Assembly: GCF_900143055.1 (NCBI RefSeq)
Contig: NZ_FRCW01000002.1
Coordinates: 248,001-312,000, forward strand
Length of the DNA: 64,000 nt
Reading direction: 5' to 3'
Source: Fibrobacter sp. UWR3
GTDB lineage: Bacteria; Fibrobacterota; Fibrobacteria; Fibrobacterales; Fibrobacteraceae
Program-made: the position numbers and the translations under genes
Notes under the pieces: generated by a model
Told to the model about the DNA's origin: nothing
What the model saw: only the letters and a program-made list of their open reading frames with translations
The model's database searches: none
Part shown: positions 1 through 64,000 of the stretch, piece after piece
Layout of the letters: each line of letters begins with the position of its first letter
Numbering within the stretch: the stretch's first letter is position 1

Positions 1-141
1 GTCAGGAGGCGCCGGGTAGAAGTTCAGTGCGTTCGGGAGCGCATCTGCTTCCACGTAAGGTTTGACATCTGCAGCGAAACTGCAAAGCGACGCGCAACAA
101 AAGGCGACAACGATAAAAACTTTCTTGATAAGATTGTTCAT
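1..141 (-). CDS. Secreted protein, N-terminal part (acid phosphatase-like)
   Basis: Only the first 47 codons are inside the window; the gene runs off the left edge. It starts MNNLIKKVFIVVAFCC and has a typical signal peptide ending near SFAADVK. The mature start contains LPNALNFYPAPPD, which resembles the proline-rich segment near the N-terminus of class A non-specific acid phosphatases (PAP2 superfamily). That assignment is an inference from a very short stretch, because the catalytic motifs lie outside the window. The gene is divergent from the vsr gene. Confidence 0.5.
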   Translation of the reverse strand, partial: MNNLIKKVFIVVAFCCASLCSFAADVKPYVEADALPNALNFYPAPPD

Positions 142-187
142 ACCTTGAATATAAATAAAAAAGACTATCTTTTCAAATGCTAATCCC

Positions 188-631
188 ATGAAAAAATGCC
201 GTCGTAAAAAACACTCTCCCATGAACCGTTCGCAAATGATGCAGGCGGTCCATTCGGAAGACACCCGGCCCGAACTGCTTGTGCGGCGGGCACTGTTTAA
301 GGCGGGACTGCGTTACAGGCTGCACAAGCACGATTTGCCCGGCTCGCCAGACCTGTTTATCCTCAAATACGGCGTGGTTGTATTTATAAACGGCTGCTTC
401 TGGCACCAGCACGGCTGCAAGTTCACGAGCCGCCCCAAAAGCAACCCTGAATTCTGGAATGAAAAGTTCACGAACAATATGGTGCGCGACATCAAGACGA
501 ACTGGAAACTTTCGCTACAAGGCTACCGCGTTGCAACCATTTGGGAATGTTCCGTCAAGAACGATTTCGACCGCACTATTGAACGCCTCAAGGCCTTTAT
601 TGCAAGCGATGAAGAAAGCATAGAGATTTGA
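188..631 (+). CDS. vsr: Very short patch repair (Vsr) endonuclease
   Basis: 147 residues. Vsr enzymes nick DNA 5' of T:G mismatches that arise by deamination of 5-methylcytosine. The family signature is clear: RSxxMxAVxSxDTRPE at the N-terminus, then GSPDLFI and FINGCFWHQHGC, giving the metal-binding Asp and the His/Cys zinc cluster. No cytosine methyltransferase is seen in the window, so the gene is an orphan here. A TTGAAT/TATCTT promoter-like pair lies at 144-171. The ATG at 188 overlaps the stop of a four-codon mini-ORF starting at 177. An internal ATG at 221 (MNRSQM) is nearer the usual Vsr start, and neither ATG has a clear ribosome binding site. Confidence 0.9.
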   Translation: MKKCRRKKHSPMNRSQMMQAVHSEDTRPELLVRRALFKAGLRYRLHKHDLPGSPDLFILKYGVVVFINGCFWHQHGCKFTSRPKSNPEFWNEKFTNNMVRDIKTNWKLSLQGYRVATIWECSVKNDFDRTIERLKAFIASDEESIEI

Positions 632-657
632 ACCACGGGTCGGAAAAAGACTATCTT
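628..657 (+). promoter_or_regulatory. Probable promoter of the BASS transporter gene
   Basis: TTGAAC at 628-633 and TATCTT at 652-657 are separated by 18 nt. The -35 element overlaps the end of vsr. The CTATCTTT core recurs upstream of several other genes in the window. Confidence 0.5.
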
Positions 658-683
658 TCTTTTTGATTTTGAAAGGTTTAAAA

Positions 684-1616
684 ATGCAAGTTCTTGAAAA
701 AATCAGTGATTTTATTGGCAAGTGGATGGCGGTTGTCGTCCTGGCTATTGCGGCGCTCTCGCTGTTCCTGCCCAAAGCCACACTCTGGATTGAGCTCAGC
801 TGGGTGAATTACCTCTTGATGGTCGTGATGTTCGGCATGGGGCTCACGCTCAAGCTAAACGACTTTGCACTTGTCTTTGCGCGCCCTAAGGAAATTACCA
901 TCGGGTGCGCATCGCAGTTTATCGTGATGCCGGCACTCGCATTTTTGCTCTCCAAGATTTTCGGGCTCGATGCCGCGTTGATGGCGGGCGTCGTTCTCGT
1001 GGGCACTTGCCCGGGCGGGACCTCCAGCAACGTCATCACATATCTTTCGAAAGGCGACGTGGCACTTTCTGTTGGAATGACCAGCGTGAACACGCTGCTC
1101 GCTCCCGTGCTGACTCCGGCGATTACCTACCTGCTTTTGCGCACCACCGTGAACGTAGACGTGATGGCGATGTTCCTTTCCATCGTGAAAGTCGTCATCG
1201 TGCCGATTGCGCTTGGGTTTATCATCAACAAGTTTTTCGGCAAGTGGACTGCCCGCGCAGTGAAGGTTTTGCCGCTCGTTTCCGTGATTGCGATTGCAAT
1301 GATTGTGGCTGCGGTCGTCTCACACAATGCATCGAAGATTCTCTCTACGGGTGCCATCGTGTTTGCCGTGGTGATTCTCCACAACCTGCTCGGTTACGGC
1401 TGTGGATTCGGCCTCGGGAAGCTGCTGAAATTCTCGACACCCAAGACGAAGGCGCTTTCCATCGAAATCGGCATGCAGAATTCCGGACTCGCTACAAGCC
1501 TTGCTGCGACCGCGTTCTCGGGCCTTGCGATGGCGACCGTCCCCGGCGCAATTTTCTCCGTGTGGCACAATATCTCCGGCGCGATACTCGCGAACGTTTA
1601 TCGCCGAAAGGAATAA
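684..1616 (+). CDS. Bile acid:sodium symporter (BASS) family transporter
   Basis: 310 residues with about nine or ten hydrophobic segments; an inner-membrane secondary transporter. Family signatures are CPGGTSSNVITYLSKGD (about residues 104-120) and EIGMQNSGLA (about 265), which correspond to the sodium-binding crossover helices of BASS proteins. Bacterial members carry organic anions such as pantothenate, ketopantoate or bile-acid-like compounds; the substrate cannot be read from sequence. The start at 684 is chosen over an upstream in-frame TTG at 663 because GAAAGG at 671-676 is well placed as a ribosome binding site. Confidence 0.85.
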   Translation: MQVLEKISDFIGKWMAVVVLAIAALSLFLPKATLWIELSWVNYLLMVVMFGMGLTLKLNDFALVFARPKEITIGCASQFIVMPALAFLLSKIFGLDAALMAGVVLVGTCPGGTSSNVITYLSKGDVALSVGMTSVNTLLAPVLTPAITYLLLRTTVNVDVMAMFLSIVKVVIVPIALGFIINKFFGKWTARAVKVLPLVSVIAIAMIVAAVVSHNASKILSTGAIVFAVVILHNLLGYGCGFGLGKLLKFSTPKTKALSIEIGMQNSGLATSLAATAFSGLAMATVPGAIFSVWHNISGAILANVYRRKE

Positions 1617-1653
1617 AAAGATTTCGCAGAGAATAAACACCGCGCCCACCCTC

Positions 1654-1688
1654 TGTCATCCTGGAGCCGCGTAGCGGCGATAGGATCC
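1654..1688. repeat. Dispersed palindromic repeat
   Basis: A TGTCATCC...GGATCC unit with an internal GCCGC/GCGGC hairpin. It belongs to the same intergenic repeat family as the units at 5228, 22131, 32021 and 40587. Confidence 0.6.
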
Positions 1689-1710
1689 AATAAGCATCTC
1701 CAGCATAATT

Positions 1711-2115
1711 ATGACCATTGAATACAAAAACACCCACGAATTTTCTGAACAAGATTTAAAGGACCTCTTCCTCTCCGTCGAATGGTCTTCGGGGCATTTC
1801 CCCGACAAACTCATCATTGCGATGAAGAACTTCAAGACCGTCATTTCCGCCTGGGACGGCGAAAAACTCGTCGGAATGATTTGCGCGATGGACGACAGCA
1901 TCATGAACGCCTACGTGCATTACCTTCTCGTACGCCCCGAATACCAGGGCAAAAGCATCGGCAGGGAACTCGTGGAACGCGTCAAGGTAATCTACAAGGA
2001 TTACCTGCGCGTCGTCGTGGTCGCCTACAACGAAGAACTCGCCTTCTACGAACATTGCGGCTTCAAGAAAGCCGACGATGCGAGCCCGATGTTTATTACG
2101 AGTCTGTGGACGTAG
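1711..2115 (+). CDS. GNAT family N-acetyltransferase
   Basis: 134 residues, one GNAT domain. The acetyl-CoA-binding motif A is visible as VRPEYQGKSIGREL (about residues 74-87), followed by the C-terminal FYEHCGFKKA segment typical of the fold. Family members acetylate amines of small molecules or proteins; the substrate is unknown. It stands alone, preceded by a dispersed repeat, and converges on the toxin gene that ends at 2124. Confidence 0.85.
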   Translation: MTIEYKNTHEFSEQDLKDLFLSVEWSSGHFPDKLIIAMKNFKTVISAWDGEKLVGMICAMDDSIMNAYVHYLLVRPEYQGKSIGRELVERVKVIYKDYLRVVVVAYNEELAFYEHCGFKKADDASPMFITSLWT

Positions 2116-2123
2116 GTTACGCC

Positions 2124-2459
2124 CTACAACCGGAACAATTTGGCAACGAGGATGTCCTGAAGATTCCTTCTGCTGTCAATGACGGCATGGACAACAACAT
2201 TCTCTGCCTGAATTTCGTACACAATACGATAGAGCCCCTGAATTATTTCCCGATACAGCTCAATCCCCTGGTCATATAATTCGGGAACAACTCTGCCGCT
2301 TAAGGGGAAATGCGACAGAGACAAAATATTGTGTTCAAATTGTGCGATGACAGATTCTACATAGGACGAATTTAAGGCTTTGTAGTAGTCTACAATCTCT
2401 CTCAAATCGTCTTCGGCAGACTTCGATATGATTACATTGTAGACCTTACTTTTTCGCAT
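2124..2459 (-). CDS. ParE/RelE-superfamily toxin
   Basis: 111 residues. The sequence pattern is that of the RelE/ParE fold: SAEDDLREIVDYY near the N-terminus, a central LxxFPxSGR segment, and a C-terminal YRIVYEI...VVHAVIDSRRN strand with the terminal Arg typical of this group. Such toxins inhibit gyrase (ParE) or cleave ribosome-bound mRNA (RelE); which applies here cannot be decided. The start overlaps the end of the antitoxin gene by 14 nt, the usual coupling of type II modules. Confidence 0.85.
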   Translation of the reverse strand: MRKSKVYNVIISKSAEDDLREIVDYYKALNSSYVESVIAQFEHNILSLSHFPLSGRVVPELYDQGIELYREIIQGLYRIVYEIQAENVVVHAVIDSRRNLQDILVAKLFRL

Positions 2460-2724
2460 TGAGCCCCTTCCTCAATTCCTGGAAAACCTGCTTAGCGGGC
2501 TTTGCGCGACCTGCCTGAACGTCCCTTTCCGATATCTGCATCAGTCTCAATAAAGCGAAGGCGTCCTGCATTTTCTGGTACGAGTCAACATCGAGAATGA
2601 CCCCGCGGGCCTCCCCGTTTTGCGTCACGATATAGGGAGTATGCGATTCGTTCACCGAATCTAGAACCTTGGCGGCATTCGCCTTGATGTACGAAATCGG
2701 CTTGATGTTCTTAAGGGAGGCCAT
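2446..2724 (-). CDS. Phd/YefM-type antitoxin
   Basis: 92 residues. The N-terminal half matches the Phd/YefM DNA-binding fold: IKPISYIKANAAKVLDSV, then TPYIVTQNGEARGVILDVDSYQ. The C-terminal half is charged and probably binds and neutralises the toxin encoded downstream. The order antitoxin-toxin with overlapping ends is standard. Such pairs usually repress their own promoter, which should lie in 2725-2790. Confidence 0.88.
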   Translation of the reverse strand: MASLKNIKPISYIKANAAKVLDSVNESHTPYIVTQNGEARGVILDVDSYQKMQDAFALLRLMQISERDVQAGRAKPAKQVFQELRKGLNAKK

Positions 2725-2788
2725 TTTCGACTCCTTGTTTAAGTCGGACTGAATTTGATACTAAATATAGTCTTTTATCTGACAACGG

Positions 2789-3107
2789 TCAAGACCGCAA
2801 TTTGCGAACCCAACGACCATTTTTCGATGCGCCTTCCCAAGCGTAGCCAAGTTTTTTGAGGTCACGTTTAATTGAATCGCGGCTTACATTCAAATTTTGA
2901 GCAATGACAGAAATTGCAATAGAGCCATTTGCCAAAATCATAGTTGCAACCGCTTCAAGACGCTTTTGGAGTGCACTTTGAGGTGCACTTTGGAGTGCAT
3001 TTTGAGGTTCATTTGGGGTGACAATCCTACCGTTCAGCTTTGCAAGCATCCATTATGCGCTTCGTTTCATCTTTAGAAATCAGTTTTTTGAGTTCTTCCA
3101 AAGTCAT
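2789..3107 (-). pseudogene. Remnant of an AlbA_2/Schlafen-like ATPase gene with HTH tail
   Basis: Two short frames remain. The first (3107 to 3027) encodes MTLEELKKLISKDETKRI and then stops; this looks like the start of AlbA_2/AAA_4-type putative DNA-binding ATPases. The second (3049 to 2789, 86 residues) overlaps it in another frame and has a helix-turn-helix segment (ISVIAQNLNVSRDSIKRDLKKLGY) ending in GRWVRKLRS, like the C-terminal winged helix of the same proteins. The large central domain is missing, so I read this as a deletion remnant. The family assignment is inference from the two ends only. Confidence 0.5.
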
Positions 3108-3142
3108 CGAATAGCCTCGCTATTAAAGTTTTTCATCTCCTT

Positions 3143-3270
3143 TTATCCTCTCGGGTAACGTAGTTTCGCACCGCATTTTGGGCAACGCAGAATCAGTTCC
3201 TTAAGCCGCTTGATTTCGGCATCTTTGTCTTCTAGCACCTTGGCAAAATCCCCGATGGCGTTGTTAGCAC
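3143..3270 (-). pseudogene. Truncated copy of the small zinc-ribbon gene
   Basis: A second copy of the gene at 4586-4759 that has lost its first codons. It reads ANNAIGDFAKVLEDKDAEIK and then LRCPKCGAKLRYPRG with an intact stop. The 5' end is replaced at about 3270 by the end of the chimeric ORF, whose last codons and stop come from this copy. See the repeat entry at 4573-4713. Confidence 0.75.
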
Positions 3271-3797
3271 AATCCCTTTTTCACCCAATAGCCGCCAGTC
3301 TTTTTAGAACCACGGCGTTCAATAATCTTCTTTTCAAACAAAGAGCGAATGATTTTATTGAAGGTATCTCTTGGCATGTCAAGGACTCCTGTGATTTCCT
3401 TTCCCATACAGCCAGGATTTCTCATAATAAAATCAAAGACCTTTGATTGAGATGCGTTAAGCGATTCTTTTATATTCTTGATTAATGTGCCATTTAATGT
3501 GCCGTTTAATGTGCCATTTACAGGGACATTTAATCCGCCACTTAATCCGCCATTTAATCCGCCACTCTTTTCTCCTTCTGGCACATGATCAAGAGGCCGT
3601 TTCTTCGTTTTTCGAGCAAAAGACCCAAATTGAATATTTACATCAGGATACAACCTAAAGAAACCTCGACAATCGAGTTCACCAATATTTTCCAGCAAAT
3701 TATCCCTGCTATATCTCGCTGTTACAACATCTTTGGGGTCCAAATCTACCGAATTTTGCATAAATTCAGAAAAAGCTTCATTTATTGTTTTAGCCAT
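3264..3797 (-). CDS. Chimeric ORF: truncated nucleotidyltransferase plus winged-helix tail
   Basis: 177 residues with a good ribosome binding site (GGGAGG). Residues 1-70 resemble the start of CD-NTase-like nucleotidyltransferases: INEAFSEFMQNSVDLDP, an ARYSRDNL segment, then FGSFARKTKKRPLD, the G-S motif of the nucleotide-binding loop. The catalytic acidic motif that should follow is absent. The sequence instead runs into EGEKSGGLNGGLSGGLN, a repeat linker and a C-terminal winged helix (KEITGVLDMPRDTFNKIIRSLFEKKII...TGGYWVKKG) typical of AlbA_2/AAA_4 ATPases. It is therefore probably not an active cyclase. The last two codons and the stop derive from the neighbouring zinc-ribbon remnant. Confidence 0.6.
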   Translation of the reverse strand: MAKTINEAFSEFMQNSVDLDPKDVVTARYSRDNLLENIGELDCRGFFRLYPDVNIQFGSFARKTKKRPLDHVPEGEKSGGLNGGLSGGLNVPVNGTLNGTLNGTLIKNIKESLNASQSKVFDFIMRNPGCMGKEITGVLDMPRDTFNKIIRSLFEKKIIERRGSKKTGGYWVKKGLC

Positions 3798-3832
3798 ATA
3801 TCCTCCCTACCATAATTTCCCTCATGAAGCTA

Positions 3833-3861
3833 TTGACTTCAGCACAAAAATATTGTATATT
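3833..3861 (+). promoter_or_regulatory. Strong sigma70-type promoter for a small RNA
   Basis: TTGACT at 3833-3838, a 17-nt spacer and TATATT at 3856-3861. The predicted start is near 3868. No ORF follows on this strand before the terminator at 3920-3955. The same element pair (TTGACT, 17 nt, TATATT) occurs on the minus strand at 5100-5128. Confidence 0.7.
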
Positions 3862-3867
3862 ATGGTC

Positions 3868-3955
3868 AAGTTCAGCAATGAACTTTGCCGGGGCTATATG
3901 CTCGGGCAGCCAGGGTTTTCCACGTTTTTGTGCCGAAAAAACGTGGATTTTTTTT
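3868..3955 (+). ncRNA. Candidate small RNA of about 88 nt
   Basis: A complete transcription unit without an ORF. It has a strong promoter, a first hairpin AAGTTCA/TGAACTT at 3868-3885, a second GC-rich hairpin (GCCGGGGC/GCTCGGGC, one mismatch and one wobble) at about 3887-3907, and a rho-independent terminator. It lies between the chimeric ORF and the nuclease gene, both on the opposite strand, and its 3' end is antisense to the end of the nuclease gene. I do not recognise the RNA family. Confidence 0.6.
3920..3955 (+). terminator. Rho-independent terminator
   Basis: CCACGTTTTT at 3920-3929 pairs perfectly with AAAAACGTGG at 3937-3946 and is followed by eight T residues. The stop codon of the convergent nuclease gene (3954-3956) lies inside the T tract. 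Confidence 0.85.
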
Positions 3956-4490
3956 ATATCTCGTCAAAATCAAACCTCCTTACATCCGAGCCAATAATAA
4001 CAAAAAGGGTTCCGACCTTCTTGTTTTTTACATGTTTTTTTATTTTGCCCAATACGCGGGAAACATTCCTTTCATCAAGCAGTCTCAAAACCACATTATT
4101 CGCCTGCTTAAGAGCCTCTACAAAGCGCTGCTCCACCTTCGAAAGCTTAACTTGTTTAAAATCATATATCAATCCATCAATGATTGCATCGGGATTCTTG
4201 CCCACAGCATTGTTTTCAGGCAACATCCAAACGAAATGTCCCGCAGCAGCCAACATTGATGCAATCTCCATTTCTTTTTCAAGAACGTCCTTTGCATTCT
4301 TGCTCTTTTCAGATTGTATTTTTCGGGTCTTAGAGAGTCGCACCCCATTTACGCGAATCCAATCCTCTTCGGGAAATTTTGTCAAAGCCAAATTTTTTGC
4401 GGCAAGTTCGTACGCCGACTTTAGCGAAGCGTCCAACTTCGCCATTCTGCGTTTCTGCGAACTTCTTTTTGTTTTCACTTTTTTGGTCAA
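3954..4490 (-). CDS. Stand-alone CdiA-CT-like nuclease (polymorphic-toxin type)
   Basis: 178 residues with a very basic N-terminus (MTKKVKTKRSSQKRR). The second half has the pattern of the C-terminal nuclease domains of CdiA and related phage/ICE proteins: EKEMEIASMLAAAGHFVWMLPE, then KNPDAIIDGLIYDFKQVK, which fits a PD-(D/E)XK-like active site (D of PDA, D and K of YDFK), and a tail of LKQANNVVLRL followed by an IKKHVKNKK helix. There is no signal peptide and no adjacent immunity gene on the same strand. The family call rests on motif spacing. The product could be a toxin, a defence effector or a remnant of a mobile element. Confidence 0.55.
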   Translation of the reverse strand: MTKKVKTKRSSQKRRMAKLDASLKSAYELAAKNLALTKFPEEDWIRVNGVRLSKTRKIQSEKSKNAKDVLEKEMEIASMLAAAGHFVWMLPENNAVGKNPDAIIDGLIYDFKQVKLSKVEQRFVEALKQANNVVLRLLDERNVSRVLGKIKKHVKNKKVGTLFVIIGSDVRRFDFDEI

Positions 4491-4511
4491 AACAATCTCC
4501 GATTGCCAACA

Positions 4512-4545
4512 TTCTTAAACGTATCGAATTCGCTACGTTTAAGAA
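4512..4545. promoter_or_regulatory. 34-bp near-perfect palindrome upstream of the nuclease gene
   Basis: Arms TTCTTAAACGTA (4512-4523) and TACGTTTAAGAA (4534-4545) are perfect, and the 10-nt centre is itself palindromic apart from one pair. It lies 22 nt before the start codon of the nuclease gene and after the zinc-ribbon gene. It could be a repressor operator or, in RNA, a hairpin over the leader. Confidence 0.6.
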
Positions 4546-4572
4546 ATCTTTTAGTGCCTTGATGATATTTTA

Positions 4573-4713
4573 TTTTCACCTCCTTTCACCCTCTCGGGTA
4601 ACGTAATTTCGCACCACATTTAGGGCAACGCAGAATCAGTTCCTTAAGCCGTTTGATTTCGGCATCTTTTTCTTCTAGTACCTTGGCAAAATCCCCAATT
4701 GCATTGTTAGCAC
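4573..4713 (-). repeat. Duplicated zinc-ribbon cassette, second copy (first at 3130-3270)
   Basis: A 141-bp segment occurs twice in the same orientation with about 12 differences (roughly 91 percent identity). It covers most of the small zinc-ribbon gene and the Shine-Dalgarno-like AAAGGAG that follows it. What lies downstream differs: an ATPase remnant after the first copy, the nuclease gene after the second. Confidence 0.8.
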
Positions 4714-4759
4714 TGCGATTCGGGCCTCCGTTGAATTTTCCAAAAATTTCATCGAACAT
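4586..4759 (-). CDS. Small zinc-ribbon protein, 57 residues
   Basis: Starts MFDEIFGKFNGGPN with an ideal ribosome binding site (AAGGAG at 4765-4770). It has a charged helix (VLEEKDAEIKRLKELI) and ends LRCPKCGAKLRYPRG. A single CxxC pair is visible, so metal binding would need dimerisation or a partner. The family is unknown to me. It precedes the nuclease gene on the same strand with the 34-bp palindrome between them, and a 5'-truncated copy lies at 3143-3270. It could be a regulator or accessory protein of the gene behind it. Confidence 0.7.
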   Translation of the reverse strand: MFDEIFGKFNGGPNRSANNAIGDFAKVLEEKDAEIKRLKELILRCPKCGAKLRYPRG

Positions 4760-4879
4760 GATATCTCCTTATAAATTTTAGTTGAACGTCGCCATTGGGC
4801 GACAATTTGACTGGCCGTTGCGATTATGCTGAAAAACAGCGCACAACATGCCCTTGCTTATTTGTTATGTATTGAGATT

Positions 4880-5093
4880 TTCCACGCCTTGCGCGGAATG
4901 GGATGATCTTGCAATCCTGTTGGCGGGGGCCTTCCCCGGCGTTACTTGGCACCCGCCTTAGCGAGCACACTCGAGTAGGTCGTGTTCCTACCAGCTATCC
5001 AACAGCATCAACAAGAAGGTTAATGCGCCTCGCCGCGAATGCACGTACGGACCCGAAGGTCTATGTCGACTGTCACGGGGATTATCGAATATC
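4880..5093 (-). ncRNA. Candidate structured RNA or long structured leader
   Basis: A strong minus-strand promoter (5100-5128) starts a transcript near 5093 with no ORF for about 330 nt until the zinc-ribbon gene. Read on the minus strand, it contains consecutive short hairpins: GACC-TTCG-GGTC, GTAGG/CCTAC, CGAG/CTCG, a GGCGGG...CCCGCC stem with an inner GGGG-AAGG-CCCC, and CCGCGC/GCGTGG. The segment GGGTGCCAAGTAACGCC resembles a stretch of bacterial RNase P RNA, but the conserved core blocks of that RNA are not visible. It could be an independent RNA or the 5' leader of the zinc-ribbon/nuclease transcript. The 3' end given here is approximate. Confidence 0.45.
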
Positions 5094-5099
5094 AGCTAC

Positions 5100-5128
5100 A
5101 ATATATACAAATAAGTTGTCGAAGTCAA
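5100..5128 (-). promoter_or_regulatory. Strong promoter, minus strand
   Basis: On the minus strand: TTGACT (5128-5123), 17 nt, TATATT (5105-5100). It matches the promoter at 3833-3861 in both hexamers and spacing. It points toward the zinc-ribbon and nuclease genes. Confidence 0.7.
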
Positions 5129-5190
5129 GGGATATCTTAACGCTGTTTTTTTATAAAAAGTGGACCACTGGACTAGTTTTTCCCTCAAAT

Positions 5191-5253
5191 TGTCATGCCG
5201 GGCTTGACTTGTTAACTCCTTTTTCCCTGTCATCCCCGCGTAGGCGGGGATCT
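5191..5253. repeat. Two dispersed-repeat pieces
   Basis: 5191-5211 is a half unit (TGTCATGCCGGGCTTGACTT). 5228-5253 is a full 26-nt unit with arms ATCCCCGC/GCGGGGAT, identical to the unit at 32021-32046. Confidence 0.75.
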
Positions 5254-5289
5254 CCCTCTCGCATATTTATATATATTTTCCACTGACAT

Positions 5290-5490
5290 AGCTCCGTACC
5301 GAATGGTGCGGAGCGACCAGAATTTTTGAGATTCGTCTCTTATTCTTGGACCTGAAACTACCACTTTCTAATGACCTAAGAATAAGACGAACGCTCACGT
5401 CCCATCTGGGGCGTGGGTCGTTTGTGCTTATTAGGTCAAGGGTGTGGTAGCCCGCAGGTTCGATAAGCGCTGCGACTCCACGCCTTTTTT
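5290..5490 (+). promoter_or_regulatory. Candidate RNA attenuator upstream of the restriction-modification gene
   Basis: Hairpin 1 is GCTCCGTACC/GGTGCGGAGC (5291-5314). Hairpin 2 pairs 5332-5347 with 5378-5391 (14 bp, one bulge). A competing helix pairs CTACCAC (5358-5364) with GTGGTAG (5444-5450), TGACCTAA (5372-5379) with TTAGGTCA (5431-5438), and TAAG with CTTA. The competing helix encloses a strong hairpin at 5388-5426. The 3' hairpin GGTGTGG (5441-5447)/CCACGCC (5478-5484), with an inner CGCAG/CTGCG and six T residues, is an intrinsic terminator. Positions 5444-5450 cannot be in both structures, so this looks like a terminator/antiterminator switch. The ligand or trigger is unknown. Confidence 0.55.
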
Positions 5491-5556
5491 GTTTTGGCTA
5501 AAGTTTTTGTGCTCCTGAGTAAGAGTCGAATCAGACGCTTGCATAAGGAGCCTAGG

Positions 5557-7830
5557 ATGGCAAAGAAAAAGAGTGAAACGAAAACAGAAAACCTGTTCCG
5601 TAGTTTTTATGGAACGAATACATTCTTGGAAAAATCAGCCATTCCTGATTATTATGGTTTTACATCTAAAAGAAAAACTGGTGAAAAAGGATATCCCGAC
5701 TTCTTTAAAGATTGCGACAAATATTGCATAATAGTTGAAGCCAAAGCCGACAATTTCAAATTGGCCATTGACGAAGTTAAGTGGTACATGGAGCACAACT
5801 TAATTGAAGGGAAAGATATTATTGGCATTGCAATATCAGGTCAAGCCAAAGATAGTATTCAGATAAAGTATTTTTGCAGACTTTTAAAGGATGATGTTTT
5901 ATCCCAAATAGACGATTTAACAGATGCAGAAGCACTACTCTCTTTAAACAATATTGAAAAAATTTACACCCGAAAGAAATATGGAGACACAATATCAGAC
6001 GAAGCTTTAACCACATTTTTATCTGAATTGAATAAAAAATTTCACGACAAAAGCAGAGTCAGAGACACAAACAGAAGCTTATTCTTTTCAGGATTAATGA
6101 TAGCCCTAAACGACAAGACTTTTCAAAAAACATATAGGAGTATAGAAAAGCCAGAATCTGGCATTGAGGCAGACCGCTTAAACGAAGCTATTTTAACGGC
6201 AATTACAAATCAATTGGAAGATAAAGCCAATAGTTTTAGCAAAAAAATCGTATGGAAAGACTGTTTCGCATTTATAAGAACCATCAGTTTTCCGTTGATT
6301 GAATACAAAAAGATTATCAAAGATATAGAAGAAAAAATTTTCATTCCTTTTAAGCACGAAGAAAAATATGACATTCTAGGGAAAGCCTATAAAATCTTTT
6401 TATCTAGGGCAGGAAAAATCGAAAACAAAAATATCATTTTAACACCTGACCACATAAAAGACTTGATGGTGAAATTAGCAAACCTATCTGTCGATGATGT
6501 TGTTTTGGATACATGCACTGGTCCTGGAGGTTTTCTAATGTTCGCATTAGAAAGACTGGTAAGTCTCGCAAATGGGGACGACGCAACAATTGAACACATA
6601 ACCAATCATCAATTAATTGGCTTTGAAATAGACCCTGTACTTTATTCTCTTGCCTGTTCCAACATGTTCTTGCACGGTGATGGCAGAAGCAATATGATAC
6701 ATAGAAGCAGTTTGCTTGATGTAGATAATCTTGTAGAAGACGATGGGCAAAAACTTCTTGATCATATTCACAGATTAAAACCGAGAAAATGCATAATCAA
6801 CCCTCCTTACGAAAATAACCTTGCCTTTGAATTTGTTTGGTCTGCTATTGACTATTTAGAGCCGGATGGTGAATTAATTGTCATTATGCCATCAATCACT
6901 TTGGAACAAAATCAAGAAAAGACCTCTAAAAGAAAACAGCTAAAAAGCACTGAGAATCTACTGAAAAAAGCAACGTTAAACTTTGAAATTAAGATGCCTC
7001 CAACACTTTTTAGAGAACAAGGAAGGACGATTCAAACTTCTATTTTTGGATTCACAAAAAAACCGCATAACCAAGACAAGAATGTTCTCTTTTACAATCT
7101 CAAAGACGACGGCTTGGAGAGTATTCAACATAAAGGACGTGTAGATACAAAAAAACAATGGCCACAAAAAGAAGAAGAAATTTTTGATTGCGTTTTAAAT
7201 GGAACCGAAATATCAGGAAAATCATTCAAACGAAAAATATTTGCCAAGGGTAAACTGGTTTTACAAAATAAACAAAAAACTCAAAAAGGTTTTGTTCCCA
7301 TAGGTGATTTATTTAATGTAGCCAAAGACCCTCAACTAATACAATCAACAAAAAATACTCCTGGAAAAATACCATTCATTACAGCCGCAATCGAATGGAA
7401 AACTCACAATAAAGCATCTTTCAAAAATACTGAAGCTTTAGTATATGTTGTTGGTGCAGAAGGATCTCTTGGCAACTGCCATTACATCAATGGTGATTTT
7501 ACAGCAAGTTCTCTTTGCCTTGTTCTGACAGAAAAAGATAAAGAACAATATCCAGTGAATCTTAAGTTCTATCAGCTCTACTTTGAAAGCATCAAGCAAG
7601 AAGTTCGCAAAGGTCTCAATGGCTGGAAAAAGGGAAAATCAAAGCAATCGATAAGTCAATCACGATTTGAAACATTCGAAATCCCGTATGTTGATATCAA
7701 TAAACAGAATCAGGTTGTGAAAAGGGTTGAGAAAATAAAGAAGGATATGGAAGAAATAGAAAAAAAGAAAATCGAGTTGGAAAAGCAGTTAAATCAGCTT
7801 GTTGTTGACAGCACAGAAACCTTGAATTGA
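5557..7830 (+). CDS. Single-chain restriction-modification enzyme (type IIG / fused R-M-S)
   Basis: 757 residues. The ATG at 5557 is chosen because AAGGAG at 5545-5550 precedes it; an upstream in-frame start at 5494 adds 21 unlikely residues. Domains in order: an N-terminal PD-(D/E)XK nuclease (PDFF about 47-50, VEAKAD about 60-65); a helical region; a gamma-class N6-adenine methyltransferase with motif I DTCTGPGGF (about 318-326) and motif IV NPPY (about 415-418); and an HsdS-like target-recognition region (about 575-745) ending in a charged coiled coil. One polypeptide would therefore recognise, methylate and cleave. The gene is strongly AT-rich compared with the backbone, suggesting transfer. 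The candidate RNA switch at 5290-5490 lies directly upstream. Confidence 0.85.
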   Translation: MAKKKSETKTENLFRSFYGTNTFLEKSAIPDYYGFTSKRKTGEKGYPDFFKDCDKYCIIVEAKADNFKLAIDEVKWYMEHNLIEGKDIIGIAISGQAKDSIQIKYFCRLLKDDVLSQIDDLTDAEALLSLNNIEKIYTRKKYGDTISDEALTTFLSELNKKFHDKSRVRDTNRSLFFSGLMIALNDKTFQKTYRSIEKPESGIEADRLNEAILTAITNQLEDKANSFSKKIVWKDCFAFIRTISFPLIEYKKIIKDIEEKIFIPFKHEEKYDILGKAYKIFLSRAGKIENKNIILTPDHIKDLMVKLANLSVDDVVLDTCTGPGGFLMFALERLVSLANGDDATIEHITNHQLIGFEIDPVLYSLACSNMFLHGDGRSNMIHRSSLLDVDNLVEDDGQKLLDHIHRLKPRKCIINPPYENNLAFEFVWSAIDYLEPDGELIVIMPSITLEQNQEKTSKRKQLKSTENLLKKATLNFEIKMPPTLFREQGRTIQTSIFGFTKKPHNQDKNVLFYNLKDDGLESIQHKGRVDTKKQWPQKEEEIFDCVLNGTEISGKSFKRKIFAKGKLVLQNKQKTQKGFVPIGDLFNVAKDPQLIQSTKNTPGKIPFITAAIEWKTHNKASFKNTEALVYVVGAEGSLGNCHYINGDFTASSLCLVLTEKDKEQYPVNLKFYQLYFESIKQEVRKGLNGWKKGKSKQSISQSRFETFEIPYVDINKQNQVVKRVEKIKKDMEEIEKKKIELEKQLNQLVVDSTETLN

Positions 7831-7872
7831 CAAAGCCCAAGACGATACAGGAACCCCTACCGAATTATAAAA

Positions 7873-9210
7873 TCACTCCAGAAACATAGCCATGTAGTAC
7901 GGCAGTGTAACCATCTTGCCAGCAACACCTATGTTGTTTTCGGAAAGTTTGTAGCAAACCTTGGCTGCGTAGTTGTCGTTACTCAGAACGGTCTTTGCCG
8001 ACTTGGAGCGTCCCGTTGTTGCCTTGACTTCAATAATGGCGAGTTCGCCGCCGACATTTTCTACAAAGTCAATTTCTAGCCCGGATTCTTTGCGGAAGTA
8101 GAATAGTTTGCGACCTTGTTTAGAGAAACAATCTGCGATGATGTTCTCGTAGATGGCGCCTTTATAGAATCCCAAATCACCGCTTAAAATCTTGGCCGCG
8201 GTGCCGCGTTCCAGCATGGCGACGAACAGGCCGGAATCCTGCACATAAATCTTAAACGTATTCTCGATCTTGTAGCCTTCAAGGGGTTCTGCGATGTTGG
8301 TCAGGTTGTGGCAAATGTTGATTATGCCGCAGTCGTAGAGCCATTGGATTGCGGTTTGATAATTTTCGGAACGGCCCTTCTTTTCTAGTTGCGAATAGAC
8401 AAACTTGTTGTTTTCCTTCGCAAGTTGGGCGGGAATCGAATCAAAAACGCGATTGATGCGGCCAAGAAGCGTGCGGTCGATTTCCTCGTTTTCGTTCTCG
8501 TCAAGGTGCTTGCCAAAGTCGTCCTTGTATTCTTCAAGAATGTCCTGCTGTTCCTGCCAAACGACATTCATGTCGTTCGTCTCGACAAATCGAGAAACAA
8601 CATAAGGGAGCCCGCCTACACAAAGGTATTCCTTGAAGTAGCGGAGCATGGCGTTGTGCGTCGCCTCGCTTACGGGTTCCTTTTTCGCGAAGCATTCCTT
8701 CAGGTAACTGATGACTTTTTCATCAATTCCCTTCGCCCACAGAAATTCCTCGAAATCCATGGGTTTCATATAAATTATTCTTTCAAAACCGGTCGGGACG
8801 CCTTTCCCTTTTTTTCGGTTGTATCCTTTAATGCCTAGCAGGGATCCGGTACAAATGATATCGTAACGACCATCTTCCATAAAAGGCTTGATGCTTGCGC
8901 GGGCGTTTGCACATTCCTGAATTTCATCGAAGATGATGACGGTCTTGTTCTCGACAAAATGCGCATTGGGGAAAAGCGCCGAAAGGTCTATAGCAATCCT
9001 ATTGACGTTCAGGTCTCCCTCGAAAACCTTCTTCGCATTTTCATTTTCCTTAAAGTTGATATAGACGACGCTCTCGTAGTTGTTGCGGGCGAATTCCAGG
9101 ACGCTGGATGTCTTGCCGATTTGGCGCATTCCCTTGACAACCAGGGCCTTCTTTTTGCCCCCCGAGATCTTCCAATTTTCAAATTCTTTAAGGATTTTTC
9201 TCTTGAACAT
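7873..9210 (-). CDS. AAA_14/DUF4143 family ATPase
   Basis: 445 residues. The N-terminal P-loop ATPase has Walker A GMRQIGKTS (about 27-35) and Walker B VIIFDEIQE (about 92-100), then sensor-like ICTGSLLG. The C-terminal DUF4143 domain carries a PD-(D/E)XK-like segment, SGLEIDFVENVGGELAIIEV followed by KAT. Members are common, often patchily distributed and of uncertain function; links to defence or mobile elements have been proposed. It is convergent with the restriction-modification gene. A 12-bp inverted repeat (9254-9312) lies in its upstream region. Confidence 0.85.
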   Translation of the reverse strand: MFKRKILKEFENWKISGGKKKALVVKGMRQIGKTSSVLEFARNNYESVVYINFKENENAKKVFEGDLNVNRIAIDLSALFPNAHFVENKTVIIFDEIQECANARASIKPFMEDGRYDIICTGSLLGIKGYNRKKGKGVPTGFERIIYMKPMDFEEFLWAKGIDEKVISYLKECFAKKEPVSEATHNAMLRYFKEYLCVGGLPYVVSRFVETNDMNVVWQEQQDILEEYKDDFGKHLDENENEEIDRTLLGRINRVFDSIPAQLAKENNKFVYSQLEKKGRSENYQTAIQWLYDCGIINICHNLTNIAEPLEGYKIENTFKIYVQDSGLFVAMLERGTAAKILSGDLGFYKGAIYENIIADCFSKQGRKLFYFRKESGLEIDFVENVGGELAIIEVKATTGRSKSAKTVLSNDNYAAKVCYKLSENNIGVAGKMVTLPYYMAMFLE

Positions 9211-9253
9211 ATCCCAAAACTACACTTTTCCAACCGAATCGTCAACACTTTAG

Positions 9254-9312
9254 TGCACTTTTTCGGCCGAATCAGTGTATTATAATCGCACTTTTTCACA
9301 CGAAAAAGTGCA
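9254..9312. promoter_or_regulatory. Inverted repeat in the upstream region of the ATPase gene
   Basis: TGCACTTTTTCG at 9254-9265 is perfectly complementary to CGAAAAAGTGCA at 9301-9312. A TATTATAAT stretch lies between the arms and CACTTTTTC recurs at 9289. It may be an operator around a promoter. The rest of 9211-9398 is AT-rich with no gene seen. Confidence 0.45.
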
Positions 9313-9398
9313 TTTTTGTGTATACGCCTGATTTCATTACGTGTTTTTGAGGCATTTCGTTGCGTGTTTTTGTGGTAAAAATTGCCGATTTTAGGTAA

Positions 9399-9689
9399 AT
9401 TTCGCCAATTTTAGTCAGCGAATCTGATGACCCCGCGCTGTTCCTCCGAGCCATTGGGCACATCGCCAGAAGCAAGGGTATGTCGCTGATTGCCGAAAAG
9501 ACCGGACTCGGTCGTGAAAGCCTTTATAAGGCTTTAGACGAAAACGCGCATCCACGCTTTGAAACAATTTTCAAGGTGCTGAACGCCATGGGGATCCAGA
9601 TGACGCTTGTCCCTAAAATGAAATTCAGAAAGCGCGCCAAACAAAAAGAACTTTGCGTCGCCGAGAAAAGGGCGCGATATAGGGTGTGA
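9399..9689 (+). pseudogene. 5'-truncated XRE-type antitoxin (HI1420-like)
   Basis: An ATG-initiated reading frame exists from 9480 (69 residues), but the open frame extends upstream through DDPALFLRAIGHIARSKG, which is the conserved N-terminal half of 'probable addiction module antidote' proteins, back to a stop at 9396-9398 with no ATG, GTG or TTG. The helix-turn-helix MSLIAEKTGLGRESLYKALD is intact. The partner toxin gene that normally precedes it is missing. I read this as the surviving 3' part of a toxin-antitoxin module. Confidence 0.65.
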
Positions 9690-9732
9690 AAAAATGATTT
9701 CTATCGGCAATCTGATGGACGAAAATATTTTG

Positions 9733-12700
9733 TCACGAATGCTCATTTTCATCTTTTACAGGACTGATTCTTTCACCTTCAATTTTAAAGCCATCGCCAA
9801 TTTGTCTAAGTGCTTTTTCCATACATTCATTAACATTCGAACCTAGACGATTAATACCTAGTAGCTTTGCTATGGCTTGGAATAACGACTTCTTATCTAC
9901 AGATCCATCCTGTTTTATCAATGTCCGCATACCATCTGCAAGTTCCTGAGGATGAATTTCTTCAATCTTTCTTTCATCTCCAGGGATTCGAAACGGGATC
10001 TTTTCAATATTATCTAACCATATAAAGCCTTTCCTACGAAGGATTCCTTCTCGATTACAAAAAAGCATATCTTCGTCAAATTTTGCATTAATCTTTTCTG
10101 TAACCCGAGTTTGTCCATAGCAAGGGAAAACTATTCTTTTCAAGAAAGACTCCTCAGAAACTGCTATTTCCTTTTCCAAAACCTTACGAACACACTTTTG
10201 GAAGGATCCCCGATTCACCCCACTGCGAAAAATTTTTTCAACATCCGATTTCTCATACTTAGGAAAGCTGGACTCAGGACTAAAATTAGCATCAACTTCT
10301 ATTTCTGTTTCATCGGAAACAACTGTAGGAGATTCTTCAATTTTTGTCTTAGGTTTACTTTCTGCGGCAGCTACAGCATCAAGCAGCCTTCGCTTTTCGG
10401 TCTTATTATTTTTAAACCAATCTGTAGACCAAACTCGATAGAAATTCCATCCCATACGTTCTAGGATTTCCTGACGAAGTCTATCTCTATCTCTGGCATT
10501 TTTCGAAGAATGATAGGCAGCTCCATCACATTCCACGGCAAGGAAATAATCAGAACTATTTGGTTTCCTTATACCCATGTCAATTCTAAATCCAGAACAA
10601 CCAACCTGAGTGTCAACATCATAGTGATTGTCTCGTAAAAATTGGCACACTTCTTCTTCAAAGACAGAATCAAACTGATCATCTGATTTAACATCCGTAA
10701 CCTTATCAAGGGCAGCAACACCGCGTTCAGCATAATCAAGATATTTTCCCAAAAGAATAGCTCCTTCAGCAGAAGTTCTCTTTGGATCGATATCACAGCC
10801 GTGAATTGAGGCGACCACCTGCAAATTGTATTTTGCACGAGTGACAGCAACATTCAGACGTCTTTCTCCACCAGCCTTATTCAAAGGACCAAAATTATGC
10901 ATTAAGCGATTCGTATCATCCTTAGCATAGGCAATACTAAAAATGATGGTATCTCGTTCATCACCCTGAACCGTCTCAAGATTTTTTACAAAAAAAGGTT
11001 CGATTACGTCTTTTTTGAAGAAAAATTCATATTCGGGATGTTTCTGGCGCTCTTCATAAAGCAACGTATCAATCAAATCCTGCTGAGCAACACTAAAAGC
11101 AACAACACCTAAACTACGCTTTGGATATTGCTTGATATTTTCAAAGATAAGGTTTACGATGTACTTGGCCTCATTCTCATTTTGTCGACTTTTATGACTG
11201 AATATACCATTCTCGCAGAAATAATAGTCAACACCTACCCAACGTTTGTCCGTTTCCGATGAAGGGAACGTTATCAAACGATCATTATAGATATATCTGT
11301 TAGAAAAGGAAATCAATTGTTCAGAGCGACTACGATAATGCCACATTAGATAAAGCTGATCAAAACACGTTGAACATACATCAAGTATGGATTCATAATC
11401 GTTAACATTGTCATAATCGTCGTCATCACTATCTGATTCAGTACTGGAATTAAAGAAATTGCTGGGGGGCATCTGTTTGGAGTCTCCAACAACAATTACT
11501 TGCTTTCCACGATAAATTGCTCCAATAGCATCTTCAGGGAAAACTTGAGACGCTTCATCAAAAATAACTGTATCAAACGATACAGCCTTTGTACTTAAGA
11601 AGGCGCTTACACTAAGCGGCGACATCAAAAAGCAAGGCTTTAATTTTTGAATTGTTGATCCAATTCTATCAATCAAAACACGAACAGGCATTTGTTTTCT
11701 TTTCTTTTCACCTTCATGACGAAGAATAGCAACCTCACTGCCAGCAACAAGATTATTGGGGGACGGCCGTTGTTGAGCCAACGCTACACGGATAATAGTC
11801 CTATTAATCATTAAACTATTACGATCTTTTTCTGCAAAAATCTCAACTTCTTTATCTTGAGCAGACCTATTGAACCTGCTCAAAACAGGTGTTGAAGCAA
11901 GAATCTTGTCAATCCACAAGTCATAATATCGTCTATTAAAAGTAGATGCATAATCCTCGGGATTCAAGGATTTATCTATGCAATAATCAAGATATCCTCT
12001 CATCTGGTAGCGATCTATTTTTGCAAGCCATTCTTGGAATGCTTTCCAATTTTCTAACGAATCAATTTGACTTAGACATGATTCCAATTTTTTGCACAAC
12101 GGCTCAATTTCAAAGCCAACCAGATTGACCTTATTTTTATCAAAATCATCCGATATTTTTTCAATTAAAGTTTCATTCTTTTTTAAGAAACCTCCTGCAA
12201 AGGTAATAAGACCAGCAGCATCCTTAATCATTTGATTAAATGTATTCTGAGGATAGTTCAATATAGGCAAAGGAATTACTTTAACAGACTCAAGATATCC
12301 AGCTAATTCACTTAAGGATTCCTTAATATGCCCCCAATTAGAATCAATCCCTTTGTAAGACGGACCTAGTAGTATCTTTTTTTGGGAGCAAATCGCTTCA
12401 TATTCAAGCACCATTTGCTTATATGTAGATATCTTCTGAGTAATATCAAGAGCCCTTTCATAATTAACTTTTACACCAAGCTTGGCAACTAATTTTAGTT
12501 GCTTCATTGTCTTATGGTAATCAAGGCTTATAAGCCGTTTGATAAACGTATCATACAATTTAGAAAGACGATTATGAATATCATCTGAATCAATTTCTAA
12601 TGCCTTCTGTTCAAAGTCTGTAGTAATCTTTTGCCTAAGTTTAATTATTTCCTCAGATTTACTTGCCAGTTCATCAACAAAATTTCTTGTCGAAGATAAG

Positions 12701-14337
12701 ACTCCTTTATCAAAGAGTTCCGGAACAAGAACTTCATTGGAATTAAGAATGTTCAAGCAAGGAATACAGGCCTTTAGTGTTGAAATTGTTTTTCCTTTAG
12801 CTCCATAGACATCAACCAATTGCCTAAGGAGAGGGGTAATTTCCCTTAATGCATCAATCATAGACGCAAAGTCTACTTTAATAGCATTTTTCCCCTTAAT
12901 GGACGTGTCTTTAGCTAAATAGCCATTCCAGGGATTACATCTATAATCCTGACCAATAGTGGGAACATACGAGGGATACTTTTCCAACATATAGCTGATT
13001 TCTTTGCGACAGCTATCGTTCATGTATTCAAAATTATCGATATAGAAATCTATTTGCGGTGCGTTCTTGTAATGAGCGTGAGCACCGTACATCTGAAACA
13101 GTGATAAATTAACATATGGTCGGACACAATGCAACTCGTGTTCATACTGATCAAGAACCTTTTGCGATTGTGCTCTACGTATCATATCGTCAGTAACTTT
13201 GGATGCGCTAATTTTGGGCAAGTGCAGTGTTCTGCACAATTCTTCTATCACCTGCCTTTTGTTAGACTTATGACTATGAAGTTCTAGGCAGAAATCAGAA
13301 AGTCCAACCTGACGGAGTTTATCATACACAACATTCAATGCAGCTTGTTTTTCAGAAACAAATAACACTTTTTTGCCATCATACAGGCATTCCGCAATTA
13401 TGTTCGTAATGGTTTGGCTTTTACCAGTACCTGGAGGGCCCTGCAACACGAAACTTTTTCCAGACTTCGCCATCTTAATGGCTTTCATTTGGCTAGAGTC
13501 TGCGTCAACTACAGTGTGTAAATCACGTAGATCATCAAATTGACCTTCAGAATTTAAACCATCGGAATCATTATTTTCATCAGAAATGCCAAATAAGGCC
13601 TTAACATTTCTATTTTCGAGGATATCTTCTTCATGTTCCTTCAAATCATTATACATATTGATTTTTAGAAACGAGAACGTACTAATCCAGCAACCTCGAT
13701 CTAAAGTCCATTTTAATTTTTTTGCAATTTTTTCAGTTTCATCGAAGAATGATTCAACATTTTCGCCATCAAATTCAGGCAAATGCACATTGAATTCAGA
13801 ATTGAGTTTATGATCAAATGTGGGATTTACAACAACGTCATCGCCAGTTGCAGAAATAAAGAAGGGATCAACGGCCGATTCATTTTCAATAGAAATCGGA
13901 ACCAAAAGAAGAGGGGCCTTGTGAACTAATGTAGAAGAGTCCGCCTCCAGCCAACTCATAAAGCCTATCGCCATGTAGGCAATATTTACACCTGTTTCAT
14001 TGATTGAGGTATCGGCTTTTTTATCAATATTCTTAAGAATTCTAATAGAATTAGCATCCGTCTTATTATATGCCAAAATATTATTCTTTTTTAGCAAAGG
14101 TTTAAAAGACTCAATGAACTTTTCTCGAGACATGGTTTTCGGAAAATCTTTATCATTCACCTTTTTAGGATCAAAGACTTCCAGCCGAACACCTTTATCA
14201 AGCAACTCAAACAGTTCTGACCCAGAATGAGAAATAATTTCAAGAGAGCCTTTATTCTCTTTAAAATTAACCAGATTGTTGCGCAAACCAGTATCTAAAA
14301 GCTTTTTTGCCCAGTTTTCCAATTTCTCATTAAGCAT
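9733..14337 (-). CDS. DUF4011 - SF1 helicase - Vsr/DUF559-like nuclease - DUF3320 protein
   Basis: 1534 residues. The N-terminal DUF4011-like region begins NWAKKLLDTGLRNNLVNFK. The SF1 helicase core has Walker A GPPGTGKSQT (about 300-309), Walker B FDEASQ (about 927-932), VVGDSKQMPP, and the C-terminal motifs VVAFSVAQ, ETVQGDERD and NVAVTRAK. A long coiled insertion separates the two halves. It is followed by a Vsr/DUF559-type nuclease (FRIDMGI about 1250, VECDGAAYH about 1269, WNFYRVWSTDW) and a C-terminal domain matching DUF3320 (VEKIFRSGVNRGSFQKCVRKV). From memory, this architecture is found in phage-defence systems such as Hhe. The gene is AT-rich and sits among other defence genes. Confidence 0.85.
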   Translation of the reverse strand: MLNEKLENWAKKLLDTGLRNNLVNFKENKGSLEIISHSGSELFELLDKGVRLEVFDPKKVNDKDFPKTMSREKFIESFKPLLKKNNILAYNKTDANSIRILKNIDKKADTSINETGVNIAYMAIGFMSWLEADSSTLVHKAPLLLVPISIENESAVDPFFISATGDDVVVNPTFDHKLNSEFNVHLPEFDGENVESFFDETEKIAKKLKWTLDRGCWISTFSFLKINMYNDLKEHEEDILENRNVKALFGISDENNDSDGLNSEGQFDDLRDLHTVVDADSSQMKAIKMAKSGKSFVLQGPPGTGKSQTITNIIAECLYDGKKVLFVSEKQAALNVVYDKLRQVGLSDFCLELHSHKSNKRQVIEELCRTLHLPKISASKVTDDMIRRAQSQKVLDQYEHELHCVRPYVNLSLFQMYGAHAHYKNAPQIDFYIDNFEYMNDSCRKEISYMLEKYPSYVPTIGQDYRCNPWNGYLAKDTSIKGKNAIKVDFASMIDALREITPLLRQLVDVYGAKGKTISTLKACIPCLNILNSNEVLVPELFDKGVLSSTRNFVDELASKSEEIIKLRQKITTDFEQKALEIDSDDIHNRLSKLYDTFIKRLISLDYHKTMKQLKLVAKLGVKVNYERALDITQKISTYKQMVLEYEAICSQKKILLGPSYKGIDSNWGHIKESLSELAGYLESVKVIPLPILNYPQNTFNQMIKDAAGLITFAGGFLKKNETLIEKISDDFDKNKVNLVGFEIEPLCKKLESCLSQIDSLENWKAFQEWLAKIDRYQMRGYLDYCIDKSLNPEDYASTFNRRYYDLWIDKILASTPVLSRFNRSAQDKEVEIFAEKDRNSLMINRTIIRVALAQQRPSPNNLVAGSEVAILRHEGEKKRKQMPVRVLIDRIGSTIQKLKPCFLMSPLSVSAFLSTKAVSFDTVIFDEASQVFPEDAIGAIYRGKQVIVVGDSKQMPPSNFFNSSTESDSDDDDYDNVNDYESILDVCSTCFDQLYLMWHYRSRSEQLISFSNRYIYNDRLITFPSSETDKRWVGVDYYFCENGIFSHKSRQNENEAKYIVNLIFENIKQYPKRSLGVVAFSVAQQDLIDTLLYEERQKHPEYEFFFKKDVIEPFFVKNLETVQGDERDTIIFSIAYAKDDTNRLMHNFGPLNKAGGERRLNVAVTRAKYNLQVVASIHGCDIDPKRTSAEGAILLGKYLDYAERGVAALDKVTDVKSDDQFDSVFEEEVCQFLRDNHYDVDTQVGCSGFRIDMGIRKPNSSDYFLAVECDGAAYHSSKNARDRDRLRQEILERMGWNFYRVWSTDWFKNNKTEKRRLLDAVAAAESKPKTKIEESPTVVSDETEIEVDANFSPESSFPKYEKSDVEKIFRSGVNRGSFQKCVRKVLEKEIAVSEESFLKRIVFPCYGQTRVTEKINAKFDEDMLFCNREGILRRKGFIWLDNIEKIPFRIPGDERKIEEIHPQELADGMRTLIKQDGSVDKKSLFQAIAKLLGINRLGSNVNECMEKALRQIGDGFKIEGERISPVKDENEHS

Positions 14338-14725
14338 GTTGAACCTTTATATAACAACTACACTCAAAAATATAATAACATCATCAATATCCACTAAAAA
14401 AAATAACAAAAAGCGTAATTCCAATAATTATTTTTTAAGCCCTGGGCGTTGCGGGCGCGGCGACTGAGCGCCCGCTAGAAGGGGTAGCGGAAAACGCCGA
14501 AGGCGGTTGAAGCGAGGGGAAGGCTTTCCCCTCCCTTTTTGTATGGATTGCTTCGTCATTTCATTCCTCGCAATGACGTTTTTCGGGTCAATTTCCGATT
14601 ACATTCCCTAACCACTAATCACCAACCACTAGCCACACTTATAGTCTTTTTCTATCTTACGCCCTACCGCCAGATGTCGTATTTCTGGGGAACCGGGCGA
14701 GAACCGCCCACAAAAAGGATTATTT
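14338..14725. other. Intergenic region before thrS
   Basis: No gene is seen in these 388 bases. They hold an AT-rich leader of the helicase gene, a GC-rich stem-loop region (GGGCG...CGCCC around 14446-14482), a GGGGAAGGC/TTTCCCC hairpin followed by CCCTTTTT (about 14517-14540) that could terminate transcription, a dispersed repeat (14543-14578, ATGGATTGC...CAATGACG), and a TATCTT box at 14653-14658 that may be the thrS promoter. AAGGA at 14716-14720 is the thrS ribosome binding site. Confidence 0.5.
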
Positions 14726-16663
14726 ATGTCTCAAATCGAACTCACCTTCCCCGATGGCTCCGTACGTTCCGTAGCATCGGGCACCACCGGCCTCGAAATT
14801 GCGAAGGGCATTTCCGAAGGTCTTGCACGCAAGGCGCTTGGCGTCAAACTCGGCGATAAGGTCCTCGACCTCACGCGCCCGCTCACCGAGAGCGGCACCA
14901 TCAAGATTATCACGCCGAGCAACGACGACCCGGATGCTCTGATGCTCCTGCGTCACAGCTGCAGCCACGTGCTTGCCGAAGCCATCTGCGACCTGTTCCC
15001 GGGCACCAAGCTCGCCTACGGTCCGGCTATCGAAAAGGGTTTCTACTACGATTTGATGACACCGACCCCGATCCAGCAGTCGGATTTCGAGCGCATCGAA
15101 AAGCGCATGAAGGAAATCATCAAGGAAGACCGTCCGTTTACCCGTTGCGAAGTCAGCGCCGCCGATGGCCTGAAGCGCACCGAGGGCGACAAGTACAAAA
15201 CGGATAACGCGCAGCGCGCACTCGCCCGCGAAGGCAGCGACGGTACGCTCAGCTTCTACGTGACTGGCGAACCGGGCAAGAACTTTGAAGACCTCTGCGC
15301 CGGCCCCCACGTGCCCTCTACTGGCAAACTCAAGAATTTCAAGGTGCTCTCGATGTCGGGTGCATACTGGCATGGCGACCAGAACAGCGACCAGCTGACT
15401 CGCGTGTACGGCACCTGCTTTGCCGACAAGGAAGGTCTCGAAACTTACCTGAAGTTCCTGGAAGAGGCCGAGAAGCGCGACCACCGCAAGATCGGCAAGG
15501 AAATGGACCTCTACCACATTGAAGACCACTCCCCGGGCATGGTGTTCTGGCACCCGAAGGGCACCAAGATGGTGAACGCCCTCAAGGACTACATCCGCGG
15601 TAAGATTGACCGTCGCGGCTACCTCGAAGTGATCACGCCGGAAATCGTGAACAAGACTTTGTGGATCAAGTCCGGCCACGCCGACAAGTACAACGAGAAC
15701 ATGTTCAAGACGCTCGCTGGCGACGTGGAAATGGCCGTGAAGCCGATGAACTGCCCCTGCCACATCCAGATTTTCAATACGGGTCTCCGCAGCTGGCGCG
15801 ACCTTCCGATGCGCCTTGCCGAATTCGGTAAGTGCCACCGTTACGAACCTGCCGGCACCATGCACGGCCTGATGCGCGTGCGCGGCTTTGTGCAGGATGA
15901 CGCCCACATCTTCTGTACCGAAGACCAGATTGCAAGCGAAGTGGCCGACTTCTGCGCTCTCGTCAAGGAAATCTACCACGACTTCGGTTTCGACGATATC
16001 GTGGTGAAGTTCTCCACCCGCCCGGAAAAGCGCGTGGGTTCTGACGAAATCTGGGACAAGGCTGAAGCCGCCCTCGCCGAAGCAACGAAACTCGCTGGCC
16101 TCGACTACATCCTGAACCCGGGTGAAGGCGCCTTCTACGGCCCGAAGCTCGAATTCACGCTGAAGGACTCCCTCGGTCGTGACTGGCAGTGCGGTACCAT
16201 CCAGGTGGACTTCAACTTGCCGCAGCGTCTCGGCGCCGAGTATGTCGGCAAGGACAACCAGAAGCACATTCCGGTGATGTTGCACCGTGCCGCCGTGGGT
16301 TCCATCGAACGCTTCCTCGGTATTCTTATCGAAGAGTTCATGGGCGATTTCCCGCTGTGGCTCGCTCCGGTTCAGGCCCGCGTGCTCCCGATTTCCGAGA
16401 AGTTCGTTGACTACGCGAAATCCGTGGAACGCGAACTCGTGAACGCCGGCGTCCGCGTGGAAGTCGATGAATCCAACGAGAAACTCGGCTACAAGATCCG
16501 CCAGTGCGAACTCCAGAAGATTCCGTACAAGATTATTGTAGGCGAAAAGGAACAGGCAGAAGGTCTCATCGCTGTCAACAAGAGAAAGGAAGGCGACAAG
16601 GGTCAAATGACGGTTGCCGACTTCCTCAAGATGACGGAAGAAGACCGCAAGGTTGTGAGATAA
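14726..16663 (+). CDS. thrS: Threonyl-tRNA synthetase
   Basis: 645 residues, the usual full length. A TGS domain (LTFPDGSVRSV to about residue 62) is followed by the editing domain with HSCSHVLAEA (about 77-86) and GPAIEKGFYYD. Then come the class II catalytic core with motif 2 (CHRYEPAGTMHGLMRVRGF), VKPMNCPCHIQIF for the zinc site, motif 3 (HRAAVGSIERF), and the C-terminal anticodon-binding domain. It is cytoplasmic and charges tRNA-Thr. The very large antisense frame on the other strand is a codon-bias shadow. Confidence 0.98.
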   Translation: MSQIELTFPDGSVRSVASGTTGLEIAKGISEGLARKALGVKLGDKVLDLTRPLTESGTIKIITPSNDDPDALMLLRHSCSHVLAEAICDLFPGTKLAYGPAIEKGFYYDLMTPTPIQQSDFERIEKRMKEIIKEDRPFTRCEVSAADGLKRTEGDKYKTDNAQRALAREGSDGTLSFYVTGEPGKNFEDLCAGPHVPSTGKLKNFKVLSMSGAYWHGDQNSDQLTRVYGTCFADKEGLETYLKFLEEAEKRDHRKIGKEMDLYHIEDHSPGMVFWHPKGTKMVNALKDYIRGKIDRRGYLEVITPEIVNKTLWIKSGHADKYNENMFKTLAGDVEMAVKPMNCPCHIQIFNTGLRSWRDLPMRLAEFGKCHRYEPAGTMHGLMRVRGFVQDDAHIFCTEDQIASEVADFCALVKEIYHDFGFDDIVVKFSTRPEKRVGSDEIWDKAEAALAEATKLAGLDYILNPGEGAFYGPKLEFTLKDSLGRDWQCGTIQVDFNLPQRLGAEYVGKDNQKHIPVMLHRAAVGSIERFLGILIEEFMGDFPLWLAPVQARVLPISEKFVDYAKSVERELVNAGVRVEVDESNEKLGYKIRQCELQKIPYKIIVGEKEQAEGLIAVNKRKEGDKGQMTVADFLKMTEEDRKVVR

Positions 16664-16677
16664 TCCTCGCGGCATAA

Positions 16678-16754
16678 AAGATCCCCACCTAGGTGGCCAC
16701 GCACACTAAGCACTAAAGTGCTAAGTGTTGTCCGCCCGCCTCCGCGGGGATGAC
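16678..16754. repeat. Dispersed repeat carrying an internal palindrome
   Basis: Read in reverse complement, a TGTCATCCCCGC...GGGGATCT unit has its centre expanded by a separate palindrome, CACTAAGCACT/AGTGCTAAGTG (about 16704-16728, one mismatch), and a CCACCTAGGTGG palindrome at 16685-16696. The expanded form differs from the 26-nt units elsewhere. Confidence 0.55.
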
Positions 16755-16761
16755 ATTTTAG

Positions 16762-16792
16762 AAAACGCAGACTCATCGAGCCTGCGTTTTTT
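16762..16792 (+). terminator. Rho-independent terminator after thrS
   Basis: AAAACGCAG (16762-16770) pairs with CTGCGTTTT (16782-16790) and runs into a T tract. Confidence 0.85.
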
Positions 16793-16806
16793 CATATCAA
16801 TAAAAA

Positions 16807-17853
16807 TCAAGCCAGTTCGTTCACGTGGTCGAGCACGAGCTTCTGGGCGGCCGCATTGTAGAGCACGGCCTCGTATTCCTCGCCGTTCTTGCCGATGCGC
16901 TTGTCCACGAGAATCCCCGCGGCAAGGCCCTGTTCCGTAGGCGAGAAGGAGACCTTCCCCACGACGCTCCTGCGTTCTTCGAGCAGGCCCTGCGCCACGA
17001 ACCAGTCGCGGATCTTCTTGAAATACAGTTGCTCGATGTTCGCCCCCTCGGGGAGCAGTGCATTCAGGCGACGCGCGATTTCACTTACAGGCAGGGGCGA
17101 TTCATCGACGGCGAAGTTCCCGATTTGTGCTTCCGTCAGGTGGAACTTTTCCTTGCCCGCGCGCTCTGCACGTGCCCCCGCAAATTCGTTGCGACCGCCG
17201 GTCGCATTCGCAAAGCCCGAAGCCTCGCGGGCAGCACGTTCCGCATTGCGCCTTGCTAGGCGTGCATTCGCCTGCGCCACCGCCTTCTGGATATTTTCAA
17301 TCACGAACTTCTGTGCATCCACGTTGCACTTGGTGTAAATCGAGAAATGACCGCGGATGTCGGCCTCGGCCCGCACAAAGCCCTTCTCCTCGCCCTGCGG
17401 GGTCGGGAGGTTCGTCTCCTTGCCGGCGACGCCCTCCTGCTTCTGGAGGTAGCCTTCCTGCGTTAGCACTTCGGCCACGTCGGCATACATAAGGGGCATC
17501 ATGCCGCTACCCTCGGGAATGAGCGCGTTTACCCGGCGCACGATGCCCGAAAGCGAGAGCGGTTCTTCCGAGAATTCAAACTTCGCAAGAGTCTCTTCCG
17601 TTAGGGCCAGTTCCTGGTTCGCCTGTTCCCGCTTGCGCTTGGGCGTCAGGGGCTTTTCCGCCTTCGCGGCCTTCGGTTTAGGACAAACTATCTGCTGCAG
17701 GTAATCCGCAACGTACAGGAGACACTTGCTGATTCGTTCCTGCCGGCAAGTATCATTTTCGGGCAGGGTCTCCTCGGTGAGCGGGTTCACCCCGCACGAG
17801 AGTTTACGCAAGTACATTTCGGCACGTTCCAGTATCTTCGATTCTGCAGCCAT
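16807..17853 (-). CDS. Hypothetical protein with two copies of a winged-helix-like module
   Basis: 348 residues, no signal peptide or membrane segment. A module of about 90 residues occurs twice. The first copy runs from PLSLSGIVRRVNALIPEG to ...AQKFVIENIQ (about 98-190). The second runs from PLPVSEIARRLNALLPEG to ...AQKLVLDHVN (about 253-346). Both share an IxRRxNALxPEG helix, a putative wing, and a GK(E/V)...PTxQG strand. A basic, alanine/arginine-rich linker joins them. I do not recognise the family; the pattern suggests nucleic-acid or protein binding by tandem winged helices. Confidence 0.75.
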   Translation of the reverse strand: MAAESKILERAEMYLRKLSCGVNPLTEETLPENDTCRQERISKCLLYVADYLQQIVCPKPKAAKAEKPLTPKRKREQANQELALTEETLAKFEFSEEPLSLSGIVRRVNALIPEGSGMMPLMYADVAEVLTQEGYLQKQEGVAGKETNLPTPQGEEKGFVRAEADIRGHFSIYTKCNVDAQKFVIENIQKAVAQANARLARRNAERAAREASGFANATGGRNEFAGARAERAGKEKFHLTEAQIGNFAVDESPLPVSEIARRLNALLPEGANIEQLYFKKIRDWFVAQGLLEERRSVVGKVSFSPTEQGLAAGILVDKRIGKNGEEYEAVLYNAAAQKLVLDHVNELA

Positions 17854-17991
17854 TTCCGTTTTCCTTTCTATTTTAGCATTCCTATTTGGCGGTACTACAT
17901 ATTCCGCACATTTTGCCTATGGGACAATATACATCTTTTGCAGGCAAAATAAGGGCTTTTTGGGTAAACCTTTGTAATTTTTGGGCTTTAT

Positions 17992-18003
17992 CGGACACGT
18001 CCG
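17992..18003. promoter_or_regulatory. Short palindrome in the GH9 upstream region
   Basis: CGGAC-AC-GTCCG is a 5-bp-arm palindrome about 110 nt before the cellulase start. The region 17854-18112 has no gene; it also holds a TTTTGCC/GGCAAAA inverted repeat. It may be an operator, but evidence is weak. Confidence 0.3.
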
Positions 18004-18112
18004 TAAACAAAATAGGCCCTTGTTTTCAAGAGAAAACACTTTTGTAACCGCCGGATATACCCCGCAGGCGTTTCGCAATTTAAATTTCTAGACAAACAAA
18101 GGGAAGGTTCCA

Positions 18113-19984
18113 ATGAACATGAAAAAGATTCTCCTCATTTCGGCTGTCGCGGCACCCGCGATTTTTGCCGCAACGGCATACCAGAACCAGGTCGGATTCA
18201 TGACCAACGGTCTAAAGCAGATTGCAGTGGTCGATGCCGCCGGCAAGGATGTCGTATTCAAGGACAAGGACGGCAATGCGGCCCTCACGGTGAAGGCTCC
18301 GGAAGCCTCCATGTGGAAGCCCGCCAACGAGGAAGCATCGCTCGTGGACTTTTCCGAACTCAAGACGCCGGGCACCTACCAGGCATACGTGGGCGACGAG
18401 GCCGTAGGCCACCCCATCGTGATTGCCGACAACGCGCTCGAAGACGTGACAAAGGCGTCCATCAAGTTCTTCTACTTCCAGCGTTCCTCCACCGCACTCG
18501 AAGAGGAATACGCGGGCAAGTACGCACGTGCCATGGGCACCCCGGATACCGCGGTCATGTACCACGAATCCACCGGCAAGGAAGACCTTACCGCCACATT
18601 CAATGGAGCAAAGGGCTGGTACGACGCGGGCGACTACGGCAAGTACGTCGTGAACTCGGGCATTTCGACCTACACCCTTCTGCAGCTCTACCAGCAGAAC
18701 AAGGCCTACTTCGATACGCTCAACCTGAACATTCCCGAAAGCAAGAACAACGTGCCCGACCTGCTCGATGAAATCCGCTGGAACATCGAATGGATGCTCA
18801 CCATGCAGGATGACGATGGCGGCGTGTTCCACAAGCTTACCACCAAGCAGTTTGCAGGCATGGTGCTCCCCGAAAAGTCCACCAAGCAGCGCTATGCCAT
18901 CGGCAAGAGCGTGACAGCCACCTGGGACTTTGTGGGCGTTACCGCTCTCGCAGCCGACATCTACAAGCCCTTTGACCCCGAGTTTGCAGAAAAGTGCGCC
19001 AAGGCCGCCGCCGATGCCCGCTGGTGGGCCCGCAACAACCCGTACGCCTTCTTCACGCAGCCGAGCGACGTGGGAACGGGTTCCTACACCGATGGCAACG
19101 CGGTTGACGAACAGATCTGGGGCGCGACGGAACTCTACCGCATTTCCCAGAAGCCGGAATTCCTCGAAGACATGCACAAGTACCTGCTCACCAAGCCGCG
19201 CCGCAAGCTTCAGGGCTGGCAGACGGTTTACGCACTCGCAGCCTTCACTATCGCTACCAACCCGCAGATTTTCGACGAAGCTGACGTGGACTCCGCAAAG
19301 ATTCTCATTTTCACCCTCGCCGACAGTTACATCGAGCAGATGAGCAACGGCTACGGCCTCGCCATCGACAACAGCGACTTCTATTGGGGTTCCAACAGCG
19401 TCGTTGCGAACAAGGGCATGGTACTCATTCACGCCTACATCCTGACCAAGGAACAGAAGTACCTCGACGCAGCACAGGGAATCCTCGACTACCTCCTGGG
19501 ACGCAACCCGCTCGACCTTTCTTACCTTACGGGCTGGGGCGTGAACCAGGTCATGAAGCCTCACCACCGTCCGAGCCAGGGCGACACGGTTGAAGTTCCC
19601 GTGCCGGGAATGCTTGTGGGTGGCCCGAACTCCTCTGCCGACGACTGCGCCAAGAAGCTCATCGACAAGGATGCCCCGGCAAAGTCCTACTACGACAATT
19701 CCTGCAGCTACGCCACCAACGAAGTCGCCATCAACTGGAACGCTCCGTTTGCCTACCTGGTCGGTTCGCTCCAGGCGATTACCGCCACGGGCAAGGTCTA
19801 CGAAATCGGTTCCGACACTCCGGAAAAATACGATGTCGACAAGATTCCCTTCGTGAAGGCAAACTTCAGCAAGCAGGCCGAAGGCAACCGCCTCGTGTTC
19901 AAGAACGGAGCGGTCCAGGTCGAACGGAAGATGCGCGACGGCACCGTCCGCTACTTCAACCTGCGCGGCAAGAACCTCAAGTAA
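18113..19984 (+). CDS. GH9 endoglucanase with N-terminal CelD_N domain
   Basis: 623 residues. A signal peptide (MNMKKILLISAVAAPAIFAA) is followed by an Ig-like CelD_N domain (about 22-110) with the VGFMTNGLKQIAVV start. The GH9 catalytic domain carries GWYDAGDYGKYV (catalytic Asp pair, about 167-178), PHHRPSQGD (about 484-492), and NEVAINWNAPFAYL near 540 (catalytic Glu). This inverting family cuts beta-1,4-glucan. The tail (RLVFKNGAVQVERKM...YFNLRGKNL) is a short basic C-terminal extension that I think is typical of secreted Fibrobacter proteins. GGGAAGG before the ATG is the ribosome binding site. Confidence 0.93.
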   Translation: MNMKKILLISAVAAPAIFAATAYQNQVGFMTNGLKQIAVVDAAGKDVVFKDKDGNAALTVKAPEASMWKPANEEASLVDFSELKTPGTYQAYVGDEAVGHPIVIADNALEDVTKASIKFFYFQRSSTALEEEYAGKYARAMGTPDTAVMYHESTGKEDLTATFNGAKGWYDAGDYGKYVVNSGISTYTLLQLYQQNKAYFDTLNLNIPESKNNVPDLLDEIRWNIEWMLTMQDDDGGVFHKLTTKQFAGMVLPEKSTKQRYAIGKSVTATWDFVGVTALAADIYKPFDPEFAEKCAKAAADARWWARNNPYAFFTQPSDVGTGSYTDGNAVDEQIWGATELYRISQKPEFLEDMHKYLLTKPRRKLQGWQTVYALAAFTIATNPQIFDEADVDSAKILIFTLADSYIEQMSNGYGLAIDNSDFYWGSNSVVANKGMVLIHAYILTKEQKYLDAAQGILDYLLGRNPLDLSYLTGWGVNQVMKPHHRPSQGDTVEVPVPGMLVGGPNSSADDCAKKLIDKDAPAKSYYDNSCSYATNEVAINWNAPFAYLVGSLQAITATGKVYEIGSDTPEKYDVDKIPFVKANFSKQAEGNRLVFKNGAVQVERKMRDGTVRYFNLRGKNLK

Positions 19985-20004
19985 GTTTTCATAATCCTCC
20001 TCCA

Positions 20005-20033
20005 AAAAAGGCGGCCCGAAAGGGTCGCTTTTT
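20005..20033. terminator. Bidirectional terminator between the GH9 gene and coaE
   Basis: GCGGCCC (20011-20017)/GGGTCGC (20022-20028) with a GAAA loop, A-rich upstream and T-rich downstream, so it can serve both convergent genes. Confidence 0.8.
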
Positions 20034-20076
20034 GTTGAACTTGACCTTGTCACTGCACCGAAGGTGCCCATGCAAA

Positions 20077-20664
20077 TTACAGGAGGAGCTGATCCAGCTG
20101 GTTCACGATGGCGGGCTTTCCTTCCGCATTTTCGAGCACTCGCACGCACTTGCCCGGGAAAAGCGATTCGTCGCATACCCCGCGCTGGTTCTGAATGCGG
20201 AGCCGCGCATCCTCCTCGCCAAGCTCGCGGGCAATCAGCCTGCGAAGCCGCACGTCCTCCGGAGCCTTCACAATCCAGATTTCATCGAGCATCGCGACTA
20301 TCTCGGGTGTACGCGAAAAGAGGGCGGCCTCCACGAACTTCACGCCCGAACCACCCGGAATTTCGCTCATGAGGAAATCCCCCACGGACTTCGTCAGGTA
20401 AGGGTACACCAGGTTCTCGAGCCGTTCGCGGGCGCTGTCGTCCTTGAATATCAATCGGGCTAGGTACTTGCGGTCGACACCTTCCGGCGTAAGGCTCTCC
20501 GCGCCAAACGCCTGCGCAATGGAAGCCCGCAGGGGAGCGCTCGTGCGGTACAGTTCATGCACCTGCCTGTCGGCATCGAGCACCATATAGCCACGTTCCC
20601 GCAGGAGCGAGCCCACAAAGGACTTGCCCGACCCGATGGAACCCGTGATGCCGATTTTTTTCAT
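20077..20664 (-). CDS. coaE: Dephospho-CoA kinase
   Basis: 195 residues from MKKIGITGSIGSGKS, where the P-loop is at the very N-terminus as in all CoaE proteins. DADRQVHELY, LARLIFKD, LVYPYL and the RRLIAREL segment complete the family pattern. It phosphorylates dephospho-CoA in the last step of CoA synthesis. The start at 20664 is supported by a TATAAT box 7 nt upstream, consistent with a leaderless mRNA. In-frame starts further upstream add residues not seen in the family. Confidence 0.93.
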   Translation of the reverse strand: MKKIGITGSIGSGKSFVGSLLRERGYMVLDADRQVHELYRTSAPLRASIAQAFGAESLTPEGVDRKYLARLIFKDDSARERLENLVYPYLTKSVGDFLMSEIPGGSGVKFVEAALFSRTPEIVAMLDEIWIVKAPEDVRLRRLIARELGEEDARLRIQNQRGVCDESLFPGKCVRVLENAEGKPAIVNQLDQLLL

Positions 20665-20725
20665 AAAAGACATTATAGAAAAATACGACAAAGGAGGGCT
20701 CAAGCGATGGCCTGCGGGCTTGCCC

Positions 20726-21598
20726 CTACCCCTTGCCGAGCGATATAAGGCAAAGACCCGCGACTATCCCGAGCAGGGCCAGGAACTTGAGCTTGCTCTT
20801 GCGTTCGCGGAAAATCAGGATTCCCGCCACAAAGCTGATAAACACGCTCGACCTGCGAAGCACCGTGATGATGGAAATCAGCGCATCGGGGTTCCCCACC
20901 GCAAGGAAATAGCAACGGTCTGCGATAATCAGGAGCGCCGCCACAGCAAGGAAACTCCACCGGAACTTGAACGGGGTCGTCTTCTTGCGGGTCGGGTACC
21001 ACGTGAACGCAGTCGTGATGAACTGCACCGCGAGCATATAGACACTGAACCACACCTGCACCGTCAAGGGTTCAAAGTTCATGCGCTGCAATATGAATTT
21101 GTCATAAATGCCGCTGCAACTTGCAAGAAGCGTGCCCAGGAGCATCGAAATCACCCAGCCGTTGCTGAAAAAGTGCCCCATCTCCTTCCTGCCCGCGAGA
21201 CTCAGCCCGATGTACGAGCACACGCAGACGGCAATCCCCACCCACTGGAGCGGGAAGGGGCGCTCCCCCATAAACCCCACCGCAATCATGATGGTAAAGA
21301 GCGGGGCGAGCGCGCGTATCGTGGTCGAAATACTGAGCGGCATGTGCGCGATGGCATTGTAGGTAAACAGCCAGCTGAGCCCCACGATGACGGCCTTCGC
21401 CATCAGCAACAGGTGGTCGTGGAACGACAGGGGTTCGCAGTGCCCCAGGAACAGGACCGGGAGCATAAAGAGGGCATAGAAGGCGCTGCACAGGCAAAGG
21501 ACCGGACGTACAGCGTTGTCCTGCACCGACTTTTTCTTGGCCAAATCGTAAAAACCAAGAAACACTGCAGACGCAAAAGCCAGAAACAACCATGACAT
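20726..21598 (-). CDS. EamA/DMT family transporter
   Basis: 290 residues with ten hydrophobic segments in two five-helix repeats, the layout of drug/metabolite transporters. Features include WLFTYNAIAHMPLSISTTIRALAPLF in the first repeat and ALISIITVLRRSSVFISFV plus FRERKSKLK in the second. The substrate is unknown. The ATG at 21598 (MSWLF) is preferred; a TAAATT box lies 9 nt upstream. Confidence 0.88.
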   Translation of the reverse strand: MSWLFLAFASAVFLGFYDLAKKKSVQDNAVRPVLCLCSAFYALFMLPVLFLGHCEPLSFHDHLLLMAKAVIVGLSWLFTYNAIAHMPLSISTTIRALAPLFTIMIAVGFMGERPFPLQWVGIAVCVCSYIGLSLAGRKEMGHFFSNGWVISMLLGTLLASCSGIYDKFILQRMNFEPLTVQVWFSVYMLAVQFITTAFTWYPTRKKTTPFKFRWSFLAVAALLIIADRCYFLAVGNPDALISIITVLRRSSVFISFVAGILIFRERKSKLKFLALLGIVAGLCLISLGKG

Positions 21599-21681
21599 AG
21601 CGCACACAATTTAGAAAATGCCTTGCCAAACTGCACGACAATACTATTTTTTCAAAAGCAACATCAACAAAAGGAGCCCAC

Positions 21682-22122
21682 ATGGGTATCAAAGGTAAAG
21701 CATCGTCCCTTCTCGAAGAGTTCAAGGCCTTCGCGTTCAAGGGCAACATCGTCGACATGGCCATCGGTGTTATCATCGGCGGCGCATTCGGTAAAATCGT
21801 CACCTCCTTCGTGAACGACATCGTGATGCCGAGCGTCACTGCCATCATCGCTATGGCCGGTGGCAAGGACGCGGGCGAAGGCCTCAAGGCTCTCGCCTAC
21901 ACCACCGCTAACGGCGTGACCATCCCGTACGGCAACTTCATCGGCGGCATCGTCGACTTCCTCATCGTCGCCATCGTGGTGTTCTTCGTGATGAAGAAGT
22001 TCCTCGGATTCATGCAGAACATGCGCAAGAAGGAAGAAGCCCCGGCCGCTCCTCCGGCTCCTCCTGAGCCGAGCGCCGAAGAAAAGCTCCTCACCGAAAT
22101 CCGCGACCTGCTGAAGAAATGA
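21682..22122 (+). CDS. mscL: Large-conductance mechanosensitive channel
   Basis: 146 residues. The N-terminal amphipathic helix and first transmembrane helix are conserved (EFKAFAFKGNIVDMAIGVIIGGAFGKIV), followed by the periplasmic loop, the second helix (GGIVDFLIVAIVVFFVMKKF), an Ala/Pro-rich linker and the C-terminal helix EEKLLTEIRDLL. It is a homopentameric inner-membrane safety valve against osmotic downshock. AAAGGAG precedes the ATG. Confidence 0.97.
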   Translation: MGIKGKASSLLEEFKAFAFKGNIVDMAIGVIIGGAFGKIVTSFVNDIVMPSVTAIIAMAGGKDAGEGLKALAYTTANGVTIPYGNFIGGIVDFLIVAIVVFFVMKKFLGFMQNMRKKEEAPAAPPAPPEPSAEEKLLTEIRDLLKK

Positions 22123-22130
22123 CGCGTAGC

Positions 22131-22205
22131 GTCATCCTGAGCGCGTAAGCGCGAAGGATCCAGTTATGGATTTTGTCATCCCCGCCTTTGTGCGGGGATT
22201 TTTCT
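22131..22205. repeat. Two dispersed repeats, the second doubling as a terminator
   Basis: A TCATCCTGAGCGCG...GCGAAGGATCC unit is followed by ATCCCCGC (22178-22185)/GCGGGGAT (22192-22199) and a T tract. The second hairpin probably terminates mscL transcription. Confidence 0.7.
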
Positions 22206-22225
22206 TAGGGAGGACGAAGCCCGCC

Positions 22226-23497
22226 CTAGTCGCTTAAACTTATTTCCGCATCCGCCGTAAACGGCAGTTCCTCGACCTGCGGGGTGGCGATGAGCACCTG
22301 GCAGTCCTTCTCGCGGATGAGCGATGCGACCGCCCCGCGGCGATCCACGTCAAGTTCGGCGAATATATCGTCAAGCAGGAGCACCGGTTTTGTGAGGTAG
22401 CGGGCAGCCACATCCACCGCAGCAAAGCGCATGGCGATCGCCGCGGAACGGCACTGCCCCTGCGAGCCCACGGAACGCATCTCGTAGCCCGATGCACAAA
22501 GCGCGAGGTCGTCCTTATGCGGGCCCGACATCGTGATTCCCTGCAACTTTTCGATAAACTCGAGGCCCGCGAGTTTTTCTGCGAAGGCGTTCTTCAGCAT
22601 TTCTTCGCTCACGGGAGCGTCGCTCGCACTGCCGCTACCCGCACAACAAGCGTCATTCGGATTGCAGCCAGCGCCATTTTGACCTGCGCCATTTTCTCCC
22701 GCATCGCAACTTTCCGGAGCGTACTGCGGGCTACTTTCGGCAGCAACCGCCTCCAGCTCATTCTCGTCCATGAACACCGCCGCATCCAGCGCGTCCAAAT
22801 CCTTCAAGATGGAGCTCTTGTAATTGCAGGTAATGGTATCCACCCCGCCCGAGAGCCGCCTGTAGTATCCGGTGATTATCGGGGAAATCTCGTTCGAGAG
22901 GCTAATGCGCGCCGCCCAGAGCTTCGCCCCGAGCGCAACAAGCTGCTCCGTAAGCACGTGGAACAAGTCCTCGCCGCCGAGCGCCGCGCCTTCCTTCTTG
23001 AACTGCCTAAGCCACTGGTTGCGCTGCTGCAATACGCGTCTGTAGTCGCGCAGCACCTTCGCATTCGATGCCGACCTAAAGCACAGAATCTCGTCGAGCC
23101 AGCGCCGGCGTATTTCGGGTGCACCGCGCAGCAGTTCTATGTCAGAAGGCTGCATAATGACCGCAGGCGCCTTCCCGAAAAACTGCGAAACCGCGCGCAA
23201 CGGCTCACCGTTTTCCTTCACGATGTTCTTGTAACGCCCAATCTGCACAGCACGCGCAAGTTCACGCCCGTCGTACTCGAATGCGCCCCGCAGAATCATC
23301 TCGTTCGCATTCCAGGCAATAAGTTCCTTCAGGTCGTGTGCCCGAAACGAGAACCCCTGCGCCAGCAGGTGCACTGCCTCCAGCACCGTAGTCTTTCCGC
23401 ACCCGTTCTTTCCATGAATCACGTTGATTCCGGGTACAAAGCGGTATTCCCGCCCGTCAAGACTGCGGACGTGCGCTAGCGACAGCGAACTTATCAC
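22226..23497 (-). CDS. recF: DNA replication and repair protein RecF
   Basis: 423 residues if translation starts at the GTG at 23497, whose GTGA overlaps the stop of the upstream gene; a longer frame from 23536 runs into that gene. Motifs: Walker A HGKNGCGKTT, signature region SGPHKDD, and Walker B LLLDDIFAELD. RecF is an SMC-like ATPase that loads RecA at gaps with RecO and RecR. Unusually, the protein carries a low-complexity insertion before the SGPHKDD region, with GENGAGQNGAGCNPND followed by two adjacent cysteines. The gene is last in an operon with envelope genes, not next to dnaA/dnaN. Confidence 0.92.
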   Translation of the reverse strand: MISSLSLAHVRSLDGREYRFVPGINVIHGKNGCGKTTVLEAVHLLAQGFSFRAHDLKELIAWNANEMILRGAFEYDGRELARAVQIGRYKNIVKENGEPLRAVSQFFGKAPAVIMQPSDIELLRGAPEIRRRWLDEILCFRSASNAKVLRDYRRVLQQRNQWLRQFKKEGAALGGEDLFHVLTEQLVALGAKLWAARISLSNEISPIITGYYRRLSGGVDTITCNYKSSILKDLDALDAAVFMDENELEAVAAESSPQYAPESCDAGENGAGQNGAGCNPNDACCAGSGSASDAPVSEEMLKNAFAEKLAGLEFIEKLQGITMSGPHKDDLALCASGYEMRSVGSQGQCRSAAIAMRFAAVDVAARYLTKPVLLLDDIFAELDVDRRGAVASLIREKDCQVLIATPQVEELPFTADAEISLSD

Positions 23498-24594
23498 GGG
23501 ATAAAGCCCCTCACGCCAAGGCTCAGCGGGTTCCATAGCCCAGCGCTGGATTCATACGTCAGGGCATAGTTCACGTCGAACAGGTAACGTTTCTTGCCTA
23601 TGCGTATGTTGAACTTGTATCCCAGGCCAATCATCGCATCCAGGTCGTCCATACCTATACGCACCGTTCCGTCGGGAATAATCTCGCACTCGAAACCTAC
23701 GCGACCCGTCCACACGTGATGCTGCGGGTCGAACACGAGCAAGGTATCCGCCACCTGGTAATCGAGCGCTTCCATCCAGGCATATACGGGCTTGCCCAGC
23801 ACCTTCGAGCGGTAGCCGAGCCCCACCTGCAACACCTTCGGGCGTACGCCTTCCGTAGAGGCTATGCTGTTGTCCGTACTCGGGCTGCGAGACCAGCGGG
23901 CCGAAAGGTTCCTGCCGAAGCTGATGTTCCTGATGACAACCGACGTGGACCACTTTTCGTTCCACTGCCTGAGCCAGCCCAGGTTTATCGCCACCGGGCT
24001 CGTGAAGCCGTCCACCATCTCGATGCCGTCGTAGTATTCGGCGACATCCATGTTGTCGTAGCCCAGCGAGAGCGATATACCGAAGGCATCGCGGCGAGTC
24101 GCGCGGTAAGAAAATCCGAGGTACATCATCGTGAAAAACGGGGTCGCCGTACCGAGAGTCTGGTCGTCGTCATCAATCACATCGAAGTTTATATCGCCGC
24201 GGTAGAGCATCGCGAACCCCACACCCATGCGGTTTCCGACCGGCGTTTCGAGCCCGAGGGAACCGCCCATGCGGTCAAGGCTCCTGCGTTCGGCATTGAG
24301 CGTGTAGTTGAAGTTCTGGCGGAACCCGAGAATAGCGGGGTTCCAGTAGGCACCGGGCATAGAGGCCGTATCCGCGGAACCCGTATTGCCGCGCCCGAGT
24401 TCGCGCGTACCCGCACCCATGCGTTCCACAAAGCCGTCAAAGCCACCGAGGGCAGCCTTCTTGTCGACAACGCCCGCAAATGCAGATGAAGCCAACAGCA
24501 ATCCAACAAGGAGAGCATGCAGGAAGGAGATTGCCACGGACCTGCTGCGCAGATCCTCGCAATGACAATTCCGAATCTCAAATCTCGAAATCAT
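23494..24594 (-). CDS. PorV/PorQ-like outer-membrane beta-barrel protein
   Basis: 366 residues. After an atypical N-terminus and signal peptide (...LLVGLLLASSAFAG), the mature protein begins with FVERMGAGTRELGRGNTGSA and MPGAYWNPAILG, the pattern of PorV/PorQ/UPF0164 proteins, followed by repeated amphipathic strands. In Bacteroidota, PorV shuttles type IX secretion substrates at the outer membrane. Its ATGA start overlaps the stop of the propeller gene and its stop overlaps the recF start. Residues 10-24 are encoded by a dispersed repeat. The exact role here is inference. Confidence 0.75.
   Translation of the reverse strand: MISRFEIRNCHCEDLRSRSVAISFLHALLVGLLLASSAFAGVVDKKAALGGFDGFVERMGAGTRELGRGNTGSADTASMPGAYWNPAILGFRQNFNYTLNAERRSLDRMGGSLGLETPVGNRMGVGFAMLYRGDINFDVIDDDDQTLGTATPFFTMMYLGFSYRATRRDAFGISLSLGYDNMDVAEYYDGIEMVDGFTSPVAINLGWLRQWNEKWSTSVVIRNISFGRNLSARWSRSPSTDNSIASTEGVRPKVLQVGLGYRSKVLGKPVYAWMEALDYQVADTLLVFDPQHHVWTGRVGFECEIIPDGTVRIGMDDLDAMIGLGYKFNIRIGKKRYLFDVNYALTYESSAGLWNPLSLGVRGFIP
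24526..24566. repeat. Dispersed repeat inside a coding sequence
   Basis: GGAGATTGCC...CGCAATGACA is a bacterial dispersed-repeat type also seen in part at 14543-14578. Here it encodes NCHCEDLRSRSVAIS at the start of the PorV-like protein. Confidence 0.75.
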
Positions 24595-26219
24595 CGCGTA
24601 CCCCCTAGCGTCATGACCTTGCCCCAGCCCACGTGGCCATGGTTATCCTTCACGCGCACGTAGTACACACCCATCGCGCAGGGGTTACCGTAATCGTCAA
24701 GCCCGTCCCAAACATCTTCCTTCGCGTTCGTGGAGCGCGAGGCATCCGCAAAGCGCGGGGCGGATTTCACAATCTTGCGTACCTTCTTCATGTCGTAACT
24801 GAACACCTCGATGGTAATCTTCGAATCCTTGCTTACCTTGTACGAAACAAGCGACTCGCTACCCGCAGTTATCACCGAAGGCACCATGCGCACCGTTCCC
24901 AGGTTTCCGCTCAGTTTCGCGCGGTTCAGTATCGGCGTCCAGGTTCGCCCCGTATCCGCCGAAACAGATATGCCGTTGCCGTAGGTGGCAACCGCAAGCC
25001 CTGTCGTATTCTTCTCGAGCGGGAAAGCGGCTATATCGCAAATCATCACGTCGCGGTCGGTCACACCCATCTCGAAACCGAAAAGCCACTGGCTTTCTTC
25101 TTCGTCGCTTTCATAGGCTCGCACCCCGAGCGAATCGACCCGCAAGAGCCCGGTCACGGAGCCGCCCACAGTCCGTACCGCAACAAGCGCCTGTTTCCCG
25201 ACAAAGGCCACATTGCTTACCGTGTAATCGGCATTGTCGTACACGTCCTTCTTCTGGGAGTTTCCCTTCACGTCGATAAACGGCACCTTCGCAAAATCGC
25301 CCGACTTTTCTACATACTTGCGCCAGAGGCCACCCTTCATGGATTCCTTGCCCTGCGCCTGAGTCTCGGCAATAACCATAAGCGGGTCGCCGCCAACCCA
25401 CACGCCCGTAACGCGCATGGAATCGAGCACCTTCGAAGCGCTAGCAAGCCTGCCATCCGCAGAAAGCACCCAGAGCCCGCGGGCCGTCGCCATCCACAGG
25501 TCGCGCGTATTCGGGTCCAGCGCCACGTCAAATACCTCGGTGTACTTCTTGAGGTCCTTCGAGGCATTCAGCTTGAGCGTATCGAGCGCCTTGTTCTCGC
25601 GGTCAAAGATAAGCCTGAATTCCTTCGGGTCGTTCGCACCGCGCGAGATGTCGTAACCCGTAAGGCCGAGCATGCCGCGCGCAATCCAGAGAGTCTTCCG
25701 CGTCGAATCGTAGGCAAGGCCGCTCACCGCATACGTCATCGCAGAATCGAGCTCTTCCGCCGCGCTCGGGAGTTCAAGCGGTGTCTCGAAAATGTCCTCG
25801 GTACTGCGCACCGAGATAATACCCTCGGGCTGGAGCAAGTTCCCGTTGTTGTCGAGTCCGTACATCGGGTAAACGAGCCCGAGCCTGCCCGCATTCTCGG
25901 CAGGTATGCGGCGGTGGTTCGCATTCACGTCCGTAAATATGCCATCGTGCACGGCAGTCACCGAATCAGAGAGCGGGCCCTGTTCCGTACCCGAAACCTG
26001 CACCTGCCCCGAGGCAGAAACCTTCAAGTCCAGGCGGGTCACCCCGCTGTTCATATCACCACGCGAAAACACCCACAGCGACCCGTAGTCACCCCCCGGT
26101 GCTACAGAAAACGCCCAGTTGCTGAACAGCGTCTCGGTGGCGGCAAGGGCAAGCGAAGACGCCACGGCAACAACGCCCGCGACACGCCTAGCAAAACCCG
26201 CGTCTACAAAAAACTTCAT
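24591..26219 (-). CDS. Secreted beta-propeller-like protein with FlgD-type C-terminal domain
   Basis: 542 residues. The signal peptide (MKFFVDAGFARRVAGVVAVASSLALAA) is followed by repeated strands with DxxTRxLWxA patterns (DSTRKTLWIARG, DPNTRDLWMATARGLWVL) that suggest a beta-propeller like those of two-component sensor propellers. An Asp-box-like SADTGRTWTPI lies near 430. The C-terminal 85 residues (ITIEVFSYDMKKVRKIV ... DDYGNPCAMGVYYVRVK) look like the FlgD Ig-like fold used in T9SS-type proteins. It starts 2 nt after lolA, so it is coupled to it. Function unknown. Confidence 0.7.
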   Translation of the reverse strand: MKFFVDAGFARRVAGVVAVASSLALAATETLFSNWAFSVAPGGDYGSLWVFSRGDMNSGVTRLDLKVSASGQVQVSGTEQGPLSDSVTAVHDGIFTDVNANHRRIPAENAGRLGLVYPMYGLDNNGNLLQPEGIISVRSTEDIFETPLELPSAAEELDSAMTYAVSGLAYDSTRKTLWIARGMLGLTGYDISRGANDPKEFRLIFDRENKALDTLKLNASKDLKKYTEVFDVALDPNTRDLWMATARGLWVLSADGRLASASKVLDSMRVTGVWVGGDPLMVIAETQAQGKESMKGGLWRKYVEKSGDFAKVPFIDVKGNSQKKDVYDNADYTVSNVAFVGKQALVAVRTVGGSVTGLLRVDSLGVRAYESDEEESQWLFGFEMGVTDRDVMICDIAAFPLEKNTTGLAVATYGNGISVSADTGRTWTPILNRAKLSGNLGTVRMVPSVITAGSESLVSYKVSKDSKITIEVFSYDMKKVRKIVKSAPRFADASRSTNAKEDVWDGLDDYGNPCAMGVYYVRVKDNHGHVGWGKVMTLGGTR

Positions 26220-26221
26220 CG

Positions 26222-26857
26222 TTACCTCATGTCGATTTCGTCGACATCCTTGCCCGGTTTAAACTTGAAATCGTCGGGCGAAACCTTCTTTACCACGTTC
26301 AGTTTGAGAATGTTGTACCACGAGGAATTCCCCGCGGGGTCAACCGTAAACAGGCGCACCGGCGAAAAGTCCTTCTTCGAGAGCCATACTTCCATCTGGT
26401 CGAACTGGCCCGCATACTTTGAGGCGTCGAGCTTTAGCACCCACAACTTTTGCTTGTTGAATTCCGCTTCCTTCAGTTCCTTCGCCTTGCATTCCAAATA
26501 CTTGAACAGCATCTCGGAGGGGTGGAACGCCGAAGAAAGGTCCTCGATAGCCTTGATGAGCACCTGGTTCTGTTCGGGGTTGTACTGCCACATGCTCTCG
26601 CCGTCGCTCACGAACTCGATTCCCGCAACCTTCAGGCGGAACCTGTCGGCATCGGCCACCAGGAGCGTTCCCGTCTGGCTTACGATATCGGGCGACTCCG
26701 CATAAAAAATCTGCACCTGGAACTCGAGATTCCAGGCCTTGCCGGACTTGAACCACTCCTTGGAGCCCTTGAGGGCCTCGTCGGCGGTAACCGCGAAGGA
26801 ATTGACGGCCAAGACGCCCAACGCACACAAAGCAATAAACAGACTACGAATTTTCAT
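26222..26857 (-). CDS. lolA: LolA-like outer-membrane lipoprotein carrier
   Basis: 211 residues with a signal peptide (MKIRSLFIALCALGVLAVNSFA). The fold pattern is LolA-like: GTLLVADADRFRLKV, a Trp/Tyr-rich QYNPEQNQVLIKAIED strand, and WLSKKDFSPVRLFTVD near the C-terminus. LolA carries lipoproteins across the periplasm. CAGGAG before 26857 fixes the start, seven codons after an upstream alternative. It is the first gene of a tight operon lolA - propeller - PorV-like - recF. Confidence 0.8.
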   Translation of the reverse strand: MKIRSLFIALCALGVLAVNSFAVTADEALKGSKEWFKSGKAWNLEFQVQIFYAESPDIVSQTGTLLVADADRFRLKVAGIEFVSDGESMWQYNPEQNQVLIKAIEDLSSAFHPSEMLFKYLECKAKELKEAEFNKQKLWVLKLDASKYAGQFDQMEVWLSKKDFSPVRLFTVDPAGNSSWYNILKLNVVKKVSPDDFKFKPGKDVDEIDMR

Positions 26858-26964
26858 AAATCTCCTGTATATACACAAAAATACAAAACGTAAGCGCCCT
26901 CGACGTTGGGTTTTTGCAAGATATATTTCTATCTTTTGTCCAAGAACTTTTTTGGAAGGATTTT

Positions 26965-28107
26965 ATGCGCAAACTCATTTTGCCCATCGCCCTCGCGTCC
27001 GCATCTTTTGCCCTCGCCTTGGATGTCGAACTGCACGGTAACGTAAACTTTGACTACGGCAGCTATTTTGACAGCGATTTCGACCCGACTAATGCCGCCA
27101 ACCAGGATATCGACCTTGCCGCCAAGGCAAAACTCGACGAGAACGTGTCCGTAACCGTGAAGGCCAACACGCACAGCACCTACGTCGATTCTTCCGACGG
27201 CATGGCAAAGGCGTCCGAAACCCGCCGCCACTACTTTGCCCGTTCCACCGCCATGGGTGACGGCGGAAGGTTCACCGAATTCAACTTTGATGGAGTGGAA
27301 CTCCGCTGGGACGTGACCCATTCCATCGGCCTCGTGTTCGGCGACCTCACCTACTCTGCAGGCGCGTTCAACTACTACTACTGGCGCGACCCCGCCCGCT
27401 ACGCGGTCATTGTCCGTGAATCGCACCTGCGCGGTGCCGGTATCGAAGTCGGCAACGAGAAGTACGGCAACGGTAAGGTCTATATAGGTGCATCCGAGAA
27501 CAACGTGCACTCCATGGCCCTTTTCGGCACGTACTCCTACCCCATCCTGAACCACGTGGACGAACACCTCGTGCTTACCCCGAGCGTGGACTGGCTGTTC
27601 GGCAGCGAAATCAGCCGCAGCTACACCTACACGTTCGGCCTGGAAGTGGACTACGCCAAGAGTTTCGAGAAGATGAACTACGGCATCTACGCCGTGTGGG
27701 GCATCCACCCGTACAAGGGCAAGGGCGTCCACTCCTTCCTCCTGGAACCGAGCTTCAACTACGACTTCTTCAACCTGAACATGAACTTCTTCTACGCGAT
27801 TACCGACGAAGAATATGACGCCGAACCGCAGATCTTGACAGAAGACCAGATGATGTTTGCCGTCGAGCCGAGTTTCAACCTGCACAAGAAGTTCACCATG
27901 GGCGTGAGCTACGAATACCACGACCGCGACACGAACAAGGATAGCAACAAGTCCGAAAACTTCGACGACTCGTTCCACTACCTCGGCATGAACTTCTACC
28001 TGTACCCGACCCTGAAGACGGAACTCGTGTTCTGGTTCGGCTACAACTTCAACGACCAGGTCGATACCGACTTCGCGATGGGTATCAGCGCGAAGGCCAG
28101 CTTCTAG
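26965..28107 (+). CDS. Outer-membrane beta-barrel (porin-like) protein
   Basis: 380 residues from the ATG at 26965, preceded by GGAAGGA. The signal peptide MRKLILPIALASASFALA is followed by LDVELHGNVNFDYG and about sixteen alternating aromatic/polar strands such as VELRWDVTHSIGLVFGDLTY. The protein ends in phenylalanine (GISAKASF), the usual signal for barrel assembly by BamA. No specific channel family is recognised. A CTATCTTT box lies at 26929-26936. Confidence 0.75.
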   Translation: MRKLILPIALASASFALALDVELHGNVNFDYGSYFDSDFDPTNAANQDIDLAAKAKLDENVSVTVKANTHSTYVDSSDGMAKASETRRHYFARSTAMGDGGRFTEFNFDGVELRWDVTHSIGLVFGDLTYSAGAFNYYYWRDPARYAVIVRESHLRGAGIEVGNEKYGNGKVYIGASENNVHSMALFGTYSYPILNHVDEHLVLTPSVDWLFGSEISRSYTYTFGLEVDYAKSFEKMNYGIYAVWGIHPYKGKGVHSFLLEPSFNYDFFNLNMNFFYAITDEEYDAEPQILTEDQMMFAVEPSFNLHKKFTMGVSYEYHDRDTNKDSNKSENFDDSFHYLGMNFYLYPTLKTELVFWFGYNFNDQVDTDFAMGISAKASF

Positions 28108-28141
28108 CCTTTGACAGGCGAGCCTTCCCCCGGAAGAATCC

Positions 28142-29200
28142 GTGAGAATCAGGGCGCTTGACTCGATCCGCGGTCTTCTGCTGTTGCAGATGACCCTCGA
28201 CCATTTCGGAAGGCCCATATCGTACTACCTGTACCAGTGCTTCGGCTTCTTCAGTGCGGCCGAAGGCTTTTTTTTCCTGTCGGGATTCGTCGGGATGCTT
28301 GCCGCCACAAGCAAGGGAGTGAAGGACCCGAAGCAGTCCTGGATGCGTTGGCGTGCGTTCAAGACGTGGCGCTACCACATCGTGACGCTTGTGTCGCTTT
28401 GCCTGGCAGCGTGGCTGTTCCTGCCGCGAGTGGGCTACCTGTTCGAATCCATCTACAGCCACCCCGCATCGGGAAGCGCGTTCAGCCTCCTGCTCGCAAA
28501 TACACCCGAGTATCTCGACGTGCTGCCGCTGTACGTGATTTTCCTTCTGGCGGGTTCGTTCGTGTTCCCGCTGTTTACGCGGGCGGCGCGCAAGCGGCAG
28601 GTGCTGTGCCTCTGGCTCCCCGCCCTCGCGCTCTGGATTGCGGCGCAGTTCGGGCTCCGCGACGCGTGTAACGGTATCTTCCCGCAGTGGATACACCACG
28701 GGGACTTCGACCCGTTCGGCTGGCAGTTCGTGTACTTCTCGGGAGCGGCGACCGCCTCCTGGTGGCGCATCGCCCGCAGGGACGAATCCGCCGGCAACGC
28801 GCTCGCCGTAAACGCGGTCCGGCGAGCAACCCCCGCAATCATCGTGCTTCTCGTTTTCTGCTTCCTCTGGTCGCACCAGTTTATCGCCCTCGCGGAGCCG
28901 GCCAGTTTCTGGACCAGCAAGGTGCACGTCGGCCCGCTCCGCTTCGCGAACTTCTTTACCTTCATGCTCTTGATATGTGCGGTTGTGCGCAGGTGGCCCG
29001 CCCTGCTCGACTTCAGGGCGACCAACGTGATGGGGCGGCATAGCCTGGACGTCTATACCGCGCACATCGTGCTCATTTATCTCTGGATGGCGACCCCCGG
29101 AACGGTCCGTTACCACGGGCCGTGGAACGTCCTTGTCCCGGTCGTCGCGTGCGTGTTGCTGTGGGCACTCGCGAAGGCCCGCGAACCGCGGGCACCCTGA
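28142..29200 (+). CDS. OpgC-like membrane acyltransferase
   Basis: 352 residues from a GTG start with GGAAGAA before it. It has about ten transmembrane helices. The N-terminal RALDSIRGLLLLQMTLDHFG is the start of the OpgC/acyltransferase_3-like family, which transfers succinyl or other acyl groups to periplasmic glucans or surface polysaccharides. The conserved His of LDHFG is present. The natural acceptor is unknown. Confidence 0.8.
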   Translation: MRIRALDSIRGLLLLQMTLDHFGRPISYYLYQCFGFFSAAEGFFFLSGFVGMLAATSKGVKDPKQSWMRWRAFKTWRYHIVTLVSLCLAAWLFLPRVGYLFESIYSHPASGSAFSLLLANTPEYLDVLPLYVIFLLAGSFVFPLFTRAARKRQVLCLWLPALALWIAAQFGLRDACNGIFPQWIHHGDFDPFGWQFVYFSGAATASWWRIARRDESAGNALAVNAVRRATPAIIVLLVFCFLWSHQFIALAEPASFWTSKVHVGPLRFANFFTFMLLICAVVRRWPALLDFRATNVMGRHSLDVYTAHIVLIYLWMATPGTVRYHGPWNVLVPVVACVLLWALAKAREPRAP

Positions 29201-29224
29201 TGTGGTTTTCGGTTCATACAAAAA

Positions 29225-29246
29225 CACCCCGGTTTTTACCGGGGTG
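29225..29246 (-). terminator. Rho-independent terminator for the lipoprotein gene
   Basis: CACCCCGG (29225-29232) pairs with CCGGGGTG (29239-29246). On the minus strand it is followed by TTTTTG, so it ends the transcript of the gene at 29272-30333. Confidence 0.85.
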
Positions 29247-29271
29247 CGCGTTGAAATTCTTGTAGCGAGAA

Positions 29272-30333
29272 TTACTGACCGAGGAACTTCTTGCCGATGC
29301 CGAATTCATCCTTGTACTGGATGTAGTCCGGAACGAAGCCCTTCTCAAAGTTGAAGGTCACGTTCAGGCCACACTGGAATTCGTTCATCAGCTTGCCCTT
29401 TTCGCCGGCCTTGAGGTTCTGGCGCTTCTTCTCGATCTTTTCGTCGCCCTTCTTGCCCACGAGCACTTCGGCTTCGCACCAGCCGGTACCGGCCTTGGCG
29501 TTGACGGACTTGCCCTCGGTAGAGACGAGCGTGATGTTAGCCGGGTCGAGCACGGTGTTGTTGCCGGTCGATGCCCAGAACTGCAGTTCGCCGCTCAAGG
29601 AAGTCGGGGTAATCTTGATGGTCGGGAGAGCCATCACGTAGCCCCACTTGTCCACGCGGTTCTTGCCGGACGGGTCGGGAATGTTTTCGCCGAAGATGAG
29701 GAAGTAGCCACGCGTGCCCTTGCGGCTCTTGTTGAGCGCAGCCTTCACGTCGGCATTTTCCGGAGCGATTTCGGCAATGCGGAGCAGGTAGTATTCGCAA
29801 ACCACCGGATCGGTTTCATCGTTCGCTTCGGCGAGGGCCGGTCCGACATAGAGGTTTTCTGCTTCGGTACGGATGGTCTTCACGGAGGCCTCACCCACGT
29901 TCATCCTCTTCGCGATGGAGAGCGCAGTGTCGATCTTTGCGAACGCCTGAAGGGTAGAACCGTAGTCCAGTCCCTGCTGGGCAGCCTGCTGCTTACCAAT
30001 GGTAGCGTAGCTCGTCACGAATTCTTCAATCACTTCGGGCTTCTGCACCTTGGAAATGTTGGTGGCGGCCTTGTCGAAGTAACCGCTGATAAGGTCGCTG
30101 TTGATGTTGCTCTTGGCTTCGATGTTCGCGCCGCGCACTAGGGCGAGCGTGAAGTTGTCATAGAACTCGTCAGAGACTTTACCCTTCTTGAGGGCATCCA
30201 GGTAGGAGTTGATGGCGTTCCTGTAACGCTGGTTTTCCAGGTGTTCGTCGCCACGCTTTTCGTTGGCACCCTTACAGCCGGAGAGCGCAAAGGCGACCGA
30301 CACGGCTAAAGCGGCAAGAAAAATTTTCTTCAT
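29272..30333 (-). CDS. Lipoprotein with TPR-like helical region
   Basis: 353 residues. Signal peptide MKKIFLAALAVSVAFALSGC with a clear lipobox (LSGC). The next 150 residues look like a TPR-type helical repeat (HLENQRYRNAINSYLDALKKGKVSDEF), followed by a beta-rich C-terminal domain with little similarity I can name. An in-frame ATG at 30348 is less likely than 30333. Probably outer-membrane anchored; function unknown. Confidence 0.75.
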   Translation of the reverse strand: MKKIFLAALAVSVAFALSGCKGANEKRGDEHLENQRYRNAINSYLDALKKGKVSDEFYDNFTLALVRGANIEAKSNINSDLISGYFDKAATNISKVQKPEVIEEFVTSYATIGKQQAAQQGLDYGSTLQAFAKIDTALSIAKRMNVGEASVKTIRTEAENLYVGPALAEANDETDPVVCEYYLLRIAEIAPENADVKAALNKSRKGTRGYFLIFGENIPDPSGKNRVDKWGYVMALPTIKITPTSLSGELQFWASTGNNTVLDPANITLVSTEGKSVNAKAGTGWCEAEVLVGKKGDEKIEKKRQNLKAGEKGKLMNEFQCGLNVTFNFEKGFVPDYIQYKDEFGIGKKFLGQ

Positions 30334-30479
30334 TGATTTAATCCTCAAGGATAAAGTTCAAAATAAGCCCCAAATCGAGCCAAAAGCGCGTTTCAGGTCT
30401 ACCATACGATAATTTAATTAAATAAATTTGTCATATATCACTCGTATTCGTAAATTTTTATTTGGAGTGTGTATAGGGA

Positions 30480-31910
30480 ATGAGAATTCTGGTCGTCAGT
30501 CCAGAAGCGGGCAATTGGCTAGTGCCCAGTCCGCTCACCACGGCAGTCAACCGACTTGCCGACGCATTCGCCCAGGCCGGGGTGAATGTTGTTACCTGTT
30601 CCCCGTTTTACAAGAACCATTTACAGAATCCGGAAAACTACAAGTGCGTTTTCCGCGGGACGGAGCGCCTTCAGGGCAAGGTTTACGAAATATGGAAATC
30701 CGAGACCGACCCGCTGCACACCTATATCTATAACGAGGAATACTTCGGCAGGCCCTACGTCTACGGCCCTCCTAAAGACGTCCCCTACGGCGACAACCAC
30801 CTCCGGTTCGCCTTCCTCGCTTCGGCCTGCCTGAGCTACGCCATCGAGTCCAAGACCGAATTCCAGGCAATTCTCGGGCACGAATGGGGCGGAGCACTCG
30901 CCGGAGCACTCGCGCACAACACCTACAAGGAAGAATTCGGCGACGTGCCGTTCTTCTTTACCGTCCACAACATCACCTACGACTTCCACGTGAGGTCCGA
31001 GGAAATCGAGAAGATCGGCCTCCCGCGCGAAAGGTACAACATGGACGGCTACGAGTTCTGGGGCAAGGTAAGCCTCCTCAAGGCGGGCATCTGCTTTGCC
31101 GAGAAGGTCCTGTTCCCCTCGCCCGGCTACCGCGACGCGATGCTCAACACGAACCTGCCCGGCGGACTCAGCGGCTTTTTGAACCACAACGCCGACAAGC
31201 TTATCGGCGTCCAGTTCGGTGTAAGTTACCGGGTATGGGACTTCAACCGCGAAGAACAGCTCCCCATCAAGGAAGCGAAACACAGGGCCAGGCTTGCGCT
31301 GCAAGAGCAACTCCACGTGGACTTCGGGTCGAAGTTGGTCCTCTACGTGCACCTCGACGAAGAAGCGGGCAACACCTCCGAGACGCTCGCGACAATCCTC
31401 GCCGACATCACGAAGCAGGACGTGTTTATCGTCGTGGGCATCTCGCCTGAAGACCCGGAATGGAATTTCTACCAGGACGTGTCGAAGCAGTACCCCGACA
31501 TCATGCACGTGATGCCCATCGACCGCGAGACCGAGAACGTCCGACCGCTCAAGGAGGTCCTCGCCGGTTCCGACATCCTGTTTGCCGCAAACCTGCGTGA
31601 ACCGTCCACATCGATTATCCTCAAGGCGCTCGCCTGCGGAACACTCCCGCTTACCGGATTCAATGTCGGCGTAGCCACAATGCTCGACGACTACACTCCC
31701 GAAACGGCAGGCCGCGCAAACGCATTCCTCGTCGAAGACGCGAACGCTCCGCACCAGATGCTGCGCAGGCTCAAGGACGCGTTCCACGTGTACAAGAACG
31801 AAGTCGCCGACTGGGACAAGGCGGTGGTGAACGCCTACAGCGGATTCCACTACGAGTGGGCACGCACAATTTCAAAATATTTGCTAATATTGGGCGAACT
31901 GGGGCTTTAG
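30480..31910 (+). CDS. Glycogen synthase (GT5) homologue lacking key catalytic residues
   Basis: 476 residues. The GT5 pattern is recognisable: MRILVVSPEAG at the N-terminus, FFTVHNITYDF, WGKVSLLKAGICFAEKVLFPSPGY, and REPSTSIILKALACGTLPL near the C-terminus, which keeps the catalytic-type Glu. The KTGGL glucosyl-donor motif is replaced by VPSPL, and the RxxxQKG motif is replaced by VHLDEEAG, so the Lys and Arg that bind ADP-glucose are missing. The GG after GTLPL is also changed. It may be a non-catalytic paralogue in glycogen metabolism. The stop codon lies inside the downstream tRNA gene. Confidence 0.75.
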   Translation: MRILVVSPEAGNWLVPSPLTTAVNRLADAFAQAGVNVVTCSPFYKNHLQNPENYKCVFRGTERLQGKVYEIWKSETDPLHTYIYNEEYFGRPYVYGPPKDVPYGDNHLRFAFLASACLSYAIESKTEFQAILGHEWGGALAGALAHNTYKEEFGDVPFFFTVHNITYDFHVRSEEIEKIGLPRERYNMDGYEFWGKVSLLKAGICFAEKVLFPSPGYRDAMLNTNLPGGLSGFLNHNADKLIGVQFGVSYRVWDFNREEQLPIKEAKHRARLALQEQLHVDFGSKLVLYVHLDEEAGNTSETLATILADITKQDVFIVVGISPEDPEWNFYQDVSKQYPDIMHVMPIDRETENVRPLKEVLAGSDILFAANLREPSTSIILKALACGTLPLTGFNVGVATMLDDYTPETAGRANAFLVEDANAPHQMLRRLKDAFHVYKNEVADWDKAVVNAYSGFHYEWARTISKYLLILGELGL

Positions 31911-31974
31911 CTCAATCGGTTAGAGCCACGGACTCATAACCCGTTGGTTCCCGGTTCAAGTCCGGGAGGCCCCA
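31901..31974 (+). tRNA. tRNA with CAT anticodon (Met or Ile2)
   Basis: A 74-nt cloverleaf: acceptor GGGGCTT/AGGCCCC with discriminator A, D arm GCTC/GAGC, anticodon loop CTCATAA, and T arm CCGGG/CCCGG with TTCAAGT. CCA is not encoded. The anticodon is CAT, so it is either elongator tRNA-Met or the lysidine-modified tRNA-Ile2. The GGTTCAAGTCC T arm and TGGTT variable loop look more like Ile2, but I cannot settle this. The first 10 nt overlap the end of the preceding gene. Confidence 0.93.
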
Positions 31975-31976
31975 CG

Positions 31977-32010
31977 AAAACCCCGCAGCCGTAAGGTTCG
32001 CGGGGTTTTT
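31977..32010 (+). terminator. Rho-independent terminator after the tRNA
   Basis: AAAACCCCGC (31977-31986) pairs with GCGGGGTTTT (32000-32009), followed by T. Confidence 0.9.
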
Positions 32011-32020
32011 CCTTACCCAC

Positions 32021-32046
32021 TGTCATCCCCGCGTAGGCGGGGATCT
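32021..32046. repeat. Dispersed palindromic repeat, 26 nt
   Basis: Identical to the unit at 5228-5253; arms ATCCCCGC/GCGGGGAT. Confidence 0.85.
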
Positions 32047-32067
32047 CTTTTACTATATTATTTAACG

Positions 32068-32259
32068 ATGAAGAAACTCGTTCACGACCGTAAAATCTGT
32101 CTCGCCTGCGCGGGCTGTGTAGGCATTTGCCCCAAGATGGCGCTCGACATGTTCGGGCTCGACCTGCAGATTGATTCTGAAAAGTGCGTGCGCTGTGGCA
32201 TCTGCGTGAAGGCGTGCCCCGTCGGTGCGCTCACGATTACGGAGGTGAACGATGCTTGA
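32068..32259 (+). CDS. 2[4Fe-4S] ferredoxin
   Basis: 63 residues with two cluster motifs: CLACAGCVGICP and CVRCGICVKACP. It overlaps the next gene by 8 nt, so it is probably the electron donor for that reductase. A TATATT box lies 8 nt before the ATG, and no Shine-Dalgarno sequence is seen, consistent with a leaderless mRNA. Confidence 0.93.
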   Translation: MKKLVHDRKICLACAGCVGICPKMALDMFGLDLQIDSEKCVRCGICVKACPVGALTITEVNDA

Positions 32260-33469
32260 TTCCCGTTACGATGTCGTGGTGATTGGCGCAGGGCCCGGCG
32301 GCTCCGTTGCCGCAAGGAACTTAGCACGGGCGGGGCACAAGGTATTGCTCCTCGAGAAGCGCGAACGCATCGGCTTCCCGGTACGGTGCGGGGAGGCGAG
32401 CACTACGCTGGCCGACCTCCAGACATACGGCCCCATCGACGAGAGCTGCATCGAGAGCATCATCAACGGGCTCTACATTTACGGCCCGAACGGCGTGAAC
32501 ATCGAAGTCCCGAAACCGAACACGGGCATCATGCTCAACCGCGAAATCTTTGACCCGTGGCTCGCAAAGCTTGCTGCCGACGACGGCGCCCAGGTAGAGA
32601 CCTGCGCACGCGCCGAATTCGTGGGCGATGTTCAGGGCGACACCCGCATGGTGCGAGTCGTGCTCGGGAAGGGCAACGGCGACGGTAGCGTGACCGAAAC
32701 GGGCACGCAGGAAATTTTTGCGAAGATGGTCATCGCGGCCGACGGCGTGGAAAGCCGCATCGGGCGCATGGTGGGCCTCAAGAGCGCACAGGACCCGCGC
32801 GAGACATGCACGGGAGTCGACATCCAGGTGCAGGGAATCTTGACCAAGCCCGACTACCTCACCTTCTGGCAGGGACACGACTTTATCAACGACGGCTACA
32901 TCTGGAGTTTCCCGAAGCAGAAGTCGAACGTCACGAACTTCGGCGCAGGGTTCCTCGCCGCGGGCAAGCATGCGGGCAACATTCTCGAAATCACGATGGA
33001 ATGGCTCGAGAAGCTCTTCCCGGGGGCAAAAATCAACCATACCGTAGGCGGGCTCGTGCCTGTTTCCAGCACGCTCAGGGACTACACGCTCGACCGCCTG
33101 GCCCTCGTGGGCGACGCCGCCCACCACACCAACCCGCTCACGGGTGGTGGCATCGCTGCCGCGATGAGGGCCGGCCGATTCTGCGCCGACTACGTGGACA
33201 TGGGCCTCAGGGCAACCTCCGGCGAGGCTGCGGCACTCAGCCGCAACTTCCTCAAGCAGTACGAAAAGCGCTGCTACGAGTACTTCGGCAAGACGCACGA
33301 TTTCGAGTACAAGTTCCGCAGGTTCCTGCTCGCCATCAATCGCGAAGACCAGATTGGCCTCTACAAGGTACTGCAAGGGTTCGCCCTGAGCGGGTACAAG
33401 AAGAGCGCCTTCCTCAAGACGCCCGTCCAGACCGCCAAATACCTGTACAAGTTCTGGAAGTTCAAGTAG
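32252..33469 (+). CDS. Geranylgeranyl-reductase family FAD enzyme
   Basis: 405 residues. N-terminal FAD-binding GAGPGGSVAARNLARAG (about 12-28), then VRCGEAS, ADGVESRIGR and LVGDAAHHTNPLTGGGIAAA (about 280-300), all typical of geranylgeranyl reductases and related flavoproteins. Such enzymes hydrogenate isoprenoid chains, for example of archaeal lipids, chlorophyll or menaquinone. Coupling to a ferredoxin gene suggests ferredoxin-dependent reduction. The bacterial substrate is unknown; a menaquinone side chain is one possibility. Confidence 0.85.
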   Translation: MLDSRYDVVVIGAGPGGSVAARNLARAGHKVLLLEKRERIGFPVRCGEASTTLADLQTYGPIDESCIESIINGLYIYGPNGVNIEVPKPNTGIMLNREIFDPWLAKLAADDGAQVETCARAEFVGDVQGDTRMVRVVLGKGNGDGSVTETGTQEIFAKMVIAADGVESRIGRMVGLKSAQDPRETCTGVDIQVQGILTKPDYLTFWQGHDFINDGYIWSFPKQKSNVTNFGAGFLAAGKHAGNILEITMEWLEKLFPGAKINHTVGGLVPVSSTLRDYTLDRLALVGDAAHHTNPLTGGGIAAAMRAGRFCADYVDMGLRATSGEAAALSRNFLKQYEKRCYEYFGKTHDFEYKFRRFLLAINREDQIGLYKVLQGFALSGYKKSAFLKTPVQTAKYLYKFWKFK

Positions 33470-33541
33470 CGGTCTTCGGCGACCACCCCTTTGTCGCTAA
33501 TCACAATAATTAGGCATTCCGTACACTAGGTGAAAAATGTA

Positions 33542-33570
33542 TTGCACCTGGCGTTTCCATATATTATATT
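33542..33570 (+). promoter_or_regulatory. Promoter of the pilin gene
   Basis: TTGCAC (33542-33547), 17 nt, TATATT (33565-33570). It is the same element pair and spacing as the ybaK promoter at 42522-42550. Confidence 0.65.
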
Positions 33571-33619
33571 TTTGCTATCGTAAACTTACGACTCCTGTAA
33601 TCTTTTCAAGAGACCCCTC

Positions 33620-34378
33620 ATGGATAAAAAGAACGGCTTCACCCTTATCGAGATAATGGTCGTCATCGTCATCATGGGCGTACTTGCCGCAGTCGGCGTG
33701 CCCAAGCTATTCGGCATGATAGCCAAGGCGAAGGCGGCCGAAGTCCCCACGGCGGCAGGCGTCTACATCCGGTTGCAGGATGCATTCGTCCACAACGATC
33801 ACGGTATCGGAACCTGGAAAGATATCGGGTATGCCGCACCGGGCAACGGAAAGACAAGCAACTTCGAATATGGCGACTGCGTCGTGGCGAAAAAGGAAAT
33901 AGACAAGGACGCAGAAAGTTTTCTCGGATGGAGCGCGACGAACCTGAGTTCGCTCAACGAATGTTCGGCACGTAGCGCCTGGGGCATCATCATAGACCCT
34001 GTCGCGGAAAGTACGGTCAATTTCACGCAGGTCGTTTCTTCTCAGGAATGTGCATCGCTCACCAGTAACTGGCCCGTCGGAAGCGTCGACGCAAGCGCAT
34101 GCAGCGCAGGTGCAACGCAAACTGCAGAGCCGGACCCCAAGGTGCCGGAACCGCAGCAAACTACAGAGCCAGAACCTAAGGAGCCGGGACAGCAAACACA
34201 GCAAGATGAGCCGAAAGAAGAAGAACCAGAAGGAAGTACTTGCCTTGGAACCAATACGCCCTGTTCAAACGACAACAAATGTTCCTTAGGTGGCGGAGCA
34301 ACAAATCAAGGCAAGAAAAAGAATATGGACTGCAGTAAGAGCCAGTTTAGCGGCTGTTGCGCCTGCTGCGGGACATAA
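33620..34378 (+). CDS. Type IV pilin-like protein with acidic, Cys-rich tail
   Basis: 252 residues. Class III/type IV prepilin signal: a short basic leader, cleavage before FTLIEIMVVIVIMGVLAAVG, and a hydrophobic assembly helix. The head has GIGTWKDIGYAAPGNGK, which is shared with the pilin at 51381-52595 (GIGSWKNIGYGAPGNG). The last 90 residues are a Pro/Glu/Gln linker (EPDPKVPEPQQTTEPEPKEP) and a cysteine-rich end (CSKSQFSGCCACCGT). No pilus assembly genes are nearby. Likely a surface pilin or pseudopilin. Confidence 0.85.
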   Translation: MDKKNGFTLIEIMVVIVIMGVLAAVGVPKLFGMIAKAKAAEVPTAAGVYIRLQDAFVHNDHGIGTWKDIGYAAPGNGKTSNFEYGDCVVAKKEIDKDAESFLGWSATNLSSLNECSARSAWGIIIDPVAESTVNFTQVVSSQECASLTSNWPVGSVDASACSAGATQTAEPDPKVPEPQQTTEPEPKEPGQQTQQDEPKEEEPEGSTCLGTNTPCSNDNKCSLGGGATNQGKKKNMDCSKSQFSGCCACCGT

Positions 34379-34433
34379 CCCACCTTGCGAGCAGGCCCTT
34401 TGCCAGCCCTTAACTCAGCAATAAAACTCTTTC

Positions 34434-35141
34434 TTAAAAAACGTCAGCCGGCGTTTGCGCCAATATTCGGTTGTATATAATCCGCTTGCCCTTCACGCCG
34501 TCACTTGCGCACACATGTTCGAAAGGCGGCTTGAGCATCGATGCCACGAGATGAGCCGCGGCGGATTCCGCGAACACCGGACGGATTCTCGCCGGCAGTA
34601 TCGCGAGATGCTTGCCAAAAATCTTCTGCATGAGTTCTTCGCCGAATCGCTTGTCCTTGTGCTTTCCGAGCAGTAGCGACGGCCGCACGATCGTGAGCGC
34701 CTCAAAGTTCATCATCGTGAGGCCTTCCTCGAGCATGCCCTTCAAGCGGTTGTAGAAGAACGGCGAACGCGAATTCGCGCCCTGCGCACTCACGCACAAA
34801 AAATGCCTCACGCCCGCCTTCTTCGCGACAGCCGCAAGCGATAGCGGGAGCCTCACATCGATTTTCTCCTGCGCGGGCTTGCTACCCGCCTGCTTGATAG
34901 TCGTGCCGAGGCAGCATATCGCCGCGTCGAGGCCCGCAAACTTCTCGCGCAACGTGTCCACCTGTTCAAAGTCAACCACATCGAAGTCGATTTTCGCGGC
35001 ACCCTCTAAAATACCGGTTTCGGTGGGCTCGGGCACGCGACGCACCGGGCAGTACACATGCTCCACCTGGTCAAGGCGCACCAGGAGTTTCAAGACATTT
35101 TTCCCGACAAGGCCGGTCGAACCGAAAAGCGCAACTTTCAT
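34434..35141 (-). CDS. NAD(P)-binding atypical SDR protein
   Basis: 235 residues. N-terminal Rossmann signature KVALFGSTGLVGKNVLKLL, then AICCLGTTIKQAGS, LPLSLAAVAKKAGVRHFLCVSAQGA, and YNRLKGMLEE with the Tyr/Lys spacing of atypical SDRs (HTATIP2/TIP30-like). The substrate is unknown. A TAAATT box 6 nt upstream of the ATG suggests a leaderless mRNA. Confidence 0.82.
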   Translation of the reverse strand: MKVALFGSTGLVGKNVLKLLVRLDQVEHVYCPVRRVPEPTETGILEGAAKIDFDVVDFEQVDTLREKFAGLDAAICCLGTTIKQAGSKPAQEKIDVRLPLSLAAVAKKAGVRHFLCVSAQGANSRSPFFYNRLKGMLEEGLTMMNFEALTIVRPSLLLGKHKDKRFGEELMQKIFGKHLAILPARIRPVFAESAAAHLVASMLKPPFEHVCASDGVKGKRIIYNRILAQTPADVF

Positions 35142-35150
35142 ACTGTAAAT

Positions 35151-35804
35151 TTAGTCCTTTATGCAGCGGACAGAGTAAGCATAATATTTTGGTTTGTAAT
35201 CCAATTCAACAGAACCATATATACGCAACCCCATATACCACGCCTCATAGCTACTTTCTTCTTCAGAGCACCAAAAAAAGGCTTCCTCCTCTCCCACAAA
35301 ATAAATTCCGTCATCACGTCGATACCCAGCACGATCCAACCCAAACGAAAAAGACCACAATGTTTTCGTTGAAAACTCATATGTAAGTAAACTATCAAGG
35401 TCAAACACATATGTAAGATCAGGAAAATCACCAAGACCCAGCCTCCTATTGGACGTGAAATCTAGAGCTTCGCCTGCAATTGAATCGCCACCGACAACAT
35501 CTAGCAACACTCCAAATTCTTTTTCACTCGGCAGGTGCCAACCCGCAGGGCAGGCCTTTAGTGCAACCTGCCACTTGTACAGGCGACCATACTTGGAGCA
35601 TTTTGATTCGTTGTCTTCATAGCAATAGCTATCCTGCGTCTTGAAATTGAGGTTTTCCGCCATCCACGTTTGGTTGCCAATCTTCACTGTCTTGTACTTC
35701 TTGCCATCGCGCAAATCCATGAACGAGCCCGTCACGGCGGAAGTCGCCGCCACCGCAGCAACCGCCATCAGCGCAATCAAGATGAAAAAGAACCTTTTAG
35801 ACAT
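35151..35804 (-). CDS. Fibrobacter succinogenes major paralogous domain protein
   Basis: 217 residues. Signal peptide MSKRFFFILIALMAVAAVAATSA. The body matches the 'Fib_succ_major' pattern: MDLRDGKKYKTVKIGNQTWM, AENLNFKT, then CYEDNESKCSKYGRLYKWQ, CPAGWHLPSEKEF, and a C-terminal SVRCIKD. This paralogous family is expanded in Fibrobacter and is found in exported proteins and lipoproteins; its role is unknown. It is the strongest single taxonomic marker in the window. Confidence 0.9.
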   Translation of the reverse strand: MSKRFFFILIALMAVAAVAATSAVTGSFMDLRDGKKYKTVKIGNQTWMAENLNFKTQDSYCYEDNESKCSKYGRLYKWQVALKACPAGWHLPSEKEFGVLLDVVGGDSIAGEALDFTSNRRLGLGDFPDLTYVFDLDSLLTYEFSTKTLWSFSFGLDRAGYRRDDGIYFVGEEEAFFWCSEEESSYEAWYMGLRIYGSVELDYKPKYYAYSVRCIKD

Positions 35805-36026
35805 GTTTTAAATATACGATTTATGCCTTCAAAAAAATTTTTCACACCACAAATTCTTACTGATTAATCACTGATTTAAGCGATTAATCACCCAATTACA
35901 AAATCCGCTGTTGCTGTTTTTCGTTCAAAATCAACATTTCCAGGCTTGGCACGATTCTTGCAAATATATAAGAAGAATTTTTCACCCTTCAACTATTGAC
36001 AATATGTCAAATCTGATATATATTTT
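35805..36026. promoter_or_regulatory. Upstream region of the HigBA-like module with promoter and palindromes
   Basis: TTGACA (35996-36001), 17 nt, TATATT (36019-36024) is a near-consensus promoter. TTGACA-ATA-TGTCAA is also a 6-bp-arm palindrome over the -35 box, a plausible antitoxin operator. The -10 box ends only 2 nt before the toxin ATG. A second palindromic block (35861-35890, TGATTAATC/GATTAATCA) resembles a block at 61581-61620. Confidence 0.55.
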
Positions 36027-36362
36027 ATGAGTCCGAAACACAAACCTATAGTCTGGCTGCACGAGCAGCCACAAACGCCACCACTATCTCAAAAAGCGAG
36101 GATAGAAACAGGATATTTACTACGGTTGCTGCAGTCGGGGATAACTTTGTCGCTACCACAAAGCCGTCCGATGCCATCCATAGGAGCTCACTGCCATGAG
36201 CTTCGAATTCGTGACGAAAACAAAAACTGGCGCTTATTTTACCGCATAGACACAGATGCAATAATCGTGATTCTATGGGCAGAAAAGAAAACGGCAAAAA
36301 CACCTGACGAAGTAATAGACCTATGTCGCAAGCGATTGAAATCTTACGATGCGGAGGACTGA
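36027..36362 (+). CDS. HigB-like toxin (Gp49/DUF891 family)
   Basis: 111 residues. KPIVWLHEQPQTPPLSQKAR, then ETGYLLRLLQSG, LPQSRPMPSIGAHCHELRI and WRLFYRIDTDAIIVI are the conserved blocks of the phage-derived Gp49-like/HigB group of RelE-fold mRNA interferases. It sits 3 nt before the antitoxin gene, in the toxin-first order typical of HigBA. The ATG is so close to the -10 box that translation may start at the very 5' end of the mRNA. Confidence 0.85.
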   Translation: MSPKHKPIVWLHEQPQTPPLSQKARIETGYLLRLLQSGITLSLPQSRPMPSIGAHCHELRIRDENKNWRLFYRIDTDAIIVILWAEKKTAKTPDEVIDLCRKRLKSYDAED

Positions 36363-36365
36363 TTT

Positions 36366-36677
36366 ATGGATAAGCTGAAGAAAGAAAGATTGAAGAAGAA
36401 GGGTTGGAAAATCGGGGACGTGGACGAATATCTCGGGCTAAGCCCCGCCGAAATGGCGATTGTCGAGATGAAGGCCGCTCTGGCAAAAGCGCTCATCGCC
36501 AAGCGGAAGGCTTGCGGCGAAACACAGGTCTCCGCCGCAATCCTTGCGAAGACGAGCCAGTCACGATACGCGAAGGTGGAACACGCCGATTCGAGCGTCT
36601 CGCTAGAACTGATGATCAAGATGTTCTTTGCCCTAGGGGCAACCAAGAAAGAACTGATTAGGACGCTGTCGGCGTAG
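36366..36677 (+). CDS. HigA-like XRE-family antitoxin
   Basis: 103 residues. The C-terminal half is an XRE-type helix-turn-helix (KALIAKRKACGETQVSAAIL, then KTSQSRYAKVEHADSSVSLELMIKMFFALG). The N-terminal part (KKKGWKIGDVDEYLGLSPAE) is as in HigA antitoxins of this group. It probably neutralises the preceding toxin and represses the promoter palindrome at 35996-36010. Confidence 0.88.
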   Translation: MDKLKKERLKKKGWKIGDVDEYLGLSPAEMAIVEMKAALAKALIAKRKACGETQVSAAILAKTSQSRYAKVEHADSSVSLELMIKMFFALGATKKELIRTLSA

Positions 36678-36695
36678 ATTTCTATCTTTTTCACC

Positions 36696-36947
36696 ATGGC
36701 ATTCTTCACGAGATCGAACCTTGACGACCTGCGGCGCGAAGCGGACCAGCTCTCCATCTGCGTCGAGCATTTTTTGTACGCCTCCGAAATCGTGCCCGAA
36801 TGGGACGAGAAGACGAAGGGATTCTACGACAACTGCATCGAAAAGTGCAACGGCAGGCTCAAAGCCATCCACTTCCTGATGGAAAACATCCGCACGCAGA
36901 AGGAATCGGCCCCAGAATCCGAGGAACCCGACAAATCGAATGACTAA
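36696..36947 (+). CDS. Small helical protein, unknown
   Basis: 83 residues, mainly helical and charged, with CVEHFLYASEIVPEWDEKTK and a disordered acidic C-terminus. No family recognised. A TATCTT box (36683-36688) 7 nt before the ATG suggests a leaderless mRNA. It overlaps the next gene by 8 nt, so the two are probably cotranscribed. Confidence 0.6.
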   Translation: MAFFTRSNLDDLRREADQLSICVEHFLYASEIVPEWDEKTKGFYDNCIEKCNGRLKAIHFLMENIRTQKESAPESEEPDKSND

Positions 36948-37974
36948 ACTTTCGGAAATAAGGCTTACGAAGTTTGGCTGGTTCCTTACAATCGGCTGCT
37001 TATTTCCCATAGTTTTTTTATTTCTTGCCCCATTTCTCCTAGGGGGTTTATCAAAAATCAACGATGCTTGGGAAACCAAATGGACTTCCTTTTCATTTGA
37101 AAAAGAGACGTATTGGATAGACAACGTCTTTGGTGGGTATATGGGGGTGGAAGAAATAGCAATAGAAAACGAAAACACCTTCACCCTATTTGGAGCTTCA
37201 GATTCAGTCTCGAGAGATAAACGCCACCCGATAGCCATGCGAACGACAGATGGCGGCAAAAACTGGAAACTATCAAGGGAACCCATAAACTTTCGTTACG
37301 CCCAATTTTTTCACAGGTGCGACAGCGTATTCATGGTTCGCTATTTAGAAACAAGGTATAGAGGAGAGCATCAAGTTTATGTTTCTACTGGCAATTATAT
37401 GAACTGGGAGTATTTCGGAAAGACTGTATACTCAGGTCTTGGGTACGCTAGAGTGAAACAAGAAGACTCTTCTTTTGAAACAAAATCTTTCCTGCTAGAA
37501 AAAGAAAACATAGCTACTTGGAGTTATGGAGACCTATGCAGCAGCTTGGGTAAAAAATACGCCCAGAGCGACAAGAACTGGATTATTTGTGGATACGACC
37601 GCCCTGACTCATCGATTCATGAAGTCCATATTCTGCATAAATACAAGGGCGAATACAAGATACACAGTTCTTTTCCGAACAAGTGGCATATCTTCACTGC
37701 CGTAGGAATGAATCCGTCCGATTTCTACGTTGAGGATAGTTTGTTTGTAGCGCTCCTGGATTTCAAGATGAGCAACTCAGGCGTGAGCTGGCTCCACTAC
37801 TTGTACTACAGCACTGACGGCGGAAAATCATGGCACAACAGGAAACTTCCGCGTTTTTCAGAAGAGCGCCTGATGGTCACCGAGGACAAGATCCTCATTC
37901 TTGGCTTAGACGAATACTCGCAAAAGGGTCGGATACTAGTCTCCATTCTCACAATGCCGAGACCCAAAAGATAG
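36940..37974 (+). CDS. Membrane-anchored BNR/Asp-box propeller-like protein
   Basis: 344 residues. One N-terminal transmembrane segment (FLTIGCLFPIVFLFLAPFLL) is followed by a domain with two Asp-box motifs, RTTDGGKNWKLS (about 103-114) and YSTDGGKSWHNR (about 293-304), as in sialidase-like and YCF48-like propellers. There is no catalytic assignment. It is more AT-rich than its neighbours and lies next to a toxin-antitoxin module, so it may be accessory. Confidence 0.65.
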   Translation: MTKLSEIRLTKFGWFLTIGCLFPIVFLFLAPFLLGGLSKINDAWETKWTSFSFEKETYWIDNVFGGYMGVEEIAIENENTFTLFGASDSVSRDKRHPIAMRTTDGGKNWKLSREPINFRYAQFFHRCDSVFMVRYLETRYRGEHQVYVSTGNYMNWEYFGKTVYSGLGYARVKQEDSSFETKSFLLEKENIATWSYGDLCSSLGKKYAQSDKNWIICGYDRPDSSIHEVHILHKYKGEYKIHSSFPNKWHIFTAVGMNPSDFYVEDSLFVALLDFKMSNSGVSWLHYLYYSTDGGKSWHNRKLPRFSEERLMVTEDKILILGLDEYSQKGRILVSILTMPRPKR

Positions 37975-38101
37975 CGTACAAGCCCCCTTTGCCCCGTTTT
38001 CATTAAATTCCTTTTACATACGGGGCAGATTTTTCTAAATTTACCGCCGTAAAATCGGGTTTCCCGAACCAGAATTTAAACTTTAACCCATAGGCTCATC
38101 C

Positions 38102-40576
38102 ATGGCAAAAACATTCAAGAAAGCTGAAGAAGTCGAAGTGCTCGGCACCGACGCGGAATCGTTCCGCAAGGCGTTCACCGACCACATCCACCACACGCTC
38201 GCCCGCAACAAGGTGACCGTGACCGACCACGAGAAGTTCCTCGCCGTCGCTTACGCCGTCCGCGACCGTCTCGTGGACCGCTGGATCAAGACCCAGGAGA
38301 CCTACTACAAGCAAGACGTGAAGCGCGTCTACTACCTCTCCCTCGAATTCTTGATTGGCCGTACGCTCGGCAACTCCGTGCTGAACCTCGACGTCGAAAG
38401 CGCCGTCACCGAAGCGCTCGACGAAATCGGCATGACCCTCGAAGAACTCCGCGAACAGGAAGTTGACGCGGGCTTGGGTAACGGTGGCCTCGGCCGCCTC
38501 GCCGCCTGCTTCTTGGACTCCATGGCCACGCTCGAACTCCCGGCCACCGGCATGGGTATCCGCTACGAATACGGCATGTTCAGCCAGAAGATTGTGAACG
38601 GCGAACAGGAAGAACAGCCGGACAACTGGCTGCGCCTCCCGAACCCCTGGGAAATCGCCCGCCCGGCCAACGCCATCAAGGTCCCGTTCTACGGCTATGT
38701 GGTGAGCTGGGTCGACGACAAGGGCAGGCTCCGCAACCGCTGGGAAACGAAGGACTACGTGCTCGCCCTCCCGTACGACACCCCGATTCCGGGCTACAAG
38801 AACAACACCGTGAACAACCTGCGCCTCTGGAGCGCGAAGTCCACCGACGACTTCGGCCTCAGCTACTTCAACAACGGTGACTACATCGCCGCAGTGCAGG
38901 ACATGGAACTCTCCGAAACGATTTCGAAGGTTCTGTACCCGAACGACTCCTCCATGAACGGTAAGGAATTGCGCCTCAAGCAGCAGTACTTCCTGTGCTC
39001 TGCCTCCCTGCAGGACATCATCCGCCGCTTCAAGAAGCTCCACGAAGGTGACTGGAAGAAGTTCCCCGAAAAGGTCGCAATCCAGCTGAACGACACGCAC
39101 CCGGCAATCTCCATCGCCGAAATGATGCGCATTCTCCTCGACATCGAGAACATGGAATGGGACGAAGCCTGGGACATCGTCACCAAGACGTTCGCTTACA
39201 CGAACCACACCCTGATGCCCGAAGCCCTCGAGAAGTGGCCGGTCAGCCTCTTCGAGAAGCTCCTCCCGCGTCACCTCCAGATCATTTACGAAATCAACGC
39301 ACGCTTCCTGCGCATGGTCAGCATGAAGTGGCCCGGCGACAATGCACGCCTCGCCCGCATGAGCCTCATCGAGGAAGGCGGCTGCAAGATGGTCCGCATG
39401 GCCTACCTCTCCATCGTGGGTTCGTTCGCCGTGAACGGCGTGGCCGCACTCCACTCCGACCTCCTGAAGACAACGCTCTTCAAGGACTTCTACGAACTGT
39501 GGCCCGAAAAGTTCAACAACAAGACGAACGGCGTGACGCCGCGTCGCTGGGTCCGCAAGGCCAACCCCGCCATGTCCGAACTCATCACCAAGAAGATTGG
39601 CGAAAGCTGGGTCAAGGACCTCGACGACCTGAAGAAGCTCGAGAAGTTCGCCAAGGACGCCGCATTCCAGAAGGAATTCATGGCCGTCAAGAAGCAGAAC
39701 AAGGAACGCCTCGCCAAGTACCTCAAGGCAACGCAGGGCGTCGATGTCGATACCGACACGTTCTTCGACGTGCAGGTGAAGCGCATCCACGAATACAAGC
39801 GCCAGCTGCTGAACATCCTCCACGCCATCCACCTGTACATCCAGGTGAAGGACGGCAAGGAAATCATGCCGCGCACCATCATGATCGGTGGTAAGTCCGC
39901 TCCGGGCTACTGGATGGCCAAGCAGATCATCCGCCTTGCCAACGCCGTCGCCGCCATCATCGACGCCGACCCGGTCTGCAAGGGCAAGCTCAAGATGGTG
40001 TTCCTCGAGAACTACCGCGTCTCCTTCGCCGAGAAGATTATCCCGGCGGCTGACCTCTCCGAACAGATTTCTACCGCGGGCACCGAAGCCTCGGGTACCG
40101 GCAACATGAAGTTCGCCCTCAACGGCGCGCTCACCATCGGAACGCTCGACGGCGCCAACGTGGAAATGAAGGAAGAAGTCGGCGACGAGAACATCTTCAT
40201 CTTCGGCCTCACCGTGGAAGAAGTCACCGACCTGCTCGCCAAGGGCTACCGTCCGCGCGACTTCTACGAGAAGGACGACGACCTGCGCCGCGTGATTGAC
40301 CTCATCGGTTCCGGCTTCTTCAGCCCCGACCGTCCGGACCTCTTCAAGCACATTGCAGACAAACTCCTCACCCACGACCCGTACATGCTCTGCGCCGACT
40401 TCCGCAGTTACGTGGACATGCAGGCCAAGGTGGCGAAGGAATACCAGAACAAGAAGGCATGGGCCGAAAAGGCTATCCTCAACGTGGCACGCATGGGCAA
40501 GTTCAGTTCCGACCGTACCATCAAGCAGTACGCCGAGGAAATCTGGCACGCCAAGCCCTGCAGCATCAAGCTGTAA
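38102..40576 (+). CDS. glgP: Glycogen/starch/alpha-glucan phosphorylase
   Basis: 824 residues, the usual length of GT35 enzymes. Blocks include YYLSLEFLIGRTLGNSVLNL, DAGLGNGGLGRLAACFLDSM, IQLNDTHPAISIAEMMRI, FFDVQVKRIHEYKRQLLN and the pyridoxal-phosphate site EASGTGNMKFALNGALTIGT (the Lys of NMKF binds PLP). It releases glucose-1-phosphate from glycogen, a major reserve in Fibrobacter. Strong codon bias suggests high expression; the long antisense frame is a shadow. Confidence 0.97.
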   Translation: MAKTFKKAEEVEVLGTDAESFRKAFTDHIHHTLARNKVTVTDHEKFLAVAYAVRDRLVDRWIKTQETYYKQDVKRVYYLSLEFLIGRTLGNSVLNLDVESAVTEALDEIGMTLEELREQEVDAGLGNGGLGRLAACFLDSMATLELPATGMGIRYEYGMFSQKIVNGEQEEQPDNWLRLPNPWEIARPANAIKVPFYGYVVSWVDDKGRLRNRWETKDYVLALPYDTPIPGYKNNTVNNLRLWSAKSTDDFGLSYFNNGDYIAAVQDMELSETISKVLYPNDSSMNGKELRLKQQYFLCSASLQDIIRRFKKLHEGDWKKFPEKVAIQLNDTHPAISIAEMMRILLDIENMEWDEAWDIVTKTFAYTNHTLMPEALEKWPVSLFEKLLPRHLQIIYEINARFLRMVSMKWPGDNARLARMSLIEEGGCKMVRMAYLSIVGSFAVNGVAALHSDLLKTTLFKDFYELWPEKFNNKTNGVTPRRWVRKANPAMSELITKKIGESWVKDLDDLKKLEKFAKDAAFQKEFMAVKKQNKERLAKYLKATQGVDVDTDTFFDVQVKRIHEYKRQLLNILHAIHLYIQVKDGKEIMPRTIMIGGKSAPGYWMAKQIIRLANAVAAIIDADPVCKGKLKMVFLENYRVSFAEKIIPAADLSEQISTAGTEASGTGNMKFALNGALTIGTLDGANVEMKEEVGDENIFIFGLTVEEVTDLLAKGYRPRDFYEKDDDLRRVIDLIGSGFFSPDRPDLFKHIADKLLTHDPYMLCADFRSYVDMQAKVAKEYQNKKAWAEKAILNVARMGKFSSDRTIKQYAEEIWHAKPCSIKL

Positions 40577-40586
40577 TCGGCCCGTT

Positions 40587-40613
40587 TGTCATCCCCGGCT
40601 TGACCGGGGATCT
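40587..40613. repeat. Dispersed palindromic repeat
   Basis: TGTCATCCCCGG...CCGGGGATCT, a close relative of the units at 5228 and 32021. Confidence 0.8.
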
Positions 40614-40652
40614 AAGATGTTCGCCTGCGCGAACATGACGATTGTAGAAAGT

Positions 40653-40681
40653 CCCGCGAGAAATCGCGGGATTTTTTTTTC
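40653..40681 (+). terminator. Rho-independent terminator after glgP
   Basis: CCCGCGA (40653-40659)/TCGCGGG (40664-40670) with a GAAA loop and a run of nine or more T. Confidence 0.92.
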
Positions 40682-40752
40682 TTTTTTTTTGCAAGCGCAA
40701 GATTCGTCCTTATTATAAAAACGAAGCTATGCGAAGCAAATGGAAAAATTAC

Positions 40753-41742
40753 TTATTGCCGGGAGGCGATTTTCACGCAGTCCGCCGCAATCCGGGCAAT
40801 GCGCTTGCCCCAGTCACCGCAGGCTCCGTCCAATAGCTTGAGGAAGAACCTGTGTTCGTTCTCGAGCGAATCCGGGATGTGGGCGATTTCGCCGTTGTCG
40901 AGATATCGCGCGAGACTCACGGTGTAATCAGAGCCGGGAGAGCCTCCCTGCCGGCCATAGCTCACGGAAATCGTGCGTACATCTACGTCGCTGTCGCGGT
41001 TCACGTAAAAATCCGCAGTCACGCCCTTGTAGGGCCCGCGCGCAACCTTCAAATACAGCCTTGCCCTATCGCGGGATTCGGCAGATGTCTTGAACGAGAT
41101 ATCGACATCTTCATACCGGAACAGGGTGAAGAACAGCCCGAGATCGTGAACCAGCAAATCGAGGGAAACGTCTACATCGCGGCAGCGTTCAGAATACTTG
41201 TGCTCGCGCCGGAATTCCAGGCGCACGTTGCCCGCGGGCAGATTATCGCCAGCAACAAACATATCGCCAGCAACAAACATATCGCCGGCACCTAATTGTT
41301 TATCGCCGGCATCGTATTGTTTATCGCCCGCACCAAGACGCGCGTTCAGTTCCGCAAGGAAATGCTTGCGAAAGTTCAGGAAAATCGGATTGAAGCATTC
41401 CGACTGCGCGACAAAAAGGAGCGTATCGTTTTTCGCAGCCAGGTCTACAAGTTCCTGCGCCTCCTCGCCGGAGATGGCAAGAGGTTTTTCGACAAGCACG
41501 GGAATCTTACGTTCCAGAAAGAACTTCGCGTAGGCATAGTGCGTCGATGCCGGCGACGCGATTACCGCAAAGTCTGCGGGCAATCCACCTGCAGTCTCGC
41601 ACGTTAATTTATCAGTAATCTCGTTAAATTCTTCTTGATTGTCCGCAGCAGCGATAAACTTCACACCGCACGCTTCAAAACGTGCGCGATGCCGCCCGCC
41701 CATGGTGCCGTTCCCGACAAGGATTGCATTATACGGTTTCAT
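40753..41742 (-). CDS. Gfo/Idh/MocA-family oxidoreductase with repeat insertion
   Basis: 329 residues. Rossmann start AILVGNGTMGGRHRARFEAC, then VIASPASTHYAYAKFFLERK and VLVEKPLAISGEEA (EKP motif, about 85-87), as in NAD(P)-dependent sugar dehydrogenases of this family. Residues 137-171 are a low-complexity run of AGD-containing repeats (AGDKQYD, AGDKQLG, AGDMFV twice) encoded by 18- and 21-nt direct repeats and inserted between family blocks. It overlaps the preceding phosphopantetheinyl transferase gene by 4 nt (ATGA). Confidence 0.82.
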   Translation of the reverse strand: MKPYNAILVGNGTMGGRHRARFEACGVKFIAAADNQEEFNEITDKLTCETAGGLPADFAVIASPASTHYAYAKFFLERKIPVLVEKPLAISGEEAQELVDLAAKNDTLLFVAQSECFNPIFLNFRKHFLAELNARLGAGDKQYDAGDKQLGAGDMFVAGDMFVAGDNLPAGNVRLEFRREHKYSERCRDVDVSLDLLVHDLGLFFTLFRYEDVDISFKTSAESRDRARLYLKVARGPYKGVTADFYVNRDSDVDVRTISVSYGRQGGSPGSDYTVSLARYLDNGEIAHIPDSLENEHRFFLKLLDGACGDWGKRIARIAADCVKIASRQ

Positions 41743-42494
41743 CGTGCAACCTCGTTGAACGACGCTTTCCCATCAGGCAAGTTCGTTTCATCAACCCGCA
41801 CACTTCCCGCAAGGTCAACATCTCGACAAACCACCCGATGTCCCTCGGGCATAGCCTTCAAGCAATACGCATGGCAGTAGCGGTCTCCTTCCGTCAGCTG
41901 GCAGGCAGGCAATTCAAAGAACCTGTATTCCGGTCGCGGGCCTTCGTGATCGAGCAATATGCCATCGGGCGTCACAGAAAGCGTGAACTTGTCCGGCGAA
42001 AGCGCCATCCCGCGCCCGGTCACCTTCATGTAGCATTCCTTCAGCGTCCAGAGCCTGCAAAAAGCAATATCCTGCGCATCGCCTTCCGGGAAAGAACGTA
42101 TCCACGCATTCTCGGATTCCTTGAAGAAACGCTCCGCAAGGCGGGAACGCCCCGGACGCACGCGCTCCACGTCGCAACCCGCCTCGTAGGGCGAAATAAC
42201 GCACATCACGCGCGTCTTGGAATGCGAGAGGTTGAAGTGCACCTCCGGCTCATCGCGAAAAGCGGGCTTCCCATTCTCGCCGAGCACCACATGGGCGTCC
42301 GCGCCTTCAATCCCGAAATCGCGACAAGCGATACGCAACAGCAGGCCCACCCCGAGCGACTGCGCACGGCCACCCGGGAACTTGAAACGCATCGCCTTCT
42401 CGCGGCGGTACTCGGGCACCGTCCCGAGCAGCCTTTCAAAAACTGCGGGGTCATTCAGAGCCGAAATATCTGCCGTGTAGACGAGCGTATCCAT
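41739..42494 (-). CDS. 4'-phosphopantetheinyl transferase (Sfp type)
   Basis: 251 residues. The diagnostic blocks are present: NLSHSKTRVMC, GCDVERVRPGR (Mg-binding Asp/Glu), and FCRLWTLKECYMKVTGRGM (WxxKExxxK). It moves phosphopantetheine from CoA to acyl or peptidyl carrier proteins. The start at 42494 (MDTLVYT) follows a TATATT box by 7 nt. The adjacent divergent gene is ybaK. Confidence 0.9.
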   Translation of the reverse strand: MDTLVYTADISALNDPAVFERLLGTVPEYRREKAMRFKFPGGRAQSLGVGLLLRIACRDFGIEGADAHVVLGENGKPAFRDEPEVHFNLSHSKTRVMCVISPYEAGCDVERVRPGRSRLAERFFKESENAWIRSFPEGDAQDIAFCRLWTLKECYMKVTGRGMALSPDKFTLSVTPDGILLDHEGPRPEYRFFELPACQLTEGDRYCHAYCLKAMPEGHRVVCRDVDLAGSVRVDETNLPDGKASFNEVAR

Positions 42495-42521
42495 ACCGCG
42501 CAATATAGCAATTTAGGCCTA

Positions 42522-42550
42522 TTGCACGCCATACCGCAAAGATTTATATT
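42522..42550 (+). promoter_or_regulatory. Promoter of ybaK, leaderless geometry
   Basis: TTGCAC (42522-42527), 17 nt, TATATT (42545-42550). The ATG begins 7 nt after the -10 box, at the expected transcription start. A divergent TATATT box for the transferase gene lies at 42502-42507. Confidence 0.7.
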
Positions 42551-42557
42551 TTACCAC

Positions 42558-43058
42558 ATGGACATCAAGAAGACAAACGCGGCACGCATTCTCGACCGCC
42601 AGAAAATCAGTTACGAGCTCATCCCCTACAAGGTCGACGAGAACGACCTCGGCGCACAGCACGTTGCCGACAGCCTCGGCGAAGACATCAACCAGGTTTT
42701 CAAAACCATCCTCGTTCACGGCGACAAGATCGGCTACCTCGTGTGCGTGGTGCCGGGAAATCTCGAAGTGGACCTGAAGGGCGCCGCCAAGGTCAGCGGC
42801 AACAAGAAAATCGACACCGTCCCGCTCAAGGACTTGACGCCGCTCACCGGCTACATCCGCGGCGGCTGCAGCCCGCTCGGCCTCAAGAAGAACTTCCCCA
42901 TCTTTATTCACGAGACGGCGATGCAGTTCCCGTTCATCTACGTGAGCGCGGGCGAACGCGGCCTGCAACTGAAAATCGCGCCTGCCGACCTCGTAAAGGC
43001 GACGCGCGCGACCGTCGGCGTGATTGCGAGAGTCCCGCCCGAAGCCCCGCAGGACTAG
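42558..43058 (+). CDS. ybaK: YbaK/EbsC-type aminoacyl-tRNA deacylase
   Basis: 166 residues. Blocks KTNAARILDRQKISYELIPY, VFKTILVHGDK, YIRGGCSPLG and FPIFIHETA are those of YbaK, which hydrolyses mischarged Cys-tRNA(Pro). The Lys of VFKT and the GGxSP-like GGCSP loop are the functional positions. The start is chosen at 42558 because upstream in-frame codons are unrelated and the promoter geometry fits. Confidence 0.93.
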   Translation: MDIKKTNAARILDRQKISYELIPYKVDENDLGAQHVADSLGEDINQVFKTILVHGDKIGYLVCVVPGNLEVDLKGAAKVSGNKKIDTVPLKDLTPLTGYIRGGCSPLGLKKNFPIFIHETAMQFPFIYVSAGERGLQLKIAPADLVKATRATVGVIARVPPEAPQD

Positions 43059-43063
43059 TTTCT

Positions 43064-44071
43064 TTACTTCACCGAGATGCTGCGGACGTTCCCGCCCTGC
43101 TTCACCAGAAAGATGCCGGAATGGAACCTGGCCTTGATGGCCGTGGTCAAGGCAGCATCGTTTTCCGTTTCAAAGGAACTGAGGAACTTGCCCTGGGCGT
43201 CGAATACGAGCGACGTATTGCTGCCGACGGTCACGGAGCGTATTCCCTGGAGAGCCGTGGTCGACGAACTGCTGACCTCAGGAGCAACAGAAGAACTCGA
43301 CGGCGTATCGCTCTCGATATAGACCTTCGCATAGGGGAAATCATACTCGCCCCTGGCTTTTGCCCCTTCGGAGTTTCCCGCTTCGCCAAGAATCTTTGCC
43401 TCGTGCATCTTGCCCATCTTCATGCCGAGTTCTTCCCACTTCTTGAAGTGGGCCGTAATGTCGATGGTACCGCAGTCGCGCTTCGAAGTACGCACACTGA
43501 AATACTGCTTGAAGTACTTGTTGTCTCCATCGATGGAATAGGAGGTACGGTCGCCTTCGTAAACCGTATACTTCGCTCCATCAATGTCATAAACACCATG
43601 TTTCTTTGCTGAGGATCCCTGGGCCACCCAATCGCCAGGCATGTATTCACTGCCGGTGTTATCGACGATGTACCACTCCACCAGCGGTTCGCGGGTCCAG
43701 CCATAAATACCGATATAGGAATACTGAATTCCCGAAAGATTGTTCTTGACCAACTTGAAATCCGCCTTCATGTGGCCAAGTTCGGCATGGGTCTTGTCGC
43801 TATTGAAAGAAAGCCCCGCGCGGCAAAGGTAGTCCTTGGCGCCGGTCATCTGGCAGTTGAAAGAACCATCGTCGTAGAACGTCGCGGAACCACCGTTGCC
43901 GCCTTCGTTCCAGAGTTCATATCCGATACCGTTACTGAACGAACCCACATTGTTCGTGGAGACCTCCACCTTGGAACCGCTATGGGCGGCAGTGTTGCAG
44001 AAATCCTGCGCAAACGCATTTGCAGCCAGGGCGCACATGGCAACCAGGCCATACTTGAGAATAGCTTTCAT
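43064..44071 (-). CDS. GH11 endo-1,4-beta-xylanase
   Basis: 335 residues. Signal peptide MKAILKYGLVAMCALAANAFA. The GH11 jelly roll is clear: NGIGYELWNEGGNGGSATFY, YSYIGIYGWTREPLVEWYIV (nucleophile Glu in PLVEWYIVD) and KMHEAKILGEAGNSEG (acid/base Glu in LGEAGN). A Ser-rich linker (PSSSSVAPEVSSSST) leads to a tail (SLVFDAQGKFLSSFE...GIFLVKQGGNVRSISVK) resembling T9SS-type sorting domains. AAGGATG precedes the start. It is secreted and cuts xylan. Confidence 0.93.
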   Translation of the reverse strand: MKAILKYGLVAMCALAANAFAQDFCNTAAHSGSKVEVSTNNVGSFSNGIGYELWNEGGNGGSATFYDDGSFNCQMTGAKDYLCRAGLSFNSDKTHAELGHMKADFKLVKNNLSGIQYSYIGIYGWTREPLVEWYIVDNTGSEYMPGDWVAQGSSAKKHGVYDIDGAKYTVYEGDRTSYSIDGDNKYFKQYFSVRTSKRDCGTIDITAHFKKWEELGMKMGKMHEAKILGEAGNSEGAKARGEYDFPYAKVYIESDTPSSSSVAPEVSSSSTTALQGIRSVTVGSNTSLVFDAQGKFLSSFETENDAALTTAIKARFHSGIFLVKQGGNVRSISVK

Positions 44072-44197
44072 ACAAACATCCTTTTTTCAAGAAATCTACT
44101 ACAAAAACACGTTTTCGCAGGGAGCATCCACCGCGCCCGTTATTCCAAGTTGGAACATTCAGGGCCCTGACGCAGGAATTTAGGCTATATTTAGAGA

Positions 44198-45172
44198 AAG
44201 CTCAAAAAGTTCGCAGCGCCCCTTGTAATCGTCACGGCAGCAAGTGCCGTCTTTTTCGCATGTTCCTCCGATTCGAGCAGCTCCGGCCCCGCAGAAGAAC
44301 CGCCCGCGAGCAGCAGCGACAAGATTGCCACGAATTCTTCGAGTTCGCTTCGGCTCAGCTCAGCGAACTTATCATCCTCTTCAATAGACGTTTCCGTCTC
44401 CGCCGAGACATCCTCCAGCGACAAGGGCTCTGATAAGGTTGGTGAGCCTGCCGAACCTGCCGAAGTGTACCTCTGGCACGACGAATTCGACTCAATCGAC
44501 ACCGCCACATGGACATTCGAGACAGGAGCGAGCGGCTGGGGCAACAACGAGTGGCAATACTACACCGCGCGCAGCGAGAACACCTTCGTGCAAGACGGCA
44601 TCCTCCACATCCGCGCGAACAAGGAAGATTACGAAGGCGCAAAATACACCTCGGCCCGTATGATAACCAAGGGCAAGTTCAGCTTCACCTACGGCACGGT
44701 AGAGGCCCGCATCGCGCTACCCGTAGGCAAGGGAATCTGGCCCGCATTTTGGATGCTAGGCGAAAACATCGACGCAGTTTCCTGGCCCGCCTGTGGCGAA
44801 ATCGACATCATCGAGGCGGTAAACGACGAGAACGTTGTCTACGGCACCAACCATTGGCAAGCCGGAGGGAACCAAGCCGACTACGGCAACAACACCAAAG
44901 ATTACTACGGCACGAGCAAGGAACTCGACATCACGCAGTTCCACAACTACAAGATGGTCTGGAACGAAAAGCTCATCGCGATGTACGTCGACGATTTCAA
45001 GTACCAAGAATTCGCCATCGAAGACGCGAAGGACGGGCTGGAGGCATTCCACAAGCCGCAATTCTTCATATTGAACGTAGCCGTCGCAGGCAACTGGCCC
45101 GGATTCGAGGTAGACGATTCGCAGTTCCCGAACGAGATGCTCGTGGACTACATCCGCGTCTCGCAGCCGTAA
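44198..45172 (+). CDS. GH16 beta-glucanase lipoprotein without a canonical start codon
   Basis: The catalytic domain is intact: WHDEFDSIDTATW, GIWPAFWMLG and the GEIDIIEAV catalytic motif (ExDxxE), so it should cut beta-1,3 or mixed-linkage glucan. Upstream and in frame lies a lipoprotein signal (KLKKFAAPLVIVTAASAVFF, then ACSSDSSSS) and a Ser-rich linker, but no ATG, GTG or TTG occurs between the stop at 44192-44194 and the GTG at 44465. A TATATT box at 44186-44191 is 6 nt before AAG at 44198, where a leaderless ATG would be expected. Either AAG is a mutated ATG, a non-standard start is used, or translation starts at 44465 without export. Confidence 0.75.
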   Translation, partial: KLKKFAAPLVIVTAASAVFFACSSDSSSSGPAEEPPASSSDKIATNSSSSLRLSSANLSSSSIDVSVSAETSSSDKGSDKVGEPAEPAEVYLWHDEFDSIDTATWTFETGASGWGNNEWQYYTARSENTFVQDGILHIRANKEDYEGAKYTSARMITKGKFSFTYGTVEARIALPVGKGIWPAFWMLGENIDAVSWPACGEIDIIEAVNDENVVYGTNHWQAGGNQADYGNNTKDYYGTSKELDITQFHNYKMVWNEKLIAMYVDDFKYQEFAIEDAKDGLEAFHKPQFFILNVAVAGNWPGFEVDDSQFPNEMLVDYIRVSQP

Positions 45173-45189
45173 AGCGCGCTATCCCGCGT

Positions 45190-46077
45190 CTACTCGGTCC
45201 ACTCGTAATCTGTGTCAATCACCGGGCATTTCCCCGCACCCGGGTCGCGGTCCGCATAAATACGATTCTCGAAGGGCATGCGGTCCATTTCACCGCAGTA
45301 GATGAACACGAATCCAAATACCTGGCCCTGGGTACTCCTGCAATTGCTGTCGCGGATATCGAGAACCGTAAGCGTATCGCTTGCAACGCCCACAAGCATG
45401 TGCGCGATGGAGCCTTCCTGACCACGCACGTTGTACAGGTACGTTTCGCAGCTCGAATCTTCTGCGGCCGCCTTCTGTGCCTGCGCGATAAGGCCCTTTG
45501 CCGATTCCGGGAACACGCTATTCAGGGCCTCGAGCCTGCCGCTCATCTTGTGCAGACCGGGGCTGTTCAGTTCCGTCACAGCACCCTCAACCGGCTGATT
45601 ACCCGTATCCGAAGAATCATCCGGAGTATGGGGCGGATTCAACGTACTGACGGATTTCGCGGAATACACAACCGCAGAGGCAATGACCGCCTTGTCGAAC
45701 TGCGCATCCGACACCCCGTAGAAACTTGCATAGTCTTCAAGCCCTGTCGGATTCATGGCGGGCTCACCGGGGCTAACGGAAGAAGAACTGCTTTTCGGTT
45801 CCGGCAGCATGGACTCACTCGGCTTTTCCGACGAACTGGATGCCGGTTCATTTTCCGACGAACTTGACAACGGCTCATCTAGTTCCGAACTGGACAGGCG
45901 CTCTTCCGGTTCCAAGCAGGAACTGGAAGATTCCAGGGCCAATTCGTTCGGTTCTACAGCGGTACCAGCAAGTTTGTCGGAATCGGAACAACCACAAACA
46001 AGCGCAACAGCAAGAACCGCAAGCGCAGACAAAGTAAAATGCAGGCGAACCGCCGAGAATCCAAAAGCCTTATTCAT
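45190..46077 (-). CDS. Ser-rich-linker lipoprotein
   Basis: 295 residues from the ATG at 46077, which has AAGGAG 7 nt upstream. Lipobox at VCGC after a long hydrophobic signal. The next 70 residues are a Ser/Glu/Pro-rich spacer with repeated SSSS blocks. The C-terminal domain (YGVSDAQFDKAVIASAVVYS ... QVFGFVFIYCGEMDRM) is unknown. It overlaps the end of the TIGR02147-type gene by 8 nt, so the two form an operon. Confidence 0.75.
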   Translation of the reverse strand: MNKAFGFSAVRLHFTLSALAVLAVALVCGCSDSDKLAGTAVEPNELALESSSSCLEPEERLSSSELDEPLSSSSENEPASSSSEKPSESMLPEPKSSSSSVSPGEPAMNPTGLEDYASFYGVSDAQFDKAVIASAVVYSAKSVSTLNPPHTPDDSSDTGNQPVEGAVTELNSPGLHKMSGRLEALNSVFPESAKGLIAQAQKAAAEDSSCETYLYNVRGQEGSIAHMLVGVASDTLTVLDIRDSNCRSTQGQVFGFVFIYCGEMDRMPFENRIYADRDPGAGKCPVIDTDYEWTE

Positions 46078-46930
46078 CGTCATTCTCCTTGTCGCTGCAG
46101 GCAACGGCATCGCCTTCCTTGATGTTCTTCGTCAGCGGGAAAAGTTGCAGGTTCAGGCGGTAAACCTGCTCGATGTTCTTTTCTTCCGAAGCGAGCGCCA
46201 CTATCCGACGGAGGCATTCGTCAAGTTCCTTCACGATTCGCCCGTACAGTTCCCTGGATATGCCCATGGTGACGCCCGTGAAGTTGCGTTCATTCACGGG
46301 GAGTTCCAGCGCGGGTGTCGCGAGCTTGGACATCTGGCGGTGCATTCCGCGCAGGGCAAGCCTTGTGGCATCGGGCGTTCCGGTAATCGAACTTTCCGTC
46401 TGCAAGAAGTTTTCGTCTTCGGTCTTTTTCAGGAGTCCCGACTTCGTGAGGAAATCGAGCGACTCGCGCACCTCGGCGGCACTCACGTCGGCATAGAACT
46501 TCTTCGCCATCTCGCCCGGAGTCGCGCCCGGCATCTGCGGGGCAAGTTCGCGCACCACCGGGTTCTGCCACGTCTCGTAAAACTTGAACAGGTCGCCTTC
46601 CAGCACGCGCACCTTGTGCACCTTCGCGATGGCGAGCATGTTGTTGTAGGCGGCGACCTTCTTCTCTTCGGATTCCACCTGACCGTATTCCACCATCGCG
46701 CGGAAATATTCCATCTCGAACCCCACGAGGCCCATGGCAGCCCCCGTGCGTTCCACGCCAATCCTGCTGAGCTTGCTCTTGCCGTCGCAAACTACCTTCA
46801 TGTACGAAGAAGAAGTGAAGCCCGCGATTTTCGAGAACTCACGCCACGAAAAGGCGGAGCAGCGCTTGCGCTCCTCGTAAAAATCCAGCATGTACTTGCG
46901 GAAATCGGAATATTCGACAATCGGTTTCAT
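46070..46930 (-). CDS. TIGR02147 family (DUF4423) protein, putative regulator
   Basis: 286 residues. The family start EYSDFRKYMLDFYEERK is followed by the HTH-like FSWREFSKIAGFTSSSYMKVVCDGKSKLS and the central TPGEMAKKFYADVSAAEVRESLDFLTKSGLL. This paralogous family is expanded in Fibrobacter and its genes often sit before a lipoprotein gene. It is thought to be regulatory; no ligand is known. A TATATT box 8 nt before the ATG at 46930 suggests a leaderless mRNA. Confidence 0.85.
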   Translation of the reverse strand: MKPIVEYSDFRKYMLDFYEERKRCSAFSWREFSKIAGFTSSSYMKVVCDGKSKLSRIGVERTGAAMGLVGFEMEYFRAMVEYGQVESEEKKVAAYNNMLAIAKVHKVRVLEGDLFKFYETWQNPVVRELAPQMPGATPGEMAKKFYADVSAAEVRESLDFLTKSGLLKKTEDENFLQTESSITGTPDATRLALRGMHRQMSKLATPALELPVNERNFTGVTMGISRELYGRIVKELDECLRRIVALASEEKNIEQVYRLNLQLFPLTKNIKEGDAVACSDKENDDE

Positions 46931-46999
46931 CACTCACAAATATACATTCCGCGGTCATCAAAAGCAAGCGTTTCATAGAACAAAATCAAAGTTTTTGTT

Positions 47000-47026
47000 A
47001 AAATTTGGTCATTTTTAGCAAATTTT
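47000..47026. promoter_or_regulatory. Inverted repeat upstream of bioB
   Basis: AAAATTTG (47000-47007) and CAAATTTT (47019-47026) are perfectly complementary. It lies in the 197-nt region between the divergent TIGR02147-type and bioB genes. An operator role is possible but unproven. Confidence 0.35.
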
Positions 47027-47127
47027 ATCATATTTTTGCCACGTATTGAACATTTTGTTGCATATACGCACGGATGCACGACCCGCATTTTTCTACATTT
47101 GGCACCGACTGTTTCAAGGAGCACGCC

Positions 47128-48099
47128 ATGTCTTTTGTCATCGACCTGAAGAACAAGGTTTTGCAAGGGTACGAAATCAACCGCGAAGAGGCTATCCAGC
47201 TGCTGGACGCCGACCTCGGCGAACTCACGCAGGCCGCGAACGAAATCCGCGAGAAATTCCACGGAAACGACTTTGACTTTTGCTCCATCGTGAACGCCCG
47301 CAGCGGGCGCTGCTCCGAAAACTGCAAGTATTGCGCACAAAGTAGTTACTACCGCACGGGCGCACCCGAATACAAGTTGCTCAGCGCCGACGAAATCGTC
47401 GATGACGCGAAGAAGAAGGAAGCGGCAGGCATCCCGCGATACTCCATCGTCACATCGGGACGCACGCTCTCGAACCGCGATGTCGAACAAATTAGCGAAG
47501 CCATCCGCAGGCTCAAAAAAGAGACCAAACTTTCCGTATGCCTTTCGGCAGGCCTCCTGAACAGGGAACAGTTCGAGAAGCTCAAGGAGGCGGGCCTCAC
47601 CCGCTTCCACAACAACCTGGAAACCTACCGCAGGCACTTCCCCGACGTTTGCACCACGCACACCTACGACGACAAGATTGCCACCTTGCATAACGCGCTT
47701 GCCGCAGGGCTCGAAATCTGCAGTGGCGGCATCATGGGGCTCGGCGAGACGATGGAAGACCGCATCGACATGTGCCTCGACCTGCGCGGGCTCGGCGTGA
47801 AGTCCACTCCGGTAAACGTGCTGAACGCCATCCCCGGCACTCCCTACGAGAACCTCCCGAAACTCACGAACGACGAGTTCTGCCGCATCGTGGCAATCTA
47901 CCGCTTCATCAACCCGAAGGCGTTCATCCGCCTCGCTGGCGGTCGCGGCGTACTGGGCGATGACGGCAAGCGCGCATTCCAGAGTGGTGCGAACGCGGCC
48001 ATCACCGACGACATGCTCACTACCGCCGGTGTAAACAGCTGCAAGGACTTCGAACTCGTGAAGGGTCTCGGGTTCGAACCGCACGGATTCATCGGATAG
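47128..48099 (+). CDS. bioB: Biotin synthase
   Basis: 323 residues from the ATG preceded by AAGGAG (47116-47121); an upstream in-frame start at 47074 adds 18 unlikely residues. The radical-SAM motif CSENCKYC follows the family block VNARSGR. YNNLE-like HNNLETYRRHFPDVCTTHTY and GLEICSGGIMGLGETMEDR are conserved BioB segments that help hold the second cluster and SAM. It inserts sulfur into dethiobiotin. Confidence 0.96.
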   Translation: MSFVIDLKNKVLQGYEINREEAIQLLDADLGELTQAANEIREKFHGNDFDFCSIVNARSGRCSENCKYCAQSSYYRTGAPEYKLLSADEIVDDAKKKEAAGIPRYSIVTSGRTLSNRDVEQISEAIRRLKKETKLSVCLSAGLLNREQFEKLKEAGLTRFHNNLETYRRHFPDVCTTHTYDDKIATLHNALAAGLEICSGGIMGLGETMEDRIDMCLDLRGLGVKSTPVNVLNAIPGTPYENLPKLTNDEFCRIVAIYRFINPKAFIRLAGGRGVLGDDGKRAFQSGANAAITDDMLTTAGVNSCKDFELVKGLGFEPHGFIG

Positions 48100-48148
48100 G
48101 AAAGCCCAGCCCCCTAAAGGGAGCGCGTTTTAATTACATTTCGTAGCG

Positions 48149-48832
48149 ATGGTTTCGCTTTCGAAAATCGCAGGCTTGATACTGGTCCCGATTTGTGCGG
48201 GGCTTGTGTGTTGCGCATTCCCCGAACGCACGGGTTACGACCGTAACATCGGCGACTACAAGCCGGTATCCACAGATGCGGGCGCGGCACAGGCAAGCAA
48301 TACAAGCGAAGATGCACCGGCAAAAAATGCGCAGGGAGAAGCAAAGGCAGAACCCGCAAGAACTGCGGCAAGGAGCGATTCTAGCCAGCACAAGAACTCC
48401 GCGCAGAAAGTCCGCGACGCGGCGACCCGGAAAGAAGCGGCAAAGGCGGCGCCGAAACCCGAATCGAAAGGTTCGCTCGAAAAATACGCAAGCGGATGGA
48501 TTGGCGCGAAATATGTGTATGGCGCCGCAAGCAAGAGCAAGACCGATTGTTCCGGGTTCGTGATGCAGGTTTACAAGGGTTACTTCAACATAGCGCTAGA
48601 CCACAATGCAGCAAGCATGTACAAGGACAGCCGCGGGTCAAGCGTGAGCCGCGGGAGCCTGCGCGAAGGCGACCTGGTGTTCTTCGGGAGTTTCTGGAAA
48701 ATCGACCACGTGGGCATCTACCTTTCGGGAGACAGGTTCATACATGCAAGTTCCAGCAAGGGCGTGATGATATCGCCCATGAACGACAAGTACTGGAGCC
48801 ACAAGTACCAGGGCGGGAGAAGGTTTAGGTAA
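48149..48832 (+). CDS. NlpC/P60 peptidoglycan endopeptidase, exported
   Basis: 227 residues. An N-terminal hydrophobic segment ending VCCAF suggests a lipoprotein or signal anchor. A long Ala/Lys/Glu-rich disordered linker precedes the NlpC/P60 domain, with DCSGFVMQVY (catalytic Cys), IDHVGIYL (catalytic His) and FIHASSSKGV (third His). It probably cuts peptide stems in peptidoglycan. A TACATT box lies 8 nt before the ATG. Confidence 0.9.
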   Translation: MVSLSKIAGLILVPICAGLVCCAFPERTGYDRNIGDYKPVSTDAGAAQASNTSEDAPAKNAQGEAKAEPARTAARSDSSQHKNSAQKVRDAATRKEAAKAAPKPESKGSLEKYASGWIGAKYVYGAASKSKTDCSGFVMQVYKGYFNIALDHNAASMYKDSRGSSVSRGSLREGDLVFFGSFWKIDHVGIYLSGDRFIHASSSKGVMISPMNDKYWSHKYQGGRRFR

Positions 48833-48868
48833 TTGATAATTGATGATTGATGATTGATAATGGATAAT
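48831..48868. repeat. TGATAATTGATGATTGA repeat, first block
   Basis: A degenerate 7-nt-period repeat immediately after the NlpC gene. Its copies place TGA and TAA in all three frames. A related block is at 49745-49776. Confidence 0.6.
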
Positions 48869-48894
48869 ACACGCTGTTTACTATCTTTCACACT

Positions 48895-49746
48895 ATGAAG
48901 AAAATCGCATTTCAGGGCCGGCGCGGGGCCTACAGCGAAAGCGCCGCATATCACTTGTTCGGAAACGATATCGAAGTTGTCCCGATGGACACGTTCGAGC
49001 AGATTTTCCAGGGCATCGAGACCGGCGCCGTGGATGGTGGGGCTATCCCCATCGAGAACTCCACCGCAGGTTCCATCTACGACAACTACGACCTTCTGTA
49101 CAAGTGGCGCCACCCTATCGTGGGCGAAGTCAAGCTTCAGATTTCGCATAGCCTGTGCGCGCTCCCCGGAACAAAGCTAGCAGACCTGAAGGAAGTGCTG
49201 AGCCACCCGCAGGGCCTTGCGCAATGCAGCCGATTCTTCGGGCGCAACCCGAAAATCAAGAGCACCGCGTTCTACGATACCGCAGGCAGTGCCGAAGAGG
49301 TTGCGAAGCGCGGCGATAAAACCGTAGGCGCGATTGCGAGCGCCTACGCCGGCAAGTTCTACGGCCTGGATATCTTGGCCGAAGGTATAGAGAACTTGCC
49401 GGGGGTGAACTTCACCCGGTTTTACGCCATCCAGAAGACGGCAAACCCGCTTCCGGAAGAAGGCACAATCAAGACAACGTTGTTGTTCATGCTGAGCGAT
49501 TCCGGCAAGTCAGGAGCACTGCATGCCGCACTCGGGTGTTTCGCGAAGCGCGACCTGAACCTCACCCGCATCGAGAGCCGCCCGCATCCTGACCGCCCGT
49601 GGGAATACATATTCCACCTCTCCTTCGAGGGGAGCCCGAAGGACCCTGCCGTCATCGAGGCGCTCAAGGAACTGCAAAGCTACTGCGACTTCGTGTACCG
49701 TCTCGGGAGTTTCCGCGAAGGCACGACGGAGAAACTGAGTTATTAA
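48895..49746 (+). CDS. pheA: Prephenate dehydratase
   Basis: 283 residues. FQGRRGAYSESAA, AIPIENSTAGSIYDNYDLL, ISHSLCALPGT, and the catalytic-region NFTRFYAI are characteristic, followed by a C-terminal ACT domain with LTRIESRPHPDRPWEYIFHL, which binds phenylalanine for feedback control. It is monofunctional, with no chorismate mutase domain. A TATCTT box sits 7 nt before the ATG, so the mRNA may be leaderless. Confidence 0.95.
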   Translation: MKKIAFQGRRGAYSESAAYHLFGNDIEVVPMDTFEQIFQGIETGAVDGGAIPIENSTAGSIYDNYDLLYKWRHPIVGEVKLQISHSLCALPGTKLADLKEVLSHPQGLAQCSRFFGRNPKIKSTAFYDTAGSAEEVAKRGDKTVGAIASAYAGKFYGLDILAEGIENLPGVNFTRFYAIQKTANPLPEEGTIKTTLLFMLSDSGKSGALHAALGCFAKRDLNLTRIESRPHPDRPWEYIFHLSFEGSPKDPAVIEALKELQSYCDFVYRLGSFREGTTEKLSY

Positions 49747-49776
49747 TTGATAATTGATGATGGATGATTGATAATT
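49745..49776. repeat. TGATAATTGATGATGGA repeat, second block
   Basis: Related to the block at 48831-48868. It sits between the pheA stop and the rph ribosome binding site (GGAG). Confidence 0.6.
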
Positions 49777-49785
49777 GGAGCAATT

Positions 49786-50511
49786 ATGGCCTACGAACGT
49801 ACTGACCGAAAATTCGACGAATACCGCAATCTCAAGATGACCACCGGCTTCATTTCGAGCGCCGACGGTTCTGTGCTCATCGAGATGGGACGCACCCGCG
49901 TCATCTGCAACGCGACACTCCTGCCGAAAGTCCCTGACTGGCTTGCCGGACGTGGTACCGGATGGATTACTGCCGAATACAGCCTGCTCCCGCAAAGCAC
50001 GGGCAAGCGCGTAGAACGCGAACGCAAGGGCGCGAGCGGCCGTACGCAAGAAATCCAGCGCCTGGTGGGCCGCTCGCTGCGCGGCGCAGCCGACCTTGCA
50101 GCACTTGGCGAGAACGCAATCGTGGTCGACTGCGACGTGATCGAAGCCGACGGTGGCACGCGTACCGCGAGCATCATCGGCGGCTTCGTGGCCCTTGCCA
50201 TTGCCCTCAAGAAAATCAAGGAACGCCTCGGCATCACGCAGCAGATTCTGAAGCACGGCATCACCGCAATCTCCGTGGGCGTCGTCTCGGGCAAGCCGCT
50301 CTGCGACCTGTGCTATGTGGAAGATTCCGCCGCCGACGTCGACATGAACGTCGTGATGCAGGATGCAAAGAATTTCATCGAGGTGCAGGGCACGGGCGAA
50401 CACGCGAGCTTTGACCGCAACATGCTCAACACGCTCCTCGACCTCGGCGAAAACGCCTGCAAGGATATCTTCAAGAAGCAGATGGAACTTATCGGCGGCG
50501 AATTACCTTAA
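49786..50511 (+). CDS. rph: Ribonuclease PH
   Basis: 241 residues from MAYERTDRKFDEYR; GGAG precedes the ATG. GSVLIEMGRTRVICNATL, GWITAEYSLLPQSTGKR, then GRTQEIQRLVGRSLR, and DCDVIEADGGTRTASIIG are the conserved blocks of this phosphate-dependent 3' exoribonuclease. It trims the 3' ends of tRNA precursors. That is relevant here, since the tRNA at 31901 does not encode CCA. Confidence 0.97.
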   Translation: MAYERTDRKFDEYRNLKMTTGFISSADGSVLIEMGRTRVICNATLLPKVPDWLAGRGTGWITAEYSLLPQSTGKRVERERKGASGRTQEIQRLVGRSLRGAADLAALGENAIVVDCDVIEADGGTRTASIIGGFVALAIALKKIKERLGITQQILKHGITAISVGVVSGKPLCDLCYVEDSAADVDMNVVMQDAKNFIEVQGTGEHASFDRNMLNTLLDLGENACKDIFKKQMELIGGELP

Positions 50512-50570
50512 GCGACCGTTCGCGCCAAACTCAAGTAATGTCGCTCCGGCAAGCGCTCACTCTCGCAACC

Positions 50571-50592
50571 GCCCCTAGTTAATACTAGGGGC
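50571..50592 (+). terminator. Terminator after rph
   Basis: GCCCCTAGT (50571-50579)/ACTAGGGGC (50584-50592), followed by TTTGTTG. Confidence 0.8.
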
Positions 50593-50632
50593 TTTGTTGC
50601 TCACAGGACGACCGCTCGTCATTCCAAATAGT

Positions 50633-50658
50633 AAAGGCCCGTTGATACGGGCCTTTTT
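50633..50658. terminator. Bidirectional terminator between rph and hisH
   Basis: AAAGGCCCG (50633-50641)/CGGGCCTTT (50648-50656) with T tract. Confidence 0.85.
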
Positions 50659-50681
50659 CGTTCACGGGGCGACCGCACGTT

Positions 50682-51296
50682 CTAAACTTTCCAGTCGCAG
50701 AAATTCTTGAGCATCGCAAGCCCCACATCACCGCTCTTTTCCTGGTGGAACTGGCTTGCAATCAGGTTGTCCTTGCCGATAAGCCCCTGGAACGTCTGCG
50801 TGCCGTAAGTCGTTTCGGCAAACGCATATTCCGCGGGCACTACCGGATGGTAGGAATGCACGTAGTAAAAATCGCAACCACTGCGGATGCCCTTCATAAT
50901 CGGGTGCTCGCGCGTGAAGTTCACCTGGTTCCAGCCCATGTGCGGAATCTTGAGGCCCGGTTCATCCTTGAATCGAACCGCCTTGCCGGGGATTAGCCCG
51001 AGGGTCTTGACACCGCCGTCTTCTTCGCTCTCTTCGAGGATAATCTGGCAGCCGATGCAAATGCCGAGCACCGGGTTTCCCGCCTTCACCACGGCCTTGA
51101 TGGCATCGCCGATACCCGTGCGGGTAAGCGTCTCCATCGCAGAGGCGGCGGCACCCACACCCGGGAAAATCAGGCGGGGCGCCTTCGCGATTTCGTCCGC
51201 ATCGCGGCTGGACTTCGCGTCTACCCCGATACGGGCAAGCGCGTTCATCACGGATGTCAAGTTACCGGCGTTGTAGTCGACCACGATTACGGACAT
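50682..51296 (-). CDS. hisH: Imidazole glycerol phosphate synthase, glutaminase subunit
   Basis: 204 residues. Class I glutamine amidotransferase: VVDYNAGNLTSVMNAL at the N-terminus, FPGVGAA, PVLGICIGCQII (nucleophile Cys) and ASQFHQEKSG (His and Glu of the triad). It gives ammonia to HisF in histidine synthesis. No other his gene is in the window, so it is a single, dispersed his gene. AAAAGGAA precedes the ATG, with a CTATCTTT box about 28 nt upstream. Confidence 0.96.
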   Translation of the reverse strand: MSVIVVDYNAGNLTSVMNALARIGVDAKSSRDADEIAKAPRLIFPGVGAAASAMETLTRTGIGDAIKAVVKAGNPVLGICIGCQIILEESEEDGGVKTLGLIPGKAVRFKDEPGLKIPHMGWNQVNFTREHPIMKGIRSGCDFYYVHSYHPVVPAEYAFAETTYGTQTFQGLIGKDNLIASQFHQEKSGDVGLAMLKNFCDWKV

Positions 51297-51380
51297 AGGG
51301 AATTCCTTTTGTTAAACCTGTGCCAAAGATAGAAAAAAAGGTGGCAAGCGCCACCCTGACAGGTTTTGTAAAAGATTATT

Positions 51381-52595
51381 CTACTTCTTATCCCAATTGG
51401 TACACGTTCCACAATTAGTTTTATTCCTATTCTGGACACTCCCTTTACCATTATTATTGCAATTCTTCTCTGACCATTTTTTGCATTCGCTATTAGGCCG
51501 ATAATTACCGTTGCAGTTTCCGTCTACAATGTCTCCGTCACAGTAATCGTTATCAGCATCGAATTCATGATAATCGCCCAAGCCAACAAAGCCCGTAACG
51601 CCTCCTTGTCCAACCGGCGTACCACTGATTACACCAGTACCACCCGTACTTCCCGAACCACCATTTGTCTGCGTCTCATTTGCGGAACTCCCTGGCACTG
51701 TACTCGCGGAAGAACTAGCGGAACCCTGAGTTGCGCTGCTCCCAGCACTACTCCCAGCATTACTTCCCGTACCGCTTTCCGGTTCCACCTTTTCGCAAGT
51801 ACCTCCCGTTTGTTTTTTCTTCGGAGCATCACCAACAGTAAAGCCGGCATTTCTCGCCTTGCCCGGAGGAGCGAACATTCCACAAGCAGAAACGCAGACC
51901 CAGCCATACTTGTTGCCGTTGTCGTTCTTAACAGAGGACGCCAGCGCATCGCAATCACCCTGCTGGCTTGAAGTACTCTGCGCAGTCGTGTTTTCGCCTT
52001 CCTGCGGGGGCGAGCTTGGGGTCGACGGATTTTCTGTCGGTGTTTCCGCCGGAGTTTCCGGCTTATCCGGAGTCTTGTTCTCCGTCCCCGCCACATGCAG
52101 TTCGCCCGTAGTCTCGCACATTCCCTCGACCGTCTCGCCCACTTCGCCCCAAGTAGAAGTCAACATAGCGCACTCCGGCGAAGAAATTATCTTGCGGTAG
52201 TCAATTTCGCGTTCACCTGCCGGGTCTATCACGACAGCCCACGCACTCCCCGTCACGCAGGAATTCAGGCCCGCACGGCTCGTCGCCTGCCAGCCCGGCA
52301 TGTCCGGTTCCATCTGGTCAAAAACAATCGTCCCGTTGATGCAACCGCTGTAGTCAAAATACTCCGTCTGCCCGTTCCCGGGAGCACCGTACCCGATGTT
52401 CTTCCAGCTGCCAATGCCGTTGTTTTCGTGCAGGTAGGCGTTCTGCAGGCTCACGTATGTACCCGCAGCAACGGGAACTTCAGAAGCTCGCGCCTTGGCG
52501 ATAACGCCAAACAACTTGGGCACCCCCACCCCAGCGAGGACACCCAGGATGACGACCACCACCATTATTTCTACGAGAGAAAAGCCCTTTCTCAT
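51381..52595 (-). CDS. Type IV pilin-like protein with long Ser/Gly/Thr-rich tail
   Basis: 404 residues from MRKGFSLVEIM at 52595; an upstream in-frame start adds 11 residues before the usual short leader. The prepilin site is before FSLVEIMVVVVILGVLAGVG. The head resembles the pilin at 33620-34378 (KLFG(V/M)IAKA(R/K)A, VPxAAGxY, GSWKNIGYGAPGNG). The tail of about 240 residues is low complexity (TPAETPTENPSTPSSPP; SGTGSNAGSSAGSSATQGSA) with scattered cysteines and an Asp-rich FDADNDYCDGDIVDGNCNG segment that could bind calcium. Confidence 0.85.
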   Translation of the reverse strand: MRKGFSLVEIMVVVVILGVLAGVGVPKLFGVIAKARASEVPVAAGTYVSLQNAYLHENNGIGSWKNIGYGAPGNGQTEYFDYSGCINGTIVFDQMEPDMPGWQATSRAGLNSCVTGSAWAVVIDPAGEREIDYRKIISSPECAMLTSTWGEVGETVEGMCETTGELHVAGTENKTPDKPETPAETPTENPSTPSSPPQEGENTTAQSTSSQQGDCDALASSVKNDNGNKYGWVCVSACGMFAPPGKARNAGFTVGDAPKKKQTGGTCEKVEPESGTGSNAGSSAGSSATQGSASSSASTVPGSSANETQTNGGSGSTGGTGVISGTPVGQGGVTGFVGLGDYHEFDADNDYCDGDIVDGNCNGNYRPNSECKKWSEKNCNNNGKGSVQNRNKTNCGTCTNWDKK

Positions 52596-52695
52596 ACACC
52601 GGCCTCTTATCAATTGTTTTCCAAACATAAAAATACATCGTTTCGGCTATAAAGTCAATAGATTTGCGACAAAATGTAAAGGAAAATAAACAAAA

Positions 52696-52725
52696 AGTGT
52701 CCAAAAACGCACATTTTTGGACACT
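52696..52725. terminator. Strong hairpin between the pilin and the C_GCAxxG_C_C gene
   Basis: AGTGTCCAAAAA (52696-52707) and TTTTTGGACACT (52714-52725) pair perfectly over 12 bp. On the minus strand it lies just after the C_GCAxxG_C_C gene, so it may terminate that transcript. Confidence 0.65.
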
Positions 52726-52745
52726 GACAATAAAATTCTATGGAA

Positions 52746-53099
52746 TTACTGGTTCAGAAAATCGAGCGCCTCGCCAGCAAGTTCCACGCAACGATTGCAC
52801 GGAATGACCTTGTTCGGCCGGATTTCAGCGCACTTGGTAAAGTTCTGCGCACCGCGTTTGAAAAAGTCCTCGATGGCATCGGCATGGTCGGGCTGCATCA
52901 TCTTGGCCGCATAGAGCGCACCGCAGGCGCCGTTCGGGGCCTTGCCTCCACCGAATGCGCGGAACATCTCCGCCGCCTCAACGGCTTCCGCCTCGGATTT
53001 GCCCGTGGCGCGGGCATAACCGTAAGCCACCGACATCGCGCAGTTCCCGCGCTTGTCCGCATGGAATTTCTTCGAAATTTCGGAAATCTTTTCTGCCAT
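52746..53099 (-). CDS. C_GCAxxG_C_C family protein
   Basis: 117 residues. NCAMSVAYGYA, then FGGGKAPNGACGALYAAKMM, and KCAEIRPNKVIPCNRCVELAGEAL give the cysteine pattern of this family. Members are thought to be redox-active or metal-binding; the function is not established. Four conserved cysteine positions are present. Confidence 0.8.
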   Translation of the reverse strand: MAEKISEISKKFHADKRGNCAMSVAYGYARATGKSEAEAVEAAEMFRAFGGGKAPNGACGALYAAKMMQPDHADAIEDFFKRGAQNFTKCAEIRPNKVIPCNRCVELAGEALDFLNQ

Positions 53100-53107
53100 A
53101 TAGAACC

Positions 53108-56100
53108 TTATTTAACCCTGATGACCTTCGACGCAAGCAGCTTGTTGCCAGCCATGAGCCTTGCCACCATGGTTCCGCGGTGGAGGTTCTCGAGGTTCAC
53201 ACGGGCCTGGGCCCCTTCGAAACTCTGTGCCAGCAGCTGGTTGCCGAGCATGTCGAAAATCTTCAAGGTCTTGGTGCCCCGGGCGTTTGTCTGCATGTAG
53301 AGCGTGTTGCGGCTGAGCTGCATCTGGGTGTCAAGTCTCTGTGCGACTCTCACAAAGCCTACGCGGTCGTCGGTAGTATTTGCGGGGCCGTAACCCCACA
53401 GTAGCTTACCCTTGTCACGGACGACGATGTAGGGATTCTGAGGCGCTTCCTGAATATCGCCTTGATCCTTGTCCCAATCCGGTGCGCCTGCGTAAGCGGG
53501 AGCATCCTTGCTGGCCTCGTGCGCGGTAAAGCTCCAGCCTTCCGTTACCTTGACCTTGGCGGGAGTGCGAAGCGTTTCGCACGTATTACCCTCCTTAATA
53601 CCGGAAGATACGCCTACGTCCATTCGGATTCTAGTTCCAAGTCCGATACTTCCGACATAAATGGGTTGTACCCATGTGTACGTCTTTTTCTCTTCGTTGT
53701 AGGTGTCTTCAACCTTTTGAGGTCCATGGCTCCTCATATAGTTTCTTATTTCCGAATCGTTACTACAAGCCTTGATGAATCCGGCCATATCGTAAGTTGC
53801 GCATAGGTCTTGATCGAATATGACCCCGCACGCATCCACATCTTCTTCGGTTGCGTCAAAGTAGATATAGGCCATAACGCTGTCAACGTCTTTTATGGTT
53901 TCATTGAAGATTTGAATATTGAACATGTCCATGTCTGTCCACGTATAGTGATATGCCGTTGCGTAGACCTCTTCAGAGAATGGATTGATTTCGCCGGTCT
54001 TGCAGTTGTCGCACTTCTTTTCGTAGTAGTCACTGCCACCATTGCTTACAAGGGTGAGGGCCGACAGCAGCGTCGCAGAGGCGTCAAGGCAGGTTTCAGA
54101 CAAATGATAATCTTCCCAACTCATTTTGCTTTCCGGAACCAACGAGCTTGAATCGCCAGGAACAGTCCCACCAAAAAGGGCTCCTACGGGGCAATTATAC
54201 TTGTAGTTAAAACCCGGAGAGGTCTTGCCTTCGGGGTTAGAAGCACGGTGATGCGGGTGAGCGTCGTTCTTATCGCCAATGCCGTACACAAACGAAACGT
54301 CCCACGGATTCACGCCGAGCATGTAGTTCAGCTGGTTGATGCCGAGCTGGCGCATTTCACTTGCCTTGAGGCCCGTACTTGCCATAGCCGGGAGCGTGGC
54401 GCCCTGCTTTTCGATATCGGCGGCTACATCGGCGTATGCCAAAACTTCAAAGATGTTTCCCGCTTGATAACGGTTGAAATTCCATTTCTGGTCGGTAAGC
54501 ATCGTGTACCAGATGGGGTTGTACTTTACCGTATTGCCTTTGAAGGCGACGCCACCTGCCGGAAGCACAACCGATTCGCTCCCGATGCTTCCGCTTACAT
54601 CACTGAGGTTCGCAATCATGTCGGCAAGGCAGTCTTCAATGGCCGCGAGGCGTTCAGCTTCGGTAAGTCCATATTCAGATGTTGCCTTGGTCTTGTCGGC
54701 AAGAATCAACTTGTACAAAGCGTACAGCGCGAAACTATGGGCGTTAGCCCAGCTGGTGTTCTTTACGTTTTTGAGCATGCCACTCGCATCGGCAGCGAAC
54801 CAACCGCCACCAAAGAAGCCTGCGCCGTCACGGATCTGTTGACTTGCGAACAATTCCGTCGTGCGGATCATGTCGTCGGCGTAATCTTTTTTGCCTGTAG
54901 CGTACAGGAGCGCTACCGAAGCGAGCGCCAAGTCGTCGGTAAACTCATTGTTGCCGTTATAGGCGGGAGAACTGAAGGTAGTCTTGTTGTTCTTGAAAGT
55001 CTTGCCTTGGGCCAAATCCTTCGCAAAGGCATACATCTTTTCGGCAACCACCAAGCAACTGTCTGCAAATTTCTTGTCGTACTTGGCGTAGTCCTTGGAA
55101 AGAATTGCAAGGCCTGCTGCGATGTCACTGGAAATGTTGGCGCCGAGTTCTCCGAGTCGCACGATTCTGGCTGCGGGACCACCACGGTCTGTGGCAACGG
55201 AAGAATTGTCTGTCGGAAGATAATCCTGAGCTTCGGGGCGTCCCCACCAGCCGTGATCACTACCGAAGCTGCCTACAGAAACAGGCATGTCGTCAACGAC
55301 GCCCTTGGCGAATTCGTACGCTTTCAAGAAGAAGTCAGCACCATGCTTGGCCTCGCGCAAGACATCGGGCACGCCATCGGTCTTGACAAATTCACCCTGG
55401 TTGTAATCGTAGTGGTCCACGTCTTTACCGGGGTTGGTGGCATGCATCACGGCAAGGGTCATGAAGGCGTACGCCATGGTCTGCGATTCCTTCAGGTGAT
55501 CACCACAGTCATACCAACCGCCTGCCAAAGAACCTGCCCTAGATGCGTCAAAGGAAGAGGTAGTATCTCCTGCCGTAGTAATCGCGCCACCGCCGTCTTT
55601 GGTATGGCTCGGTCCGTGGAACCAGGACTCGGAGTTTCCGCTGCGCTGGATGCCGAAGAACTTGAGCGTGGCATCCTTTGCCATGGTGTAAACGTCGTCG
55701 CTCACAATGAAGGTGCTAGAGATTTCGTCACCGACCTTGATGCGCAGGCGCTTTTCGGTAGGTACGTTCTGCGGGATGTTTCCAACCTGGATAATGCCGG
55801 AAGGACCAGTGAATTCAACTTTGTAGCGCTGTTGATCATTTGTTGTTGCGTTTGTGCCGGCAACAATGGTCCAGTTGCTCGCCGTTTCGGTGGTGGTCGT
55901 GGTAAAGAGACCGGTCACCTTAGTGCTGAGCGACTTTCCGTCGGCATCCACAATTTCAAAGTCCTTGGCCGCACCCACAAAGTAGAACTGGCGAACTTTG
56001 TCGCTCTTGAGGTAGCCTGCCTGGTTCACGCGGATCGGCGAAATCTTGGTGTTGATGGCATCAAAGTAGGCCTGGTCCAGGGTGTCGGGCATCATCGCCC

Positions 56101-56308
56101 CCGCCTTAAAGCTTGCAGGCGTTGCGGGAATATTCAGAACGCCAATCTTCTTGGTGACCGTCGTGTCAAAGTTTTCGAACACTTTTGCGTCCCAGCTCAA
56201 GGGCCAGGTCGGGCGAATCAGGTCGTATGGCGTGGTAGCGGCCATTGCCGTAGAGGCTGAAATGGCGGCCAGGGTAGAAATTGCGGTTAGTACCCCAAAA
56301 TTCTTCAT
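53108..56308 (-). CDS. Large GH9 cellulase with C-terminal sorting domain
   Basis: 1066 residues from MKNFGVLTAISTLAAI, with AGGAGG before it; the longer frame to 56506 is not credible. After the signal peptide comes an N-terminal extension (about 20-95), then a CelD_N domain beginning SPIRVNQAGYLKSDKVRQFY. The GH9 domain has GGWYDCGDHLKESQTMAY (catalytic Asp pair), HPHHRASNPEGK and HLSETCLDASATLLSALTL (catalytic Glu). An unassigned beta-rich domain of about 230 residues follows, then a tail (KTLKIFDMLGNQLLAQSFEG ... GNKLLASKVIRVK) like type A T9SS signals. Secreted beta-1,4-glucanase. Confidence 0.93.
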   Translation of the reverse strand: MKNFGVLTAISTLAAISASTAMAATTPYDLIRPTWPLSWDAKVFENFDTTVTKKIGVLNIPATPASFKAGAMMPDTLDQAYFDAINTKISPIRVNQAGYLKSDKVRQFYFVGAAKDFEIVDADGKSLSTKVTGLFTTTTTETASNWTIVAGTNATTNDQQRYKVEFTGPSGIIQVGNIPQNVPTEKRLRIKVGDEISSTFIVSDDVYTMAKDATLKFFGIQRSGNSESWFHGPSHTKDGGGAITTAGDTTSSFDASRAGSLAGGWYDCGDHLKESQTMAYAFMTLAVMHATNPGKDVDHYDYNQGEFVKTDGVPDVLREAKHGADFFLKAYEFAKGVVDDMPVSVGSFGSDHGWWGRPEAQDYLPTDNSSVATDRGGPAARIVRLGELGANISSDIAAGLAILSKDYAKYDKKFADSCLVVAEKMYAFAKDLAQGKTFKNNKTTFSSPAYNGNNEFTDDLALASVALLYATGKKDYADDMIRTTELFASQQIRDGAGFFGGGWFAADASGMLKNVKNTSWANAHSFALYALYKLILADKTKATSEYGLTEAERLAAIEDCLADMIANLSDVSGSIGSESVVLPAGGVAFKGNTVKYNPIWYTMLTDQKWNFNRYQAGNIFEVLAYADVAADIEKQGATLPAMASTGLKASEMRQLGINQLNYMLGVNPWDVSFVYGIGDKNDAHPHHRASNPEGKTSPGFNYKYNCPVGALFGGTVPGDSSSLVPESKMSWEDYHLSETCLDASATLLSALTLVSNGGSDYYEKKCDNCKTGEINPFSEEVYATAYHYTWTDMDMFNIQIFNETIKDVDSVMAYIYFDATEEDVDACGVIFDQDLCATYDMAGFIKACSNDSEIRNYMRSHGPQKVEDTYNEEKKTYTWVQPIYVGSIGLGTRIRMDVGVSSGIKEGNTCETLRTPAKVKVTEGWSFTAHEASKDAPAYAGAPDWDKDQGDIQEAPQNPYIVVRDKGKLLWGYGPANTTDDRVGFVRVAQRLDTQMQLSRNTLYMQTNARGTKTLKIFDMLGNQLLAQSFEGAQARVNLENLHRGTMVARLMAGNKLLASKVIRVK

Positions 56309-56529
56309 AATCTTCCTCCTTTTAGGATAAGTTATAATAAATATAATACACCGCACCCCCATTTGCAAATATTTATGCACAAAAGTTTGGTAAAAGCCCC
56401 CCCCAGCAACACACCCAAAACAAGGCAATCGAAGCAAAATGAATCGCAAAAAAGGCCCTGCAAAAAGCAGAGTCTTTATAAAAAGCAGGAATTTGCGCAA
56501 GCGCAAAAAAAGCCTTTAATTAATAAACT

Positions 56530-56636
56530 GTAATTCGTCTAGAAACGAGCAAGACAAGAAACGCGAGCCGAAGCTGTATAAGACATACAGCGAGAGCTCG
56601 CGTGACGCAGTATTGCGAAGTTTATCGACGAATTAC
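56530..56636. repeat. Nested inverted repeat at the end of pgk
   Basis: Outer arms GTAATTCGTC (56530-56539) and GACGAATTAC (56627-56636, overlapping the pgk stop). Inside lie CGCGAGC/GCTCGCG and CTGTAT/ATACAG (about 56562-56603). It may act as a terminator for pgk or be a remnant of a small mobile repeat. The region 56309-56632 otherwise holds only the GH9 promoter area and no gene. Confidence 0.5.
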
Positions 56637-57889
56637 TTATCCGTGAGGAATGCGACGCCCGGCAGCACCTTCCCTTCGAGGAGTTCGAGAGAAGCGCCAC
56701 CACCCGTAGAGGTGTGGGTCACCTTCTTGTCGGCACCGTACTTCTTGGCAGCCGTTGCGGTATCGCCACCACCGATCACGGTGATTGCGCCGGCAGCGGT
56801 AGCTTCGACGATAGCGTCGGCCATAGCCTTGGTAGCCTTTTCGAAGGCTTCGAATTCGAACACGCCTGCAGGGCCGTTCCAGACGATGGTCTTTGCAGAC
56901 TTGATAGCGTTCACGAAGAGCTTGGTGGATTCGGCGCCCACATCGAGGCCCATCCAGCCAGCCGGAATGCCTTCGGCGTCAGTGACAGCCTTCGTGGCGG
57001 CATCGGCAGCGAACTTGTCGGCAGCGATGTAGTCAACCGGGAGGATGATTTCCTTGCCGGCAGCCTTGGCCTTGGCCATCAGATCCGGAACGAGCTTGGC
57101 ACCTTCTTCGTCAAACAGAGAAGAACCGATTTCGATGTTGTTCAGAACCTTCTTGAAGGTGAAAGCCATGCCACCGCCGATGATGATCTTGTCGGCCTTG
57201 TCGAGGAGGTTGTTGATGAGCTGGATCTTGTCGGCGACCTTGGCACCGCCGAGGATGGCGAGGAACGGACGCGGAGGATTGTTGAGCACCTGGTCGAATG
57301 CCTTGAGTTCCTTGTTCATGAGGAAACCGGCAGCGCGCTGCGGAAGTTCAACACCAGTCATGGAAGAGTGATCGCGGTGAGCGGTACCGAAAGCGTCGTT
57401 CACGTAGACGTCAGCGAGCTTGGTGAGGCTTGCGCGGAAGGCCTTGACGGCTTCCTTGTCGGCCTTTTCCTTAGTTTCGGTGCCATCGGCGTTCTTGATC
57501 TTGCGCTTGCCTTCTTCTTCGATGTGGAAGCGGAGGTTTTCGAGGAGGATGATTTCACCCGGCTTGATAGCGGCGCAGGCAGCTTCGACTTCCGGACCCA
57601 CGCAGTCGGAGAGGAACTTCACCGGCTTCTTGATGAGTTCTTCGAGCTTCTTTGCAACCGGAGCGAGAGTGTACTTCATGTTCTTTTCGCCATTCGGACG
57701 GCCGAGGTGGGAAGCGAGCACGACGGCTGCACCGTGATCGAGAGCGTACTGGATGGTCGGGAGAGCGGCTTCGATACGCTTGGTGTTGGTGATTTCGCCA
57801 GTCACCTTGTCCTGCGGAACGTTGAAGTCAACACGGATGAACACGCGCTTGCCGGCGAGTTCGAGATCTTCGATAGAGAGCTTTGCCAT
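56633..57889 (-). CDS. pgk: Phosphoglycerate kinase
   Basis: 418 residues. [62 protein letters not shown] and [13 protein letters not shown] are the diagnostic blocks. It makes ATP in glycolysis from 1,3-bisphosphoglycerate. Strong codon bias indicates high expression. The antisense ORF of 397 residues is a shadow. Confidence 0.98.
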
Positions 57890-58086
57890 TATGGATTCCT
57901 CTTTTAGGGTTAAAATTTACGGGCTAAAAAGTAGAATTTTTCGTGCCGAAATACCATATAAATGGCAAGAAAGATTGTTCTACATCATAAAATGGGGTTA
58001 AAAGCCTCAAAAAAACTTATTTTTTATAACATCTCCCCTTTTTTTTATATATTTCGTTGAAAAGCAATTCCGTATTGGAGTACAAA

Positions 58087-59133
58087 ATGAAGCGTTTCTT
58101 AGTGGCATTCTGCCTTTCCATTGCAACGGCTTTCGCCGGCTCTTACGATATTGAAGAATTTACCGCAACCGACGCCGGCACGCCCGACGAATACATCACC
58201 GCCGAATTCGGTGGCCAGCTGAAGACCGCTCCGGCAGACGAGGTCAGTTCCCTCCAGGACGGTCGCCTGGTTGTCCGCCAGAAGTTCACCGACCCGTTCG
58301 GCGAGACCCCCACGGCCTACCAGCTCTACCAGGGTGGCAAGGGCGACCTCTCCGGACTCGTGGCCCTGACTGCAGAAGGTGTCGATTATTCCAAGCTAGT
58401 TACGACCCGTATCTACGCCCGCAGGGGCATGCCTATCGAGGAAGACGTCGAGAAGGTCTATTTCGACGGCAAGGCCGTGTATGTTCCCGGTCTATCTTCC
58501 GCTATTGCATTCGTTGACGGCAGCATGGTGCAGTTGAAGGGCGACGAATCGGCAGCACCCGCCGAAGAAGAAGCACCTGCACCCGACGTCGCCTCCAGCG
58601 AAGAGGAAGAATGCGACGAGTACGATCCGGACTGCGAGGACGAGGAAGAAGACGAAGATATCGACGTCAAGGGCGACCTCGACGAATCCAACTCCCGCGC
58701 CGATGAACGCGACTACGCTATCAGCGACGCTTCCGAAAATGCGACCGACCGTTTCGGTATTGCTGACGAAGTCCGCTTCTGGACTGCCGTGGGCCTTTCC
58801 GCCCTCGCCGTTACCGGCGCCGTTGTCGGCGTAATGCAGCAGATGGAAGCCAACAAGGCCAAGGACGCCTACGACGACCTCGACGAAGTCCATTCCGGTA
58901 TCATGGCCGGCATCACGAGCGCCTGTGCGGCCGACAAGGAACCCGCGGCCTGTGAAGTGGCAATGAAACAGTACGCCACCTACAACACGACCGAAAAGTA
59001 CACCCTTGCCGACCTCGAAGCCCGCATGGACACCAACAAGAAGACCCAGGATTCCTACACCTTCGCCCGCAACCTCTGGTTCGGCGTGACGGCGGTATCC
59101 CTGACTGCAGCCATCGTGCTCTTCGTATGGTAG
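58087..59133 (+). CDS. Exported protein with acidic linker and two C-terminal membrane segments
   Basis: 348 residues from the ATG at 58087 (GGAG upstream). Signal peptide MKRFLVAFCLSIATAFAG. The middle has an extremely acidic stretch (SSEEEECDEYDPDCEDEEED) and two hydrophobic segments follow (FWTAVGLSALAVTGAVVGVM and LWFGVTAVSLTAAIVLFVW), separated by a helical loop with two cysteines. No family recognised. It overlaps folB by 7 nt. Confidence 0.65.
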   Translation: MKRFLVAFCLSIATAFAGSYDIEEFTATDAGTPDEYITAEFGGQLKTAPADEVSSLQDGRLVVRQKFTDPFGETPTAYQLYQGGKGDLSGLVALTAEGVDYSKLVTTRIYARRGMPIEEDVEKVYFDGKAVYVPGLSSAIAFVDGSMVQLKGDESAAPAEEEAPAPDVASSEEEECDEYDPDCEDEEEDEDIDVKGDLDESNSRADERDYAISDASENATDRFGIADEVRFWTAVGLSALAVTGAVVGVMQQMEANKAKDAYDDLDEVHSGIMAGITSACAADKEPAACEVAMKQYATYNTTEKYTLADLEARMDTNKKTQDSYTFARNLWFGVTAVSLTAAIVLFVW

Positions 59134-59492
59134 TCGAAACCGGCAAAATTTCGCTAAAAGACCTGACGTTCGATTGCATTATCGGAACGCTCCCTTTCGA
59201 GAGAGAAAAGGAGCAGCCGATTGTATTGAACATTTCCATCTGGCTTGACTTTACGCAGGCCGCCCGTAACGATGACCTGGTGCATTCCATTGACTACGCC
59301 CAGCTTTCCGACAACCTCAAGGAGTTCATCCGGGGGGCGAAGTTCCAGCTCGAAGAGACCCTCGTGCTGGAAACGGCGAAGTACATCCTGGGGAACTACC
59401 CCAAGGCCCTGGCGGCCGAAGTGCGGGTAAGCAAACCGAACGCCATCCCGAATTGCGCAGGCGCCGAATCCAGCATCCGCATCCGCCGGTAA
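59127..59492 (+). CDS. folB: Dihydroneopterin aldolase
   Basis: 121 residues. ISLKDLTFDCIIGTLPFERE, then SIDYAQLSDNLKEFI, LEETLVLETAKYIL and VRVSKPNAIPNCAGAESSI match FolB, which makes 6-hydroxymethyl-dihydropterin for folate synthesis. The conserved Glu (near the start block) and the Lys of VSKPNAI are present. It overlaps the preceding gene and has no ribosome binding site of its own, so it is probably translated by coupling. Confidence 0.9.
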   Translation: MVVETGKISLKDLTFDCIIGTLPFEREKEQPIVLNISIWLDFTQAARNDDLVHSIDYAQLSDNLKEFIRGAKFQLEETLVLETAKYILGNYPKALAAEVRVSKPNAIPNCAGAESSIRIRR

Positions 59493-59527
59493 GGTTCCGC
59501 GCTCAAAGCGCCACCCAAGTTCTAGAA

Positions 59528-59555
59528 AAGAGGCCGCAACGACGCGGCCTTTTTT
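59528..59555. terminator. Bidirectional terminator between folB and comM
   Basis: AGGCCGC (59531-59537)/GCGGCCT (59544-59550) with T tract on + and A-rich left flank. Confidence 0.88.
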
Positions 59556-59561
59556 CGACAG

Positions 59562-61088
59562 TCAGTTGATTGTCCTGTAACGCAGGGCCTCCGAAATGTC
59601 CACGACTTCCACATTCGGCGCCTCCCGCATATCCGCAATGGTGCGCGAAACCTTCAGCATGCGGTAGAACCCGCGGGCACTCAGGTTCATCCTGTCGGCG
59701 GCAGAAACCGCAAAGCGTTCCACTTCGGGCGACATGCCCGCAAACTTTTTCGCGCATTCCGACGACATCTCCGCATTGGACTTGAACGGCAGGTCCTTAA
59801 ACCTCTGGCGCTGGATGGCACGTGCCGCACAGACCCGCTTGCGGATTTCGGCGGAACTTTCGCACTTGCGGTTATCCACGAGTGCGCCCGCCTCCATGGG
59901 CGGCACGCTCACCTGGATGTCGATGCGGTCCAATAGCGGGCCCGAAATCTTTTCGCGGTAACGCTTGCGCGCATCGGGCAGGCACGTGCACACGCGCTTC
60001 GGGTCCATCGCAAACCCGCAGGGGCACGGGTTCATCGCAGAGCCCATCATGAAGCGTGCGGGCCACACCACGGTCCCGCTCGCACGGCTTACCGAGATGA
60101 AGCCATCTTCCATCGGTTCACGGAGAGCCTCTAGAACAGTCCGATTGAATTCCGGGAGTTCATCCAGAAAGAGCACGCCATTGTGCGCGAGGCTCGCCTC
60201 GCCCGGCAACAGCCGGGCACCGCCGCCCACCAGCGACACCATCGAGGCGCTGTGGTGGGGCGTGCGGAACGGGCGAACGACCACCGGCCTGAATTCCGCG
60301 GAGTCGCCCGAGCGGCGAGCGCACGAATGTATGCGAGTCGTCTCGAGGATTTCCTCGTCAGTCATATCGGGAAGGATTCCCGGCAGGCAGCGCGCACACA
60401 GCGTTTTGCCGGCGCCCGGGGAACCCACGAGCAAAAAGTTATGCGCCCCCGACGCCGCCACCTCGAGCGCGCGCTTCACGCCCTCCATGCCAACCACGTT
60501 CTTGAAGTCGGGAACCTCAAGGGAAGGGGGTCGGGGCCTCGTTTGTATACCGGACGCGATTGATGGTTTCGAGCCCACGCCCCCTTCTAGAAATTCTACG
60601 CATTCCCTCAGGGAATCCGCACAAACGTAATGAAGACCTTCCACCAGCAAAGCCTCGGAAGCATTCGCCCGGGGAATCACCAGGATGTTCTCGCTATCCC
60701 GCGGTAAACCCATCGCGATGGACAAAACCCCTCTCACTGGCTTCAACAATCCATCCAGCGAAAGTTCACCGACAAAGACATAGCGCTCCACCTCCTCTAC
60801 ATTTATCTCTCCTGTAGAAACGAGCATCCCGATAGCCAGTGGAAGGTCTAGTGCACTCCCCTCCTTCCGCAAATCCGCTGGCGACAGGTTTACCGTAGTA
60901 CGGAAACCCGTCACCACCTTCCCGATGGAACGTATCGCCGAAACGACGCGCTCTCGGGATTCCCTCACCGCATTGTCCGGGAGGCCGACCAGAGTAAATC
61001 CAGGCAACCCCTGCGAGGCGTCAACCTCTACACTCACAGGGACGGCCTTTATACCAAACAAGCAGTAAGAACGGATTCTGCGGAACAT
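59562..61088 (-). CDS. comM: ComM/YifB-type AAA+ ATPase (Mg-chelatase-like)
   Basis: 508 residues from MFRRIRSYCLFG. N-terminal ChlI domain: VEVDASQGLPGFTLVGLPDN and ESRERVVSAIRS. The AAA+ core has LLVGSPGAGKTLCARCLPGI (Walker A) and VLFLDELPEF (Walker B). A zinc-binding region follows (NPCPCGFAMDPKRVCTC), then LDRIDIQVSVPP and a C-terminal LSARGFYRMLKVSRTIADM. ComM is a branch-migration helicase used in natural transformation. Confidence 0.93.
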   Translation of the reverse strand: MFRRIRSYCLFGIKAVPVSVEVDASQGLPGFTLVGLPDNAVRESRERVVSAIRSIGKVVTGFRTTVNLSPADLRKEGSALDLPLAIGMLVSTGEINVEEVERYVFVGELSLDGLLKPVRGVLSIAMGLPRDSENILVIPRANASEALLVEGLHYVCADSLRECVEFLEGGVGSKPSIASGIQTRPRPPSLEVPDFKNVVGMEGVKRALEVAASGAHNFLLVGSPGAGKTLCARCLPGILPDMTDEEILETTRIHSCARRSGDSAEFRPVVVRPFRTPHHSASMVSLVGGGARLLPGEASLAHNGVLFLDELPEFNRTVLEALREPMEDGFISVSRASGTVVWPARFMMGSAMNPCPCGFAMDPKRVCTCLPDARKRYREKISGPLLDRIDIQVSVPPMEAGALVDNRKCESSAEIRKRVCAARAIQRQRFKDLPFKSNAEMSSECAKKFAGMSPEVERFAVSAADRMNLSARGFYRMLKVSRTIADMREAPNVEVVDISEALRYRTIN

Positions 61089-61097
61089 TTGCACCTA

Positions 61098-61433
61098 CTA
61101 AGCTACGGCAGCCTGGTACTTTTCCAGGATGCAATTTTCAATGTGCTCACGCAGCTGGCGTGTAATCGGATTGCAGATGGACTTGAAGTCCTCGCCCTTG
61201 TAGAACGGATCGAGCGGGTAGCTCACGAAGAGCCCGTTCACGCCATCCATCACGCGGAGCCCGCGAATCACCATCTGGTCGTTCAGCACAATCTGCGCGA
61301 GCCCCTTCAGATGCCCGAGGCTCGGACCTTCCTTGAACGGGAACACCTGCACCTGCGTTACCGCAAGGCAGTCGAAGGCGGGATCCACCTTCTGCTGGGC
61401 AGCATTGCCTGCTGCATTCGTATTTTCTGCCAT
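61098..61433 (-). CDS. spoVG: SpoVG family protein
   Basis: 111 residues from MAENTNAAGN at 61433, with AGGAGG before it. FDCLAVTQVQVFPFKEGPSL, then IVLNDQMVIRGLRVMDGVNG, LFVSYPLDP and AICNPITRQLRE-like CNPITRQLREHIENCIL are SpoVG blocks. Family members are small nucleic-acid-binding regulators. It lies just upstream of comM on the same strand, with 9 nt between the genes. Confidence 0.93.
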   Translation of the reverse strand: MAENTNAAGNAAQQKVDPAFDCLAVTQVQVFPFKEGPSLGHLKGLAQIVLNDQMVIRGLRVMDGVNGLFVSYPLDPFYKGEDFKSICNPITRQLREHIENCILEKYQAAVA

Positions 61434-61623
61434 ATTATGGCCTCCTATATTTTGTGTTAAACCGCCTCCACGACAACCCATTTGCCGCTTCCGACGGGCA
61501 CCCCTATAGTTGCAATTTCCGTGCCAATTTTAAAATGCCGTTTTTCGCAAAAATTCGCCATATCGCGACACCCCTACCTAGTGATTAATCGATTAAATCA
61601 CTGATTTATCTATTTTAATCACT

Positions 61624-62175
61624 ATGCTATTAAAACCGAATATGAACTGGAAAGCGAACCAGGGAATCCAGACCCCGACCGTGATGGCGAACGTCTCGGA
61701 AGAACGTGAATTTGTACAGATTGACTTCTACGTCGAGGAACCGCTCGACTGCTTCAGGGCCGAAGTCATGGAAGACGGCGGGCACAGCTGGGAAGATTCC
61801 TGCGTCGAGGTGTTCCTGCAGAACCCCGCAAACGCAGAAGAGTACTTCAACTTCGAGGTCACGAGCCGCGGGGCACTGCTCGCCGCTCGCGGTACCGGGC
61901 GCGAGAACCGCACCGTACTCAGTGAAGTAGCGCTTTCGCAAATCGCGCGTACCAAGCAACTCGCGAGCATCATCGGGGAATTTATAAGCTGGGGCATAAG
62001 CCTGCGCATCCCGGCGAGCATATTCGGGCTCGACGCCTTCGAGGGCGGTCACCTGCGGGGGAACCTGTACAAGTGCGCCGACAAGGCGAAGACCCCGCAC
62101 TACCTAAGCGCCTTCCCCATCGATACCGAGAAGCCGGACTTCCACCGCCCGGAATTCTTCCAGGAACTCGCATAG
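61624..62175 (+). CDS. CBM9-like / DOMON-type carbohydrate-binding protein
   Basis: 183 residues. PTVMANVSEEREFVQIDFYV, then SWEDSCVEVFLQNPANAEEYFNFEV and GLDAFEGGHLRGNLYKCADK match 'carbohydrate-binding family 9-like' proteins. There is no signal peptide, so it may act in the cytoplasm, or the start is upstream. A TATTTT box lies 7 nt before the ATG. Preceding bases 61581-61620 hold AT-rich palindromes. Confidence 0.7.
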   Translation: MLLKPNMNWKANQGIQTPTVMANVSEEREFVQIDFYVEEPLDCFRAEVMEDGGHSWEDSCVEVFLQNPANAEEYFNFEVTSRGALLAARGTGRENRTVLSEVALSQIARTKQLASIIGEFISWGISLRIPASIFGLDAFEGGHLRGNLYKCADKAKTPHYLSAFPIDTEKPDFHRPEFFQELA

Positions 62176-62191
62176 GCATTCCGGGTAAGAC

Positions 62192-62743
62192 ATGTCTACC
62201 GTAATCCTCTTCAACAAGCCGTTCGGCGTACTGAGCCAGTTCACGCCCGAATCGGGCCACCCGGCGCTCGATACCTTCGCCTTCCCGCCGGGAGTGTACG
62301 CGGCAGGCAGGCTCGACCACGACAGCGAAGGCGCATTGCTCCTTACGGACAACGGGAAACTCATCAAGAAGTTGCTGGACCCGCAATTCGAGCACCCGCG
62401 CACCTACCTGGCGCAGGTCGACGGGCAGATTACCGAAGAGGCCGTGCAGCGGCTCGCAAAAGGAGTGGACATCAAGGGTTACCGCACCAAGCCCTGCAAG
62501 GCAGAGATTGCCGAAGAGCCCGACTGGCTTTGGCCGCGCAACCCTCCGGTGCGGTTCCGCGCGAACATACCCACAAGCTGGGTGCGCCTCACCCTTATAG
62601 AAGGCAAGAACCGGCAGGTGCGCCACATGACGGCCGCGGTCGGGTTCCCCACGCTACGGCTCATCCGCATACAAATAGGAAACATCCCGCTGGGCGAACT
62701 GAAGCCCGGCGAGTGGAAAACGGTTACCGATAGGGTAATTTGA
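62192..62743 (+). CDS. rluE: 23S rRNA pseudouridine synthase, RluE type
   Basis: 183 residues. VILFNKPFGVLSQFTPE, YAAGRLDHDSEGALLLTDNG (catalytic Asp in GRLDHDSEG), EHPRTYLAQVDG and LTLIEGKNRQVRHMTAAVG match the RluE/RsuA branch. It has no S4 domain, as in RluE. It modifies 23S rRNA (U2457 in E. coli). Confidence 0.92.
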   Translation: MSTVILFNKPFGVLSQFTPESGHPALDTFAFPPGVYAAGRLDHDSEGALLLTDNGKLIKKLLDPQFEHPRTYLAQVDGQITEEAVQRLAKGVDIKGYRTKPCKAEIAEEPDWLWPRNPPVRFRANIPTSWVRLTLIEGKNRQVRHMTAAVGFPTLRLIRIQIGNIPLGELKPGEWKTVTDRVI

Positions 62744-62748
62744 TTTTT

Positions 62749-63087
62749 TTAAAGCAGGCCCTTCTTTGCCGAACGCATCAGGTTCTTCACCTGCTTGTTC
62801 GTGAGCTGCGGGACTTCCGCGTCCTTCTGGGCACGGGACTTCGGGGCGCATTCCTCGCAGTAGTGCTTGAATACGGTCCCGAAACTGGCGGCACCGTCCA
62901 TGCGGTCCGTCTGGCGGCTACGGAAGGCTCGCACCATGGTTTCCTTGTGGCACTTGTCGCACACGCCCATCTTGGGGGCGGCAGGCTGACGCGGACCGCG
63001 GTCCTTGTTCCCATGTTCCGTAGTCATGTCCCAGGCACGTCTCTGGGCTGCAATCTTTCTGGCAAAACCATCATCTAAAAGACTCAT
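62749..63087 (-). CDS. Small zinc-ribbon protein, unknown
   Basis: 112 residues. CDKCHKETMVRAF, then GTVFKHYCEECAPKSRAQK give two CxxC pairs for a zinc ribbon. The C-terminus has LTNKQVKNLMRSAKKG. No family recognised. It is 9 nt downstream of the SGNH-like gene on the same strand, so probably cotranscribed. Confidence 0.65.
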   Translation of the reverse strand: MSLLDDGFARKIAAQRRAWDMTTEHGNKDRGPRQPAAPKMGVCDKCHKETMVRAFRSRQTDRMDGAASFGTVFKHYCEECAPKSRAQKDAEVPQLTNKQVKNLMRSAKKGLL

Positions 63088-63096
63088 ATCAGCTCC

Positions 63097-63687
63097 TTAT
63101 TTATCTTCTAACTCTCTTAATATACAATCTTGCAAGAAAAGCGATTCGAGCGTAATGCACAAAGAGGTGGGTTTTGCGTCTTCCGAATACAGACTGCGGG
63201 CAAATTTGCCCCTTTCCAGTTGCTTTTGCTTGAAAATATCCGCATGCCCCGCGAAATCGAACACCTTCACCCGCGAAGGGAATGCAGTTTCGAACGCCCG
63301 GATGGCATTGTTGAGGATTTCCGCCTTGTCGCTCACGCCGGGCACGGAATCGGGAGGAACCGTCACCACGAAGATGCCGGACTGAGTCTTGTTGACAAGT
63401 TCACGCACGAGGCTCGTGTAGTTCTCCGCCGTAAGGAACCCCGAACCCGAATCCTTCTTGAGGTCGGTCAGCCCGAGGCCGAGCACGATGCGCCCCGCCT
63501 TCTTGCCGATAATGTCGGAAGCAGCCCGCGCCAAGAGCTGTGGCAACGAAAGCGGAACCGGAGAATTGATGGAAAACTGCATGGGCCGCGATGGTTCCCG
63601 GCACAGGAGCATCTCGGCCACGCGGGAGGCCACCTCGCCCTGTTCTCCGAAGAGTTCGTCGCCGATTATGAGAATCCTGTTTTCCAT
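63097..63687 (-). CDS. SGNH/GDSL-hydrolase-like protein
   Basis: 196 residues. RILIIGDELFG at the N-terminus and GRIVLGLGLTDLKKDSGSGF in the middle sit where SGNH hydrolases have the GDSL and GxND blocks, and a VFDFAGHADIF segment near the end is in the place of the third block. The catalytic Ser is replaced by Glu in GDE, so activity is doubtful. No signal peptide. Confidence 0.5.
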   Translation of the reverse strand: MENRILIIGDELFGEQGEVASRVAEMLLCREPSRPMQFSINSPVPLSLPQLLARAASDIIGKKAGRIVLGLGLTDLKKDSGSGFLTAENYTSLVRELVNKTQSGIFVVTVPPDSVPGVSDKAEILNNAIRAFETAFPSRVKVFDFAGHADIFKQKQLERGKFARSLYSEDAKPTSLCITLESLFLQDCILRELEDK

Positions 63688-63696
63688 GCCTTTAAT

Positions 63697-64000
63697 TTAC
63701 TTACTATCGAGGGGTTTGACCACTGAAATTTCCCAAAAACCGTCTTTTTTTTCGCGAGAGAGTATGCTACAGCCGTCCGCAACCAGCGCTCCGGGGACAT
63801 TCTCGATAGGGGAACCCTCGTCGAGATCAATCTTCAGCACGCGCCCGCGGGGGTAACCCGACATCACGAGCCTCGAACGGGCGGCATTGCCAGGACAAAC
63901 CACGCCCCGAAGGTCGAGCACGTCGGGAACTTCGACCGTCACTCCGGGCAGGGGCTCGCCAGACTTGGCCTTCTCGCAAAACGCGGCTATTTCCTCGCAA
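63697..64000 (-). CDS. TusA-domain sulfurtransferase-like protein, C-terminal part
   Basis: The gene runs off the right edge. The open frame continues upstream of the GTG at 63942 through CEEIAAFCEKAKSGEPLPG to the window end, so this is a C-terminal domain. VLDLRGVVCPGNAARSRLVM is the TusA motif with its Cys-Pro. TusA-like domains carry sulfur as persulfide; some are fused to sulfite/nitrite reductases or other enzymes. The N-terminal partner is outside the window. Confidence 0.7.
   Translation of the reverse strand, partial: CEEIAAFCEKAKSGEPLPGVTVEVPDVLDLRGVVCPGNAARSRLVMSGYPRGRVLKIDLDEGSPIENVPGALVADGCSILSREKKDGFWEISVVKPLDSK

Follow-up and report, generated by a model that had tools for sequence, protein, structure and literature searches.

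The leader of a restriction-modification gene in Fibrobacter sp. UWR3 is likely to attenuate transcription in cis, as one copy of an apparently new RNA family with many members per genome. The window analyzed is a stretch of 64,000 nt (contig NZ_FRCW01000002.1, positions 248,001 to 312,000), in which positions 5272–5490 comprise a promoter-like box and a leader of ~205 nt that can adopt two mutually exclusive folds and ends in an intrinsic terminator. The leader ends (T6) 67 nt before the start codon (ATG) of a restriction-modification gene of type IIG-like organization. The attenuator logic is well supported, since covariation is found in both competing folds, in Fibrobacter and again in Bacteroidota. 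Judging from the structure, termination would be conditional, and the element probably controls whether transcription proceeds into DNA-methyltransferase genes. The features of the locus, all on the plus strand, are listed below.

5272–5277 (+): promoter-like -10 box TATATT, at a TANNNT position conserved among copies
5286–5291 (+): conserved ACATAG
5291–5314 (+): 5′ hairpin P1 (5291–5300/5305–5314), variable in sequence with pairing mostly retained
5328–5339 (+): small conserved hairpin GAG...CTC, overlapping strand L (from core-pair counts and alignments)
5332–5347 (+): strand L, pairing with R in state A and partly with V1′/T in state B
5347–5354 (+): variable arm V1, complementary to V1′ (5455–5462)
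5358–5364 (+): CTACCAC, whose partner in state B is GTGGTAG (5444–5450)
5372–5378 (+): variable arm V2, complementary to V2′ (5432–5438)
5378–5392 (+): strand R, partnered by L in state A and by F in state B
5394–5417 (+): central hairpin C (5394–5403/5408–5417), near-invariant
5410–5420 (+): terminator left arm GGCGTGGGTCG, pairing with 5473–5484
5420–5432 (+): strand F, partnered by R in state B and by T in state A
5432–5462 (+): V2′, GTGGTAG and V1′, the right arms of the antiterminator (from covariation)
5463–5470 (+): strand T, ATAAGCGC, whose partner in state A is F (5424–5431)
5473–5490 (+): terminator right arm CGACTCCACGCC (5473–5484) followed by TTTTTT (5485–5490)
5545–5550 (+): Shine-Dalgarno-like AAGGAG (by sequence)
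5557–7830 (+): single-chain type IIG-like restriction-modification gene (N6_Mtase plus Methylase_S; Pfam, PADLOC), ATG at 5557

State A consists of L:R, F:T and the terminator, in which GGCGTGGGTCG is paired with CGACTCCACGCC. In state B, R:F encloses hairpin C, and is followed outward by V2:V2′, CTACCAC:GTGGTAG and V1:V1′, with L:T outermost. The two states share strands, and the right arm of hairpin C doubles as the left arm of the terminator. The minimum free energy of the leader is -96.1 kcal/mol (z = -7.6; none of 200 shuffles was as good), and the core of that fold is the long competing helix of state B.

Covariation was assessed in 62 Fibrobacter copies, with shuffled alignments and slid pairing partners as controls. 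For state A, 95% of cells are paired and 54 cells carry double changes, compared with 14 in shuffles, while for state B the corresponding values are 89%, 452 and 140, with double changes in 35 pairs; in both cases the shuffles ignore relatedness. When the partners are slid, pairing drops to ~36–54%. Among the helices of state A, L:R is 92.7% paired with double changes in 5 pairs, F:T (5424–5431/5463–5470), which extends the terminator stem, is 94.3% paired with double changes in 4 pairs, and the terminator itself (5410–5420/5473–5484) is 98.4% paired, five of its pairs being invariant and two compensated. In state B, all 8 pairs of V1:V1′ and all 7 pairs of V2:V2′ show double changes, and CTACCAC/GTGGTAG is swapped jointly in other copies, for example to CTGGTAAA/TTTACCAG. 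Hairpin C is near-invariant and retains a U-G pair in 62/62 copies, which fits a double duty, the G of that pair being matched to a C in the terminator. P1, at the 5′ end, has double changes in 8 of 10 pairs and ~81–87% of its cells paired in the Fibrobacter alignment, and the three core pairs of the GAG...CTC hairpin are formed in 31/31, 30/31 and 31/31 sequences.

A separate, Bacteroidota-only alignment of 38 copies, which is loose in the variable arms, gave the same picture: 45 double-change cells against 16 in shuffles for state A and 264 against 127 for state B. Its terminator stem is 91.8% paired with 5 double-changed pairs, the helix equivalent to CTACCAC:GTGGTAG is 92% paired with double changes in 6/6 pairs, and the GAG...CTC hairpin has a counterpart in GAGC...GCTC or AAGC...GCTT. 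The slid-partner controls and this independent alignment agree with the shuffle results. Two mutually exclusive helices are maintained by evolution both in Fibrobacter and in Bacteroidota. The GC-rich stem with its immediate U-tract lies 5′ of the gene and on the same strand. G-U pairs far outnumber A-C mismatches (27:0 in the terminator, 107:0 in F:T and 404:50 in state B, with G-U higher in every helix), which identifies the plus strand as the working RNA. At least two copies (L044 and L040:4619), in which part of state B is broken, look like left-right chimeras, as would be expected from recombination between tandem copies. In a further locus (G010:C3, L080:3993–4102), a type ISP gene lies behind an element that matches only model positions 74–183, the terminator half being apparently absent.

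These results bear on a preliminary description of the leader, made from the sequence of the window, which had proposed a three-state attenuator upstream of the restriction-modification gene. Its 14-bp hairpin (5332–5347/5378–5391, with a 2-nt bulge at 5339–5340) is borne out by 93% pairing and compensatory changes in the 62 homologues. The competing long helix, which reuses 5378–5391 and reaches 5450, is likewise recovered, both as the core of the minimum free energy fold and in the covariation of state B, and extends outward to 5347–5354/5455–5462. Covariation in both competing helices had been named as the check, and it came out positive in Fibrobacter and again in the Bacteroidota-only alignment. 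The intrinsic terminator, whose stem ends at 5484 before the T6 of 5485–5490, is confirmed, but its left arm had been misplaced: at 5441–5447 only 78% of cells are paired, compensatory changes are absent and shuffles do equally well, and the arm is broken in many copies because this segment covaries with CTACCAC instead. The correct left arm is 5410–5420. The attenuator reading thus survives in its essentials, the two folds being mutually exclusive and both covarying, with a different terminator arm; a third state is unneeded, as two folds account for the data. The leader is also not confined to this one gene: it belongs to a multi-copy family found before many unrelated methyltransferase genes in Fibrobacter and mostly before other genes in Bacteroidota.

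How the switch might operate can be outlined from the pairing scheme. A TANNNT box ends 5–9 nt upstream of ACATAG in 60 of 63 ACATAG-bearing copies (within 20 nt in 62 of 63), and transcription would start near 5284–5291 from this putative promoter within the element. P1, the L:R hairpin and central hairpin C would be the first structures to form on the nascent RNA. In the antiterminated state B, F would then take the place of L on R. Pairing of L, V1, V2 and the middle segment with their partners would yield one long hairpin, locking the left arm of the terminator inside hairpin C, so that polymerase would read into the gene. In the terminated state A, L:R would persist, F:T would form, and GGCGTGGGTCG:CGACTCCACGCC would arise just before U6 and stop transcription.

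Constrained folding of the window copy gave -93.8 kcal/mol for state B versus -85.3 kcal/mol for state A, and state B was the more stable in 51 of the 62 copies; the 11 that seemingly favor state A include divergent or chimeric copies, on which the alignment-projected pairs were probably forced wrongly. When truncated transcripts were folded, L:R formed first and converted to R:F after F and V2′ had emerged, so that L:R together with the central hairpin is likely a co-transcriptional intermediate. With state B usually more stable on paper, state A would be favored only if elongation were fast or something stabilized L:R. The simplest reading of these nearest-neighbor energies is that the relaxed state is antiterminated, and that termination would follow if L:R is held or if elongation outruns the exchange. 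The left arms of V1 and V2 occur in 41 and 36 distinct versions among the 62 copies. V1 pairs with its own partner in 91% of cases versus 52% with the arms of other copies, and V2 in 89% versus 53%. Two processes could produce such arms: drift constrained by the need to pair, or avoidance of cross-pairing among paralogous leaders.

The downstream gene (5557–7830) scores best in PADLOC as REase_MTase_IIG (E = 2e-42), and its N-terminus matched no nuclease model. It is adjoined by a gene on the minus strand (9733–14337) for a large DUF4011/AAA_11-AAA_12 helicase protein with a C-terminal REase_MTES_1575 domain, the two forming a defence-island-like neighborhood. Elsewhere in the window, a small gene pair (2124–2724, minus strand) resembles, from its sequence alone, a RelE/ParE-type toxin with its antitoxin, and the gene at 188–631 (plus strand) encodes a Vsr mismatch endonuclease (Pfam PF03852).

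The leader has 8 matches in its own 3.55-Mb genome. Among 61 genomes searched with it (60 relatives plus its own), it matched every one of the 37 in the genus and none of the 24 outside. A covariance model built from 31 diverse copies found the element in 40 of 41 Fibrobacter genomes (2–24 copies each), in 78 of 151 genomes across the phylum, mainly of the family Fibrobacteraceae. A sample of 119 genomes from the order Bacteroidales, to which a Prevotella genome belongs, included 36 with the element. Copies in single genomes number 33 in F. intestinalis, 41 in the Bacteroidia genome MS499-65, 2 in a Treponema and 1 in a Flavobacterium. Among the 41 copies of MS499-65 (G073) are similar leader-plus-gene pairs for membrane proteins (L284/L285 and L288/L289), possibly duplicated variable surface loci. 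Pattern matches in three viral contigs (L219–L221) were attributed to chance, the rest of the element being absent, as were those in a planctomycete (Planctomycetota, L112) and in Nitrosomonas (L137), which the profile did not recover. Rfam scans of the window and of eight non-Fibrobacter loci returned only tRNAs above threshold (in the window, at 31901), and in neither did the element exceed the gathering score of any family, including riboswitches, T-box and 6S. A literature search, covering sources other than the supplementary tables of large motif catalogues (PMC8040213), found no description of the RNA family; some copies may have been listed earlier, unnamed, in such catalogues.

Behind the Fibrobacter copies selected by BLAST, the next gene is on the same strand and usually starts 30–110 nt past the poly-T. 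It is a restriction or DNA-methylase gene after 49 of 66 such copies, a count that is not a rate since these loci were chosen by similarity to the window copy. These first genes include type I HsdM, EcoEI-like HsdR, type III Mod, type ISP, MmeI, EcoRI-type and N6/N4 methylases, and three first-gene proteins with no Pfam match bear the NPPY motif of adenine methylases. A less biased count was made in ten near-complete Fibrobacter genomes, by inspecting the 5 kb upstream, on the same strand, of genes of four unrelated methylase families. An element was present at 41 of the 87 methyltransferase genes, where 0.5 would be expected by chance (PF02384, 16/35; PF01555, 11/19; PF00145, 9/25; PF13651, 5/8), and none of the 87 had an element within 5 kb only in another arrangement. 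Seen from the other side, 45 of the 77 elements in these genomes precede a gene of the four families, and ~42% of copies do not. A long-loop variant, with ~70 nt inserted in the central hairpin, precedes C5 and EcoRI-type methylases and also secreted or membrane proteins; before the methylases it sometimes occurs as two tandem elements (before C5 genes, for example, at G003:C5:38969–39461 and G008:C7:215548–216045).

The neighbors in Bacteroidota are mostly surface or secreted proteins (CsgG, VWA, Fib_succ_major, BspA-type LRR) or small HTH proteins, making restriction-modification a major target of the family and not its sole one. They also include EcoRI-type methylases (L343 and, by sequence, L178 in Flavobacterium) and an N6_Mtase plus HSDR_N_2 protein (L346). 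As far as sampled, the strong association with restriction-modification is a feature of Fibrobacter. Five Bacteroidota copies (L314, L355, L361, L282 and L295) lie directly before tiny HTH proteins of 77–100 aa, whose genes start within ~20 nt of the U-tract. Several Fibrobacter genomes carry a small-ORF cassette (L052:2908–3579, L047, L053, L059, L067 and L040:2837–3499) with its own element on the 5′ side and a second element plus a restriction-modification gene on the 3′ side. Its first ORF is weakly DUF4417-like (E about 1e-4), and the cassette is a candidate accessory module for defence or control.

Other explanations of the element were weighed against attenuation in cis. A stand-alone, terminated small RNA of ~205 nt that acts in trans, with the linked gene using its own promoter, would account for the promoter-like box, the strong fold, the terminator and the many copies, and a constitutive terminator followed by a separate gene promoter would look similar. 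We consider it unlikely, since action in trans needs no same-strand site tens of nucleotides before the start codons of unrelated genes, and no methylase gene has the element within 5 kb in another arrangement alone; moreover, the terminator is built such that it has to open before the other covarying fold can arise, and the differences in V1 and V2 between copies argue against one shared trans target. Still less probable is that the element is mobile DNA or a recombination site, a palindrome of the MITE or attC kind, which transports defence-gene cassettes and whose RNA fold is incidental. The repeats are indeed dispersed, some pairs ~1.8 kb apart flank the small-ORF cassette (L047, L052, L053 and L059), and the chimeric copies suggest recombination between copies. 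However, the G-U bias is confined to one strand where symmetry would be expected, the second covarying fold is not palindromic, the U-tract and promoter box are conserved, and the orientation of the element and its distance from the start codon are fixed. In addition, the element has spread to unrelated genes in other phyla, and blastn searches of phage and plasmid collections returned no similarity to it.

The remaining alternatives concern the way in which an attenuator might be controlled. Ribosome stalling on a leader peptide, or a switch controlled by translation, is very improbable: an ATG occurs within the first 120 nt of 47 of the 62 copies, usually in the P1 loop, but no conserved ORF was found, 15 copies have no ATG there, P1 is replaced by unrelated, ATG-less hairpins in other copies, and the Shine-Dalgarno sequence of the gene sits 3′ of the switch. 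A strict riboswitch that binds a metabolite or protein would be a sub-case of the attenuator, with a pocket made up of the GAG hairpin, hairpin C and the R/F strands and with phage attack or DNA-methylation stress as examples of a signal. We regard this as possible but less likely than not. The core is highly conserved across phyla, there are several copies per genome, and tandem copies precede some C5 and EcoRI-type methylases. Against this, strands that must pair in both folds account for most of the invariance, nothing resembling an unpaired aptamer core stands out, there is no known class of ligand, and the Bacteroidota targets are a mixed set.

The element appears to work like an attenuator, a known kind of control; what is new, to the extent that this could be checked, is how the switch is built, the set of methylase genes that it heads throughout the genus, and how widely it has spread. 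With attenuators that use intrinsic terminators (trp-type, or those with protein- or RNA-controlled antiterminators) it shares mutually exclusive antiterminator and terminator helices and a stem with U-tract before the gene. It differs from them in its four-strand swap, in the closing of the antiterminator by L:T, in its hypervariable, self-complementary arms, in having no conserved leader peptide and in being common to many unrelated genes per genome. Riboswitches for c-di-GMP also occur in many copies per genome upstream of heterogeneous genes, sometimes in tandem, and the element resembles them in all three respects; unlike them, it has no known ligand or Rfam aptamer match, and its conservation stems mostly from alternative pairing. 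P1 and the start of the leader resemble uup RNA (RF03060) over a 33-nt match (window 5282–5314; 18.3 bits, E = 0.3), but the score is half of the gathering value of 36.8 and covers the 5′ hairpin only, so the element is not a member. Partial matches elsewhere in the genus also cover mainly the 5′ part of the element, and together with the sub-threshold uup match they indicate that P1 may be a reusable 5′-UTR module. Known control of restriction-modification relies on C proteins, methylase autorepressors, antisense RNA (Eco29kI and others) and hairpins that limit translation starts (2025 review, PMC12707154), as well as on the RptR repressor (PMC12255303); the words 'attenuat...' and 'riboswitch' are both absent from that review. 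These controls act on the same class of target and likely serve the same purpose of restraining expression, but they are system-specific, whereas here a single family of RNA leaders is shared by systems of types I, II, IIG, III and ISP throughout a genus.

The RNA family is common yet absent from Rfam. In one genus it stands before roughly half of all DNA-methyltransferase genes, and in Bacteroidales its relatives are found ahead of accessory genes of other kinds. The ways in which cells coordinate numerous restriction-modification systems, and keep a newly acquired one safe, are usually addressed system by system; if the switch works as its structure suggests, unrelated immunity genes would share one RNA-level control. 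The leader could also serve as bait in looking for more genes with a possible role in defence, the DUF4417-like cassette being one example. More speculatively, a single RNA-switch family spanning Fibrobacterota, Bacteroidota and Spirochaetota might sense one common intracellular cue and, in Fibrobacter, switch a regulon of unrelated restriction-modification systems together, in which case DNA-based immunity would be under RNA control throughout the genus.
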